DNA of 64,000 nucleotides from Isoetes taiwanensis. Its lineage: Eukaryota; Streptophyta; Lycopodiopsida; Isoetales; Isoetaceae. The notes under the pieces are model-generated. The model ran no database searches. It saw only the letters and a list, made by a program, of their open reading frames with translations, and was not told the DNA's origin. Positions 1 through 64,000 of the stretch are shown in pieces. The first letter of the stretch is position 1. Every line of letters begins with the position of its first letter. The position numbers were made by a program, and so were the translations under genes. The DNA is taken from contig JAJEKV010000072.1 of NCBI GenBank assembly GCA_021234155.1, positions 3,790,407-3,854,406 on the forward strand, in the 5' to 3' direction.

Positions 1-1969
1 CTCATAGATCCGTCTATCTAATCTAGGGCTTAATGAGTTTTGTGGAAAGGGACCTTGAGAAGAGTTATCTAGTGTGACATTTTCCCGTCATTCTTAGGGC
101 CAGGTTTCACTCATCTCCATCATTTGAGAAGCACACAATAAGGGCTCTCCATTGGCACTACAGGTTGTGCTGGTATTTAACTTCTGTCGCACCATTAACT
201 TTGAGGGAAGAACAGCCTACGTTTACAATGCCCAATGCCAGTTCATAATTGAAAATAATCTCCTACATGTGGAATAAAAAATAGAGTGCCATCCCAGTCA
301 TTTGGATCCACCCAGTCAGCTCACCGGCCCCACCCGGTCGACATCGACCCGACGCCAACGTCACCGGAGGCGGAATATCCTCCATAGCTAGAGCTTCGAT
401 TTAGGGCATGAGAAACAGAGCTAAAGAGGGCCCCCTTCAGTACGCCCTTCAGTGGCCAGACAGACTTGCTATGAATATCTCGACACTAAAGGCAATCTTA
501 CCTCTTTTTTGACTATGGAATCGAGCCCACAATTGAAGCATTTTCCTCTTTTTTTTCTGCCTCGACAAGCCCTTCTCCTTTCATTCGACCTCGATTTGCA
601 TTGCCAGAAAGGAAGAGGTTGATTCATTGCTCTATGGAGTGGTTGCTTGGCCCTTTTCGCCTTTTCTGACGGGCTGGAAGTACTTTGAGCTTTGCTAGTG
701 ACAGAATTAGCCTTGGCCTTAGTATAAGCTCGACATGGCTATTTTTTCTTCCTCGGAACATTGCACACAGGTTGCAATCCTTGACACAGTCCCCTTTCCA
801 GCTCGCAATCAGAAAAATGATTTGTTGAACATATGCAAAATCATGATCTGAATGAAAACTCTATTTCTTGGGAACCGACAATAGGGCTTCCTTCTTTCTA
901 ATCCCTTGTCTCAAACTTTCCTATTTATGCTCTTCTGCCTTTATCCTTCAGATGCCGGAATTGAATAACATACGACTGCGGGCTTCAGGCGCCTCTACAG
1001 ATATGTGGAAAAGCCGAGGCAAATTCTTGAATCTGAGCAATTCCATCGGATTCTGCAACTGTAGATTACATAAATGATTAACTTTGCCTCATTCCAATTG
1101 ATGCCTCGGTCCATTTGCGATCAAATCGCTCGTTGCTGTCTGTTCATACCCGAAATATGTCAAAAAAAATTCAAGAATTCGCCCAGGCATTGAAATACGA
1201 TCATGTGGGGCACAAGCTTATGCCCAGCTCAGAAGTTTTCCCAGAAAACTCAAAAACTCAACTCAAAAATCTGGCCGGTATCTTGTACCCAGGAAAAAAA
1301 TAGCAACGTGTCAATAAGATGTAAGAGTACATGAGAATCGAATCTTCGTATACATAATTATATATACAAGAAATTGCGAACATTTCTTTGGTTCCAAACC
1401 TGTGTGAATAGATCCGCTGTTAATGTCTAACATTTGATTATGGTTCTTCGCTTAGTAATGAATTTGTGTTAGTTTGAAACATTACAAAATATGTTCCTAA
1501 GCATGCGACGAAGATCTTTTTTCATTAAGTACTACAGTCTTTGTTTTAGATATGTTTGTTTCTAGCAACATTGTTCATACATGTTGCAACTGGCAATAGC
1601 ATGGATGATTAAACCACACTAAAAAATTATCTGCAAATATCAGAAGTATCTGCGATCTTGATTTGTGCTATGGACATTGATCTACGACATTAATAAATGA
1701 TACTATGACTATGGCCACGCAAGTTATAATAGAAGCATTGGACATGGGTTTGTAAGCCAAAAAAATAAAAAGCAACACAAGAGTCAATGGAAGAAGAGAT
1801 GTTAAAGAGGAGAGACTCCAAGGTTTCAAGGATGCGAAGAATGGGAAAAAACAGAGGACTAGTGTGCATTCTTTTGCCATAGACACAGCCATAAAAAGCT
1901 CTACAAAGATTAACTTGCAAGGAAGGAGAAATGAAAAATAAGGGTTTTTTTTTAAATATCCATATGAGT
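1..1969. other. AT-rich stretch without a recognisable gene
   Basis: I see no supported gene here. Two short plus-strand frames (868-1077 and 1115-1303) have no recognisable motif or splice context. A segment at about 1290-1365 resembles 5964-6060: both contain GTACCCAGGAAAAA, then a related ACGTGTCA block, then GAATCGAATCTT. This suggests a dispersed repeat or decayed gene end, present twice 4.67 kb apart. Confidence 0.5.
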
Positions 1970-2137
1970 TGACATTGCAAAACAAAACCGTAATTTAAAT
2001 GGCATAATAGTTAATTGCGCATATATGTTGTGGGCCAACAATGAATTGGATAAATTGACAAATAATAGTATAGCCCAAGGGGTGTGAGGTGGCAGTTTAA
2101 GATTGGCCCATGAAGTTTTGTTAAGAAAAAATGAAGG
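1970..2137 (+). repeat. Direct repeat copy 1, partner at 2722-2890
   Basis: This ~168-bp block recurs at 2722-2890. Shared landmarks in order are GACATTGCAA, TAATTTAAATG, GCATATATATGTTG, GGATAAATTGACAAATAATA and TGGCCCAT. Both copies end near a TGAAGG. By eye the identity is about 80 percent. Two same-orientation copies 750 bp apart could be terminal repeats of a small element (TRIM-like) or an old tandem duplication. I see no primer-binding site between them. Confidence 0.55.
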
Positions 2138-2271
2138 CATAGTAGATCAATTGGTTGGTGATCTTCTTTGCAGTATGTAGGAAGAAAAAGGTTCATATGT
2201 TGAATAAGAAGGCAATTCAACTGTGGAATAGGCCTCGCTATGCGACATGTTTCATGTCTTAGAATCTAGAA

Positions 2272-2450
2272 TGTTAAAATGTTAGCAATTGAATTTGACA
2301 TTCTTATGCTCAACCATGGAATGAGCACAATGTTCGTAGAGAGCTTCTAGCACATCGCCTAGCGAGGATTTAGAACGCCAACAATCGAATTGAGTTTGGC
2401 ATTCTTGCCTTCAACCATAAGATGAGCACTCTATTTGTAGATTTAGCCAA
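2272..2450 (+). repeat. Degenerate ~107-bp tandem repeat
   Basis: A unit with GACATTCTTATGCTCAACCA followed by ATGAGCACAATGTTCGTAG (2298-2340) recurs near 2398-2443 as GGCATTCTTGCCTTCAACCA and ATGAGCACTCTATTTGTAG. A weaker third trace follows near 2510. The array lies between the two copies of the 168-bp direct repeat. Confidence 0.5.
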
Positions 2451-2721
2451 CGTGGGTATTGCTGTGCGGCGACATATTTTAGTATCAAAATGTCAAAATC
2501 TAGATCTGAAATTCTTGTCCATGAGTACACGAGTACACGGAGCAGAGAATACACAAAAAGTTGGACATCTATTTGTCTTTAATGTTCATTTACTCAGCAT
2601 TTTGTATCCTTCATGTTTCAGTAATGCTGATTATTCAATGTTAGTATAATTACAAAATAATGCTATCACATAATAATATGTTGACATCTAGGAGACATTA
2701 GATTGAGGACATCCAATGTGT

Positions 2722-2890
2722 TGACATTGCAAGGCAAAATTATAATTTAAATGTCATAAAGCCTTATTGGGCATATATATGTTGTCGGCCAATAATGAGT
2801 TTGGATAAATTGACAAATAATAAAACAGCTCAAGAGAGGTGTTAATGTAAGAGTGGCCCATAAAATCTCGTGTAAAAAAAGTGAAGGTTT
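2722..2890 (+). repeat. Direct repeat copy 2, partner at 1970-2137
   Basis: This is the second copy of the repeat at 1970-2137, same orientation, with scattered substitutions and small indels. From here to 3640 the sequence is AT-rich with no gene that I can support. Confidence 0.55.
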
Positions 2891-3641
2891 ACAGGGTTAT
2901 TTGATTTGCCGAACCAACGGGTTTCTGATTCGAAAGTGTGATTCCAGTATGGGCTCAAAATGAGATGAATGGAGGCAGCAACATCAAGTCCAGAGCGAAA
3001 TTTAGAGCGAAATTTGGAACGGATTTGCTGTGAACGACGACTTAAATTAAACGCACTTATTTTAAAAGTGCATTTAACCTTTAAAAAAATTGAATGAAGT
3101 TAGAAAAAAGCTCTTTTTTTCAAGAATTTTAATTGTTAATGCATGGCAATATAAATTTGAGCACTTTTTAGCCTATTTTAATCATTGCACAAAATTATTG
3201 ATAAATAGAAGCTTACAATTAGGCATTTATAGTATGCTTTTTCTATCTACATGATCACTCTAATAAAGAACATCTTACGACATAGCAACTTTTAGAAGAT
3301 TTTCGATAATGCATGAAGTTGCTAAAGAAAAATAGCATTAATAAAGGATCTTAAAGCGCATTCATCTGTATTAAAACTTCATTTGTAGAGTTACAGCATG
3401 CAATCGAATCATTCATCTTTAAGATTACTTAATTTGTTCACTTATAACCAAATAATCGAAGTGCTAGTCTCTTTCCAATAGTTTATTAGGACTAAATGGT
3501 TGTTCTTCTCACTTTTCTTTTTAAAGAGTATGAACCAAATAATAACGAAAAAAATTATCAATTTCAAGCTTCTACTAGTTGAAAGATGACTGACAAATAA
3601 CATAAGGTTTAAGAATTATTTAGTTAAAAGCACAACACCAT

Positions 3642-4443
3642 TTATAAAACAAAAAGAATGTCAACGTGGGAAGCATATAGCTTTTTAACTTGCAGAGGCC
3701 TTTGTCCAGAAGCATCTTTGGGAGGTCTTCTGATTGTGGCTGTAGAGAGCCTCATCATATCAACAACACGCTTGGTAGCATTGACATGGTTCAACAGCTT
3801 TGTGCTCCTATCAACTTCCTTACTTTCCAGGAGCTCTTTTTTTTTTCTCCTTGGGCACTTCTGAGTTGGGCACTTCTGATCCCTCAATGCGCGGCACCTT
3901 CCTCTTCCTTTGCACAACAATGTCTTTGACATGTTTTCTTTTATTTTTAAGCAAGTCCTTATCCAGTGCTCTATCTAATTTCCCACCACCATCTCCATCC
4001 TCTTCCTCTTGACTGCTTGCTTCTTCGTCTTCTTCCCCACTCAATTGTTCTTCTCCACTTTTCACTCCCTCTGATTTATCATCGGGGTAGACTTTACCTA
4101 CCTTTAGTACTGCTGAATTACAAGCCAGAACACTTTGGAGGACATCAATAATATCATGTTGCACAAAGTTATCAGTTTCTTGAATATTAAAGTAAATAAA
4201 CTTAACTAACAATACTTACGAAAGTTTTGGCACCAGCACGGATGTACTCTTTCAAATCAGCGGAAAACACAATAAGATCTTCATGAAAACACTGTTTAAA
4301 ACAATTATGCTCTCTTCACCAGTGCTAATTATCCGAAATACCACTTGGTTTGCAAAATCATTCCCTCTTGCACTGAAAATTCTTCCAGGGATAAAAAAGT
4401 CATCCTTCTTTAAAGTTTCTCTGCCAGAGATGGCCGTTGTCAA
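3642..4443 (-). pseudogene. Decayed nuclear-type protein gene with an acidic and a basic region
   Basis: Three minus-strand reading frames join into one protein-like series. The first (4443 to about 4280) contains DDFFIPGRIFSARGNDFANQ and VVFRIISTGEESIIVLNSVF. It continues after a one-base shift with DLIVFSADLKEYIRAGAKTF (about 4277-4218). The next frame (to 3820) has a helical part, then a Glu/Asp-rich tract with GEEDEEASSQEEEDGDGG, then Lys/Arg-rich KNKRKHVKDIVVQRKRK. A last shifted frame (to 3642) has STKLLNHVNATKRVVDMMRL. The acidic and basic tracts suggest a nuclear protein. At least two frameshifts make it a pseudogene or a transposon-borne gene piece. I do not recognise the family with certainty. 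Confidence 0.5.
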
Positions 4444-4844
4444 AGAAATAAGCTGTGCAGATGCTTGTCTTGAAATCCTCTAGAAAGAAACCAGTGGTGA
4501 TTTAACATTTAAATTTGTATCCTTCGTCAAGTTCTCCAGAAGGATTTTTAAACTTCATTTTAGGCGTTTTACTGCAGAACAAAACTTTTATTATGCAACG
4601 AATTTGCTTTTATTATGCAACGAATTTGCAGAAGATATTTGATAAATACTTTTGTCAGAAAAAATGCAGAAAAGCTACTAAAATATGCAGAAAAACTGGC
4701 CGATTCATGGAGCTTTTAGTCACTTTGCTCTAAATAACTAATTTTCATTGATGTTTTCATCACTTTTCTACCAATTTCCTTCTCTGTAAACCGAAATATA
4801 TACTCTTACTAAGTACAAAGATGTGTTAGAATCACAGTGATTCG

Positions 4845-4990
4845 GCTCATTCTACTGCCGATTTTGCTGTTTCTACAGCAGATTTTTCTGATTCTACAGC
4901 CGATTTTTCACTTTCTCAGCCGATTTTTCAATTGTTCATGTCTGGTTGCCGAGTCCACTGAAACTATTGCTGATTTTTCTACTCTACAGC
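4845..4990 (+). repeat. Short degenerate minisatellite, CAGCCGATTTTTC motif
   Basis: The motif CAGCCGATTTTTC or a close variant (CTGCCGATTTTG, CAGCAGATTTTTC) occurs about six times with 17-25 bp spacing. A second short motif, AAAACCGATTTCCC or AAAACCAATTTCCC, recurs at 5060-5115. Both lie inside the candidate LTR. Confidence 0.6.
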
Positions 4991-5310
4991 CATCTGGTTT
5001 CAAAAGAGCGGCAGATTCTGATCTATTTGATTATGCCCTTGGAGAACGATTTCCCTTTTTACAAAACCGATTTCCCTTATGCTCTTGATTCCTTTACAAA
5101 ACCAATTTCCCCTTTCTGCAAAATCGTTTTTTCTTTCTGCTTCGAATTTTTGGATGATGATCAGGTCGATTTTGGCCAATTCTGCTCTTGTCGCCTTTGA
5201 GGACGTTCAAATCTAATCTGGTTAACTACCCAGTAACAAAAAGCAAATAAAAGGCCGGTTGTTGTTGACCAACAACGTCCAAAATGCTAGCAAAGATAAA
5301 GAAAAGTAAC

Positions 5311-5546
5311 CCGTATAAATTTATACCGCATAACTTTTTTCCTTTTAATTTAAGACCGAGAAACTTCTAGAATTGCACTTTTTGGGATTAATTAATCCCG
5401 CTTTTATTCTCTCTAGTGGAAGAGACGGTATGAATTTATACCGTCTTCTACTTCTTAAGGGTGTCAATGCCTTAAAGTTGTGCTAGTAAACATTCAACAA
5501 TAGATGATGGTATAAATTAATACCACCACGGTATAAATTCATACCA
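5311..5546 (+). repeat. Cluster of four near-identical palindromes, GGTATAAATTNATACC
   Basis: Four copies of one palindrome occur within 235 bp: 5312-5328, 5423-5446 (AGACGGTAT and ATACCGTCT arms), 5509-5524 and 5530-5545. The centre AATT and the GGTAT/ATACC arms are conserved, while the sequence between copies is not. A regulatory palindrome within an LTR is one reading and small hairpin-forming repeats another. Confidence 0.65.
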
Positions 5547-5611
5547 CAAACTTTTTGTTGAGAACCTCAAAGGTACAAGTTTAAATTTAAAAAGGAACTT
5601 TCTGCAAAAGA

Positions 5612-5624
5612 TGGTATTAGAGCC
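5612..5624 (+). other. Putative retrotransposon primer-binding site
   Basis: TGGTATTAGAGCC resembles the initiator Met-tRNA complement used by many plant LTR retrotransposons. It lies six bases after the CA that would end the LTR. The following 350 bp has no long ORF. A short reading from 5838 (MAAKKLWQQENVLKAMPS) is not enough to call gag. Confidence 0.35.
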
Positions 5625-6424
5625 AACAACAATTGCATTCCGGTGGCCAGAGAAAAGATCTCATATGCTTGCAACTGATGATGTAGCAGCATCTGATAAC
5701 CATTGAAGAAGTAGATTTGCAACCAGCCCCAGATCTGCAATAGAAAAGATTTAGCTCTCCGACACCTCCACTGAAGTATTTTTATTTTCTGTCATGATCA
5801 CGCAAGGCGCAGAAGCAAAGGAATACGTTGGCCATTCAATATGGCGGCAAAGAAGCTATGGCAGCAGGAAAACGTGTTGAAGGCGATGCCTTCCACTTTA
5901 TGCCACATCCTTCGTTGAAGAAGGGAGAGCTAAAACTTCCACCGGAGAATCACATCTAAAAACCCCTGTACCCAGGAAAAAGAACCGGAAAATATGCATA
6001 CGTGTCATTTAAATAAAAAAGGACAAAAGAATCGAATCTTTGGAGAATGACTTATATATGTGTAGATATATAACCTAAGGAAAAGAACACATGGACTATG
6101 AACTATGGTGCATCCACATTGTGTGTGGAATAAACCTTGGGTAGTGGAATTAATGACTCAAGGTTAATTTGTAGGAATCTAAAGTTGTGGATTGGTTTGA
6201 CATAAGATATTCTCTTAAACATTTGGAATTGGAGGGTATATAAGGAGTAAAGCATACTAGTAGTTTATCTTGAATAGGGGTAGATCTTACATGTCTATAA
6301 GGCTGGACTTGGCAAAATTGAATTATGTAGTGATTTATCTGGTACTGGAAACGTGTACACTATGGACACATTATTAATGACATACTAGTTGATAAAACGC
6401 GTTACAGGGTTGACTTTATAGGTG

Positions 6425-6505
6425 GCACTATATCCAATTTCACAAGTGACACTATATATGTCACTATATCCAATTTCACAAGTGACACTATATATGTCAT
6501 TATGG
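6425..6505 (+). repeat. Tandem duplication, 38-bp period
   Basis: CACTATATCCAATTTCACAA followed by GTGACACTATATATGTCA is present twice in tandem, then related GTGACAC/GTGACAT words continue to about 6535. It lies 300-400 bp upstream of the start codon of the intact gene at 6851, so it may be in its promoter region. Confidence 0.7.
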
Positions 6506-6850
6506 GTGATGTGGGACTGACACTACAGGTGACATACATGTTCTCATTGCTGTATTTGTGTCAGCGAGCTTTGACACCTATAAATTGAAAAAAATTGAGT
6601 TGTCATTCTAGGCCAAAATTTGACACAATCAGTTACACTAATTGACCCCTTCTTTTATAGTGTTTGAAAAGTTCATATCCCAAACTTTTTATATTATTCA
6701 AAATTTTGGCCCATTTGCATAGGTTGACAAAAAGTTCCTTTCCTTGCCTGCACCAAATCCCAGTCATCCCGCACGGAGCGCCAAACCTAGTCAATCTTTG
6801 GGCTTGTTATAGAAAAGGGCAGGCGAGCCAAACATTCTCACAGCATAAAG

Positions 6851-8887
6851 ATGATCTCCATATTGTTTCTTGCCTTTTGTATGGGAAGAGCAGCAATTGC
6901 TGATTCCGCTTCTTATTATGCTGATTTAATAACCAAATCTGCCGATGCGAGTTCATGTCTGGAAAGAGCACTCTTTGCAAAAGACAAGGATCCGTTTTAC
7001 GAATGGATCAGCAGCTCTTCGTTTGTGAATGGATTTGGAATTAATGACAGCATTTCAGTTCAAGGGGCAGGGATGGCGTATAAAAAACTGAGTGCATGGA
7101 GAGTGGCAGGGCAGGCAGCAGATGGGAGCGTGAATCTGTTCAATTCGCCGGAGCCGCATGTCTTCGGAGGATCCTTTCACCAGAGCGGAGGAAATCTGTT
7201 TGCAAATATGACAGTATATTGGGGTGTGAGCATCAGGATGTGTGGCACTGTCAGAGGCCCCAATTCATGCCGCTACACCACCCAGATAATTGCTACGCAG
7301 GAAAATGGCTCTGAAGCCGCCACGTTCAAAGCCCTTTTCGCAGAAGTACCTTACCTGGATCCATCTGGTGGCACTGATAATTCCACGTACCTTACCAATT
7401 GGGTTAGCAATGCGCGCACATCAGGCGCAGTTGGAGAAAATCAAATAACTGTGAATAGGATCGACACGAACAGCCAGAGGAAGGATGATGAAAAAAATTG
7501 GTTCTACTTGGATCCGCTGGTGTCAGCTCATAGCTGCAGCAGAGAAATGGCAAGATTCTACACGGCTGATATGGTTGCTTATATGAGGAGTAACAGTAAC
7601 TCCGTTACGTGCGGTTGCTATGGGAACCTCAACGTCTGTGTCAAGACTGCAAATGTCAGTGCTTTAAGTAATATGTTTACAGAAGTATGTCAGGAGAATA
7701 TCAACTCTTTCTGGACTCCCACAACTGATGGACTACGCCTCTTCTCTTATACCAACAACTTGGATGCTTACTACTTTGTGTCTGCGTCTGCTTCCTTCTC
7801 TCATAACATATCTTCCCTCCCTCTTTCTAAGGATTCACATACTGTTAATCAAATGTATAATCTGATGCTTTGTTTAGAGGACTGGGTAAACAGCAACCCT
7901 CATCCGGACTTCATCGAAAAGTTGACGGAATGTTCTCAGAATCTTTCTTACAATTTAACTGAATTGATCGATGATACGATCCCATCAAATTCTACGAATC
8001 TGATCATCGAGTACCCTCTGGATGTAGTTTATCAAACTGTTGAGAATGCAGTGAATAGCGGAGATAATTGCCAAGATCTCAAGGGGGAAGACCAGGTATG
8101 CTCCTTGGATATTCTAAGCAATGAACAGAAGCAGCAAATAGACAACATTATAGCAAACTTTAGCCATCTGCTGGAAGTGGGTGATGGGGCGCAAGATAAC
8201 TGGGACAACATGGCATCCAAGCTCCATGACATTTACGTGGATATGTTGACAGCACTGCTGGCTATGTTTACAGCGACAGCGGTAGTGTTCAGCAAGACAA
8301 TGGTGGCAGCAGAGCAGCTGCTTGTAGGCTCCATTATGGCCGGCCTCAGGAAGATCATTTCTTCAAAACCAAAAGAAAATTCTGAGACAGATGCTGCTGA
8401 GGAGGACGAAGATGCATTCTATCCTTCTTCAAAACGAAATGAAAATTCTGAGCAAGCCGCAGATAAACCAAATGCTGAGGAGGACGAAGGTGCATTCTAT
8501 CCCAATTCGTGGTGGCTTGTTGGATTGAGGCTGTCTGTGAGGCTTGCTTTTCTGCTTCTAGTGACCTTGAAATTCATGTTCATGGCCTGGTCCGACCTTA
8601 AGAAACTGGATTCTTCACCACAGGAGGGTTGGACAGGAACTCTTCACTACCAGCAAGACGACATGGCATTTCTTGTCACCACTACTTCCACCATTCAGCT
8701 TACACACAGACGCATCACTATCACCATCTCAGAAGCCATACTTGTGCCTTACATAATCTTTGTATTCTTTCTCAGTTGGTTGCACCTCCTTCGAAACCCT
8801 CTCTTGCGTAACTACATCATCCTGCCCTCTGATTATGACTTGCTTATAGCCAACCACAAACAATCCTCTGCCAAGAAGTCCCCCTAA
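6851..8887 (+). CDS. Single-exon secretory/membrane protein of unknown function, 678 aa
   Basis: This is the only long uninterrupted ORF. Residues 1-17 form a typical signal peptide (hydrophobic core ILFLAFC, AIA before the likely cleavage site), which supports this start. Residues 18-460 form a large ectodomain with about a dozen cysteines, including a CGC pair near 254-256. It has many N-glycosylation sequons, for example NMT (119), NGS (152), NST (177), NVS (268), NIS (319), NLS (364), NLT (368) and NFS (436). A moderately hydrophobic segment spans about 463-497. Residues 506-552 hold a duplicated acidic motif ending DAFYP and GAFYP. Two likely membrane helices follow (about 555-580 and 627-647), then a Lys-rich tail. 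The substitution-tolerant, open full-length frame suggests a functional gene. I do not recognise a domain; a receptor-like or cell-surface role is only inference. Confidence 0.85.
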   Translation: MISILFLAFCMGRAAIADSASYYADLITKSADASSCLERALFAKDKDPFYEWISSSSFVNGFGINDSISVQGAGMAYKKLSAWRVAGQAADGSVNLFNSPEPHVFGGSFHQSGGNLFANMTVYWGVSIRMCGTVRGPNSCRYTTQIIATQENGSEAATFKALFAEVPYLDPSGGTDNSTYLTNWVSNARTSGAVGENQITVNRIDTNSQRKDDEKNWFYLDPLVSAHSCSREMARFYTADMVAYMRSNSNSVTCGCYGNLNVCVKTANVSALSNMFTEVCQENINSFWTPTTDGLRLFSYTNNLDAYYFVSASASFSHNISSLPLSKDSHTVNQMYNLMLCLEDWVNSNPHPDFIEKLTECSQNLSYNLTELIDDTIPSNSTNLIIEYPLDVVYQTVENAVNSGDNCQDLKGEDQVCSLDILSNEQKQQIDNIIANFSHLLEVGDGAQDNWDNMASKLHDIYVDMLTALLAMFTATAVVFSKTMVAAEQLLVGSIMAGLRKIISSKPKENSETDAAEEDEDAFYPSSKRNENSEQAADKPNAEEDEGAFYPNSWWLVGLRLSVRLAFLLLVTLKFMFMAWSDLKKLDSSPQEGWTGTLHYQQDDMAFLVTTTSTIQLTHRRITITISEAILVPYIIFVFFLSWLHLLRNPLLRNYIILPSDYDLLIANHKQSSAKKSP

Positions 8888-9020
8888 AGTGCTTGGATTG
8901 GGCTACTAGTATTTACTTTTTGTTCTTAATGAACTACTTTGTATCTTTGGCATCCATGTGAACTAAACCAACAAGTTTGCCATATTGTAAATTAGTGTGT
9001 AAATGATTTTATATCTCTAA
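8888..9020 (+). other. Probable 3' flank of the 678-aa gene
   Basis: About 130 bp of AT-rich sequence separates the stop codon from the CTAG terminus of the minus-strand Helitron at 9021. No perfect AATAAA was seen, although AATGAA at 8928 could serve as a near-upstream element in plants. The Helitron therefore sits immediately downstream of this gene, tail to tail. Confidence 0.35.
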
Positions 9021-9050
9021 CTAGTAATGGTGCCCAGCGTTGCTGGGCAT
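9021..9050 (-). mobile_element. Helitron 3' terminus: hairpin plus CTAG
   Basis: Read on the minus strand, this is TGCCCAGCAACGCTGGGCA (8-bp stem, 3-base loop) followed by CCATTA and CTAG. The next host base is T. This is the canonical Helitron 3' end: short hairpin, CTRR, insertion before T. The same sequence ends a second element at 53963-53992 on the plus strand, and similarity stops right after CTAG-T in both. The helicase fragment at 9192-9671 lies upstream in the same orientation, as expected. Confidence 0.8.
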
Positions 9051-9144
9051 TCGTTGGAAGTTTGTAAATGTTTTTATTGCAATAAGAAATGTGTGTAGTA
9101 AGCTTTTACTATTGGAATAAAAAAATATTCGAACATAGTTATAG

Positions 9145-9163
9145 TGCCCAGTGCTGCTGGGTA
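9145..9163 (-). mobile_element. Degenerate second Helitron-like hairpin end
   Basis: Minus-strand TACCCAGCAGCACTGGGCA followed by CTATAACTATG closely resembles the terminus at 9021, with CTAT in place of CTAG. It lies about 120 bp inside that terminus. It could be the original end of an older copy, bypassed when a downstream CTAG was used, or a tandem end duplication. Confidence 0.5.
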
Positions 9164-9191
9164 TTAGTACAATGTAAGAAATCTATAGAAA

Positions 9192-9671
9192 CTAAGGGGC
9201 TATTCCATCCCGTAGAATGACTACATTTGGAGTGAACCTCCCTTTGTTTTTTAGCAGTGCTCCTTGTCTTGAGGTTTCTTGAATGTATACCTTCACTCCG
9301 TGTTGTGTAGTGCACCTTGAGAATGCGACATAGAGCTGGTCGTGTGCGAATACTGGAGTTGGTAGGTAGATGCCAACGGAGGTCATTGACTGTCCTTGCG
9401 ACTTGTTTATGGTCATCGAGAATGCAAGTCGCACGGGGAACTGCCTTCGCTTGAAGGGGAGGAGGTCATTATCTGATGGCTCCAGTGTTATCCTTGGTAT
9501 GAGGACCCGTGTTCCTTTGTAGGTGCCACTGATTATTTCTGCATCTATGATTCTTGGGTGCGCTTTGATTATACGGAGGCGGGTGCCATTGCAGAGACCA
9601 GCCTTTGGGTTCATGTTTCTGAGTAGGATGATGATGGCACCATCCTTGATATGTAACTTATGCGGTGGCAT
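9192..9671 (-). pseudogene. Helitron/PIF1-like helicase, C-terminal part
   Basis: The 159-residue frame carries the end of a PIF1-type superfamily 1B DNA helicase as found in plant Helitron Rep/Hel proteins. It starts with GMPPHKLHIKDGAIIILLRN and GLCNGTRL, then has the motif V-like SMTINKSQGQS and the motif VI-like YVAFSRC. It ends normally with a stop. The N-terminal Walker A and B motifs and the Rep nuclease are missing. Upstream on the minus strand the sequence turns AT-rich and non-coding. The helicase would unwind and transfer DNA during rolling-circle transposition, but this copy is truncated. A separate fragment with other helicase motifs lies at 29999-30490, same strand. Confidence 0.85.
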
Positions 9672-9959
9672 GCCATGAATATAATTCTATGATGTGACAA
9701 ACAAGTATTATTTTTTAACATGGTACTAGAATATGATAGTTGTAGTTGGTCTTTGTAATAACTTAAAATATATGATATCTATTAATGCTCAGTATATCAA
9801 GTTTAGTGCAATGATATTTGATCGCGTCTATCTTCCTTAGTATATGCACATTATAATATTAAGTGCCTACATTAACGTCTTAAAATATATGATAAGTATA
9901 TCTCTAGTTTAATGGAGTGATATTTGGATGGCATCTAATTTATGATATTTGATAGTAAT

Positions 9960-10200
9960 TAATTACTGCAACACTACATTGTGGTAAAGTAGTTGGTTTC
10001 AATTTGACCTGTTTCTGTTTTTGCATGTGCACATGGTAAGTTTACGATATAATATAGTGATTTTACTATAACACCACGACGTGGTAAATGTTGACGGTTT
10101 AGATTGGGTTGATAGGGATCAATAAACCACAATGTGGTAAATGTTGCCTATTTAAATTTGATTGATAGCAATTAATTATAATAACACCACAGTGTGGTAA
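9960..10200 (+). repeat. Degenerate tandem repeat with ACCAC-N3-GTGGTAA palindromes
   Basis: Four copies of a small palindrome occur near 9970 (ACTACATTGTGGTAA), 10073, 10126 and 10186. The last three are ACCAC, 2-3 bases, GTGGTAA. Each is followed by a related TTGAC/TTGCC/TTGG plus TTTAGATT-like stretch, so the unit is about 55-60 bp with one longer interval. Confidence 0.55.
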
Positions 10201-10935
10201 TGGCATTGGTTTAGATTTGTTAATATTGCATATATCATATAGTGGTTCATGTGCCAAGTTTGTGACTGCAATGCAATTGAACAATATGGGAATTGAACCC
10301 ATAATTTTTAAAGAAGTACTCAAATTGAGCAATTCAGAAGCAAAATTGAGATATGAAGGAGCATATCTAGTGCACTGAAAATGGGAGTATGACCTATAAC
10401 AATAACCTTAGAATAACTCAGGTGCGGATCACATATAAGATGCGCGAGAATCACATATAAGATAAAAAGCAAGGGGGCAAAGAAAAGTGCTACCTTTAAA
10501 GTGAAAGCGAAGACTAATAGTTAGCATTCTAAAATGCAAATAGAAGGAGCTGCCATATAATCATGCAAAAGAACAATGGAGGGTCCACACTTGAAATCTT
10601 TCTGCAACAAATCAAGAACTCAAAGAACCAACAAAAACACTTGAAGAACCAAGCATAAATTTTAGTGAGCTGCTTCTAAAAATGAATGAAATAAGGCTAT
10701 AATACAGTAATCTGGACAAATAAATTTCATTCTATGATTTCTAAAGTATTTGTAAGCTAGCAAAGCTTCATTCTTCAACATCTGCTTTACAAAACCAGGC
10801 TACAATACCACATAAAGCTACATGGATCAATAGCACTTGGAAACAAATTGCATACAAGAAGAAATTCATATGCTATTTTCACTCATAAATGACAGAGAAA
10901 CTGGACATATGCAGCATAAAACATTGAAAAATAAT

Positions 10936-11342
10936 TTACCTTATCATCAACTAACAAATAGGCAGATAATGAAGCTCATCAATAGATTCTCCCCATGCCT
11001 CTTTCTCGATCCTGTTCCAAGTCTGATGATCATCAACCAACTTCACCATCTGATCCAAAACCCTCTCTGAGGCTACCTCTAAAGATTTTTTTCGCAGTCC
11101 TTCAAACTGACCTCCAAAAGAGTAAGTGTCAAGAGCTGGACCCTGCTGCAAACCTTTTCTTAATGGCAACTTTCTGGCCACTGACCTTTTCTCGAAACAA
11201 AGGATCCATTTGTAAAAACCAAAGCTCTATTATTAGCAAATAAAAAAAATAAGAAAATGAATGTTCTCACCAGACTGGCGGCAATGAGACCCCAGATATC
11301 AGCATGCCACACCTAGGCCTGAAGAGGTAGAAGTCGGCTCTC
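10936..11342 (-). pseudogene. Two-exon remnant of a plant gene of unknown function
   Basis: Exon a (11342 to 11271) follows a CACGCAG acceptor and reads RADFYLFRPRCGMLISGVS. It ends at donor GTGAGA. A 46-bp intron ends in ATAGAG at 11225. Exon b (from 11224) keeps the frame: FGFYKWILCFEKRSVARKLP, then LQQGPALDTYSFGGQFEGL, then a charged helical part ending ESIDELHYLPIC. A stop at 10951 interrupts it, although AAG/GTAAAT, a good donor, lies just beyond at about 10936. A possible first exon, MDSKQ followed by GTAAGA, lies near 11480, but its phase does not fit exon a. The matching intron phases support a real gene; the stop and phase problem suggest decay. I do not recognise the family. Confidence 0.45.
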
Positions 11343-11499
11343 CTGCGTGGTAAAGATGTACCCAGATTGTAAGACGCACATGGATTGGGGCAAAATCCGT
11401 AAGGAAGAAAGGAAGTTTTGTGTTCAATCAAACAAAAGATAAGAAGAACACTATTTCTTACTCTGTTTAGAATCCATATCCGCAGCCGAAGATCCTACC

Positions 11500-12533
11500 C
11501 CTGTGCGAATTTCACACCCACAGTCGAAGATTGAACGGAAGCAAACCAAGCAGAACAAGGAAAAAAAACAGAAGAGGAGATCGCACCTTGAACCAATATG
11601 GAGCAGATCGCATCGAAAGCTGTAACTCAGAGATGCCATGGCATCCAATGAGAGCGGGAAGAGCTCTGGGCTGCTCCACCGCTGCTTTAGGAAAATAGAG
11701 GGAAAACAAAACAATAGGATTAGGGTTTGCTCTTTGGTTTTAAAACGTTTGCACACATGGTGCTAGGATATGCAATAAGGTGCGATTCTCGAACACATGG
11801 CATTTTATTGCAATCTCAACAACATGGAAGTTGGTCGGCATTTTTTGTCTAAAGCTTAATCTGGTGGTGCCACGTGGCATCCGCTACAAACAGGAAGTTG
11901 GCTACACGATTCCGTAGAACACAATTTTTACAGGATTTACAGGTCATTCCTCCTTCCCCTGTTTTTTGCCTTCCCCTGTTTTTGTGCTTCCCTTTTTTTT
12001 TTTTTTCGTTTGTGCAAGGGGAGAATTGCTAGAAAGACATTACAGATCCCCGTAGTCCTAGCATGAAGAGGACAGAACAATCTTTTTATTTAGATGCAGC
12101 TAAGCACAGTTCAATTTAAGGCAGAGGAAAAATATTTCTTAAGGCAACAAAGAGCTTTACATGTGCAGACCGTAGGACTAAGCCATGACTGAACTCGAAG
12201 GGTAGAGATGTAAATAAAGAAGTTGAGATTCAGGAAGAAGACTCCAAAGTCGTCAAGTATGCACAATCCTTGTAAACAAAATCCCTGCATTCAAATAAAG
12301 GCGATCAGTTAATCGCTTTGTATAAATCTTAAGGGAAAAGAAAGGAAGAACAGACATGCAGTGGATTTACCGGAATCCTTTGATGTGGTTCGTCAAGGGT
12401 TTGCAGCAAGCGGAGCACCTCAGATTCATAGATCTGGGATACCCTTCTAAGATTAATCAGAGCTTCAAGCATGTAAGCTATGGCATGTAAGCTTCAAGCA
12501 TGTAAACTATGATAAAAAATCCTCCAAAGCCAT
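11500..12533. other. Intergenic; no gene supported
   Basis: A minus-strand frame at 11451-11756 is low-complexity Phe/Leu/Cys and is probably 5' leader of the gene remnant at 10.9-11.3 kb. It contains TTAGGGTTTG, a telo-box-like word common in plant promoters. A T-run lies at about 11994-12006. Nothing else is recognisable. Confidence 0.4.
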
Positions 12534-12800
12534 AAACCTGATGAGCTATGGGTACGCTCTGGCTTATACCTAACCGAGTATTGGCTTGCAAAGAAGAACA
12601 GCACCAGAAGAAGAACAGCTCCAGACTCCAGAGAAGAACAATACCAGAGAAGAACCACGCCAGAAGAACAACCTCCCAACTTCCATGTTGTCGGGGAATG
12701 GAAAAGGGTCCCCTCATTCCATTCCCCTATACAACATAGCAACTGGGTCGATGATTTCGCCTCCGGAATGGAAAGCGGCACAGCAATTCCGCTCAAGGCG
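12534..12800 (+). repeat. Left 267-bp direct repeat flanking an 8.5-kb block
   Basis: The block begins AAACCTGATGAGCTATGGG and ends CAATTCCGCTCAAG. It matches 21295-21652 almost base for base apart from a 17-bp indel, a 2-bp indel, a few transitions and a 69-bp MITE plus its target duplication present only in the right copy. Starting at TG (12539) and ending at CA (12798), the inner part has LTR-like ends. The sequence after it, GGCGCCCAAAAATG, recalls a transposon end that is also seen at 21290 and 30071. Confidence 0.8.
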
Positions 12801-14705
12801 CCCAAAAATGAACTGCCATATAAAAATAGTACCAGATAATCTAAAAACCATGATAGACATGGTGTTTTATACAACAATTCATTTGATAGAAGAAAACCAT
12901 GTGCTATAATGGTTTGTCAAAATGAATAGTGGTTCACAACATGGTTATTAATGTCAGTTACTAATAAGATAGTGGTTTGCTAAAACTGGTTGTAGTTTAT
13001 GAGACTATTTCAATACACATTAAAATTAGTAGTGGTTTTTGAAAACTAGTTATGGTCTTTTAGGAATTTTTGAAGAATAATGGAATGATTTAAAGATCAA
13101 TGCATTGTGTTCAAGAACCATGGATGACAATATGGTCCTTGCAACCACTAATGATTCATTACCATGGTGTATCAACAACATCAGATCAATTTATAACATT
13201 CAAACAATGCGAATGAACAACATCAGATCAATTTATATCCTTCAAACAATGCAAATGACATAAACAATCCCCTTCTATAAGAAATTTCCAGTTCATATGA
13301 GGAACAAGCTTAAATTGTAGCCTTCTTAACAGTTTCACCTGGTTTCCATATATGTGCCTCTGGATCACTAGTGTTGCATCTTTTTTATTGAAAGGCTTCC
13401 TGTTATTAAGGATAAAAGAATTACAATACAGATTCTTCCTTAACAACACATGAACAACAACATGGATGCATATGTTGCTGCAGTTAGTAGGTGTCAAAGG
13501 ATCGAGGCCAACCACTTGCTAAAACTAATAGCAAAACCATGAATTGATATACATATAAGTGGTTTTGAATAGATTCCAACCAAGTTTTGTCAGGATGAAG
13601 CAATAACATGCTTTTATATTTTTTATTTTTTTCCCCCCTTTTCAACCTGTTTGCAAGATGCAGTGCTATACTGTGGGCTCTACTTGGGATGCTTTGCCCC
13701 AGTAGTATGTTTTGGTCTAGATTAAGTTAATCCTCCTCCTAGAAATTACCGAGTACGCAAAATGCCCATGGAAAATAAAAATGTTGATGAATCTTATTTG
13801 GCAAAAAGCCAGAACTTAAAAATATTTTGCCGTTTAAATATTAACTGGCCACACCCCAAATCACCATATCACCAATATTTAATTTCTCTTAACACGCAAG
13901 AGACATAAGCTATTAAAGAGAGGAGATATGGATGTTGGAGCATTATTTGTTCCTACATAGTACTTCTTGTTACAACCAGCATCAAGCATTGAGCAATGTG
14001 TTGGTGTTTGGAAGGGTAGGTAAGGGGGGATATGAGGAAAAATTAATCAAATGTGCTTTGGCCTACATCTTACGTTCAATATATACAGAGTAATTGTAGT
14101 AGTACTCGTCCACTATCAAAATGTAGACTTCGGAATAAAGCTACAAACATTCAATGCTAATATATATATCATGGACATTATATGTAGTAATGAACGAGAT
14201 TTTTAAATTATAGCTACTATCTATCATATTGTAATATGGTATTCCGCGGCATCATGTGAAGCAGTGCCGCTTCTCTGTCTAGCATCGAGGCAGAGCAGAT
14301 CCCCTTCATTTGGCGCTTCCCTGAGCCTTGTTTGATCTACGCCATTAATTTTATGCCATATCGAACAAGATAATATGCATTTTAGATGATTTGGAATCTT
14401 CGATATGTAATTTCTTTTGATAAAGATAGTATCCTCTTTTGTCCTGGACTTGGGATCTAGAATTGGCCGCATTCATTATGCATGAATCTCATTTTTATGC
14501 ATATTTCCTTGCATTCTTTAGTCTGCAAAGAGATATCAAACAATAAAACATTCTATGAACCATCATTCCCCTCCCACCAGATAATGAAATGTTCACTTAC
14601 ATGACATTATTATGTATTAGTCCTACCTCTGCCGAAGGTTTGAGTGACATGAACATTCTTGTTACCACTCATGCCATTCATGCGTTGCCTCATCTAGTGG
14701 TGCCA

Positions 14706-14706
<1 letters not shown>

Positions 14707-14738
<32 letters not shown>
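14707..14738 (+). repeat. Poly(A) run of 32
   Basis: An uninterrupted A-run follows GTGCCAC and precedes GGGCTGG. It may be a retroposed tail or slippage. No upstream coding sequence explains it. Confidence 0.9.
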
Positions 14739-14742
<4 letters not shown>

Positions 14743-15496
14743 TGGAATCTCTTTACCTAGTACTCTACCACAAATAAACCTATGAATTGTCTCACTCCTA
14801 CGTTGCTCCATCTAGAAGCACCACCAAAAATATTTATAAGTTAGAATCTTTTTCGGCCATGCATTACCTAGTACTTTACCTACTACAACATGTGCATGGC
14901 TTATTTGTACATGAACATTATCGTGGCGACCAAGGCTGCTTTTGAACACTTCTCTTTACCAATTTGTGCAAGTTTGAAATGAAGTGAATGTCAAACTTAA
15001 TATCAGTTTGAAAGTTCCAAAAGTTGAACCCATTATAAATGTCAAATAGGGAGGAATTTTTAGAATATTTAGAAATGAGGCCACATAGGAGATTGTTTGT
15101 CCAAACAAAATTTCAACACAAGGTTACTATAGTGCATGTGGGATATAGGACATGCTGATCAATTGAACTCTTTGTGAGCGGACTTCGGCCTTCAGACGTA
15201 AAGTCTCAGTCACACATTTTTTGTTATCAACCTCGGCCAGCCCAATAACCTTACCTTGTAGCTATTTTCTATATATGTTTTTTCTATAGGTAGAAAGGCA
15301 TTGCATATGTAGCACAATAACAGGGGGTTACTTTTAGATTTTTATACACTTTTTCACATGGTTTTTCTATGATTTCGTTGTTGTATTCGTTGAGGTGTAC
15401 TAAATAGTATTTCTAGAGTGCACCCTTTATGGGCCGTTGATTTTCGTTGGTTGGAACAATCCGAGGGTTGTTGTTGTCTTTCTCTGCATGTGTTTG

Positions 15497-15690
15497 TGCA
15501 TGAACACTGCGCATGTGTATGCATGTGCATGTGCACATGCATGTGCATGTGTGTGCATGTGCATGTTCATGTGCATGTGCATGTATATGCATGTGCATGT
15601 GTAGTGTGCATGTGCAAGTGCAAGTGCAAGTGCAAGTGCAAGTGCAAGTGCAAGTGCATGTGCATGTGTGCATGTGTGTGCATATGCATG
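15497..15690 (+). repeat. (TGCATG)n / (GTGCAA)n compound microsatellite
   Basis: Hexamer arrays of GTGCAT alternate with a purer GTGCAA block (about 15609-15656) and return to GTGCAT. Open frames across it on both strands encode only Cys-Met-Cys-Val or Thr-Cys-Thr-His repeats and are artefacts of the repeat. Confidence 0.95.
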
Positions 15691-16418
15691 TGTACTTGCC
15701 CTCTTGGATTCTTATTGCCGGTGTGGATTTTACTACCACGAGATGGATTTTTTGCTCACACTTACAAAGGTATTTGTTTTTTAATGTTTCTTCAGTTAGC
15801 ATAATGTTTTTTTCTTACAAGGTATTGGTTTCCTGATTCTACAATGTAGTCTTTGCAAAACCCCTTTTTTTTTCCTTCCTAAGATTTTGCTTTGATTCAA
15901 GTTTAGGCCCTCTGTTTGCTTCCAACTCTTGGATATTCCTGGCTGCCGGATTGTTCATAGCAGCCAGCCTTTAGCTTCAATCAACAAACGGATTCTTATG
16001 CACACAATAGGCGGATTATTCCACGCCCTTTTCCGTGTCACGCAGATCAGTCAAACAGTGGCCACAAGAATGCATTTATATTGTAGGTTTGGAACTTTAA
16101 TCGAACCATAAGGTGAATCATGCATTACCTTTAAGCTAGACATGGCATCTAAAATCATATGGATTGATAAACAATGGTGTCATTGTGAAAGAGAAATAGT
16201 TGTAGCGGAAGTAACAATATGTGGCATAATAACAGGGGGTTTTCTTTGTGTTACAAACTTTATGACTTTCAGAATAATGGGATCAATCTGCTCTATCTTT
16301 ATGGTAACTTTTACTTATGTTCTATTTGTTTTATTGTGATCAAATTCAAAAGCTACAGGTGATGAAAGCCTCAAATGAATTCTAGTTTTTTTCTGGTTGA
16401 ATTCTAAAATTTTTGTCA

Positions 16419-16700
16419 CACTGGGGGGGTGACGTCCCTAAGACCCCGAAGGGGCCAAAAAATTTTTTTTACAACACAAACCATTAATATCTAACATATA
16501 AAAATTAAATCCCCCAACACATAACAACCACCACATAACAACCATTGACATTAACAACCAACACATAACTACCATTGACATTAATTAACACAACCATTGG
16601 GTCCAACACATTTAAATTAAAATCCCCCTTAAACCCCCTTTGGTTTGGGTGCATATTCACACGGGGGGTCAATGGTTGTTATGTGGTGGTGGTTGTCAAA
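16419..16700. mobile_element. MITE-like inverted-repeat element
   Basis: A 22-bp stretch at 16529-16552 (CCACCACATAAC...) reappears as a perfect reverse complement at 16669-16691 (...GTTATGTGGTGG). The left edge CACACTGGGGGGGTGACG also has a partial partner CACACGGGGGGTC at 16660. Between the arms, AACCATTGACATTAA-like words repeat three times. The size and structure fit a foldback or MITE. No clear target-site duplication was identified. Confidence 0.5.
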
Positions 16701-18072
16701 ACATCTAGAGGTCCAAGCCAGGTGTTTTTATATTAGTATAACATGAAAAAGATTCTATGATAAATTGGCTTAGAATGGTTTTAAAAAGGTGGAAATCCCT
16801 TTATAATTGAGTGTTGATGTGAAAGATGTCCTTGGCAAACATAGGCCATTGGGAGGAACATAGACCATTGGGAAGTAATGTGAAGGACGTCCTTGTGGTA
16901 TGACAAACCCCAATTTCTAAAAAAGACTTGTGGGCTAAATTGGCTTAGAATGGTTTTATTAGTATTTGAAAAGGTGACAAATCTAATGTTACCCATTACA
17001 AAAGACCATTCAGAAACAATGTGAAAAATGTCCTTAGCCAAAACATAGACCGTTTGGAATCAAAGTGAAAAAGGCCCTTGTGTGCATAACAAATGCCATT
17101 TCGAAACTAAGAAACAAGCCATGGTTCAAAACTAAGAGATCTTTTCGAATTGTCAACCTTTTAAAGGTATTTTCGTGTGAAATGCCTAGAGACTAAGGGC
17201 ATCTAAACCAAATTTATTTCATCTTGAAAATTGGAAGTTGGATTTATCATATTTAGCATGTATAGTAAACGTACTTGGCCATGTGACATTGAAATCGCAT
17301 GAAAATATAAGCAGATAGTGTCAACATAATTTCTTGAAAAGTAAGACTTGCAGATACATCGACTTGATATCACTGCTAAATCGGTGAACAGTGGATCCAA
17401 TATCACTACTAAATTGGTGAAAAGTTTGGTACCTTTTCTATTTGAGTCCATTTTTCTTTTGTTGTGGATAGCCTTCTCCAGCAATCCGCCATAGCTAGAC
17501 CTTGGGATTTAATCCTTTCTTCTAGAAAAAGGTGAGATTCTTTTTTTATTTTTTTTTGAAGGACGAACAACCATATTCAAGAATAGAGATCAAGATACAT
17601 CATAGATACTGTAGTATGGGACTAAAAACCTAGTGAAAGGAAAAGAACCCCTAGGCAAAACCACCCATACACAGTACAAAATCATCTCTCTTGTACTACT
17701 TTGAGGCGTTTGGTCGCCTCATCATGATCAACATACTCCACAAGGTCTAGCTGCTCATCACCAACATGGGGAGTAAAACGTCGTTCCGCCATAGCCAGAC
17801 CTTGGGCCTGGGGTTCCATGCTTTTTTTGCATTGAGGATTGTTACCGCCGACGTTCAACTTGTGGTACCCAGCTTATAACAGGCAGACAAACAGTACCAT
17901 GGTATCCTTGCATGAATAAAGGCACTCCAGATCAGTGAACAGTCTTATATTTTTGATTGGGGAGGGGGAGGAGGATCCACTATAGCTCTTGCGCCCACGA
18001 TAGTGAAGGAGGAACCGCCCATTGAATCTGACCACTCTCGGACATCGGCGTTTGCCGGAAAGAGATTTTTTA

Positions 18073-18207
18073 GCATTTGCAAATTTTCATTTTGTTCTTG
18101 TCGCTTCAAAAATGAAACAAGAACACAAATGAAAATTTGCAAAAGCATAGAAAATTTTTGAAGCAACAAGAAGAAAAAAAATGAAACTTTGCAAATGCTT
18201 TACATAT
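18073..18207. repeat. Inverted repeat with an extra direct partial copy
   Basis: GCATTTGCAAATTTTCATTT and following TGTTCTTGT (18073-18101) pair with ACAAGAACACAAATGAAAAT and TTGCAAAAGC (18117-18146), giving a stem of about 28 bp. A third related copy (AAAATGAAACTTTGCAAATGC) follows at 18178-18199. Confidence 0.6.
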
Positions 18208-21200
18208 GTAAGTAAGAGATGATGTCTGAGTGGCAAAATCAACATGCAATGGGTGCAAAAAATTAATTCCATATTCCCTTTAGGTAAGGAGCTGAAGAAA
18301 ATTTGAGGCCAAGATTATGTCTTGGTGGAGATGGATCGAAGGCCATAGATAAGGGAAAAAAAATTAGGCGAGAAAAAAAAAGGAGGTACCGGTCGGGAAA
18401 GACCGTTTCTTAAGCGGAGGTGGATCGAATCAAAAGCCACAATTGAAGAAGAGATGAGAGGGAAAAATTAGGGCAGAAGGAGGGAGTCGGCCGGTCGGGA
18501 AAGGCAAGTAAAACATTGCAGATGCTTGGTTGGTGGAGGCGTTAAGTTGATTTCTACTATTCTTAAGATGATTCTAGGTAAGCATTCATGCTTGTTTATT
18601 CTATATCGGCATTAGCTTGGAACATCTTCGTTTCAAATGGGACTGATGAGTGCGATTTTATAGATTTCCCGGAGAATTTGCTCACGAAGGATGCAATGAG
18701 CATCTAATCATTGATCCTTGATTTTTGAAAAGGTTATATATCGTATTGTTTGATTTTTTTCACAAAGTGAGACTTCATATGCCATTCTAATCGGATCTCA
18801 TGACATAAAACTATTTTCCGAACATTACTGGTCTTTTAGTTGTGGCGGTTGTAGGGAGATAATGTGAATGGCCTTTCTCAAGTCCATTTTAGATTCACAA
18901 TCCTAGCAGCTCTCATACTATCCATACTAGCGGCATTGTGTTAAGGGCCTTGCTTATTCTATACATGAGACTTTTATTGCTAGCATTTACATATATATTT
19001 CTAACTTCAAGCTTAATAACCTTCTATTTTTACGCTTTTCGGATGGCCTCAAGAATTGAGCCTCACAACGTTCTTATTGCCCAAAGTGACATAATTGCGA
19101 AGCGGGGTCTACACATCCAAAACATCCGGGCTTTGGGCTTTGCCACATTGGTATAGCCATGATGAGTTTACGTGTTTGCTATTTTAATATATTGTTTTTA
19201 CGCTCTAAGTTACGCTACACACCGAGATTCACAAAGTTATAATGGCGGTTGAGAACGTAGATGTTGAAATTTTTGAACATTTTACAATTGCCATTCACGG
19301 CTCAAGCTGCAAAGTATAAGCAGGTGTAAGCAGGTCTCTGGACAATCAAGAGGACAAGCAAGAGGCTAAGGACCGCCAAGTAGAGGGCGATATTAATAAG
19401 GGTAAGCATGTGTGGCATTCTAAAAGTTACTACATTTCAAATTCAGCCCTACGCTAATGTTGATGAAACCTGGAAAAATGTTAGAGGAAAAGAAAAATGT
19501 GGGCATGGAGCAGGTTCTAAGAAAAATATTGGGAATAAAAGTGCATCCCGGACCATTATCTGTAAAAGGTCAAGTCATTTCTTGAAATCTTAGGAAAGAG
19601 AGGGACCTTCTTCACGGCCAGATTCAACAAGAAGGTCAGCAACAATCTCAACTCTGAAACTTGCAAATTATGCATCGAAGGAAATTACAAGGTCAAGAAG
19701 TGTGAACTTTGCAGATTGTGGATTGGAGGCAAGACTTGAATCTGGAAAATTGTCGATTGTGCAGTACCGCACAGATCACCGAGAATTGTCTTTGCGTTGT
19801 TCTTTCCTCTTATTTCAAGAAGAGCAAGAGGGACAGTTCGAGAAAGAAATAGAGAATGACCGGCAACATTAGGAACGATGGGTCCAAGATGTCGTCCGAT
19901 CGTTAACAAGAAAGTCAGGCTTTAATTGTGCACAATCACATTCGATCGCAAGACATTTTAGTCAACGAACTTATGTTCGTCAAGTATCCGAAAGTGACAA
20001 TGAGATTCCTATTAACATTGTAAATGCAAGCATATTCTTTAATGTGTTTTAGCTCTCGATTTGATTTCAGCAAAGTAGCGTTCATTTTGCTTGATCGATA
20101 ATGTTCAAGATTGCAAGGATACAATAACAAATGCGAGAATATAGTATCAATAATCCAAGCAACCAAAGTAGCACAGTCCTTCCATGAAGATTGAATTCTC
20201 GAATAGATCTCACCAAGAGAGTGGAATATTTGAGATCCATTTCGCTTTGTATGGAGATGAAAAAATCTGATATTAAGGAAGTTATTCTTTGAATCACAAG
20301 GTAAAATGGCCTCTACAATTTTCCTTGATCATTTATCGTTGATGGCGTTCATATTCTTTGAACCTTTTTGGACTTTGTTGCAAGATTGAATTTAAGTATA
20401 CACAATGACAACTTTAGATGTTGAAGCTCTGAGCATTGTTCGGATAGATTATCTCTTGAGAATGAAGATGTCAACTTCAAAGAAACACTCAATGTGTTTC
20501 TTATGCTACCCAAAAATTGTGTCTGGGAAAATGGAAATACTAGGGTTCAAATCCCTAGGCACCAATCATAATGTTTTAGACACATATGCTGCTTTAATTA
20601 AAAAACATTTGATGTTTTGATATAAAAGCTTGCATCAATACACTGGATAGACTTGTATATAGATTATGTCTTTTTGTTATAGAAACTAATACCAATCCTT
20701 ATAATAAAACATGAAATGTTTGATGGAAAAACTCGCAATAAGTATGCATTCAAAGTGGCAATGATTTTTAATTGAGTACGCCTTCTTATACTTGGTAAAC
20801 CAATAGTAATTACATTGTCCAAAGCAGTATTGATTCGTCCTAATACAAAGATGAAAGCCCTCACTACCTTGTTGGCAAAACCATTACCGCTTAGCCTATA
20901 ATATTTTATTAAAGAAATTGGCACATTTTATCACATGGGAGAGCATTGATTCATATGAAAAAATATAGACATCTTATTTTGGAAACCACACTAGATTGCA
21001 CATTCAATTAGACATTTTTCGCTAATGGTTTATGGTCTATAGTATTAAATGTACCGCATTTGTAAAACACAATAATAAAGCACTATTATTAACCAAACAA
21101 ACAAACTACTATAAAGAACCATTAAGGTGAATAATGGTGATAAACTAGAATAATAAACCATAAGTAAGAACCACACTATGTAACTAGCAGTGGTTATTCA

Positions 21201-21294
21201 ACATATTAACCCACTTAGTGATCACTTTATTCTAGTGGTTTCATGTAAAAACAATTTTGAAAAACTGGTAATGATTTTTTTTTGGGGGCCTTAA

Positions 21295-21652
21295 AACCTG
21301 ATGAGCTATGGGTACGCTCTGGCTTATACCTAACTGAGTGTTGGCTTGCAAAGAAGAACAGCGACAGAGAAGAACAGCACCAGAAGAAGAACAGCTCCAG
21401 ACTCCAGAGAGAAGAACAATACCAGAGAAGAACCGCGCCAGAAGAACAACCTCCCAACTTCCATGTTGTCGGGGAATGGAAGAGGGTCCCCTTTTCCGGT
21501 TTGGAAGGGACCCGCTCCCGGCTGCTGCCGGTCGCGGGGCCCCCCTTCCAAACCGGAAAAGGGTCCCCTCATTCCATTCCCCTATACAACATAGCAACTG
21601 GGTCGATGATTTCGCCTCCGGAATGGAAAGCGGCACAGCAATTCCGCTCAAG
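21295..21652 (+). repeat. Right direct repeat, with MITE insertion
   Basis: This is the partner of 12534-12800. It is longer because of a 17-bp tandem-like insertion (GACAGAGAAGAACAGCA region near 21361), two bases in an AGAG run, and a 69-bp foldback with its 8-bp target duplication at 21492-21568. Beyond 21652 the similarity ends (left copy AGGCGCCC, right copy AGCGGTCACC). Confidence 0.8.
21492..21560. mobile_element. 69-bp hAT-like MITE with 8-bp target-site duplication
   Basis: The element starts with TTTTCCGGTTTGGAAGGG and ends with its exact reverse complement (18-bp terminal inverted repeats). The centre is GC-rich. It is flanked by GGGTCCCC on both sides (21484-21491 and 21561-21568). 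The empty site is preserved in the sister repeat at 12706-12713, where GGGTCCCC occurs once. An 8-bp duplication is the hallmark of hAT transposons. The element is far too small to code and would depend on another transposase. Confidence 0.85.
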
Positions 21653-21722
21653 CGGTCACCCTGCAGGTAAGAATCAATCGATCCTCCCAGTTGCCATGTT
21701 GTGGCGGCCTGAAAGTGGGTCG

Positions 21723-21775
21723 CTGATTCCAAACCCGCTCCTGGCTCCCGCCGGTCGTGGGGCCCCTGGAATCTG
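21723..21775. mobile_element. Degenerate relative of the 69-bp MITE
   Basis: GATTCCAAACCCGCTCC at the left and GGGGCCCCTGGAATC at the right bracket a core, CTGGCTCCCGCCGGTCG, that matches the centre of the MITE at 21492-21560. Its ends GATTCCA/TGGAATC are shorter. It is probably an older or truncated family member. A 16-bp tandem duplication, CTTCCCACATTCCATG, follows at 21776-21807. Confidence 0.5.
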
Positions 21776-21839
21776 CTTCCCACATTCCATGCTTCCCACA
21801 TTCCATGCTTCAAGTTGTAATAATCAAATTTTCAAAGCA

Positions 21840-23600
21840 AGCACCTGAAACTTTGCTTCCGAAGATCTACATGCATTCCTAAAGAAATATAATTACATAG
21901 GTAGGCGCAATTTAACAATGATTTTGAATTTTAGAACAATAAGAATTTCTTTATGGTTCAACAAATGCATCCATTTAGAAAGGAGAAAGTAAACATTGTC
22001 TTGGCAAGCCGGTGAGGTAGGAGCTAGGCGTGATGGTCCATGTCAGTCAACATCTTGCATAAGAAGCAAAAAAGCATTGTTTATGGATTATAGGGGAGTG
22101 TCACCAATAGTAATTCCTAACAACAAGTAATTGGGTTCCCATGATTCTAAACATTCTATCTACATTACGACTAACATGATATATATATATACCCTAACAT
22201 TCCAAATATATATGAGTCCATTCCAAAATTGCCGTAACCCTTTGAGGCATCACCTTTCAAAACACTCTTGCAATGTATTTTCTGACGCATTGTTATTGTT
22301 TGAAAAGTGAAGTGATTTTGTTGGATATATAATGATGCAAGGAAAAAGGATACATGCCCTTTTTTTTTTCAAAGCACATCAACTCTACCAAGACTATACC
22401 CCTTCCTAAAATTCTAACCTATCCATATAGCACCTCCACCTCATCCAAATTTTGGGTGTCATAGGCCTCTACTGCTAGATCTTCATTTTCACATAACGAG
22501 GATCAAGGAAATTAGAAAAGGAAAAAAAAAATGGGACACCCAGATTGGTTGGGGTGCTCGGCTATATTGGCAGTCACTACGCTAAGGTGACTCCCTCAAT
22601 TTCCTTCCCCGCTTCCATTCTGCATTCACATGACAGTGGGGCAAGCCCTCCTTTTTTATATCCTATTGAAGGTTCTAGTCGACTAACTTAGGGCTGGGGC
22701 TAGAATTCTTAGATCGACCCTCCTGACTGGACTTGTCCCAGAAAGAGATGAATTAGAGCTCTTGCCCTATGGAACAGGTCCCTACATCTTTTCTAAAGAT
22801 CGAGAAAAATTTGATTCCAAACTAAACTTTCCCCAATTTGAAGAATCTCTATCATATTTATCCCTCCTGTTAAACCAATGAGTCATGACACATCTAATTA
22901 GTTAAAAAAAAAAAGCTAATAAACTTCATCCAAATAATGTCGCAACTCTTCTTGACGAGAACCACATCGTTATCGTGTTTCCAAATGATCCACAAAGCAA
23001 TTTGAAGAACTATTTAGGTAATTGCAGAATTGCAAGCACTAAAGACTAAGCAGTGGTGGTGAAGGGTCTAGCATCTAGGATTTTATTCCTATTTCCATCT
23101 TGAGTAAGTCAATTTCAATAATTGTTTCAACATGTGCACAAAAAAAAAAGAAAAAAAAAACTCGGGATGTTATGGACAATCAAAGTCATAGAATGCAGAA
23201 CCTAGGAGTTGATGTATAGTAGAGCTTCGTAAGGGTTTGCTAGATGATACACGCTTTACAATGAAAATATAACGCCATAAACTCTAGTGCAGAAATGAAC
23301 AAAGTTGGTGGCAGCTTCCTTTAGCATGCATGTTGGATTGAAAGATTGGCTCTCTGAGCATGGAGGTGCGGGCGCCCATCTTATGCGCTCATCCAGATGC
23401 AAACAAGAATATGCAGCATGTACTTCAAAGCATTCAACAGCTAAATAGAGTGCTCAATGGTGTGCCTGGATATGTGTTTGGGGTACTAGGGTGTTACATG
23501 GGTTGTTTCACCTCTATGGATTTGACTAATTATGTCATGTTATTGTGGACCTTATGCACATCCTAGCATTAAATCTTCTGTGCAAGTGCATTAAACTTGT
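21840..23600. other. Gene-free AT-rich stretch
   Basis: I find no supported coding sequence or strong repeat. A-runs are present at about 22900 and 23140-23160. Confidence 0.5.
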
Positions 23601-23612
23601 ATTTGGACGGAT

Positions 23613-23640
23613 AAGGAAGGAAGGAAGGAAGGAAGGAAGG
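23613..23640 (+). repeat. (GGAA)n microsatellite at the LINE 3' side
   Basis: About seven units of AAGG/GGAA occur. On the minus strand this is (CCTT)n, placed where the 3' tail of the minus-strand LINE would be. It may be the simple-repeat tail of that element. Confidence 0.6.
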
Positions 23641-24606
23641 TACTTTTATCGTCCACGGAGACCAATCGGTCTATGGGACCCAATACAAAAGGCGCGACAA
23701 GCGGATTCTTTGCGGATTAAAACCCCGCCCGAAGGGTTTCGAGGAAAAACCGTGGCGACAATCGGCCCTGCGACAAGCGTGCTAATCATATAAAATGCGA
23801 AACATCCCAATATATCTGGTCATGCACCACCCGTAGTGCCTAGTCGTGAGACGGCCGGTGAGGGGCAAATGTGTTTCTCGCGGGTCCGATTACCTCTGGA
23901 TGTATGACCCGAGGCACGCATCGTCTTGCCGGTGTGTTCATCGGCAAATGCAAGGGCACGTCCGGCCGTACTAAGGGGGCGTATCGCCCGGATGCGAATG
24001 AACACCGGGCAACTTCGGAAAGTGAGACTCATCCTCAATGGCACCGTTTGGCCGGCAGCGAGAGCTTTGTCCCGGCGGGGCTCCCCAATCCACCTGCCCG
24101 TCCTCTCTCGAAGATGGTGGGCTCACGTGGGAATGGAGGCAATGAGTGCAGCTTTTCGGGGGCAGTGGGGAGCTTGGCGGTATTTTGTGGGCCCAGACTA
24201 ACACTGGGGTTGATGTGCTCCTTGTAATGGGCCATTTGACCTGCTCTAGAGCAATGGGGTCCCGTGAGCTTGCCAAGGAAACAAGCATCTAGGTACTCCC
24301 GGTACATCCACGATCGGCCATTGCCAGACAAAGATTCAGGTTCTCCTTGCGTTCCATCTGGGCGAACCGATCTCTCTTACCCTCAGGCCCCCTAAGTGAA
24401 ACAGCGGACTCATGGCCACGGTGTAAGCTGGTCGCGGGGCCAGGCATCACCCATAGTAACCACTTTCCCGAAAATAGGCGATGTGTCTATCAGGGCTGCC
24501 TGGCGGCAAGAATCCGTTTCCGCAGAATAACCGATAGGGGACTCAAGGTTTCACCCTGGTGCGCGCCAAAAAATGCACGCCGCACTGCCCAAGTCATTCC
24601 GTGTCA

Positions 24607-25689
24607 CTAAAGAGACGCACGCCCCAAACTCCGACCTCGCATGTATGACAGCTCGACGAAGGCGGAGCAGTATGTGACCGGGATGGCCCCAATCATATAG
24701 CTCGCCGATGACCTGTCTCCGCATGGCATAAAAGCGCTTTCCCATGCATCACCAAGCGGATAGACGCCCCAATGAGAGCGAGGGAGGGGAACTCCACCCC
24801 TAGGTACTTGTAGGTGGGCGTGGACGCCACAAGTCGCCCCCCCCGATATGTGAGTCACGTGGAGGCATGGGGTGACGGAAGAGGGATATGAGAACCACCC
24901 GGTCTTAGCCGATTGCCAAGCATGTCTCTGTAGGCCCTCACAAAATGTGTCTAGGGCATCCGGGTGAGACCGCATAGCAGGGGTGTGGGCGGCAGGCCAA
25001 CATCGTCCGCATAGATGAGTGGCGGATGACCGGTGCAAAGGCAGTATGCCATCCCCAATGCTTTCGAAGCCGGGCTCTAAGCGATCAATGTAGAGGCCAA
25101 AAGTGTTGGCGAGGGGGCAACCGCCGGGACCGGACACTTGGGGGTGAATGCTTGGCCCGGCCGGTACGCATCCCGCCAAAACAACTCTCATACAACACAG
25201 TATATGGCATTACTCGCAGGCGGCAGTGGGAGCCCCGATTGCCTTAGTCTAGCCCACGGCTTTTCAGGGGACCGTATCAAAAGCCTTTGGCGAAGTCCAC
25301 AAAGCGGCAATACAAGTCCGGTGATGATTCCTACCGTCTTCAATCGCCCGCAGCCGTAAAGATATGGTCAATCGTTGAGTGGCGGGTCGAAAGCCCGCCT
25401 GTATTGGGCTCTCGCACATCCACGCCTCACTAGCCCGGGTCAACCGCTTGCTTTCGAGAATGCCCGATAACGGTTGGCAAATCTTGGCCCGACCATGATC
25501 GTCCCAGAATTGGCCGACGGTGTGGGTCGCCCGCCTTTGTGAATGGGGAACAACCCCGCTTGTGGTCCATTGTCGGGGAAACCCTCCCCGCAATGCGGTT
25601 GAGAAAGGTAGTGAGGACCCGGCACAAGCTGCCCCCCGCCCACTTGAGTAACTCGCACGCGATACCGCCGAGGTCACACGCCTTCCCAT
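24607..25689 (-). pseudogene. LINE reverse transcriptase, frameshifted
   Basis: From upstream to downstream: SPIQAGFRP (near 25415), LRAIEDGRNHHRTC, and the motif A relict PKAFDTVP (near 25265). After a break comes GCPLANTFGLYIDRLE (about 25120-25070, motif B and the following helix). The catalytic YADD is readable as LIYADDVG on the minus strand at 25002-25013. Then comes AMRSHPDALDTFCEGLQRHA (thumb-like). The order and spacing fit a LINE RT that copies its RNA at a nicked target. At least four frameshifts and the altered motif A (FVDF-like residues lost) make it inactive. Confidence 0.75.
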
Positions 25690-26583
25690 TAGCTAGCCGC
25701 TGGGGCCCTCCTCAACATCCTCGCCCACGAACCAATGGGGCCATCCTGCGGGGGTACGCTGGCCTCGGGCGGGTCATAGAGTTGCCGTTAGCAAATCGCT
25801 CCTTTGCCCGGTGTGATGTCCCCAGAGGGCCGGGCTGGCTCTTCAAGACTCTGCGCCAAAAGGTTCGAGGATGAGTGTCCAACAGGCGAACATCTCCCTC
25901 GATGCTTGGCAAGGTACCGCCTTTGTGTCCTTCCGGATGGGCGCTGTATGCGTGTGGTGGCTCGCAAGCTGGTACTGGATCGAGAATGTGGCCCAGCCGC
26001 CGCTATGCGTTCTTTAAATCGCATCAAACCATCGGTTTACGCAGGAATGTTGTGACCCCGAAGCGCGGCGACGGCCCTGCCAAAGCACCCTGTCCGGCCG
26101 CATCCCGAATAGCGAAGTCGGTGGTCTGTCTCTTGCTCTAGTGTGGAGGTCTGCACTGCGGGAGGGCGTCCATGAGCATCTCGGCAGAGTCCTCACGCTT
26201 TTGCTCATAATCGAAGTCTCAGACGGCGAGGGGCTGGCATAGTGGGGGCCCCAGGCTCGCCAAACCAGGTCCAAATAAAGTGGGAGGTGATCTGAGTCGA
26301 CCTCCTCATCCCGGACTATCTGTGTTTACCGGGAACTTGGACATGAGATGCATATCTTTGCGCAACTACAAGCACATAGTCCACCACACTAGACCCTCCC
26401 ACAGTTGTCACATGCATGTGCACTTGCGAGAATCGGCCCTTGTGAAAGGCCATTGCAAATTATCAAGTCAAAAAATGCCACATAGCAGGAGCAATGCGCA
26501 AAGCGAGTGACTGGTCGTCATCAGACCAGCGTGGCGGGCTGTGCTACTTCAAGGGCGTAGCGCAGGACATCGTCGCCGAGGGG

Positions 26584-27092
26584 TCAAGTCGCATGGGCTG
26601 CTCTACTCTCGTCTGCATTGAAATCTCCAAGAAGGACGACCCTACCTAACGCTGGCGATGTTCTTTGTATGTCATCATATAGATCGACATATGGGTCCAT
26701 CCTATCCGCATCGGGGTGGCTGCGATAGAAGGTCTTTGTCTGCGAGGGAAATAACAGCGCCGTAAAAAAGAGGGTTGCCACCTGGTATTATGCACACGAA
26801 CCCGTAAAGTACGGTTGGTGTGCAATGCGTCTTCCGGAGGGTAACCGAATGTGCCAAGGTTGTCCGTAGTAGCAAGCCACTCCCCATGTTTTCATCCTGC
26901 ACGATGTATTGAAGACCAGAAATGTTGGTAACCTAACAAATCGTAGCCTGCGGCCCAAAGATGCTCCCATGTCTCCATGAGGAAGATGAGATCCATACCA
27001 GTCGCCACGGAGTTCGGGACCGTCCCCGCCAAGGGAAGCCTCGACAATTCCATGAGACCACCCGAGGCACAATTCCTATTTGTCGCCAGGGA
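26584..27092 (-). pseudogene. LINE APE-type endonuclease, frameshifted
   Basis: The domain start VVSWNCRGFPW lies near 27070-27040. MDLIFLMETWEH begins at 26996. GVACYYGQPWHIRL follows, and the catalytic DFNA motif appears as VVLLGDFNADES near 26620 after DPYVDLYDDI. These are the hallmark blocks of the endonuclease that nicks target DNA for target-primed reverse transcription. The SDH block expected toward the C-terminus was not readable here, whereas it is intact in the sister fragment at 45.3 kb. Confidence 0.75.
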
Positions 27093-27499
27093 TGGTAGCG
27101 CGCAAAATGAAGCGCTGGGAGGACCTGGAAGCGTAGGCTGAGTGAGAAGTAGATGGATGGAGGCAAATGTATCGAGAGGGCGTGGCCGCCGAGGGAGCAG
27201 GGAGTAGGAGCGGTGGAGAAGGGGGCCGCGGGTAGCAGAAGGTAGCGTGGGCCGCTGCGGTACTGCGGGTTGGGGCTGCGGGTTCCGGCAGAAAAGAGTG
27301 TGTCATTTGAAATGTGCATCCCGCCGAATTCAATCTCGGGTAACTCGTTGGCGCACGCTCACCCGACTATTGTTTCCTCGTCAAGGTTTCCCGTTGCATC
27401 GCGGTGTGAGGTCCCGCCCACGATGTGGATGTCCTTCAACATTCGCCCTCGGGGCAATATGGCATCACGCACTGCGCATCCGCAACCGCGGAATATGAC

Positions 27500-29200
27500 A
27501 ATGCGTCACGGACCGGGCTAAGCCCATGCGCTGCTCGAAATGTGAAGGCGCTCGAATGTCATCCCATCGGAATGTGTTCGATGTGGTGGGCGAGAGACTC
27601 TCCCCGCCGTTACGCATGCCTCGAACTACCGTGTGTGGCCTTCTCCAAGGCCTCACTGAGTTCGCGGCTACCAAGGGTCCAAGGTGGGCTAAGGCCGGTC
27701 CCAGGCCGGGGGTGGTGGTGGTGGTTGGGATGGCGTGGAGTGACCGGGAGTGTGGCCGGGATGGCGTGGAGTGGGTGGAGAGCTGGCAACAAGGGGCGTG
27801 GCGCGGTGTGGAGGCGTGGCGGGATAGCGGCCCGAGCCGCTGCTCGCCCCGGGCGGAAGTCGGGAGGACCTTGCAGAGTCCCCGGCTGCTTGGCCATCTC
27901 CCGCACCGCTAGCTGCCGGTGACTATGAACTCGGTAGGGAGACCCCCGCTCTGTCGTGGGCCGGTTGCCTCCGAACCCCTAGAGCTCCAGGCTCACGAGT
28001 AGCGAGGCGTGCTCGAGCCCCAGCACACGGGCGTCGAGGGCCGGGCTTGCTGTTCCGATCTTACTCTGAAGATCCCGAAGCGGTGTCTGCCGGCATGCAA
28101 GAAGCGACGTGTGCTCCGATGCCATGGTGGTGGCCTCTTTACCCTCGACCGGCCGAAGAGAGCCTTGACGTGACCATCGTCTCTGCATTGCGGCTCCCTC
28201 TCTGTGTCATGGTGTCGAGTGATGAACCTGAGAGTCTGGGGCCCGCATGTCGGCCCGACCTCTGCACGGCCTGCTGCCCGCCGAAGTGTGCAAGGCCAAG
28301 GCCATCTTCCACATGCGCCGCGGCGGGTCTCAAGCTTTGCGGATAACGGTTCTTCTCGACCCCGATTTGCCTTTTGAGCACATGGGATGCCGAGGACTCC
28401 ATCTCCACTGCCATGCCAGCCAGGCGGGCACTGTTAGCCTCAATACGAGCCTTTGTTAGCCTCCATTCCAGCTTTGGCGTGGCTCCAATTCTCTGCCGAG
28501 GCGGGGAGTTCCTATGTAGTCGAGCAATTAATCCCTTCCGTAGGGCTGGCCTTCGGCCCGAGGGGGCCTTAGCCTTAGCAGAGCCTCCTTCTTCATGGAG
28601 GATGACTCTCCCCTGTCCATGATGGCTGATCGGGACCGTTTGTCTGGCCGGGCCCCTCGCCTTGGGTTTCCAGGCGGCCCATCTTTTCGTGGCCATGACT
28701 CCCAAAGTTTGAGGGGGGTCTGGGCTGGAAAGGGTGCCTAGAATTGAATTTGGGGACTCAGAAGCGGGCAGAGCACCTTTTGGGTTAGTCAGCGGAAACC
28801 CTAAGTGGTGGGCAGGGGGCCGGGTGTGTTTCCTAGCGAGCCCGGCAACACAGGGTAGGGGTGCCCACCACCTTTGACTTTGACTTTGACCTCACGCCCT
28901 TTGCTTCTCATAGGTCTTTCCAAAGCTTTGTATAACACGACACCATTTAACATGCCACTGCTCTAATCTACTGCCACTGCTTCTCATAGATTAGAATAGA
29001 ACTTCACTCACAATTATTGCAGGCCAACTACAGCAGGTGTGGGGGTTTTGAGGGCTCCAAAGTCTGAGGGGTCTCTGGCTGCCTCAAGGGTGCTTAGAAT
29101 CCAGTTTGGGGGCTCGGAAAGGCGGGTGGAGCGCCTTTTGGGAAGGAGGGTAACGAAAAAAGTTTCCATGGAGAGGTTGCAGGCCATGATTGGCATGAGA
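27500..29200 (-). pseudogene. Probable LINE 5' region / ORF1 remnant
   Basis: A long minus-strand frame (28705 to 28139) reads as a basic, Ala/Arg-rich protein with a helical middle (KARIEANSARLAGMAVEMES), as expected of a LINE ORF1 product with a coiled coil. No zinc knuckle was found. Near the 5' side a roughly 90-bp segment occurs twice, at 28700-28790 and 29057-29150, both with AAAGT-TGAGGGG-TCT and CACCTTTTGGG/CGCCTTTTGGG. This may reflect repeated 5' promoter units. Confidence 0.4.
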
Positions 29201-29399
29201 ACACCCAAAATAAAATCTTGTAAATGTCTAAAAGATCCATTCATGTGGCTTGATTTGTTTAAGGTACATAAGCATCAGTTCTATAGTCAATGGTATGCGG
29301 ATTTTGTGGCAGTGAAATTGTTTCTTCACACTTCAGTTAACTCAAATTGCTATTCACCTTACTTAGATATACTATGATTTTGCAAGTATAAATGGATGG

Positions 29400-30071
29400 T
29401 CTGAGCAGACCATGATCACCACTAAAACATTATTACAAAATGGAATCAGCTTTGTGACCCAACAAAACTATGGTAAAAATTCATAAACCACATGAAAACA
29501 AGTCAATGTATATAACATAAGTTTAATTACAATTAAGAATCACATTCTAAAAGTAGTGCAAAATTAGGTATAGTAGTTGGAATTACCAATTAATATAAAA
29601 AACTATGGTAAAAGTTAGTAGTGGCTTTAAAGATTCAAATAAACATATAAAAAATGCAACCACATAAATCGACATATTGGACTACTAAAAAGCATAGTTA
29701 AGAAGCATGTGTTAAAAACCATATCACACTTGCAAAACCAAACATAGTTTTTATGTTAACATAAAACAACTCCGGAGCATTAAAACTATGTCAAAAACAA
29801 TATATGATTGATGGCAAGTAGCACGTAAAATCATCTTAAATTATTATATTGATAATACACACCTAAAAACCACCCCTTAAACTAGTAATAGCTTTAAAAA
29901 ACTAGTGAAAGATATAAAATTAGTATGAGAACTATGATCAAACTAACAGTGACTTCATAAAACCATGGTTGACATACGGTTTTTGTTGAGATTATAAGCT
30001 ACATGTACAAAAAACCATTCTTATACTGGTTTTTATCGTGATAATGAATGCAAGTTAATTTTTGGGGGCCT
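29400..30071. mobile_element. End of an AT-rich transposon interrupting a helicase gene
   Basis: The right end, read inward on the minus strand, is AAGGCCCCCAAAAATTAACT followed by TGCATTCATTATCACG. The same start occurs at 12799 (AGGCGCCCAAAAATGAACTGC) and inverted at 21294 (AAGGCCCCCAAAAAAAAATC). Behind each end is the same type of AT-rich sequence full of AACCA and CATGGTT words. The helicase frame at 29999-30490 runs into this end and stops shortly inside it. The other end was not identified. Confidence 0.45.
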
Positions 30072-30490
30072 TGTGTTATTTCCTTGCCGAAGATGCTGTC
30101 AATCAAGTCGTCTTCTACCACGCATTCTTCAGGTATCTCAACCAAGTCACGATCGAGTCCTGACTCATTGTTCATCCATTCCCCATTACCGAGTCGTAGC
30201 AGCCAATTTGAGAAGATTTGCTCATCTTTTCTGACCCACATGTTTTGTGTCAACTTGTGGGTTTTGAAATTAATCCACAACGGGTTTCTCATGACACACT
30301 TCGAGATGATTTCTGTCTTTGTTGCATGCTTGATCACAGGCAATTGTTGTCGGAAATCGCCGCCGGTGAGCATTATCATTCCCCCAAACGGGCTGTCATC
30401 TTGGCGTATCTTGCGTAGAACCCTGTCGATGGCAGTGAGTGCTTGCGTATGTGTCATCCCCATTTCGTCCCATACCATGATGCTTCGCAT
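30063..30490 (-). pseudogene. Helitron/PIF1-like helicase, central part
   Basis: The frame carries the Walker B region IMVWDEMGMTH, then LRKIRQDDSPFGG and the motif III-like GGDFRQQLPVI, then LRLGNGEWMN and IFGKEITQ. These match the central part of PIF1-type helicases of Helitrons. Walker A upstream is absent because a TGA lies just before the first Met. Downstream the frame enters the transposon end at about 30071, and its last residues are not helicase. It is on the same strand as the C-terminal fragment at 9192-9671 and lacks the part between them, so both may derive from one element or from two different copies. Confidence 0.8.
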
Positions 30491-30781
30491 AATTCATTTC
30501 GTCTCATTTTTCTTTGCTCCTTTTGTCATAATTCATTTTTGAGAATTTTAAGAGCTTATATCCCCTTTAATCTTTAGTGTTAGATTGTTTGGCCTTTTTT
30601 CTTGAGATAAGGTTTTTTGATGTTCAGAATGCTATTTAGAAATACCATTTTTTGGAAAGCTGTATACTGTAAATCTGTAAACCATTGTTTTTTCCAAAGG
30701 AGGCCATAACATGCGGAGCTCCGATCACACATGTTAAATCTTCGTATCTTGCAGATGGAATGGTTGGGCACAAGAACTCTA

Positions 30782-30812
30782 AACCATCATTCATTTAAAT
30801 TGGATTTATGTC
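30782..30812 (+). repeat. 31-bp sequence with a perfect inverted partner at 42382-42412
   Basis: AACCATCATTCATTTAAATT followed by GGATTTATGTC is exactly the reverse complement of 42382-42412. Similarity beyond the 31 bp is weak. The pair brackets an 11.6-kb interval. It may be a pair of ends of one element, or two copies of a dispersed repeat. Confidence 0.65.
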
Positions 30813-31039
30813 TGTTCCAAAAGCACGCCACTTTTGCATACCCTTTTCTCAATATAGTGTTTTGTTGTGTGACATGCTGTTTTGCATTGTTGCAAATTTT
30901 TGCATTGTAGTAGTGGGTGGTTTAACATTTTCTTGTTTTAGTGAGAAGAATGTGGTGTTTGATTAGCATTTGTAGATAACAACACATCAATATACAGAGA
31001 ACACTTTTTACATTGTATTCACTTGATATGAAGATTACA

Positions 31040-31640
31040 TCATGGAGGGACTAGTCCTTTCTTTGTCAAATAACTCTCAAGATAGGGATCCATCTCCTTA
31101 GTCCGATCTAGTTCTGGATGCATTTTGACAACATCTGATACTGTTTTACCAGAAGCCAAGCCACTCATGATGGACATGAATAGTACTAGAAACTCATATG
31201 TTGAGTAATCTTGTGGAGTATAAGTTGGTGGATTTAGAGCCTGACCTTGATTATAAAAGCACTTAAGAGCATGATCATCTACTATTATGATGTCCTCTTT
31301 CTTTTGAATGCCAAGCTGATCCATCATAGTACCAAGATGTTTCACGAAGACCGGTTTGCCATCTGGATCTCTTGGATGTGGAAACTTTATACACTTACTT
31401 TGGTCCCAAATCGTCACAAAGTCTCGATTCATGCCTGGTAACACCCTAAGTACTTCATCAACATTTCTGCGTTCCATTGAAGACCAGATGGCAACTCGAA
31501 ACAATCTGAACGCCTCATTCATCATATCTTCTAAGTGTGGACGAGGATAGATCCACTTAGTATTCGATTCTAGAGGGACTTGCTCAAGTCATCATCTTTG
31601 TTAATAAGCTTCTTAGGAAGCGTTTTACACGGGACACCAT
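31040..31640 (-). pseudogene. FCP1/NIF-type phosphatase domain, C-terminal exon of a decayed gene
   Basis: The open frame from 31558 reads WIYPRPHLEDMMNEAFRLF, RVAIWSSMERRNVDEVL, then FVKHLGTMMDQLG and DIIIVDDHALKCFYN, then a helical tail to a stop at 31040. RPHLE, the AIWSSM block and the VDD block are typical of the HAD-fold NIF/FCP1 phosphatases that dephosphorylate proteins such as the RNA polymerase II CTD. The N-terminal catalytic segment, normally a DxD-type motif, is present only as a frameshifted trace (IIVFD, then NGV with indels, about 31670-31630). The domain is therefore probably inactive here. Stops interrupt the link to upstream exons. Confidence 0.6.
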
Positions 31641-31845
31641 TGGATCGAAGACAATGATTTTTCTCACAAGCGGTGGAGCCACGAACTATGGAAAACAAAG
31701 AGTTAGCCATGCAAAAGTGTTACGCAATACACGCCAAGTGCATTTTATCCTTCATAACAAAGCTACATATCGCGCTGGCGTGAATTACCTTTCATCGTCG
31801 CCCGTCATCGCAGCAGATCTTAGCATCTACTTCACTCCCCGGATG

Positions 31846-34800
31846 CTAACATCCCGAAGCATGAACGCCACCGTTAAGTTCGGACCGTTCTCTTCTATGA
31901 AAGCTACCACGGGGTTTGATTCCTAACCTCGGTGGTTGCATCGAGCTTGCATGATCATCTGGCTGGTATCGGGGAGCTGCCGCTTTCGTACCCCAAAATT
32001 TGGACATTACCGGTTGGAATGTTATGAAGCATGGACTCAAATTTTTCTCCATGGTCTCACGTTCCCGCTCTAGCATTTTGGCCTTCTCCTCGGGGGTTGC
32101 ATTGCTTTTTGAACATTCTGGAGTTGCACTCGTAGGCTTTTGTGAACTAGTATTCTGCTTCTGCCCTTCGTAAGGTACCAAAGCCAACGGTTTTTATCTT
32201 TGACGGGACCCCAATCAATTTGTGGCTAGTACCTTTTCGAAAAACACTTCAAGGAAATCCTCGGACTAGTCATCGTTGTGAAACTTAAACATCTTCTTGA
32301 TGTCTTCGGGGCCTCTCTACCAATATACCCTCCAACATGCAATTCACAGCAAGTGGTATCAAGTGGTGCAAATGCCTCAACAAGATAGCTTGCGGATTGA
32401 TTGCAAACCCATGTTTATTCAAGGGTCCCTTTTCTTTTGTCGACAATTTCGAGTGATGTCTTTGCGGTAGAGGTTAGGAACATCAAATTCCTCGCATTCA
32501 TTTGCTTCATCCTCATCATACGCTTTGTAGAAGACATTTTTTCAAGTTGGGTTCATCCAAAAGAAAACACTTTGCCATACACCTTTATCCGATGCCCTTT
32601 GCTCTTAGCTACCTCATAGTCGTCATCGGCACAAGGGATATCATTATGAAGATTATACAAAGCGCTTTTATCTTGCATCCTCAAATCGGTATCCTTTGTC
32701 TCAAAGAGAAGAGAGCCTTCCCTAACGACCTTTAGGCATTCCAAGTGGTATGAAGCCACCAAAGCATGCATATGAGGCTCTCACGGGGGACATATGATGA
32801 CAATAGTAAAGAGCGAGTTGTTAAGCCTATGCGGCTACTAAAAACTCTTTGTACTCTGTTGAGTCATCCCCTTCTCTCCTTTTTGCGGTCCTGCTATCCA
32901 ATACAAGCAGAGAAATATTACGAGGGCCTATTGTTGTATCGGGTAGGAGACCTTTATAGCCGATGAGAGACCAGGTATTGGAGTGCGGGTAAGTCACCAC
33001 CAACATCTTCGGGGCCGGCAACCTTTCTTCTCGGCTCACCATCACCTTATCGGATAGCTTTGAGGTGTCTTTGTTGGTTCTTTGATTTCTGTTTTGCAGA
33101 AATTCCTTTGACCAAAAGGCGTATTTCTTGATGTCATCAGCAGACACGCCATACTTGTCTACCAGGCTGACTTCAGACAATGTTACATCACCAGATAGCT
33201 TCTGAAGTTCTTCACCAACTGCTACCTTCATAACTTCGCATGTTCTTTATATGAGTGCAACAATCAATGAAGGACATTTTGTCATAAGCTTGAAGAAGCC
33301 TTCTTGTCTGAGAACTTCTTTGTTTATGCATTGATTTAACAACCAAATGATTTCATCATCTTGGAGGCCCTGTACTTTCCTCATCTCGGTAGTCTTGAGA
33401 TCAAATATTGAAGTATCTTGAGGAGGCACTCGTCCCATTGGGTCTGATAGCTGTTTCGGAAGCATAAGCATCGAGAACTTGTTCCGCCCGGACTTTCGTC
33501 CTTAGCGAAGAGCGATCTTGTAGGCATCATCATGTAGGTGGGACCTGGAAGGCTGCCCGGGCGTCTCTTTGCTTCCTCCCCAGTTTTTTTTTCTTTTTTT
33601 TGGCTCTTGGTTTCCTATCTTGGATGATAGTGCGAGCCAAGGTCTTTTCAATGCCTTAAACTCCTCGGACCGTTCCTCCCTGTTTTTGTTTGCGGGGTCT
33701 TCCATATTCTATCCATTCTTTGGCGGGCATGGCGGAGTTGTTTCGTAAGGGCTGCGCGTGTAAGGAAAGCATGTCGACCAATATGGCGGGGCATACAAAA
33801 GTTAACGCTTTTAGATCAAGCAAAAGGATAATCGGGGAAGCGTCAAAGGCGGCCGTGCCAAAAATTGCGGCGTGGCATGTATTCATCTTTGCCAATTGGC
33901 GCTGGCGTGTATTCGCCCTGGCTTAATTGTCGGTATGAATATGAATCGCGAATTGCCAATACGCATTTTGATCGGCGATGCGTTGCCAATTGCGCTGGCG
34001 TGTATTCATCGTACATGAATAAGCCATGAATAATACGCCATCTGTGCATTGAAATAAATGAGGCATGAATACCGCGTGTATTGAATAAGCGGCATGAATA
34101 CACGCCGGTACGAATTGGCAATTGCGGCGCTGGCGTGTATTCATGCTGATGAAAATGCGATTACATTGGCAATTTCGCCCGGCGTGGCGTGTATTCATCG
34201 CGATAATTCGCTGCGAATACCGGTAGATCAATTGGCGGCATGAATTCCGCGACGTGTAACGCAATTGGCACGCCTTGACACCACGTTGGACCTATTCTAC
34301 TCTTGTTATTGCTACTTGATATATCGACTCTATTCCACCAAATATACTAACCTTTTATAAAGAAAGACTTTGCCCATTTAGTTCAATGTTGCACTAATCT
34401 CTGCCCGGGTCCTCTGCGGGGTATGGGGGCTTAGAACCCGACACCTCGTGTGGTTGTAATGTAGCGAATACATTGTTTGTCGGGTTTGCAAAAGCCTGGT
34501 TGGATAGGGATCGTTGTGCCTCAATAGAATCTTTGTCAGTCAATAATAAGGAAGCATACATTAGGGTTCTCCTTTGTTAGCTCTTCTAGTGTTGTCCACT
34601 GGGTGGAGCATCCTTTTTCTTATCCCAAGGAAGCACGCGTCGTCTGGCATAGGAACTTGGCACGGATTCCTCACCATCGCCCTCAATATTTCTCTTGCAT
34701 GCTCGGGGTCATACCTCGCTAACAAGACTTGACTTATGTGATCTCACGGGACGGTCAACATGGATGGGATGTGTAAAAGATTGGCCAAGTGGGTAGTTGT

Positions 34801-36034
34801 GCGCATACTTGACTAGCCTACTCATTGCCTCCGGCTGCAATTTCTTTTTGAGTCATTTTACGCCAAAATGCCATCAAGCATTTGCAGCGGGGATGTCCTT
34901 TCCTAAGTCCGGCAATCTTCATTTACATCCACGATATCATTTTGATGCTTCATCTCCTCCAGGTAGTAACTTGGAGAAGGTCCTGCATAAAGCTCTCCTC
35001 ACTGCTGAGACACCCCTTCACTAATAGAAAGCTGGGTGAGGGCGGTATTTTGAGGCCATCCGTACTTGAAACATGACTCGGCACTCCGTCCTTCTTCATC
35101 GGACCATCTTTTGAAGCGGTTGCCACGGCATGTGTAAATCGGCGAGATCTTTCTTGTGGTTCTTCACAACCTCCACTAGGAGCCAGAAATTAGATGTCAT
35201 CCTGCTCCTCACAAGTGATAAGAATACCTTGTTTCTTCATAAGATCGGTCTCTTTCTTTTACGGGTGTAACACAAGATCCACCTTACCATTTGTTTTGCC
35301 TACATCAACATACCACTCCGCCTTTGTCATCCATCTTCTCCTCGGGGCATGGAGGATGCGTATGCCTTTCTGATAATGGATCCGCTATCATCCATCGACA
35401 ATGCATAGGATCTGCGTCCTCATTGGGCTTTCCCTTCTTACGTGATTTGGGCTCATTGGAGTATCTTCGAGCCTCTTGCTTTCTTAGGAGGAGGTGTAGG
35501 AGCTATCATTCGGTTTTGTCTCTTCTTCCACGCAAGCGGCGGTGCAATACGCTTAGCGATTTTGGTGGTCATCAATTCCGGCCGGGCTAAAGCACGAGAA
35601 TGGCATACTGGTCCCCGATTCTGAGACATGCACTCATAAAGGCGTGCCAATTACGACATGCCGACCAGACGATCGAAGGCGAGCCAACTAAACACGGTCA
35701 TACTACTTTACAAATTATAGACCGAAACGGTTAATCACGAAGAGCGGGACAATTTAACACGGGAAGGACATTTATTATGCGGATGCAAATACAAGTCCGC
35801 AGTAGAAATGAGCAGCTAAAGAAATGATAGGCGAGTGTCGGCGGCTATAGAAATTTAAGTCACTCACTGAAATAATAAAGGCGGGGAGCATAGGCAGAAG
35901 ATCTGAGCAAATAGTAAATCTGAGCAATGAACAATGAATGAATAACACACAGAATGATAACAATGCGACCTTGAGCATCTTCTCGCGGCCCGGCACGAGT
36001 TTGGAGCGGCCACGACCTTTGGGCGGCATCTTAG
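31846..36034 (-). pseudogene. Decayed multi-exon gene upstream of the phosphatase exon
   Basis: The minus strand has a plausible start at 36034, MPPKGRGRSKLVPGREKM, very basic. A second basic stretch follows an acceptor-like TCTCAG near 35625 (RPELMTTKIAKRIAPPLAW). Further pieces lie at 33231-32827 (LSEVSLVDKYGVSADDIKKY and SLIGYKGLLPDTTIGPRNIS), 32771-32553 (DIPCADDDYEVAKSKGHRIK) and 32187-31846 (a helical EEKAKMLERERETMEK). All read in the direction of the phosphatase exon and look like one gene with stops and shifts. I do not recognise these domains. It could be a host gene copy or gene pieces carried by a transposon. Confidence 0.4.
33865..34205 (+). repeat. Degenerate repeat of GGCGTGTATTCATC / ATTGGCAATTG
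   Basis: The phrase GCTGGCGTGTATTCATC or a close variant occurs at 33869, 33901, 33995, 34129 and 34183. It is usually preceded by AATTGGCAATT or CCAATTG. Reverse-complement forms (GAATACACGCC, GCATGAATAC) are interspersed, so parts can fold back. The unit length is irregular (32-134 bp). Confidence 0.6.
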
Positions 36035-36165
36035 CGATGATCTTGGCGCCTCGGAGTTCTTGAGTTCTGGCGGCGCCTCGGAGTTCTTGAGCATCTCGAA
36101 CAAGTCGACAATCAAAAAGCAAGAAATGGAATTCAAAACTTATATAGATTTCCATAAGGCAATTA

Positions 36166-36330
36166 GGTCGGCTTTTCGATCGGCGGGTTTCATTCGGATC
36201 GACTTTTCATCGGCGGTCCGATAGAAGCGGCGGTTATTAAAATTCAGCGGATCGACTTTTAATCGGCGGTCCGATAGAAGGGAGCGGATATTTAAATTTC
36301 GCGGATCGACTTTTGATCGGCGGTTAGCAA
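36166..36330 (+). repeat. ~54-bp tandem repeat, GGATCGACTTTTNATCGGCGGT
   Basis: GGATCGACTTTT, one variable base, ATCGGCGGT starts at 36196, 36249 and 36303. A diverged copy (GGTCGGCTTTTCGATCGGCGGG) begins at 36167. Between them CCGATAGAAG and AT-rich filler alternate. It lies just upstream of the candidate start of the minus-strand gene at 36034. Confidence 0.75.
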
Positions 36331-36477
36331 TCTTACGATTGGGCCTAATGGGCCGGGGCGATCATCTGGCGATAAATGGCTCTCGACCGCCCGTATTGTC
36401 AAATCCCATAATTAGATTTCACTCAGCAGCTACAAAAGCAGTACAATTAATGGATAATTTGAAACTACCACCTAATC

Positions 36478-36905
36478 TTGCCGCCAGCCTTTCTTGTCAT
36501 TCGAACTCGAAAGAACTTGGAAGAACGGGAAGAACTTCGAAAAGAACTTCGGAAGAAGCGGGAAGAAGCCCGGCGCTGGCGATGTCGGCGCCTTCATGTA
36601 AGTTCATCTACTCTTCCAGAACCCAAGCTCCAAATTAATCCCACGATCTTGCGACATTGAACAGCGTTGGAGAAGAATGCTACATGCTGACAACGAATTT
36701 AAAGAGGAGGATGGAAAATTGCAAGATAGAATCAGTCGATCCGGAAGCAATCTGCCATGGAGTTCCTCATGGAAATGATCATGTGAAGATTCTAGTAACC
36801 AGTTGCCATTTCAACGACGAAGCATTACCCAGAAGGCATCGATGGGAACCGGTGGGTGAAAGCATCGGAACCTTTGTTGCATGGCCAGTAATTCGCTTAA
36901 AGAAG
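36478..36905 (+). pseudogene. En/Spm-like element protein fragment (DUF8039-like)
   Basis: The first part encodes a charged coiled-coil-like stretch (LEEREELRKELRKKREEARR, about 36505-36565). The main frame from 36657 contains EAICHGVPHGNDHVKILVTS and ends VGESIGTFVAWPVIRLKK at a good splice donor, AAG/GTGAGT, at 36905. The VG-GTFVAWP-I pattern resembles the domain that follows a coiled coil in accessory proteins of plant CACTA/En-Spm transposons. That assignment is from memory and moderate. The start and the second half are not found, so it is a fragment. Confidence 0.45.
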
Positions 36906-37598
36906 GTGAGTTTCATTTTCTTGGAAGACATAGAGGAAGATTGAGTGCTCATACTAAAATGCACAAGCTGATTCTGTCATATGTATGAAATTAAAAGGCT
37001 TGCATGCCAGACCATTCATTCAATGTTGCAAAACTATAAGGCCTGCAGACCAGAGCATTCAGGAATTTTAAAAACACTGTATTCTTGACATGGATGGGAT
37101 ATTCTTTAAAAACACGCATTCTTTACATTGTTTTAATTACATCATGTGTTATTCATCTATGTGTTATTCATCGTCGTGTGTTGTTCCTCGGTAGTCTCAA
37201 ATCTTTGGCACAATAGTCTCAAATCTTTGTTGAAAAAAGATAAACGGCATACAAGATTACGGCAAATAAGATGGTGCGACTATTGGGATATTACCCAAAA
37301 TGGCAGTGCGCAACTCTAATTATCAGCTTAGCATTCTCCATTTCAAGCCCCTCGAGCACGACACTACTCATTGAATAAGCTTATGCTTGTAGCCTATCTT
37401 TTACGGGAGGAACTTCGGTTGAATCTGGCGCCCGCGCGTATGTTGATTGAATGGCGCCGGTAGCGAATTCATTGAAAAAACAAATTAGTGATTTCGCGCC
37501 ATGAGCTAATACCATTCACTTGTAATTTAAATGCCATGCGTGTATCTTGTATTGTACTTTAAAGCAGTACTGTAATTTCTTCAGAAGCTGTACCGTAA

Positions 37599-37830
37599 TT
37601 TTTAAATTCGAGAGAGCTGAAGTGAAATCACGCCAGGCGCGAAATATGTTTGTGTGCAAAATGTTTACATTATGCAGGTCCAATACATGTCTGGCATGAA
37701 CTGCATAAAGCTAATTACTGTGTGCAATTCACGCCAGACGTGTATTGGACTGCTTGACAATTTAAACATTTTGCACACAAACATATTTCGCGCCTGGCGT
37801 GATCTCACTTCAGCTCTCTCAAAATTAAGA
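37599..37830. mobile_element. Near-perfect 230-bp hairpin (foldback MITE or small-RNA precursor)
   Basis: Two arms of about 105-110 bp face each other with a loop of only about 10 bp near 37710. Left-arm landmarks are GAGAGAGCTGAAGTGA, CACGCCAGGCGCGAAATATG, TTTGTGTGCAAAATGTTT and CCAATACATGTCTGGCATGA. The right arm carries their reverse complements in reverse order (TCATTCTTAATTTTGAG at the outer edge). The inner 60 bp of stem contains a few mismatches and one small asymmetry; the outer half is almost perfect. The length and pairing fit a young MITE or the foldback of a miRNA/siRNA locus. No clear target-site duplication or TIR class was identified. Confidence 0.8.
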
Positions 37831-37861
37831 ATGAAAGAGCCAGAATTCAAAACAGTTTCTG

Positions 37862-38120
37862 GAGAAATTACAGTTATGCTTTCAAGTTAGAGTTGACACT
37901 AAAGAAACATATTGCAGTCATTAATCCTTGTATTGCCATTGAAAATTTTTACATAAGGCCTTTTATTAGAGTTGCCAGAATTCAAAAGCGACTTACTTGA
38001 GAAATTACAGTTTTGCTTTCAAGTTAGAGTAGAAACTAAAGAAACATATTGCAGTCAGTAAATCCTTGTATTGCCATTGAAAATTTTTACATAAGGCCTT
38101 TTATTAGAGTTGCCCAGCTC
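37862..38120 (+). repeat. Tandem duplication, 138-bp period
   Basis: GAGAAATTACAG, TTTCAAGTTAGAGT, AAAGAAACATATTGCAGTCA and TTTTTACATAAGGCCTTTTA occur in the same order twice, from 37862 and from 38000. Differences are few, so the duplication is recent. Confidence 0.85.
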
Positions 38121-38235
38121 TGTGTTACAAAATTACAGAAGTTCTAGGCAGTTTAAGGAGATGCCTAGCTCCATTCATAATCCTCATTTGAGGCCTTTTT
38201 TGGAGATGCCCAGCTTGCTCTTCTGAACCAAAAAC

Positions 38236-38720
38236 TAAATAAAAAAAAAAAAAAAAAAAATAAAAAAATTCAGCCCTCTACCTCCTCCTCTTCTTCCTCC
38301 TCCTCTTCTTCCTCACGAGCTTTCATCGCCATCCTTGTCGGGGATGTCTTGGCGACATCTTAGTCTTGGAGGAGGAGGAGGGCGTCTATAATCATTTGCT
38401 TTTTTTCTTCTTCTAATTCTTCCCGCCATTCTTCATCTGCTTCCTCCATTTCTTCTTCTTTCTCAATCTCGTTTCTCCATCTCCTCATCTGAATCAAAGG
38501 GGTATGGGGGACTTCGGGGGCTGGTGCTGGTGCTCGGATAATCTTTTCGGTGAAGCTTGCCACGAAGAAATAACTCCTCGCAATTATCCGGTTTGTGGTG
38601 CGGAGAGCATACAGCTGACATCTGCGGGGGGGGAATGGATTTCTTTATCAATTTTTTATCGCCTCTTAGCCTCTGGAGGCGGAGTCCGTGAGGATGGGCG
38701 GGACGAGGCAGGCAGCACAT
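38236..38720 (-). pseudogene. Remnant encoding a highly acidic Glu-rich protein
   Basis: On the minus strand, frames join as ELFLRGKLHRKDYPSTSTSP then PYPFDSDEEME, then after a shift EIEKEEEMEEADEEWREELE and a poly-Glu tract from the CCT/CTT repeat at 38280-38330. A 22-base A-rich run flanks it at 38240. Compositional bias prevents a family call. It may be simple-sequence expansion in a decayed gene. Confidence 0.35.
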
Positions 38721-39318
38721 GGCTCACCATGGTAGAAGGAAGAAAGGAAGAAAGGATTGGCGCTAGAAGGAAGAAAGGATTGGCGGTTGAAAGAATGAAG
38801 GGTTTCTTATAGGCGCGGTTGTAATTATGATTCCATCACATCATACAAGATTTATATCATATACGAATTACCTATCATTGAATTAATTACGCCCTAGGTT
38901 ATCATAATTCTCTATAGAATTACCCACATGTCAGCTATACTTAAAACCTATGTTTTCATTAATTTTGTATAATTACCTAGACCCCAGCTATACTTACAAC
39001 CAACTTTGGCCCATCTAGATTCACGACCTATACTTACCTCATTAGTACTACTAGCATACACCCTATGTTACCATTAATTTTGCAATAATTACCTACACCT
39101 GAGCTATACTTACAACCTATTTTTGGCTGCACTTACAACATATATTTGTCCATTTAATGGTTTTCTTGGTATTTCTTAAAGTTCCCTTTAATCGGTTCTC
39201 AAAATTACTTTGTCCTTTTTTCGAACTAATATTAAGACATTTCACTTTATATAGGTGAAGCGTGTGGATCCTAAAAAGGGTAAAAATGTAATGCCTATCC
39301 CCCCAACATGTTTCAACA

Positions 39319-39651
39319 TTGTTACCACATGTTCTTATCACATTGTTACCCCATTGTAAACATTGTTCTTGTAGGTCAATCTTTGTGGACCTCCCAAAGG
39401 GTGTTGATTTTGAGACTACTAAGCAAATTGTCCTCTACAGTAGGTTGGATTGGAAGAATAAGAAGGTGAAAGTGAAGCACCAATGCAATAAGGAGGTAGT
39501 AGGTGAAGGAACTATCATACTAGCTGATCCTATCCAGGCTGTCAATGATGAAAGGTTAGGAGAGGATAAAGTGGGTGTGGCCATAACAAGTTTAGAGGAA
39601 AAATGGAAGGAAAAAGGATCAAATCACCAGGATTACCTTTGCTTGTATTAA
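39319..39651 (+). pseudogene. Unassigned plant gene fragment
   Basis: The useful part starts after a TTGTAG acceptor-like site near 39375: VDLPKGVDFETTKQIVLYSR, then KVKHQCNKEVVGEGTIILAD and VGVAITSLEEKWKEKG. It reads as a compact soluble domain and stops at 39651. It lies directly upstream of, and in the same orientation as, the decayed gene at 40.5-42.0 kb, and could be its first exon. I do not recognise the domain. Confidence 0.4.
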
Positions 39652-39889
39652 ACAATTAGAGGTTCCATGCATCATGCCATGGCCTATAGCTTTGCATTGA
39701 GTTTATAGGAGAATTCCTTTTACGAGCGGAGGTTGTGGATGACACGATTTTCTTAATGCACCTCAATAGCTGCCGGGACCACATTTTGAGAGAAGAGGGC
39801 ACACTTTCGGTGGTGAAACATTATTCTAGCAAGAGGTCCAAGTCAAGTAGTGATTGTTCACGTGAAGCTCGACTAAGGTAAGGGGAATG

Positions 39890-40440
39890 GAATGTTGTTG
39901 GGCAAATTGTGTTGAAGTTTGAAATTGATGAATTGGTGGAAGCAAGAGCCACCTTCAAGAGTATACTTGTGATGAGAGGAGGACTTACATGTACTCCATT
40001 CATGAGCTTGCACTTCAAGATGAAAAATTTCCAAAGAAAAAAAAAAATACCTTTGCTAGGGACATGGATATGTAAAGTTGCATGGATACATATTCATGGC
40101 ATTCCAATTTCATCTTGGCAAAATTGGCAAGCAAGTCATGCAAAGGGGAGTAAAATTGCATTACATGGAAATAATGGCATGTTGAGGCCAACTTCTAGGA
40201 TCTGGCTGCTAGGGAGGTTTTTGAAAAATATGTTGAATTCAATCTTTGAGAATATGCCACATAAAAGTAGGAAAGATCAACGAGGGGAAAAATAGTTGTC
40301 GAGAAGAGATTGCCATCCCATTGTACCCGAGGAAGAGCATATTGGAGGAAGTGAATGCTTTGCTTGAGAACTACATGTACTGTAATATCTCAACCCGACT
40401 TGGTGAGACTATGGAGCAAGCACTTCACATGTCACTATAG
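39890..40440 (+). pseudogene. Frameshifted coding remnants, family unclear
   Basis: Frames here give ELVEARATFKSILVMRGG, then IPLLGTWICKVAWIHIHGIP. The V-W-IHIHGIP string vaguely recalls the DUF4283-type fold of some plant LINE ORF1 proteins, but several shifts prevent a firm call. It lies between the fragment at 39.3 kb and the DUF7869-like remnant. Confidence 0.25.
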
Positions 40441-40493
40441 ACACTTGAACAACTTTGCAAAGTGCAACTTGTGTGCTAAGTTGAAAGAGATTC

Positions 40494-42000
40494 TTGATAA
40501 GACCAAGCAACCAAGCCAAAAGGGCTAAGATAAGGGAGCAAATGAAAGATCACGTGACGGACCAACTATCATGTAGATCCACTTATTGGATGTGGAGAAC
40601 ATTATCATGTTTGGAACCCAATAACTATGTTTGTATTATACATGACAAGATGGATCAATCGAAGACTTGTTTGCCACAGTATAGTTACATACCCAAGCAA
40701 ATCAATAGAGCTTATCCTTTGCAAGTCTCTCGGCCAGGTGCAATAGTGTATGGCTCGGTGCCAATTTATTATGGCCATTTTAGTTTGCAATTGTGGAGTG
40801 ATGGTCTGATTTTCATATTGGAAGTGTGATGAGGTGCTTGAGGAACTATGAGAGTGGTTATTCGGTGACCTCCACAACCACGGAGGTGGTAGCCAACCAC
40901 TCTTCGGTGCATTGTTGGATAGAAAGCCTAATAATTTAGAGAAGTTTACTAAGGCAAGGTTTAGGAAGTCGGGTGCTTACGAACATGTTGGAGCCTCAAG
41001 TTCCGTCCCCAACCTCGAGATCTACCACCAAGGTTCCTCCTCCAACTTGACAATTGTCTTTGGGCGAGAATAAAAGCAGGTATATGTTCTCATTCCTATC
41101 TTATTTAACAGCCGTGGGTGTCTTTGAAAAGAGTGAATTTAGGGTTCTTAATGCACGGACATACTCATGAGGATGTGGATACATTGTTTGGGAAGTATAG
41201 TCTTGTGATTGAAATCTCAAGCTGTGACCAATCTTCCTAGACTAATGGAAGTTCTTAGTGAATGCATTTCACCTTCTCCTATAGGGTTGATCATACAAGA
41301 GGTGCCTGATTGGAAAGAATTTTATCGAAGGTTATGCTCTTGATATGGAAGGTCAATCTAGACCTCTTGATTACACTTTACGGGTCATGGGAAATAAGCC
41401 AATCATGCAATGGAAGATGAGACCTTCGGATGATAAATGGAGGCGGATGAGGGAGTACCTATATGGCACGAAGATGAAAATGGTAAACCCTAAGATTCCA
41501 AGGGGTCAACAAAAGCTCTTAAGCCTTTTCAGAGGTGGATTCATTGCAAAGCACATTGGGCGGCATTTACGAATACATCAAGTATTGGAAAAATAACCCC
41601 GATGATACCAACCTTGCATTGATAGATTATTGGACACGGTACATGGATTATTGGGACAAGTAGACACATCCTCTCGATGAACTCAAAGATGGATGGCTAC
41701 CTAAGACTAGGTGGAGAGACTTGATATTACGAGGAAGCTGATGATGTGGTTAGTAGTATTCGCAAAGTCCATGGCTCCTCCAATTTCTTTGAAAAACACT
41801 ATGTTGGTCCTAGGAAAGGAAGGCCAAAAATATCTCGGGCTGGAGGATTATGATCCCAAAGATGACTTGCTTTGCCATCAATTTGCACTTATAGTACCGG
41901 GCGCAAAGAGATATACCCTATGTGGATGGGTTACACCATCTCGAGAGGTTTGCAAAGAAGTAGGTGACGCAATGTGAACAAAGTTAGGTGTGGAGTGGTG
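40494..42000 (+). pseudogene. DUF7869-like gene, decayed
   Basis: The order along the plus strand is NYVCIIHDKMDQSKTCLPQY (about 40620), PGAIVYGSVPIYYGHF (40735), GHTHEDVDTLFGKYS (41156-41200), AVTNLPRLMEVLSECISP and LIIQEVPDWKEF, then NKPIMQWKMRPSDDKWRRMR (41400). A later frame holds SNFFEKHYVGPRKGRP, then the short strings PGAKRYTLCGWV and VGDAM near 41935 and LGVEWWCP. HDKMD, HTHEDVD and EVPD-KEF are blocks I associate with the DUF7869 family, multiplied in ferns, lycophytes and bryophytes and often linked to transposons. At least six frameshifts or stops are present. The function of the family is not known to me. Confidence 0.5.
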
Positions 42001-42381
42001 GTGTCCAAGTGCACCCGGTTGAATCGATGTGAGAGGAAGAAAGGTATAGAGAGGCTGTTGGACAAATAGATGGAAGAGAAACCCTATTGAAGGGATGATT
42101 GGGTTGAGTTAGATACTATTTTGTTTTCATGGACCCCAAAAAAGGTCATCGAGGCAAGGCTGCTAGGGGTTACAATACTGTGGAAGTGAGGAAGAAAGCT
42201 ATGATATCTCTAGGGGTCACTTCTGAGAAGTAATTGGCAATATGTAACTCGACATGCATATGTGAAATATTTTTAATTTTAAATGCAATCATGTTGTGCT
42301 GTTATAAAAAAAAAGTCACATTCTCGATGCAAATTTACTAACCCGGGAAAAAGTTGCAGTGCCAAAATGGTCCAAAATCCT

Positions 42382-42412
42382 GACATAAATCCAATTTAAA
42401 TGAATGATGGTT
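42382..42412 (-). repeat. Perfect inverted partner of 30782-30812
   Basis: These 31 bases are the exact reverse complement of 30782-30812. Just upstream (42300-42380) the sequence may show faint further similarity to that beyond 30812, suggesting two copies of one element end in opposite orientation. Confidence 0.65.
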
Positions 42413-44550
42413 TCTAGAGTTTTTTTCTTTGTTGTATTTCATTCCTTACAATAATGCGGCTGTCATTTGCAAGACCAACAAGGGCATCTGCATGTCGTCT
42501 ACGACATTTCTGTTCTAGCGATTTGTTTGAAGTGACGGGGTTCTTAGTCATTGGTTGGTCGGCAATATTTCTGTGACTAAAATAGAATGGTCTAAGGGAT
42601 GTGTCACAATTGATTTGATTTCTCGCATTTGCAGGTGCCAGCATTTGACCGTGGAGCAGAAGGATTTCTAGTGCTCAGACAAGAAATTACAACAGTTTAA
42701 AGTTTCTGCCAGTGGAATTTGGATTTCTACAATGATAGAGCAGTTTGGATTCCTCACCTAGACTAAAAGGTGAACCCAAATTTTGTTGTGATCTTCATCT
42801 TTTGGATGGTAAGAAACTTTTGTTTTGGCATTTCTGCGGTGATAGATAGTATAGTCGAGATGCACATTACCAAGGTAGAATCGCCTAGGGATCTGGCCTA
42901 AGATGGGGCAATGCCTTTTTTAGTCACCACAATGACCAATTCTTTGAATCACATAGATTTCTAGTGATTAGATTTATGCATAGTGCCTCAATTAAGTGGC
43001 ATGTCTGAATTCCATAATTCAGTAAAATGTCAGCACCCTTGATTACACTCACCTTATACATGCATGTGATATTGTTTACTCCAGAATATAAAAGATGTTC
43101 ATATACTGAACTTTTGATGCAGCATGCCGCAATCCTTTGTATGTTTGTAGGTTCTGCATGATGCATTGTGTAAGCACCAAACGAAGACAAAATTAGTTAC
43201 ATATTATGGTGAAGGAGCTTGAAGTATTTTTAATTACCCTTTCAATTGGCGCTAAGAGTCATATGATAGAGACTTCAACAACTTCATGAATATGCAGATA
43301 AATGTATGGCTGGCCCTATTGACAATTGTCATTAGTAACTCATGTCTTGCTAATGCATAAGGATTATGTTGTTTTTATTTGATTCCCCTTGAGCTATATC
43401 TTGATCTGGTTTTACATGCACTTTAAATGGCATAAATTTGTTTGCAGCACTTACCAAGGATGCCGATTAACTCGTATGCTTAAGACATTGCATTGTTAGG
43501 ATCATAAATTGTGTACATGCAACATATTTAATTCCTTAAACTCTGTATCAAAGTGCTCTGATTAGACATATTATCTATTGTAAATCTGAATCTCTGTGGA
43601 CCATGCAACTTCTCTATTGTGTTTTTGTATTGGACTTATACAGATTGCTTTGCAGAAGAAAGATCTGATGAGGCACTTGCAATTGTAAACAAGTCCGGTG
43701 GTGTGGTTCGTGTTGCAGCTATTAAAGCTCAAGCGTTTTGTGAGCGTAGGATAATGTAGCTTCAACACATGGCAATCAGATATTTCAATGGTCAATGGCA
43801 TGGTATCGCGTTAAAACATTAAATTCACCATGGTCTTAGTGCTTGCATATTCTATTCATCTTACTTCAGTAGTATTATGAAATTATTGCGATTTGGGTAT
43901 GAGGTGTGCTTGCATATTCTCTTCGGACCAATAGCTCAGCTAATATACACCATGCCTAAGCATTGAATTGTTTGATGCATGAGATATTTGGGACAGATGG
44001 GCTCAGATTTCCATAGTTGCTACTATCTTTGAAGCATCTCAACATCTCAATTGTTTGATGTAGGTAATACTCGTTATTGCATGATGTTGTATGTGAGATT
44101 TTATTGTGGGTGGCTCCAGGATTTTTTTTTTTTTTTTGTTTTTTTTTTTGCTATCTATTGTGGACAAGGAGATGCAAAGGAAGGTGCAAAAAGTTGGGGC
44201 AAAGATCTTTTAATTATCTTTCCTTCATTTACTTCCATCATTTATAGATCGTGGGAGTATAGGCCATCTTGGAAAGCGGAGTTGGAGTTATATGACCACG
44301 GCCCTTCGGTTTCTCCTTTTGGAGCCCGATCTTACGCAAGGTTCTTTGGATTTAGCTATGGTATGGCATTTCTTTCCCTTGTGCTTGCTACTAGCTCCAC
44401 TAGGCTATAACCCCATATTGCCTCAAATGTGCTTTATATTTTCTTCCTTTTACGTGGAGCAGGGCAGGAGCACCGACACCTAGCCAAGCGGCCCAAGTCC
44501 TGCTGACCTCAGAGGGGCTGGGATAGGGCGATCCACATGAGATAGCATAG
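42413..44550. other. No recognised gene
   Basis: Short open frames on both strands have no family features. T-rich runs at 44121-44150 resemble a microsatellite. The right end passes into the LINE remnant. Confidence 0.5.
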
Positions 44551-44556
44551 GAAGGG

Positions 44557-45867
44557 TGCCTTGAATTGTATCATGGAGGCGTAGGGGATTCCCCATCCGA
44601 GGCGAGGCGAGGGCATTGCTTTGAAGTTACCTTCTGAGCATGGACATCATCTTCTTGCAAGAGACATGGGAATATAGTGGTCATCACATCTGGGACATCC
44701 CGGGATACCATCATTTCTCAGCGCTAATGGCGTCATGGCAAGCGAGGGTATGGAGGAGTCGCGTGCTACTTCAAAGATGCTATAGCATCCATAGTCTCGC
44801 CTTACCATCGCCCACTGTTTATTGCAGGATGTTATATACCCCATGAAACTTCTAAGTTCGGGGGGTACATCGGCGGATATAGATGTGCATATGCCCTATA
44901 GGAACCGTATGATGACATAGAGCGATATCGCCATGAGGGTCATGTGTTTTTATTAGGAGATTTCAATGCACGTATGGCACAGTGGCAGTCAGTCACCTTC
45001 CAGGGAAATGCTGACTCCAACCCTCTTTAGCTAGAAACAGGTGCGTCCCAGCATGCAAGACGGTCCCAGGATACAGTCTCTAGAGCCTTTGGAAAAGAAT
45101 TGGTCCAGCTCTGCCAGATCTTTGACATGGTGATCTGCAATGGTATGCTCAGATGGCCGCAATCAGGGGGCTTTACTTGCAGAAGCGACAGATGCGATGG
45201 TGGAGCCAGCATGATGGACTATCTCCTAGCTCCAGTTTCAGAACTTGATATGATCAGAGATTTCGCGACAGGCACAAGAACAAGAGATGAAGAGACTTTG
45301 TCAGACCATTATCCATTGTATGTCACTTTGGATTGGCGATACTCAGTGGCGTGGTTACAAGAGAGACGCCCTCGGGGTTTGGGATACACCCCGAACTATC
45401 GGAAGCAAGCAGAATATGAGGTTGTGCTTGAACGTGAGCTGCAGGGGATTGATGCCCTCTATACATTGCATGATAAGTGTGAGTGGTTGGTGAAGGCCTT
45501 ACTCGCATCAGTCAGTGAATGCTTTGCAGCAAGAAAGCCCCCGCGAAAGGACACTGCGCAATTCCCTCGGAACCCCTGGTTTGACGCCGAATATAAGGCT
45601 CTAAAGAGCCAGCTACGCCACATTTTAGATCTACAGCTCCGGCAACAGGCCATTAGCGACTATAAGGCATTGCTGAAATCCAAAAAGGATCGGTATATTG
45701 CAGAAAATCAGCAGCGCATATTTGATCTGCTGATGACTAAGCCAAAAGCCTTTCGGCGTAGAGTGTTGTATAAGAGGCATCAACCACCTGGCAATATTAC
45801 CTTAGACCAGTGGAGACAACGGTTGGAGGAGACACAACAAGAAAAAGGCCATTTAGCGACGCCAATA
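44557..45867 (+). pseudogene. LINE APE-type endonuclease and linker, truncated
   Basis: The region opens with GIPHPRRGEGIALKLPSE, then after a shift MDIIFLQETWEYSGHHI (44641). After another shift near 44740 one frame runs to the end: YGGVACYF, FLLGDFNARM (catalytic DFNA, 44975), GASMMDYLLAPVSE and ETLSDHYPLYVTL (catalytic SDH, 45290). A helical linker follows with NPWFDAEYKALKSQLR. Two in-frame TAG codons (44901 and 45030) interrupt it; from 45100 it is open for 266 residues. The reverse transcriptase is absent because the sequence switches abruptly to GACGTC repeats at 45868. The missing RT makes this a dead 5' fragment of the same LINE family as 23.6-29.2 kb. Confidence 0.85.
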
Positions 45868-46018
45868 GTGACGTCTGCGCGACGTCTGCGCGACGTCTGA
45901 CGGCGTCGCTCAGACGTCGCGCAGACGTCGTTGCAGACACGTCGCATGCGACGTTGGCCGGCGTCGCGCAGACGTCGCGCAGACGTGACACAGACGTCGC
46001 GCAGACGTCGCATGGCAC
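45868..46018 (+). repeat. GACGTCTGCGC / GCGCAGACGTC array with inverted orientation
   Basis: The left part repeats GACGTCTGCGC (about three times) and the right part repeats its reverse complement GCGCAGACGTC (about six times), separated by CGTCGCATGCGACG. The whole can fold into a large imperfect cruciform. It is extremely CpG-rich against an AT-rich background and abuts the LINE frame at 45868. Confidence 0.85.
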
Positions 46019-46255
46019 GTGACACGTGAAATATACACGTGGAATATACACGTGGAATATACACGTGGAATATACACGTGGAACATCACCAAAATCCACG
46101 CGTGCCGTGAAAGCCACGTGTATACGTCGCATGCGACGTGACACGTGGAACAGACACGTGGAAAATTCGAAAATCCGCGTGTAGAAAAGCCACGTAGCAA
46201 AAAAAAAAAAGCCACGTGGATATGTCGCATGCGACGTGAAGGGGAAAAAATAAAA
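46019..46255 (+). repeat. CACGTG (G-box) tandem repeats and GTCGCATGCGAC palindromes
   Basis: ATACACGTGGAAT repeats about four times with a 15-bp period (46031-46085), with further ACACGTG copies on both sides. Palindromic CGTCGCATGCGACGTG occurs at about 46126 and 46224. CCACGTGG and CCACGTAG words end the array next to an A-run. CACGTG is the plant G-box core, so the array could bind bZIP or bHLH factors, but no gene promoter is evident. Similar words recur at 54930 and at 61918-62000. Confidence 0.8.
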
Positions 46256-46259
46256 AAAA

Positions 46260-49120
46260 CTAGCAAAAGGCACACCAGAAGGCTTTAGCAAGGTCAAGTT
46301 GGTTAAGGCTTGGTAGTTGGTTTAGGCTGCACACGTAAACAAGATAAAAATATGTTTTCAAGCATTGAGCTTTAGCAATTATGAGTATAATATGCGATGA
46401 ATTTTATATTTCATATATATGAAAATATGGTCATTTATGGAGGAAATTAATCTTTTATAATATTCAAATAAAATGATTGTGATTAGTTGACTTAGTGAGA
46501 CATCATACCTAACCGTCGTTATTATAATTAACATATACGATATTTTTTTTAGATTGTTAATGATGATTATTGTTTCTATTCTTTTTCTATGCATTCTTTT
46601 TGTATATGAAAGAATATATACTGCATTTGAAAATATCTTGAGTATAAAGTTATTTTCGTGGCAAAGTGCTTGTTGTATATACTTTCGCATTTGTGGCAAT
46701 TTATTGTACTTGAAGATCAACTTCATGTTTGGTATTTTTTCCTTTGTATTTGATCTAAGGAAGCAATATTTATTGGTTTTCCTTGGCGTGCCTTACTTCA
46801 TTCTCATACATATGTTTGTCAAAAATTAGAAAACCAAGACATAGACAGATGACACTTTTGTACGGAGATGTCTATTGCGATTGAATGGGATTTTGTCTTT
46901 CCCTCTTCCATGGAATGTGTATCAAATGTCATTTTTATATTGCCATTTTGTAGCCCATGTGGAATACCAATTGAGCATAATCTGTAGCTTTTATACAAAT
47001 TGGCATTAGTTAGATTGCATAAGATGCCTTTATTAAAGGCAAAAGTAGTTGGTCCTTCATGGACAAAGGTATTTTATGCTATGTCCAAATGTTGATGTCG
47101 AAACACTTACGTTTTAGAGAGCAATGTTGCTTTTAGAACATAGGGTCTTACAACCCAAAACTTTGGCATTTTATGGCCCAACATATCCGTGGACACAATC
47201 ATATCATTTCCAACATAATTAAGATTTATTTGCTTAATTGTACATAGCACTGGTAGCAGTGAATTTCATGCAGAGTTTAGATGATCAATATTAGCAAATG
47301 GATTTACTCGACAAATCAATCCCCTTGGGAAAAAACCATGGTTAAGTTGTAGGAAAGAGGAAAATGGTGTATTAGACCTGCAAAAAATTGACAACAAACA
47401 AAGGACACCACATGCTTTATTTGCTTCCATAATCCATCCCTCTTATGCAGAATCACTATGGCTTAAATGGATTAAAGGGACAAACAAAAGAGAAAGTTAT
47501 AGGAAATTCATGCAAGGCTAAGGATCTTTCTAGAACTTGATCATTTTCTATTTGGGAAGAAAAAGCCTAAACTAGCAGTAAGGCAGGCTTGGCCTAACTA
47601 GCCGTACGACATGCTTGAGGTTGGATTGTAGGAGGGTAATAGTTTGAGTTTTACCAGATCCTGGTTTCGCATTGGGCCAGACAAGATGGCTATCCAATTT
47701 TGCATTGGGCCAAATGTGATCGAGATGAAGGGATCCGCTAGGTTTGGAAGTGAGGTACGTACAAAAGCATTGCCATTGACCTTGTCTTCATTTTGCCATT
47801 GACCTTGTCTCCATCACTTATAAACAATACCGTAAATGATTATGTATGACCTTTCATCACTTGCACTCAAGAAGTTAAAATGGATCTGTATTTGTTATTT
47901 CTCAAATCAACGCCATAAGCCTTCACAATAAAATGTGTGAGGAAATGCAAGCAGTTATGATGTACAACTTCCTTTGATGATACCGTATGCAACCCTCCTT
48001 CGAAAGCAATTCATTTCTTATATTGAATTGTGTGATGTCTTAATCAAAGTTCATATATGACCATGTGAAAGGTATCATATGATTGAGGTGGTGTACGCCA
48101 CTCAAAGTGATTTTGAACCCGCAAGCAAAACAAGTTAGGATTTAAAAACAGGTCATCATCTGAAATAATTTGTGCTTATTTCCTAGAATTGGAAAATTTT
48201 TCTTAATAGCTGCATGTTTGTCTGCTTAATTGTTATGAAAAATGCATGCATGCAACTTGTTGCCCTTACGGAAATTAGTGTGAAGGAGCAAAGAAAAACT
48301 TACTTGTAGCAAATCTTTATGTAATGCATGGTCTTTGCTCATCGTGATAGGCTGCAAAATAGACTTTAAATCATAAACATCTTTTTCCCTCAGCAAAAGA
48401 GCAAAATTCGCCAATTTAAGACATCATTGAAGGGCAAGTCATAATAATCGATAGAATTTCGCATCGAAAATGTTTATAAAGTTATGGACAACAAATCTTA
48501 ACAAACTACAAATATATATAAGATTCCTAGAATGTTTCAAGGGTTAGAAGTTCATCCCGAGTTGTTCATGTGATGTACACGGAATGCAACCACCGCCCAA
48601 AAGCCAAGAAGCTGTCATGAGGAATAAAATGAAGCAATTAAGTAAGAAAACCAAGTTCTATTATTCTATTTTATCTAAGGATCTACTAAAAAAGTTTGAA
48701 GTTAACACGCTAATGTCCTTATGAAAAGGAGATAATGAAAATTCCAGTTGGCTCATCTTTGATAAATATCAAATCTTACATCTCAAACACTTATCAGGTC
48801 CGTACCTATTTGAAGTGTCATTACCACCATGTGGCAATGCAAAGGGCTGTAAAATGTGACAAAAAATGGCTGCTTCTAAGGTATGGTTCCAAACGGATAT
48901 TTCCTTTTTAAAATCCCCACGCATTCTTCCACAATTTGGGGTTATCTTCTCATAATCGGGTTCCCTATTTCCCAAAAAACAAGTATAACTTCATACCTAA
49001 ATTACATATGGAGCTCTTTTTCTATGTTGTACACTTCACAAAGTTTTGGCTCACTTTTCCTCTCATTTTATGGCATGGGAAGCATTCATTATGTAAAACT
49101 TGCTCTCTAGAAGATTCTAC
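46260..49120. other. AT-rich stretch with no strong gene
   Basis: Low-complexity frames at 46379-46829 encode Ile/Phe-rich peptides and are not supported. A minus-strand frame at 48414-48226 contains RKGNKLHACIFHNN, reminiscent of the start of a PPR array (GKKLHA-like), but it is too short to call alone. Confidence 0.4.
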
Positions 49121-49129
49121 AAAAAATAG

Positions 49130-49900
49130 CCACGACATATTTTTGTCGGTTTTCCTATCCGACATTGCCATTGGCGCACCCTTATTGTTATGTACACAAA
49201 ATTTGGAAGTCCGGAGGAGGCACTTAAAGTATTTTCTGATTTAGCCAAGCGGGATGTAGTATATGTTCAACATGGGAAAAGCAAGCTTGCAGTAGGTTGC
49301 TACAAACAACATCGCGTGAGAATATAAAACATGCATGTGGTGAAATATGTGCCATAAGTCAAGGCCAACATATCCATGAGCAAATAGTTGAAGATGGTAT
49401 TTGAAGATGGTATCCATTCGAGATTGTTATTGGAAGTGCACTTGTTGATATGTATTCCAAGTGCGAAGCTTGTTAGAAGCATTCAAAGTCTTTGACAAAT
49501 TGCCAAATAAAAACGTGGTGGTTTGGAGTGCCATGATCTTGGGATGTCTTTGAGATTGGTGAATTTGGATTGGGCTGCAGAGTGTTTTAAGAGGATGAAA
49601 AATCATGGAATTCAACCAAAATGATGTTGCATTCCTTGGCATACTCACAACACTCAATCGTGTGGGTTTGGCGAGATGAAGGCTTATGGTATGCCAGTCC
49701 ATGAGTGAATTCGATTCGTAAACTTCAACCTACTCCACATCACATGCATGATGGAACTTTTAAGCCATGCAGGATGTTTTAAAGAGGCGTAAGATTCCAT
49801 TCTTGTGAAACCTGATATTTGTGCGTGGGTGTCTCTGCTCACTACATGCAAAATGCACTACTAGGAAGAAAATGCTTTGAAGCAATTACGTATGTAAATT
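49130..49900 (+). pseudogene. Pentatricopeptide repeat (PPR) protein, decayed
   Basis: Across frames, PPR units are readable: LIVMYTKFGSPEEALKVFSD (49182), VIGSALVDMYSKCEAC (49428), AFKVFDKLPNKNVVVWSAMI (49479), ECFKRMKNHGIQPNDVAFLG (49583), then an E-domain-like stretch with SHAGCFKEA and PDICAWVSLLTTC (about 49760-49850). The VDMYSKC, VFDKLPNKNVVVWSAMI and GIQPN signatures are typical of plant PLS-class PPR proteins that edit or process organellar RNA. Several frameshifts and stops make it non-functional. The N-terminal targeting region is not found. Confidence 0.75.
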
Positions 49901-50717
49901 CCTTTCATTCTGGAGCATATGTCGATGGCCAACATGTAATATAATGCCCACGAGGAAGGACATGCTTATGAGAGACAGTTCCACCGAATATGAATACAAG
50001 GCTAATGTATCAAGATGTTCTATCGCGAATTGGATGACAAGGATCAAATTGCTTATAGGAATGATCACTAAGGGAGCTTGAGTAGGTTTAAAATTTATTC
50101 TCCGTGAAATGGACCAATCATTTGGAACCTTTGTGATGCTCGTCATAATCTACTTCTTTTTGCTGGATATGTGAAACAAGATTTGAGTCAGGTGAAACGA
50201 AAGAAATCTTCTCCCAAGAAAGATCCATCGGGAAAATCTCTAGTATTTGGCTCCTCTGTTTTTACTATCAAACTAGTCATTCAGGTTTTTCTCTGATTTC
50301 ATCACAGGATCTCTAAACTTATGGCCATTATCACCCAATTCATGATCGGATTAGCGTCATTACAATTTGAGTTAAATTATTGACAACATCCTCCTCCACG
50401 CTTACTAAGAAGCTGCGTTTTTGCACATCCGTTGTTTTTAAATCCTCATCGTTGAAAGGCTTACTTAGTGAAGCTTGTGCATTGCTAGGACCACCATCGC
50501 CATCAAAAGACAGAGGAAACGAAATGACGTAATAGCATCTTATATTATAATGTTGTGTAATGGACCACGCCCTAATTTGAAGGGCTAAGATCGTCCGAGC
50601 CTAATCTAAAGGCCGAGATGTTTCACCTCTAGGTTTTTTTTTTCTAGGGTTTTGTTTCTATGGTTTTGTTTCCTTCTTTTTTACCTTCTCGGCTCCACCT
50701 TCTTCCTCTTTTCTTCA

Positions 50718-50916
50718 CGTAAAAGCAGGGTGCCGTAGATTCTGCTCGAACAACCAATCACGCCTTGCCACGTGGCAGCGATTCTTTTCAAGAATGTCGC
50801 CCTCTATTTTCGCCCGCGATTCTGCACGACATTCTCATTTTCACTTGACATTCTTTACTACAGCCGCTGGATGTGCGACACGTGGCGCCGAATCTACGGC
50901 CACCCTGCTTTCACGT
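50718..50916. mobile_element. ~200-bp foldback (MITE-like) element
   Basis: CACGTAAAAGCAGGGTGCCG followed by TAGATTC at the left edge pairs with GAATCTACGGCCACCCTGCT followed by TTCACGT at the right edge (26-27 bp, one gap). Inside, ATTCT/AGAAT words and CCACGTGGC at 50768 versus ACACGTGGC at 50880 are also roughly mirrored. The size and arms fit a MITE. Clear target duplications are not evident. Confidence 0.65.
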
Positions 50917-50918
50917 TG

Positions 50919-51024
50919 CAGGAACGCCCCTCTGCCTTCGATTCCGGCGAGTCAGGCAGGCCTCCGCGCTGCCGCGCGTCGGCCAGCCTTCCTCGCCGGA
51001 ATCGAAGGCAGAGGGGCGTTCCTG
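50919..51024. repeat. Perfect 32-bp inverted repeat with 42-bp spacer
   Basis: The 32 bases at 50919-50950 (CAGGAACGCCCCTCTGCCTT, then CGATTCCGGCGA) are exactly the reverse complement of 50993-51024. The GC-rich spacer extends the pairing imperfectly. It begins three bases after the foldback element at 50718-50916 and ends just before the KOBITO1-like pseudogene. Confidence 0.8.
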
Positions 51025-51965
51025 TATACGGATGGCATATGTCTAAAATGCTTCGACTCACTGAGATGGATGCCCACACTTTCTGTGCATGCTGTAGATT
51101 CTGGCAGCCAGGATGGCCAAGGTGTTCTGTGCAAGGACGGCCAGAAGCTATGTTCGTCAAAATGACATCAGTTCTGAATCCCATTATCTGGATGTTGAGC
51201 AAGAGACGCAGTGCCAACAAAAGGCAAGAATTTTATCTGATCAAACTCAGGCTTTCATTCAAGCTTTCAATTAAAGTCTTTCGATTTTTTATGCTTTGAT
51301 GCAGGAAAGTTAATTGGGACTTCTTAGCAAGTATGGCTACAGGACAAGTTATGGCTATTGCTGCTATTCGGCACCATTTCATCGGCATGTCCAATGCGTT
51401 CGTGGTGACCTCTAATGCTATCAATGCATGCTTCTTTTGGCAGTTACCAGAGCTGCTTGAGTAAGAAAAGGTACCAAGCATGGTTATTGGGGTTTCAAAC
51501 TTTTCTTTTTCTTACGTGGAGGCCAAACCTGCAACTCCGAATGTGTCTATGGTTCTTGAGAGCATTTCAGGAGTGAAAGTGACTTACAGGACCAAGGAGC
51601 TCGACGAAAAGCAGGTCAAGAGTAGAATATGGAACGAAACTTGGCTGTCAAGCTTTTTTTTGTTTTGTTTTCAGGCCATGCAATTATGAGTTATTTGTTA
51701 GGCAATCCCTTAACATGGAGATGGCAATAGTCATGGCTAGGAATACATGTATGAATTGGATTATTCATCTTGACATAGATGAACTTCTGAATCTTGGAGG
51801 AGGAGCTGTTGAATATTCTCTGAGAAGATTGTTGCGGATATTTCTTCTGATGTTAATATGGTGGTTTTCCCCAATTATGAGAGAGCAATTGAGAGAGATG
51901 ATACTACTGATCCTTTCACTCAAGTTACAATACTTAAGAACTATAATCATGTCACAAAGGAGACA
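51025..51965 (+). pseudogene. KOBITO1-like (GT92/DUF23) protein, truncated and frameshifted
   Basis: After a TTTGATGCAG acceptor (51304), the frame reads VNWDFLASMATGQVMAIAAI and INACFFWQLPELLE, then a TAA at about 51462. It continues with [37 protein letters not shown], a pyrimidine-rich intrusion ending TTTTCAG, then [20 protein letters not shown] and [11 protein letters not shown] (the D-x-D-like site). A +1 shift near 51836 leads to [20 protein letters not shown]. This matches KOBITO1/ELD1, a plant type II membrane glycosyltransferase-like protein needed for cellulose deposition and cell growth. Similarity stops near 51960, before the conserved C-terminal half. A possible earlier exon lies at 51030-51221 (DGICLKCFDSLRWMPTLSVH). 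Confidence 0.8.
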
Positions 51966-53090
51966 GAATTAGATGCAAAGGAAAGCTCAGTACTGCTGAA
52001 AAGGAGCAATCAGAAGAAAGTTTGGCAAAGGATGAAATTATGGAGAAGTTAGAGCTTGATGGAGGAGGAGAATTAGAAAGCTCTGTTTTAACTGCTGAAA
52101 AGAGGCAAGCAGGAGAAATTTTGGCAAAGGATGAAATTCCTGAGATATTAATCTGGAACAAAAAGTTCACCTTATTGGGAATGAAGAAGAGAATGGAGAT
52201 GCAGTTTTGATTGACGAAAAGCATGAAAACTCTTCTGTTGCTTCTGCGAGGCTAGAATTTGAGGAAAAGAACAAACACCCACACATAAATTTAGCCAGAG
52301 GATTTCCCCTGAGAAGTTGGATTTGAGAAAGAATCAGAGCAAGGAATTTGAAGATTCCATAGATTACTTGCAATTGGTTGAAGAATTGTCAGACCTTTCC
52401 AAGCTTCACGACACAGCAGACCAGGTTGCAGAGGTAGCAGAGCATCTTCTTCCCAAAATCAGAAAGCTCTCTCACAAATCAAAGGTTATTTCAATCTTGC
52501 ACATCAGCAGATTACATAAAGGGTGACTCCAATTATAGGGCACGAATATGCATCCATAGCTGCCATCATAATCTCCTACTCCATCTTGCTGATACCAAAT
52601 CTGTTTTTAATCTTTATGCTCGATAAAATCAAGGCCATCTTTTCGCTGGACAAATTTCTGCTCTTCAACAACATTTATCTAATAACTTCAGTAGCAACTC
52701 TGCGATTTATGAATCTAATTCTGGGTACTGAGCCATTACAATATTTGCGAAAGAGTGCGCCTTCGATTTTCATATTCCTGCAGCTGCTTCAGGGAAATTT
52801 ATTTTGTATGTTTGCTGCTATACAGTTTCAATTTGACCACAGTTTGTTCAGGGAATAAAATTCGAGCTAAAGTGGGAGCTTTGATGCAGTGGAGCATTGT
52901 GCTACATTATTATGTTGCAGTTTTTCCTAGGGCCATGGCTAGGAAGGCACCTGGATCGGGGGCTTATGTGCTGTATTTATTGGGTTTGGCTTGGCTCTTG
53001 CTCTTCATTCGTCCGAAAAGAGGTAAGAAAGAGTATACTGGAAAAGACACTAGGGAGGGTTCAAGGAAAATCTCAACACTTTGGTACAAA
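51965..53090 (+). pseudogene. Plant multi-pass membrane protein fragment fused downstream of the KOBITO1-like piece
   Basis: A charged section starts with LSTAEKEQSEESLAKDEIME and KRQAGEILAKDEIPE. After shifts comes VEELSDLSKLHDTADQVAEV then AEHLLPKIRKLSHKSK (52375-52480). A hydrophobic frame (52523-52858) follows with three or four likely membrane helices, including SYSILLIPNLFLIFML and PSIFIFLQLLQGNLFCMF. After one more shift near 52855 come LHYYVAVFPRAMARKAPGSG and YVLYLLGLAWLLLFIRP, with a basic end. LLPKIRKLSHKSK followed by membrane helices and HYYV-VF-RAM resembles an uncharacterised plant membrane-protein family that I know only by pattern. Three or more frameshifts make it a pseudogene. 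Confidence 0.6.
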
Positions 53091-53962
53091 GAAAAAAGGA
53101 CCCAAGGTGCTTTTACGTGATGTGGAAGCAAGCATATTGTTTACAAGGATATGTGTGGTAAACATTTGTTAGTACCTAACATCATCTCACCATAATCATT
53201 CTTTGTGTCATGCCTCAATATGACCATGCATCTCTCTACATCTTCAAGTATTAAGACATTCAGATGGTTCAGACTTCATTCAAAAATACCACTCTACATT
53301 AAGAAATACCACTCTACATTAGGAGATATGGTACAGATAGAGGTACATCAAGAACCATGTCCATGATGTTCTTGCTATCATTAATCGACTTATATAATTA
53401 TATTTTTGCATTCTGCGGTTGGAGTCTTGGCACAAAACTGAAGAGTTCGCTACATAGTATGTGTGCACTTTGCCAATATTCTGTAACTCTAATAAAAGGT
53501 TCATTTTGTTTGTTTGTTGCTCCAAAATAGTGCTCCTGAGCAATCACTAATGTAGGCTTGATTCATCATCTGTTAAATGACTAATACGGGGTTTGGATAT
53601 AGTAATGCTGGCACTGTAGACTGTAAGTTGAAAAGAGATAATAACTCTTTTATGGACGTTACAACAATATCAAAATTGGTTTATCTATATGCTAAATGTA
53701 TTTCTAATTTCTACATGTTTCTAAACATTCAACCTATGCATAGAAAATATTAAGACATTTGATCAAAGGAAATAATACAAAACAAAGAAAGCATCCTCCT
53801 CCTCTCACATCCAAACTCTTTAGTCTATTCAGAAGAGAAATTGAAAAGATCAAAACCAATTGCAAATGAGTATATAGAAGAATCAACAATAACATGCCTA
53901 ATACCACAAGAAGCAATTCCACTTAATGTTATAGGCACCCCAACATTTGCAGGTTCCAAATT

Positions 53963-53992
53963 ATGCCCAGCAACGCTGGGCACCATAACTAG
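53963..53992 (+). mobile_element. Second Helitron 3' terminus: hairpin plus CTAG
   Basis: ATGCCCAGCAACGCTGGGCA, then CCATAA, then CTAG (53989-53992), with T as the next base. Over this segment it differs from the minus-strand terminus at 9021 by one base, and similarity ends right after CTAG-T. This marks the 3' end of a plus-strand Helitron. The chimeric pseudogene (51.0-53.1 kb) lies 0.9 kb upstream in the same orientation. The 5' TC end was not identified, so the length of the element is unknown. Confidence 0.8.
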
Positions 53993-53999
53993 TAGGATT

Positions 54000-54900
54000 A
54001 AGAGTGAAACCATGGGCATGAGCACTCTGAGAATGGATGTCTTCTGCGTCATTCAACATACAGCTAAGCAGATCCTTTGTAAAGGAAATGCTCGATTCTG
54101 CTCTCAACTTGTGACATTTTGACTTCGATTTGCCTGCAAAACCATTCAACATCATGCTTCAGATAGAGGCTCATGTACCAAATATTACATATGCTTGTTG
54201 TATTAAACTCCTAGCTACTTGAGCCCTAAATAAAAACTACAAATGGCGGGGTTTGTACCAAGCGGGAGGGAGAAACTAAAGTCATGGCGATTTTTTGACA
54301 TGGTTGCCATCATCTTGGATCTTTGCATAGCCCATAAATCAAGAAGAAAATCACTTTCCTTCTGCATGAATTCTAGGGTTTGAGGGAAACACGGGCTTGT
54401 GACAACCGGAATGTCAAGATGAATCTGTTGCCTTTTGGGGCTCGATCCAACCACGGTGCTTCTTTGCAGTTGACAATGGCAGCTATCAATGGCGACCATG
54501 AAATGCTAAAGCTTACTTTTACGCCCCCTCGCCTTTGCATGCCGACACCGCCGATAAATGCCGAAACCGCCCGATAAATGCCAACACGCCCGATAAAGAG
54601 AGATAAATAAAAGAGAAACAATGGCGGCAATGAAAAACAAGCTGGTGGGAAGAGAAATGGAAAAAGAAGAAGGAAACGGAGGCGGGGAAGAAATGGAAAG
54701 GAGGAGGAGAAAGCAATTAGGGAATTGGGAGGCCGACCCTTTCCATCTCGTAGCTATTTTTTGCCGATTTTCTAATTTCCCGGCCTTAGATTTGCGAAGT
54801 AGAGATCGGCGGTGCAAAATAAGGCACATCGATTTTGATGATATGGAAATTACACGTGGATAGGCCAGAATTTGAGAAAGGTCATGAGGCGGTAGAAATT
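54000..54900. other. No supported gene
   Basis: Short frames on both strands at 54.4-54.9 kb encode basic or Phe-rich peptides without family features. CCGATAAATGCCGA-type words repeat three times near 54540-54600. Confidence 0.4.
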
Positions 54901-55175
54901 TGGTGTGCTAAAAATAAAAAATATATTTATATAAAAAGCCACGTGGCAAAAAAAAAAAAAAAAAATCTGGATGAAAAAAAAAAAAAAAAATGAAAAAAAA
55001 AATAAAAAATAAAAAAAAAATAAAAAATATATTTATATAAAAATTTTTAAATAATCTAAAAAGTGTTTTTATATTCATATTTTAAATAGTCACAAAATTA
55101 TTTTTATATTTATATTTTTAAATAATCACAAAAGTGAATTGTATTCATATTTTTAAATAATCACAAAAGACTTCG
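54885..55175 (+). repeat. A-rich tract and AATAATCACAAAA tandem repeat
   Basis: After AAAGCCACGTGGCAAAA (54935), which resembles the edge of the G-box array at 46200, comes a 90-bp A-rich run. Then TTTTTAAATAATCACAAAAG repeats with a period of about 36 bp (near 55088, 55125 and 55160). Confidence 0.6.
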
Positions 55176-55375
55176 TTAAGAGGAGTATCCACCCTTTTAG
55201 CCTAGAGCTACTCTCTCTCGATTGGTGGAGTAGTCATCCGAGAGTGCGTAGTTAGAGGGCCTTGCAATGCGGTTTGCGATTGGATGGCTCTCCATCGGCG
55301 TTGCGAGATCCCTCGCCCGGCGCGAGAGCCTTATGTCATCTTTGTAGACCTTCATTCATATCCGCCCTTTGCTTC

Positions 55376-57310
55376 CTATAAAAACCAAAAGAATATGGCG
55401 TTAATGTAGTTCATAGAATTATAATAATTTTCTACAACGCACCCCGCATTCCATGAATTGGGAGAGTTCCCTCGTCGTATAGCTGTTGATCTGGATAAAC
55501 TTGACTCCACGCCCGTGGCTACTTGTACCTCTTTGCTTGTTAGGGGCAAACCAGGTATAGATGTTCCTATGACAATATAACGAGTATTAGCTAGTGACAT
55601 TTAAAGTTCTTATTAAAATTAATGTGAACTAATATAGCTCTTACGAATCTATGGAAAAACCCTTTTCGACCGACGGAGCCCAAATGAGACGCCTTTCGAT
55701 CACTTTTAGTTGCTTTGTCGGTCCGAGCTCTATGTTTGCTTTACGGATCCTTTGCGTTCGAATGCAATCTGATTGCAAGGCACACAACATTATCACAAGT
55801 TAAAGTGAACGAATGACAAAAAAATAAGAAATACCTTGATATCTTCCTTGTGGAGATTAAGTGGTTTAGGGACTTTTGACCAATCGCCTCCTTCTTTTTC
55901 GCAAGTCTGCTTCAGTTCCTTGACCACATGGTGCCTTTGACATAAATCGATAGATCAACGCCATATCAAAATAATAAAAACAAGACTATGACTAGGTCAT
56001 GTACCTCCTTTTTCGTATAAGCTCGCCCATCATCGAAGTGAGCTTCTTCGGTTTAAACGCCTTTGCTTTTTCTATCTACGGGAAACTCTGTTTCATTTTA
56101 TTTTTGGCGCTCTCTATTTCGCGTTGGTCATAAAGCGCCGAGCCACTCCCCTATACCGCTGGGAGGCCATAAGCGAGAGATATTATTTGTGACCGCGTCC
56201 CTCAGTGTAGTATAAAAGACACTTCCCTCATCATCCTTCTTAGGAAGAGCGTCCATGAAGCATAAATTGTAGGTATATAAAATCGACTTTAAATATAAAA
56301 TCAATATACATATCCCGTCCCGATTAAGAACCTTTTGAGCACTTTGCAATGTATTCTAAGTGAAGAGAATGAACAAAACAACAAATTTAGATGACAAAGT
56401 ACTAATATTTAAGGTTGATATCTTAAATAATATGTTCACATAACTTACATCAAAAAATTATTATTAATATGATAGTCGGGTATATTGGGGGCCAAATCAC
56501 CCTTGAGACTTACGTGTCTAAAACAAAGCGAAATGGGCGCTCTTCTTGGTGACACGTGGGCGTCGTCGGGATCCTTGCCTCTCCAAGTCAGGCGAGCGAC
56601 CATGTTCTTCGGATCCCGAACCCTGTGATGATCGTCGCGATCTTGAAGGTTGTGAGTCTGTTGCTCCACTACTTCTTGACCTGGGAAGTAATGAGAGAAT
56701 GAGCATCTTTAACATGCTGCAACCAAAGAAATGTTTGGTACGTAGTGGATATATATTTACCTGTTGAAATCTTCCTCCAAGTTCCTTGCATTAGAAAAAT
56801 CTGTTCCCGTCTCTTGCCTAGAACGGGAGTCCATACTATGTCTAGCATTCTCAATATTCTCGCGAGAACGTGGAGGCCGATAATCAACACTATGTCGTTG
56901 GGGAATAGGAGCGGGAGGCTGCCTAACTGGCGTTGGTGTCAAAGAGGCAAAATATCTTTGCAATTTGGTCTCTCGGCGGGGAGACATGTTTGCGAGGAAA
57001 GGCGGGGGGCGGAGGAGGCTGCGAGAAGCACAAATATCATGCAAAAAACAATTCATTTATTTATTATTTTTATAAAAGCTATCTTAATACCCAAACCTCT
57101 TTGGTGTAGTGATAGGTGGAGGTTGGCGTCTTGGAGGACCATCGGCCACGATTGCCCCTACCTCGTGGAGTCCTCCTCCTATTTTCTCTAAACTTCGTCC
57201 CTTTCCTCTACACAACAAATTAAAACTCCATGCATAAACTCACATACCTAATTAGAGGGTAAAAGCGTATAATAAAAACTATATAAATACTTACAACCGT
57301 CTTGCTCATT
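55376..57310 (-). pseudogene. Decayed multi-exon gene, probably an En/Spm-type transposon ORF
   Basis: The start region reads MSKT and a GTAAGT donor (57307). A next exon after TGTAG gives KGTKFRENRRRTPRGRGNRG. The next, after CTCGCAG (57010), has RRETKLQRYFASLTPTPVRQ and ends NLEEDFNR at AACAG/GTAAAT (56760). The following exon joins in phase after CCCAG (56697): RSRSSGATDSQPSRSRRSSQ, then a TAG at 56516. Further pieces include HHVVKELKQTCEKEGGDWSK (55910) and, near 55680, GSVGRKGFFHRF. The Arg/Ser/Pro-rich start and the later blocks resemble the small accessory protein of plant CACTA/En-Spm elements (Transposase_24 type). Stops show it is dead. Confidence 0.45.
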
Positions 57311-57824
57311 CTAAAATGCGATTGCGATTACCTCTATTCATCGGCCGAGAAAAAAGAGCACACCTAGATCAAAAGAAATTGTGAGAGAAACATTTGATAA
57401 CCATGAATGATATTGGTTTGCAATAATAGAATGATACTTACAAACCATAGAGATGAAAAATAGTATTTTTATGGTTGAAATGTGCCACTAATGAGCCCGT
57501 GCGGACTTCTGCTATGATCTTGGCCGTCTTGGCCAGAGGCGGAGGGAGGCAGCGTAATGCCATGAATATTGCATCAGCAGAAAAAGGGCCACAATGAGGA
57601 AAACCGCTAAAATTGAGCCTCGCCATGACTATATATATTAATTTGAACATACGAGAATTAGCGAGAGAAAAGCTTTGAACAAGTGTCTTTGAATAAATAC
57701 CTAAATTTATATTCTTATCTTCTTATTTATATTAGAAAAGTATCTAGTATATATGTATGGGGTGCATATCGAACTCTAGGTTGCCATATTATCGGGCCAT
57801 GTATCATGTCATACAAGAACCCTA

Positions 57825-58050
57825 AATTATCCCGTGGCATTTTTTAGTGCCACATCATGGCTCCCCGTTGCGTGTGGCACATCATCAAACCCTAGGTTGT
57901 GTCGCGTCGCGACTTCCTATTGCCACATCATAGTAAGTGCCATGTCATCAAACCCTAGCTTGCGTGTGCCACATCATCAAACCCTAGATTGTGCCACATG
58001 GCATTTACAATCTAGGGTTTGATGATGTAACACCTAAAACCTAGGGTTTG
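57825..58050 (+). repeat. Telo-box repeat cluster: CACATCATCAAACCCTAG units
   Basis: GTGCCACATCATCAAACCCTAG or a variant begins near 57875, 57930 and 57965, and AAACCCTAGATTGT (57979-57992) is mirrored by ACAATCTAGGGTTT (58007-58020), a perfect 14-bp inverted repeat. A further CCTAGGGTTTGG follows at 58041. AAACCCTA is the plant telo-box and one telomere unit. Here it is part of a degenerate ~50-bp repeat, not a telomeric array. Confidence 0.75.
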
Positions 58051-58349
58051 GCGTCTATAGCGACACTTTATCTACAAGTTATGATTAATAATTTATTTAC
58101 CATTAATAATAATTTTTTTGATTAATAAATTACTTTTTCATTAGTAATTTTGACTAAAAAACATTTATTGGTTGCAACAAGCCTCAAATAGGAAGACAAA
58201 ATTATATTAATCACTTCTTGCAAGCATTTACTTGATAGCTTAGCCATCTCAAGTGGATCACCACACTTCATATGTCGTCTCTCTCTCACAACTATATCGG
58301 AAGAAAGCCTATTTTTTTGAACACATCGGCGCCCGAGCAATAGATGGGC

Positions 58350-59600
58350 GATCCATGTGCACCAGCTCTCTATCCATCATCATTTGGACCTTCATATGTT
58401 GGATGATGTCAATGTGCTAGAGTATCGGTCGGTTGGGTTTATCTCAACACACAACCCCATAAGCCGCATTGCTGGACAAAATCAAGGAGCATCTCGTAAA
58501 TGTAGCCGGGGAATATATGTCGGATATCTCATGCCCCCATGATGCTTGGTCATCGATGATGATGTAAAACTCTCTTCTCCCACCAAGGATATCGCACCGT
58601 TCCATCTTGTAGTGTATAACGGCTCTTCAATTTGGGCATTCGCTCCTTGCAAAAAAAGCGGAGGGCCGTGTCCCAATCACCAATAGCCACCCACACATTT
58701 GTAAAGGGAGTCATCAAAATGGAGTTTGACCCTTTTGCAATTGAGCTTTGTGTGTGTCCAACCTGGGGCGTGGATGGCATAGACTCATACGCAAGGCGAG
58801 AGCTATTTACGGGGCGTGCTTATACACGAGTCTCATTTTGGCTTTCCACTCCGCACTTATCTTCATATCAGCCCTTCTTGGAGCACTATGCATTGCATTT
58901 GACCATCTCCTATAAGAAGAGAATTGGCTCGGAAGATGGTCAAGTAATTCGCAAAGGTTCCTCCATTCATGAATGGCGGGACTACCATTGGTCCTGTGGC
59001 TCATCTCCACAAAAAGACCTCGGGGGCAAGTCAAGGGGTGTGGCCAATCTTTGGACTTGGGCTCTTGAAGCGGATATACTTGTCGACCAACAACCATGAT
59101 GCAGCTCTATCTTGGCCTCTCCACACAATGCCGATTATAATAATCATCTTGATTAAAGTCTACGGGGTTCCCAAGATCTGGATTTGGTATATTTGGCAGT
59201 CTTGTTTACTACCAATGCACTTTACAACTCCAACAGCATCCACAGGAATGCTGTCAATAAATGCAGCACATTTATCATGAGCATGTAATGATAATCTAGC
59301 CCCTGCACCAATAGAGCTCCCACCATGGATAAGACTATCTAACTCCTTCACTGCTCATCATTGGGGCGCTCTTGGCCATCTTGTGATCTTTCGTCGAACC
59401 TTTGCGCGCCCCCGCGAATTAGCCCATCGTCCCCACGTATGCCTCGGCATAGGGGCTCATAAGTGGCACTTTATACCAAAGTAGCATCCTCAATTCTGGC
59501 TCGGGATTGCAAACCCAAGACTTTAAGTTCTTTCTCATCATATCTTCCAACTCGGACTCATGCTCGGCCACCTCCCACATAATTGGGCCAGACATTCTTT
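58350..59600 (-). pseudogene. Unassigned coding remnant, minus strand
   Basis: Readable minus-strand stretches are GDWDTALRFFCKERMPKLKS then TLQDGTVRYPWWEKRVLHH (58690-58560), EVAEHESELEDMMRKNLKSW then YKVPLMSPYAEAYVGTMG (59576-59420), and KELDSLIHGGSSIGAGARLS (59348). They look protein-like but are broken by stops and shifts. The context next to an En/Spm-like gene suggests transposon origin. I do not recognise a domain. Confidence 0.3.
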
Positions 59601-59879
59601 CTCAAGCGATGCTACAAAGCGGTTAATTCGATCATCGGTTTGCATATGTCGTTCGAATTCGATAAATGCGCATATTTGATTGATGAGGATCGCCCTAATT
59701 TCACTAAGCATCTCTGTCCTTCTTTGAGGCCATTTTTATGCCTACAAACAAAACAAAATAATGAATACAAAAAGCCAAGCATGCACAAAGTAAATGCAAC
59801 ATAATACGACAATATCAAACATGTATGCGAGACCATATAATCATTACTTATAACCGCCCTATGGCGACTAATACCTTAT

Positions 59880-60390
59880 CAGGCCCCCCCCGCCCCAAAA
59901 GCAAGAAAAAAAAAAGAAGAAGAAACAAGAAAAACTAAATAGGTTAGATTTAGGGTATTCAGACCCACGGTCAATTTACATTCGTATTACTAGTTAATTA
60001 GTTAGCGAGATAGTCCCAAATTTTAGTTAACTTTTTAACCAAAAACACTACCTAAACTTATCTTAGCACCTTGTTGGATTAGTTAGCAAAATTAACTAAA
60101 ATTAACTAAATTAGAAATTAGCACTATAGAGGTCACTTTAAGTTTAGTTAATTGTACATATAATTTTTATGCCTTTGGCTAACTTAACTAGACATGTTGA
60201 AATAATTTAGTTAATTAGTTAAGTTATTTTTTTACCAACGCTTTTTAGTGCGAATTAGTACTACATTAAGTTAGCCTAACCTATTTTTTTTTTTTTTAAC
60301 TAGCACGGGTGTGAAGGGAATCATCCGATTCTTTGTTAACTTAACCTAGCCCTAGCTACCTCTAGCTAAAGCCCGACAATAAGCGTGAAC
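59880..60390. other. AT-rich, TTAGTTAA-rich stretch, no gene
   Basis: TTAGTTAA, TTAACTAA and related words recur at least ten times between 59990 and 60240. A C-run (CCCCCCCCGCCCC) lies at 59885 and a T-run near 60282-60297. Confidence 0.5.
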
Positions 60391-60394
60391 TAAG

Positions 60395-60765
60395 GCCGAA
60401 CACTGGTCCTCCCCCACTCGCGGTGGAGCCGACCATGTCCTTGCCGTAGCCACATCTACCTAAGAATGAGAAGAAAAGTGGACTTGGACCCGGACACCTA
60501 GTCCTCTCCGCAAGGTGGAGCCGGCCGTGACCTTGAACAAGCCACTACAATTTTATTTTAAACCTAAAAATAACAAGTGGGCGGAAGTGGACTTGAACCA
60601 GTGCGTGGTCCTCTCCACTCTAGGTGGAGCCGGCCCAGTGCCCTTGAACAAGCCACTCATTAACCTAGGAAACATTTATGATTGTAGTGAAAGTGGACTT
60701 GAACCGGGTACATGGTCCTCCCCACTCTAGGTGGAGCCGACCCGTGCCCTTGAACAAGCCACTCC
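60395..60765 (+). repeat. ~108-bp minisatellite with GGTGGAGCCGGCC core
   Basis: Four units are visible around 60400, 60480, 60588 and 60690. The shared parts are GTGGACTTGAACC, GGTCCTCTCCACTCT, AGGTGGAGCCGGCC and CCTTGAACAAGCCACT, separated by AT-rich filler. The last two units are nearly identical over the core. Confidence 0.85.
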
Positions 60766-60879
60766 ATCAATTTTTTTTAACCTACTTAAAACTATAAAAA
60801 TAAAATGCAAGTCACGATCAACTACTTACCAAAATAAGGGCCGGCGTGTACAAGATCTGTCGGGTCCAAATCGTAATAG

Positions 60880-61735
60880 AAAGGCTGCAACTTGAAGTAA
60901 CAAAGCATTAGAGGAATAAGAACAAAGAAGAAAAAGATCGAAGAAGAAAGAAAAAGGAAAAAAAAAGGGGGGGATAGAAAACAAGAGATAGAAATAAAAC
61001 AAGAGAAAGAAATAAAGAGAATAGAAGGGAAGAAATAAGGATAGAATAGAGAAGAAATAAGAGAAGAAACAAGAAAGAATGAAGAAAAATAAGAGGAAAT
61101 AAAGAAGGGAAGGGAATAGAATGGAAGGAAGAAATAAGGGAGGGAAAGAAAAGGATCGAATGGAAAGTGAGGAAGAAATGTGAAGAATAAGAAACAAATG
61201 AAGAATGAAGAAATGAAATTAAAAAGAATGAAGAATAAGAAATGAAAAAAAAAATGAAGAATAAGGAAGGGAAGAGAAGAAAAGAAATGAGGGAAGGGGA
61301 AGGGAGGGAAAAGAATTAGGAAATGAAAGCATGAGAAAAGAATGGAAATGAGAAACAAATGAGAAAATGAGAAAGCATGAAAGAAATGAGAAAGAAATGA
61401 GAAAGCATGAGAAAAGAAATGAAAGAAAGCAAGAAATTAGAAAGAATGAGGAAGAATGAGAAAGAGTGAGGAATAAAGAATGAAAGCATGAGGAAGAAAG
61501 AAATGAGAAAGAATGAGGAAGAAAAGAATGAGAAAGAAATGAGGAAAAGAAGAAATATGGGAAAGAAAAGAATGAGGAAAAGAATGAAGCATGGAAGAAG
61601 GAGGAAGAAATGAAGCATGAGGAAGAATGAGGAAGAAATGAAGCATGAGAAAGAAAGAAGGAGGAAGAATCAAGAAAAAAAAATCAAGAACAAAGAAGAA
61701 GAGGAAGGAAAGGAAACCAAAAAAAGAGGAAGGTT
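60880..61735 (+). repeat. ~850-bp polypurine (GA-rich) tract
   Basis: The plus strand is almost only A and G, with words such as GAGAAAGAAATGAG and GAGGAAGAATGAGAAAG repeated irregularly. Long minus-strand open frames here encode only Phe/Leu/Ser/Pro-rich peptides and are artefacts. Such tracts can form triplex (H-DNA) structures. Confidence 0.9.
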
Positions 61736-61914
61736 GGGCATGCACCATTCAATCCAAAAAACCTATTCAATCTAAAAAACATGATATACTAACCTTAGAA
61801 TAGTTGCTTGCAGGTAGATCAGGGTACTAGCGCCGCGGATCGCCCAAGAACCTCGAAGAAGTAGGGCAAAAAGAAGTTCCGGAAAAGCCGGCCGCCCGCG
61901 GGTTCAAAATATTA

Positions 61915-62005
61915 CAGAGCGTCGCATGCGACGTCACGTCGCATGCGACGTTATTTCAAATCTGCGTCGCACGCGACGTCCCCGCGACGTATTTTGTTAT
62001 AGCGA
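61915..62005 (+). repeat. GTCGCATGCGACGT palindrome cluster
   Basis: CGTCGCATGCGACGTCACG occurs and is followed by another CGTCGCATGCGACGTT, then GCGTCGCACGCGACGTC and CGCGACGT and AGCGACGTT. These are the same palindromic words as in the array at 45.9-46.25 kb. Confidence 0.8.
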
Positions 62006-62045
62006 CGTTATTGTTTTTGCATCTTTTTTTTTAATGTGAAGCTCA

Positions 62046-62437
62046 TTAAAGTTTGTCCCTAGGCTTATTTGAGCGATCCACGAAATTTGGATCCTTGAGC
62101 GGAGGATTCAGCGGTCGAATATATAGGGGAACTAAGCCGGGGAGGGTGTTCATTGCATCTGATCCCCAGGCGGTGCGGGGCATTTGCCTCGAGAGCGTTT
62201 TGGGGTCCGTCTCACGGGGGCGGGACTCTCCCCCCTCTTGAGGTGGCCATTCAAAGTCGCCTTGTTTGACTTGGGGAAGGGTGCAGTCATGCTTGCCCAA
62301 CAGCGGGCTGCCGGGACCGTTCTAACCCCAGCAGCTTGGGTGGACCTTATCAGAAAATTTTGGAAATTTTCTGTATCTTTAGTGATGACCATAGAAGCCC
62401 GGTGACCAAAACCATAATTTAATTCCATGCCATGCAT
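62046..62437 (-). other. Possible short coding remnant
   Basis: Minus-strand frames contain LPGLVPLYIRPLNPPLKDPN then FVDRSNKPRDK and, in another frame, MELNYGFGHRASMVITKDTE. Pro-rich, no motif recognised. It is a weak candidate only. Confidence 0.2.
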
Positions 62438-62587
62438 TAACTACGAATTTATAAACCATAAATGCAATAAAATGCATAACTAAAAAGTGTGCATCGAAAA
62501 AAGCGAGTCTTTGACCGGGGGCAACAAAGGCGGTGCGGACACATTAAAAAATTTTCACTTGGAAACTATGAAGCAATCTTTCATCAA

Positions 62588-64000
62588 GGTACAATTGTTT
62601 AGAAACAAAACCAGTTCATTACAAGTTAGTTATGCCATCCATGTCAAATAGCTTAGGGGAGCGAGAAAAACCAAAACAAAAACCCTTCTAGAATCGGCAA
62701 GTCCACGGGGTTTCGTCCAATGCAATCTTAGACCAAGTATAGCGTCCAGTGAGCCAAGGTCAACCCCAAGTACAAGCGATCCCACAAACTCCATTCCTTT
62801 GACCTTAGCTAACCCTTTGACCTAGACCTTCTCGAAAATTTGAAAATTGGGCTGTGTGATGGAGATGGATTAGGAATCGGTGGCAAAAAATCAGAATTTA
62901 TTTTCACGTACAATGCATTAATTGCGAATTTATGAATGTCTTGCCACTGCAAAAGCGCCCCCCGACTTCTACTTGCCACATCGGGAGGAGGACAGGCCCA
63001 AACTCCGCTCCGTCTGTTCCCCTTGCTCCGTATTCACCGGCTGCACGGCTTCTCGGCCAGGTCCCAAGTGCAGCGAGACCAAGTCTCGGCCCCAAAGCGC
63101 AAACCCTTCTAGAACACGGCAGCCCACGGGGTTTTCGTTTTGGAGGCCCTCTCCTTGTCGAGATTAGGGCGGGACCTTGCGAAGTGACTTGGCGTGGAGT
63201 GGGGGTGTTGATGCTAGAAACCGCGGACCCTAAAATCCCCCCGGAAGCTGCTTGCCCCGAATTTCCTCTCCCCAAGGCCCTGGGGACGGACGGGCGACCT
63301 CCCCTCTCCGGAACTGCGATTTGACTCTGCGAATGGACTCAGAACGTCGACGTTGCCCTAGGGACCAAGTTACGTGGCGGAAGACCAAAACTTCGGCCCC
63401 CAAAACAAAAACCCTTCTAGAATCGGCAAGTCCACGGGGTTTACGTTTGGAGGAGCCCTCTCCTGTGTCGATTTGGTGGGACCTTGCCGTATCTTGACAT
63501 GGAGTGGGGGTGTTGGCCTTGGCTGGGACCCTAAACTCCCAGGAAGTTGCTTGCCCGAATTGAGTTCATTACAAGTTAATTATGCCATCCATGTCAAATA
63601 GCTTTAGGGGGCGGTCCAGTTGAACAAGGGCATTCTCTCTATCCATATGCCTTGATCTTTGAAACACAACCATCATCACAAGCAACCAAATCTAACCCCC
63701 CCCCCAACCCGCACTAGTCTTTTTGCTTTTACGTAATCATTTATCTTCATTCTAGTAGTTATGATGCTTTTACGTAATCATTTATCTTCATTCTAATAGT
63801 TATGATGCTTATATTCTCAATGCAATCTTAGACCAAGTATAGCGTCCGGTGAGCCAAGGTCAACCCCAAGTACAGCGATCCCACAAACTCCATTCCTTTG
63901 ACCTTAGCTAACCCTTTGACCTAGACCTTCTCGAAAATTTCGAAAATTGGGCTGTGTGTCTTTGGAGATGGGTTAGGAATCGGTGGCAAAAATCAGAATT
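62588..64000 (+). repeat. Nested direct repeats with ~1.1-kb and ~0.31-kb periods
   Basis: GTTCATTACAAGTTAGTTAT and following CCATCCATGTCAAATAGCTT recur at 62614 and 63564. A ~180-bp block starting CAATGCAATCTTAGACC and containing GGTCAACCCCAAGTACA and CTAACCCTTTGACCTAG recurs at 62719 and 63819 and runs off the window. Inside, a ~305-bp unit with AAACCCTTCTAGAA, CCCACGGGGTTT, GAGTGGGGGTGTTG and TTGCCCGAATT is tandemly repeated (about 63000-63260 and 63300-63560), with a partial extra copy at 62671. Frames across it are not supported as genes. Confidence 0.75.

What the first reader, a model, noticed from the sequence alone, without database searches (positions are those of the whole stretch)
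51025..53992. Two unrelated host-gene fragments fused head to tail upstream of a Helitron 3' end
A KOBITO1-like piece (51.0-51.96 kb) loses its conserved C-terminal half and passes directly into part of an unrelated multi-pass membrane protein (51.97-53.1 kb). Both are in the same orientation, and a canonical Helitron terminus on the same strand follows at 53992. This is the arrangement produced when a Helitron captures gene fragments. Intron-like traces near 51222-51305 and 51655-51674 suggest capture at DNA level, not by retroposition.
Basis: partly seen in the sequence, partly recalled or inferred. Interest (0 to 1): 0.78.

Follow-up and report, generated by a model that had tools for sequence, protein, structure and literature searches.

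The report
Helitron fusing pieces of two genes
A 3.5-kb jumping gene of the Helitron type in a plant genome carries broken pieces of two unrelated host genes fused end to end, apparently made by joining two older gene-carrying Helitrons; it is a clear but ordinary example of a known way that transposons shuffle genes.

Summary
The chimera lies inside one Helitron, window 50538-53992 (3455 bp): TC start, 3' hairpin, CTAG end, between A and T. Six empty copies of the site read straight across that A|T. The 3' end recurs 9,926 times in the 1.66-Gb genome, a 5' motif 688 times. A Rep/helicase element with an open frame shares the 3' end.

The KOBITO1-like part is only 51482-51965; 51031-51474 is another fragment of unknown origin, and 50720-51027 is an inserted repeat. 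Intact parents exist elsewhere: a 517-aa KOBITO1-like gene and an 831-aa membrane-protein gene.

In 18 sequences compared, apart from family-wide termini, sequence left of 51965 matches elements without the membrane gene; sequence right of it matches the gene, Helitrons carrying it, or loci sharing its 3' module. So the fusion most likely joined two gene-carrying Helitrons. The junction is unique in the assembly and the frames are decayed.

The intron argument fails: both parents have uninterrupted frames. New member of a known kind.

The parts
50538..53992 (+). Non-autonomous Helitron, whole element (3455 bp), inserted between A (50537) and T (53993), no target-site duplication
   Evidence: Six empty sites read TAATAGCA (five) or TAATAACA (one) followed by TAGGATTAAG; termini shared with relatives
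50538..50558 (+). 5' terminus TCTTATATTATAATGTTGTGT
   Evidence: Only match in the window; 688 genome matches to an extended motif at up to 2 mismatches, control 1; preceded by A in 14 of 14 distinct matches in the loci held
50538..50719 (+). 5' module, 97% identical to another Helitron at C1037; also in KOBITO1-carrying C1106 (91%, partial) and C1034 (83%)
50720..51027 (.). Inserted dispersed repeat (308 bp) with inverted repeats, flanked by a 3-bp ACG repeat; absent from the C1106 copy
   Evidence: Many of the 69 matches cover about 50717-51029; C1106 lacks it; ACG repeat read
51031..51474 (+). Fragment E, origin unknown, shared with KOBITO1-carrying Helitrons; part 51133-51306 also found at other loci
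51482..51965 (+). KOBITO1-like gene fragment, about residues 132-289 of a 517-aa intact frame
   Evidence: 428 of 468 aligned sites identical to C930
51965..51965 (+). Fusion junction, one-base overlap between the two sources; one match in the genome
51966..53256 (+). Membrane-protein gene fragment, about residue 434 to the end of an 831-aa intact frame plus about 200 bp beyond its stop
   Evidence: 1035 of 1091 aligned sites identical in the coding part
53257..53992 (+). 3' module shared with Helitrons at C307 and C908 in which no KOBITO1 match was found; 53734-53992 is 94.7% identical to C908:7333k (L024)
53965..53981 (+). 3' hairpin, 7-bp stem and 3-nt loop
   Evidence: folds at -8.5 kcal/mol, 0 of 200 shuffles as good
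53989..53992 (+). CTAG 3' end
   Evidence: 24 of 24 distinct CTAG ends in the loci held are followed by T; six of these (L001-L004 and the two in the window) had been found with patterns that include the T

Best explanation
This is a non-autonomous Helitron, presumably moved in trans by Rep/helicase elements of the same family. Shown: exact borders, A|T target, no duplication, shared termini, two captured fragments with intact parents, and a single junction with one-base overlap. Inferred: the element formed when the 5' half of a KOBITO1-carrying Helitron was joined to the 3' half of a Helitron carrying the membrane-protein gene, by template switching or an internal deletion in a composite copy during replicative transposition. 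The fused product then inserted here and has been decaying. No protein function is expected.
For: Empty sites. Termini and counts. A relative with an uninterrupted 1198-aa frame, Helitron_like_N 3.8e-61 and PIF1 1.5e-58, ends in the same 3' terminus. By module, 18 sequences compared: 50538-50719 and 51031-51965 match C1106, C1034, C917, C952, C1060, C1037 (5' module only) and the KOBITO1-like gene. From the membrane-gene group, this side has only a 38-bp terminus match in the C307 element, plus a 72% match at another 5' end in the same fetched stretch. 51966-53938 matches only the membrane gene (C1086; also C1045), C307, five C908 elements and loci L024-L026. The last ~50 bp match both groups. 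The membrane-gene elements share one border at 53256 and a 12-bp deletion, which points to one capture event, but their gene fragments start at different places, about 51965, 52426 and 52746-52750, so 5' halves have been exchanged. Junction unique. Frame-breaking indels in both fragments, one in-frame stop, and mostly amino-acid-changing substitutions.
Against: The immediate precursor, a membrane-gene Helitron whose fragment starts upstream of 51965, was not found, so the order of events is not proven. The genome DNA search scored only 40 of 704 candidates, so relatives are missing from the comparison. The junction rests on one assembly; reads could not be checked, and that assembly appears to carry consensus errors in repeats. 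No 3'-terminus remnant of the KOBITO1-carrying parent was found at the junction, so a composite-element route needs an extra deletion.
Confidence: 0.8

Rival explanations
1. Stepwise capture: one Helitron first captured KOBITO1 and later captured the membrane gene, as proposed for maize.
For: Stepwise capture is described in maize (PMC3288121, passages read). The window element has the longest membrane-gene fragment among the Helitron copies found, so it could be near the original.
Against: The 3' module is shared with elements in which no KOBITO1 was found and differs from the 3' part of KOBITO1-carrying ones except the last ~50 bp; one element capturing twice would keep its own 3' part unless the end was replaced too.
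Confidence: 0.15
2. Nested or neighbouring Helitrons: transposition began at the 5' end of a KOBITO1-carrying element, ran past its own 3' end and stopped at the 3' end of a membrane-gene element, followed by an internal deletion. This is a sub-case of the best explanation and its probability is counted there.
For: End bypass is shown experimentally for Helraiser (PMC4778049, passages) and a nested route is proposed in maize (PMC3288121). Nested Helitrons occur here, for example the reverse one inside C1106 (read by eye).
Against: No internal 3' terminus was found inside the window, C307 or the fetched C908 elements at up to 5 mismatches, so each case needs a precise deletion as well.
Confidence: 0.3
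3. Retroposed fusion transcript or readthrough of adjacent genes later picked up by a Helitron.
For: Both fragments are in the same orientation and both parents have uninterrupted frames, so introns cannot exclude an RNA step.
Against: Intact parent copies found are on different contigs; the junction is inside both coding regions with no poly(A) visible; the fragment continues past the membrane gene's stop.
Confidence: 0.03
4. Assembly artefact at 51965.
For: The junction occurs once, and consensus problems in repeats are likely in this assembly.
Against: The join lies inside one 7-Mb contig within an element whose outer borders match six empty sites; short-read polishing changes bases, not kilobase order (general knowledge).
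Confidence: 0.03

Closest known systems
Gene-capturing Helitrons of maize (helA; stepwise capture, PMC3288121, passages seen)
   Same: Non-autonomous, CTAG 3' end, several gene fragments per element, mosaic relatives, internal pseudo 3' termini ending CTAT
   Different: Different plant and terminus sequence; here the fusion point separates two groups of gene-carrying elements
Helraiser/Helibat1 of bats (PMC4778049, passages seen)
   Same: TC/CTAG ends, palindrome 11 nt before the 3' end, end bypass as a capture route
   Different: No experiment here; the bat capture test concerns 3' read-through, whereas here 5' halves vary and the 3' half is constant
Composite FoHelis of Fusarium oxysporum (PMC5148889, passages seen)
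   Same: Several 5' termini combined with one 3' terminus, nested elements
   Different: Those belong to the Helitron2 variant by their termini; the 5' duplications there are short (<200 bp), and the paper lists 27 putative gene captures without finding an important role for them
KOBITO1 / glycosyltransferase-like gene of land plants
   Same: Source of 51482-51965; the intact homologue has a weak PF13704 match (1.1e-5, 26.3 bits against a 27.5 cut-off) and PF01697 at 0.021

Membership tests
Helitron | 5' end TC preceded by A | tested here: met
   50537 A, 50538 TC; 14 of 14 distinct 5' matches in loci held preceded by A
Helitron | 3' end CTRR followed by T | tested here: met
   CTAG at 53989-53992, T at 53993; 24 of 24 distinct CTAG ends followed by T. 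Two motif matches without CTAG (L023; window 9135) were set aside. L001-L004 and the two window ends had been found with patterns that include the T
Helitron | Short hairpin about 10-12 nt before the 3' end | tested here: met
   53965-53981, 11 nt before the end
Helitron | Insertion at AT without target-site duplication | tested here: met
   Six empty sites
Helitron | Autonomous partner with Rep (HUH) and PIF1-type helicase and matching ends | tested here: inconclusive
   L044 has a 1198-aa frame with PF14214 and PF05970 and the same 3' terminus. Its 5' end was not located, so matching is shown for one end only.
Helitron | Rolling-circle transposition | not testable with these tools
   needs an experiment
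KOBITO1-like gene | Full-length uninterrupted coding frame | tested here: not met
   The window match covers about residues 132-291 with 7 stops in the reading; it is a fragment, not a gene
KOBITO1-like gene | Derived from that gene | tested here: met
   91.5% identity over 468 ungapped sites; 87.7% over 488 columns when gaps count

The most novel reading that the evidence does not exclude
A Helitron-borne fragment wrote part of itself back into its parent gene. One copy of the membrane-protein gene (C1045) shows no substitution, only a few small indels, against the intact copy (C1086) over the rest of the gene. But over about 320-380 bp it is identical to the Helitron copy at C307, including a 10-bp and a 2-bp deletion that break the frame. 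If real, captured fragments can disable their donors by gene conversion.
Probability: 0.12. Interest if true: 0.65.

Novelty: new member of a known kind. Interest (0 to 1): 0.35.

Why it matters
It is a well-bounded case, with empty sites and identified parents, of Helitrons shuffling host genes in what is very probably a lycophyte, and it shows 5' halves being swapped within a captured gene. It suggests that some multi-gene Helitrons arise by fusing gene-carrying Helitrons, which a genome-wide breakpoint survey could test. Gene capture itself is well known.

Tried and rejected
Introns as evidence for DNA-level capture: rejected, since both parents have uninterrupted frames and 51655-51674 is a T-tract difference. 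DNA-level capture remains likely because no poly(A) tail is seen and sequence past the stop is included, but this is inference.

Gene conversion of C1045: weakened. In a 14-kb comparison, blocks with no mismatches alternate with blocks of up to 38 mismatches per 200 columns, and the paper on the assembly that this genome matches says it was ONT-based and polished with racon and pilon (PMC8566536, passages). Mis-polishing from repeat reads is the likelier cause; not tested on reads.

Parent of fragment E: not found. Three further loci carry a piece without a clear gene around it. The paralogues of the membrane gene at C1019 and C1055 were fetched but not analysed. Search of plasmids with a KOBITO1 piece: no match and not informative. 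Pfam gave nothing significant for seven of the window's broken frames and nothing for the membrane protein at E up to 1. Dating was not attempted for lack of a rate. RNA evidence was not available. The membrane protein's multi-pass nature is read by eye from its sequence; no predictor was run.

A change from 87% to 99% identity with C1106 at 51693 coincides with a nested reverse Helitron there; irregular indels on the 87% side look like assembly error, not tested.

Full report
What was checked. The window lies in a genome of 1,658,258,908 bases in 1110 contigs. This matches the Isoetes taiwanensis assembly described as 1658.30 Mb in 204 scaffolds plus 909 contigs (PMC8566536, passages seen), so the organism is very probably that lycophyte; the name is inferred. 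The word Helitron occurs 0 times in that paper's main text. Two library searches pairing Isoetes with Helitron terms each listed the same two papers, neither an Isoetes genome paper by its title (listings only).

Borders. The 3' end GCCCAGCAACGCTGGGCACCATAACTAG|T is at 53965-53993, and a second copy lies at 9020-9048 on the other strand. The pattern, with A or T at one position, has 4942 forward and 4984 reverse matches genome-wide at up to 3 mismatches, against 0 for the reversed-pattern control. Comparing two C908 elements (L009, L010) showed a common left border A|TCTTATATTATAATG. The same motif occurs once in the window, at 50538, and an extended form 688 times in the genome at up to 2 mismatches, against 1 for the control. 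Joined flanks of 300+300 bases gave 36 matches; six of them run continuously across the join: C952 twice, C48, C34, C1053 and C1019. Five of the six read TAATAGCA and one TAATAACA, each followed directly by TAGGATTAAG. The element is therefore exactly 50538-53992, at an A|T site with no duplication. In the loci held, 14 of 14 distinct 5' matches follow A and 24 of 24 distinct CTAG ends precede T. Two motif matches lacking CTAG were set aside (L023 and window 9135). Six of the 24 (L001-L004 and the two in the window) had been found with patterns that already include the T.

Contents. The KOBITO1-like parent is an uninterrupted 517-aa frame at C930, with a second copy at C68 that is 99% identical in protein. 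A protein search scored 44 of 44 candidates and listed 29 matches. Only these two are full length; none of the other 27 starts before residue 128 or ends after residue 443. Of the five best-matching fragment loci, all fetched, C917, C952 and C1060 have both Helitron ends in the right orientation, C1034 a 5' end only and C1106 a 3' end only in the fetched stretch. This fits one capture of the middle of the gene followed by spreading. The parent has a weak match to Glyco_tranf_2_4 (1.1e-5, just under the curated cut-off). The membrane-protein parent is an uninterrupted 831-aa frame at C1086. A search with part of the C1045 copy scored 23 of 23 candidates and gave 13 matches, including distant relatives at 30-35% identity. 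In the window, KOBITO1 occupies 51482-51965 and the membrane gene 51966-53256. Bases 51031-51474 come from an unidentified source (fragment E). Bases 50720-51027 are a separate dispersed repeat inserted in the 5' part: it is absent from C1106 and accounts for many of the 69 matches.

Junction. The window follows the KOBITO1 sequence to the A at 51965 and the membrane gene from that same A. A 37-base pattern across the join has one match in the genome, the window itself, at up to 3 mismatches. The copies at C1106, C930, C68, C1034, C917, C952 and C1060 go on into further KOBITO1 sequence instead, four of them (C1034, C917, C952, C1060) after a short gap.

How it arose. Each module except the inserted repeat was compared with 18 fetched sequences. 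The 5' module, fragment E and KOBITO1 match KOBITO1-carrying Helitrons, the KOBITO1-like gene, or another Helitron (C1037, 5' module only). From the membrane-gene group, this side has only 38 bp of 5' terminus in the C307 element and a 72% match at another 5' end in the same stretch. The membrane-gene and 3' modules match the membrane gene, C307, five C908 elements and loci L024-L026; only the last ~50 bp match both groups. One search lists further short matches to 53250-53478 and 53734-53985 that were not fetched. The membrane-gene Helitrons share the 53256 border and a 12-bp deletion, which points to one capture. Their fragments begin at different points, about 51965, 52426 and 52746-52750, each joined to a different 5' part. 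The C908 5' parts include sequence 87% identical to part of Rep/helicase elements. The C307 5' part is itself a patchwork: its matches elsewhere fall in blocks, and none but itself spans it (40 of 185 candidates scored). So 5' halves appear to have been exchanged repeatedly, and the window element is one product. I infer template switching or deletion within a composite element; no internal 3' terminus was found in the window, C307 or fetched C908 elements. A stepwise capture history is not excluded.

Mobility and state. A relative (L044) has a 1198-aa frame with Rep and PIF1 helicase domains and ends in the same 3' terminus. Its 5' end was not found. L045 is a 97% identical relative with broken frames. 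The captured frames in the window are broken. KOBITO1: 91.5% identical, frame-breaking indels of 1 and 10 bases, 27 substitutions in amino-acid-changing codons against 13 in silent ones. Membrane gene: 94.9% identical, nine deletions of which five are not multiples of three, one stop, 41 against 12. Some of these differences may be assembly errors.

Results against the reading. No precursor with a longer membrane-gene fragment was found. The assembly shows signs of consensus error in repeats. The search tool scores only part of the candidates for repeats (40 of 704), so related elements have surely been missed. Only one end of the presumed autonomous partner was matched.

Known background. Helitron gene capture, stepwise capture and pseudo 3' termini are described in maize (PMC3288121, passages). 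End bypass and hairpin termination are shown with a bat element (PMC4778049, passages). Composite elements are described in Fusarium (PMC5148889, passages). A recent review of gene capture in plants was searched by term (PMC13317346, passages); 'gene conversion' occurs 0 times in its main text. The finding is a new member of a known kind.

Noticed in passing
L007 about 2050-2460 (C1045), compared with L008 and L011: One copy of the membrane-protein gene is identical to a Helitron-borne copy over about 320-380 bp, including two frame-breaking deletions, while showing no substitution against the intact gene copy over the rest of the gene; gene conversion or, more likely, a polishing error.
   Followed up: partly
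window 9021-9162 (minus strand); L044, L045: A second, degenerate 3' terminus ending CTAT instead of CTAG lies exactly 114 bp before the true end in L044, its broken relative L045 and the window's other Helitron end; 65 genome matches to it at up to 2 mismatches, control 0. Pseudo 3' termini ending CTAT are described in maize (PMC3288121).
   Followed up: partly
G000 genome-wide: The genome is rich in Helitrons: 9,926 matches to this 3' end, and 150 Rep-domain matches from the 150 of 1813 candidates that were scored, with 0 of 14 control genomes matching.
   Followed up: partly
window 50720-51027: Dispersed repeat of 308 bp with two inverted repeats and a possible 3-bp target duplication, at many places in the genome; not assigned to a family.
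   Followed up: partly
window 49130-50100: Sequence resembling a decayed pentatricopeptide-repeat (PPR) gene near the insertion site, read by eye from the six-frame list.
   Followed up: no
L015 (C1106): What looks by eye like a reverse-oriented Helitron of about 2.08 kb, with diverged ends, is nested inside the KOBITO1 fragment of another Helitron.
   Followed up: partly
window 61181-61660: Purine-rich imperfect tandem repeats with strong strand skew.
   Followed up: no
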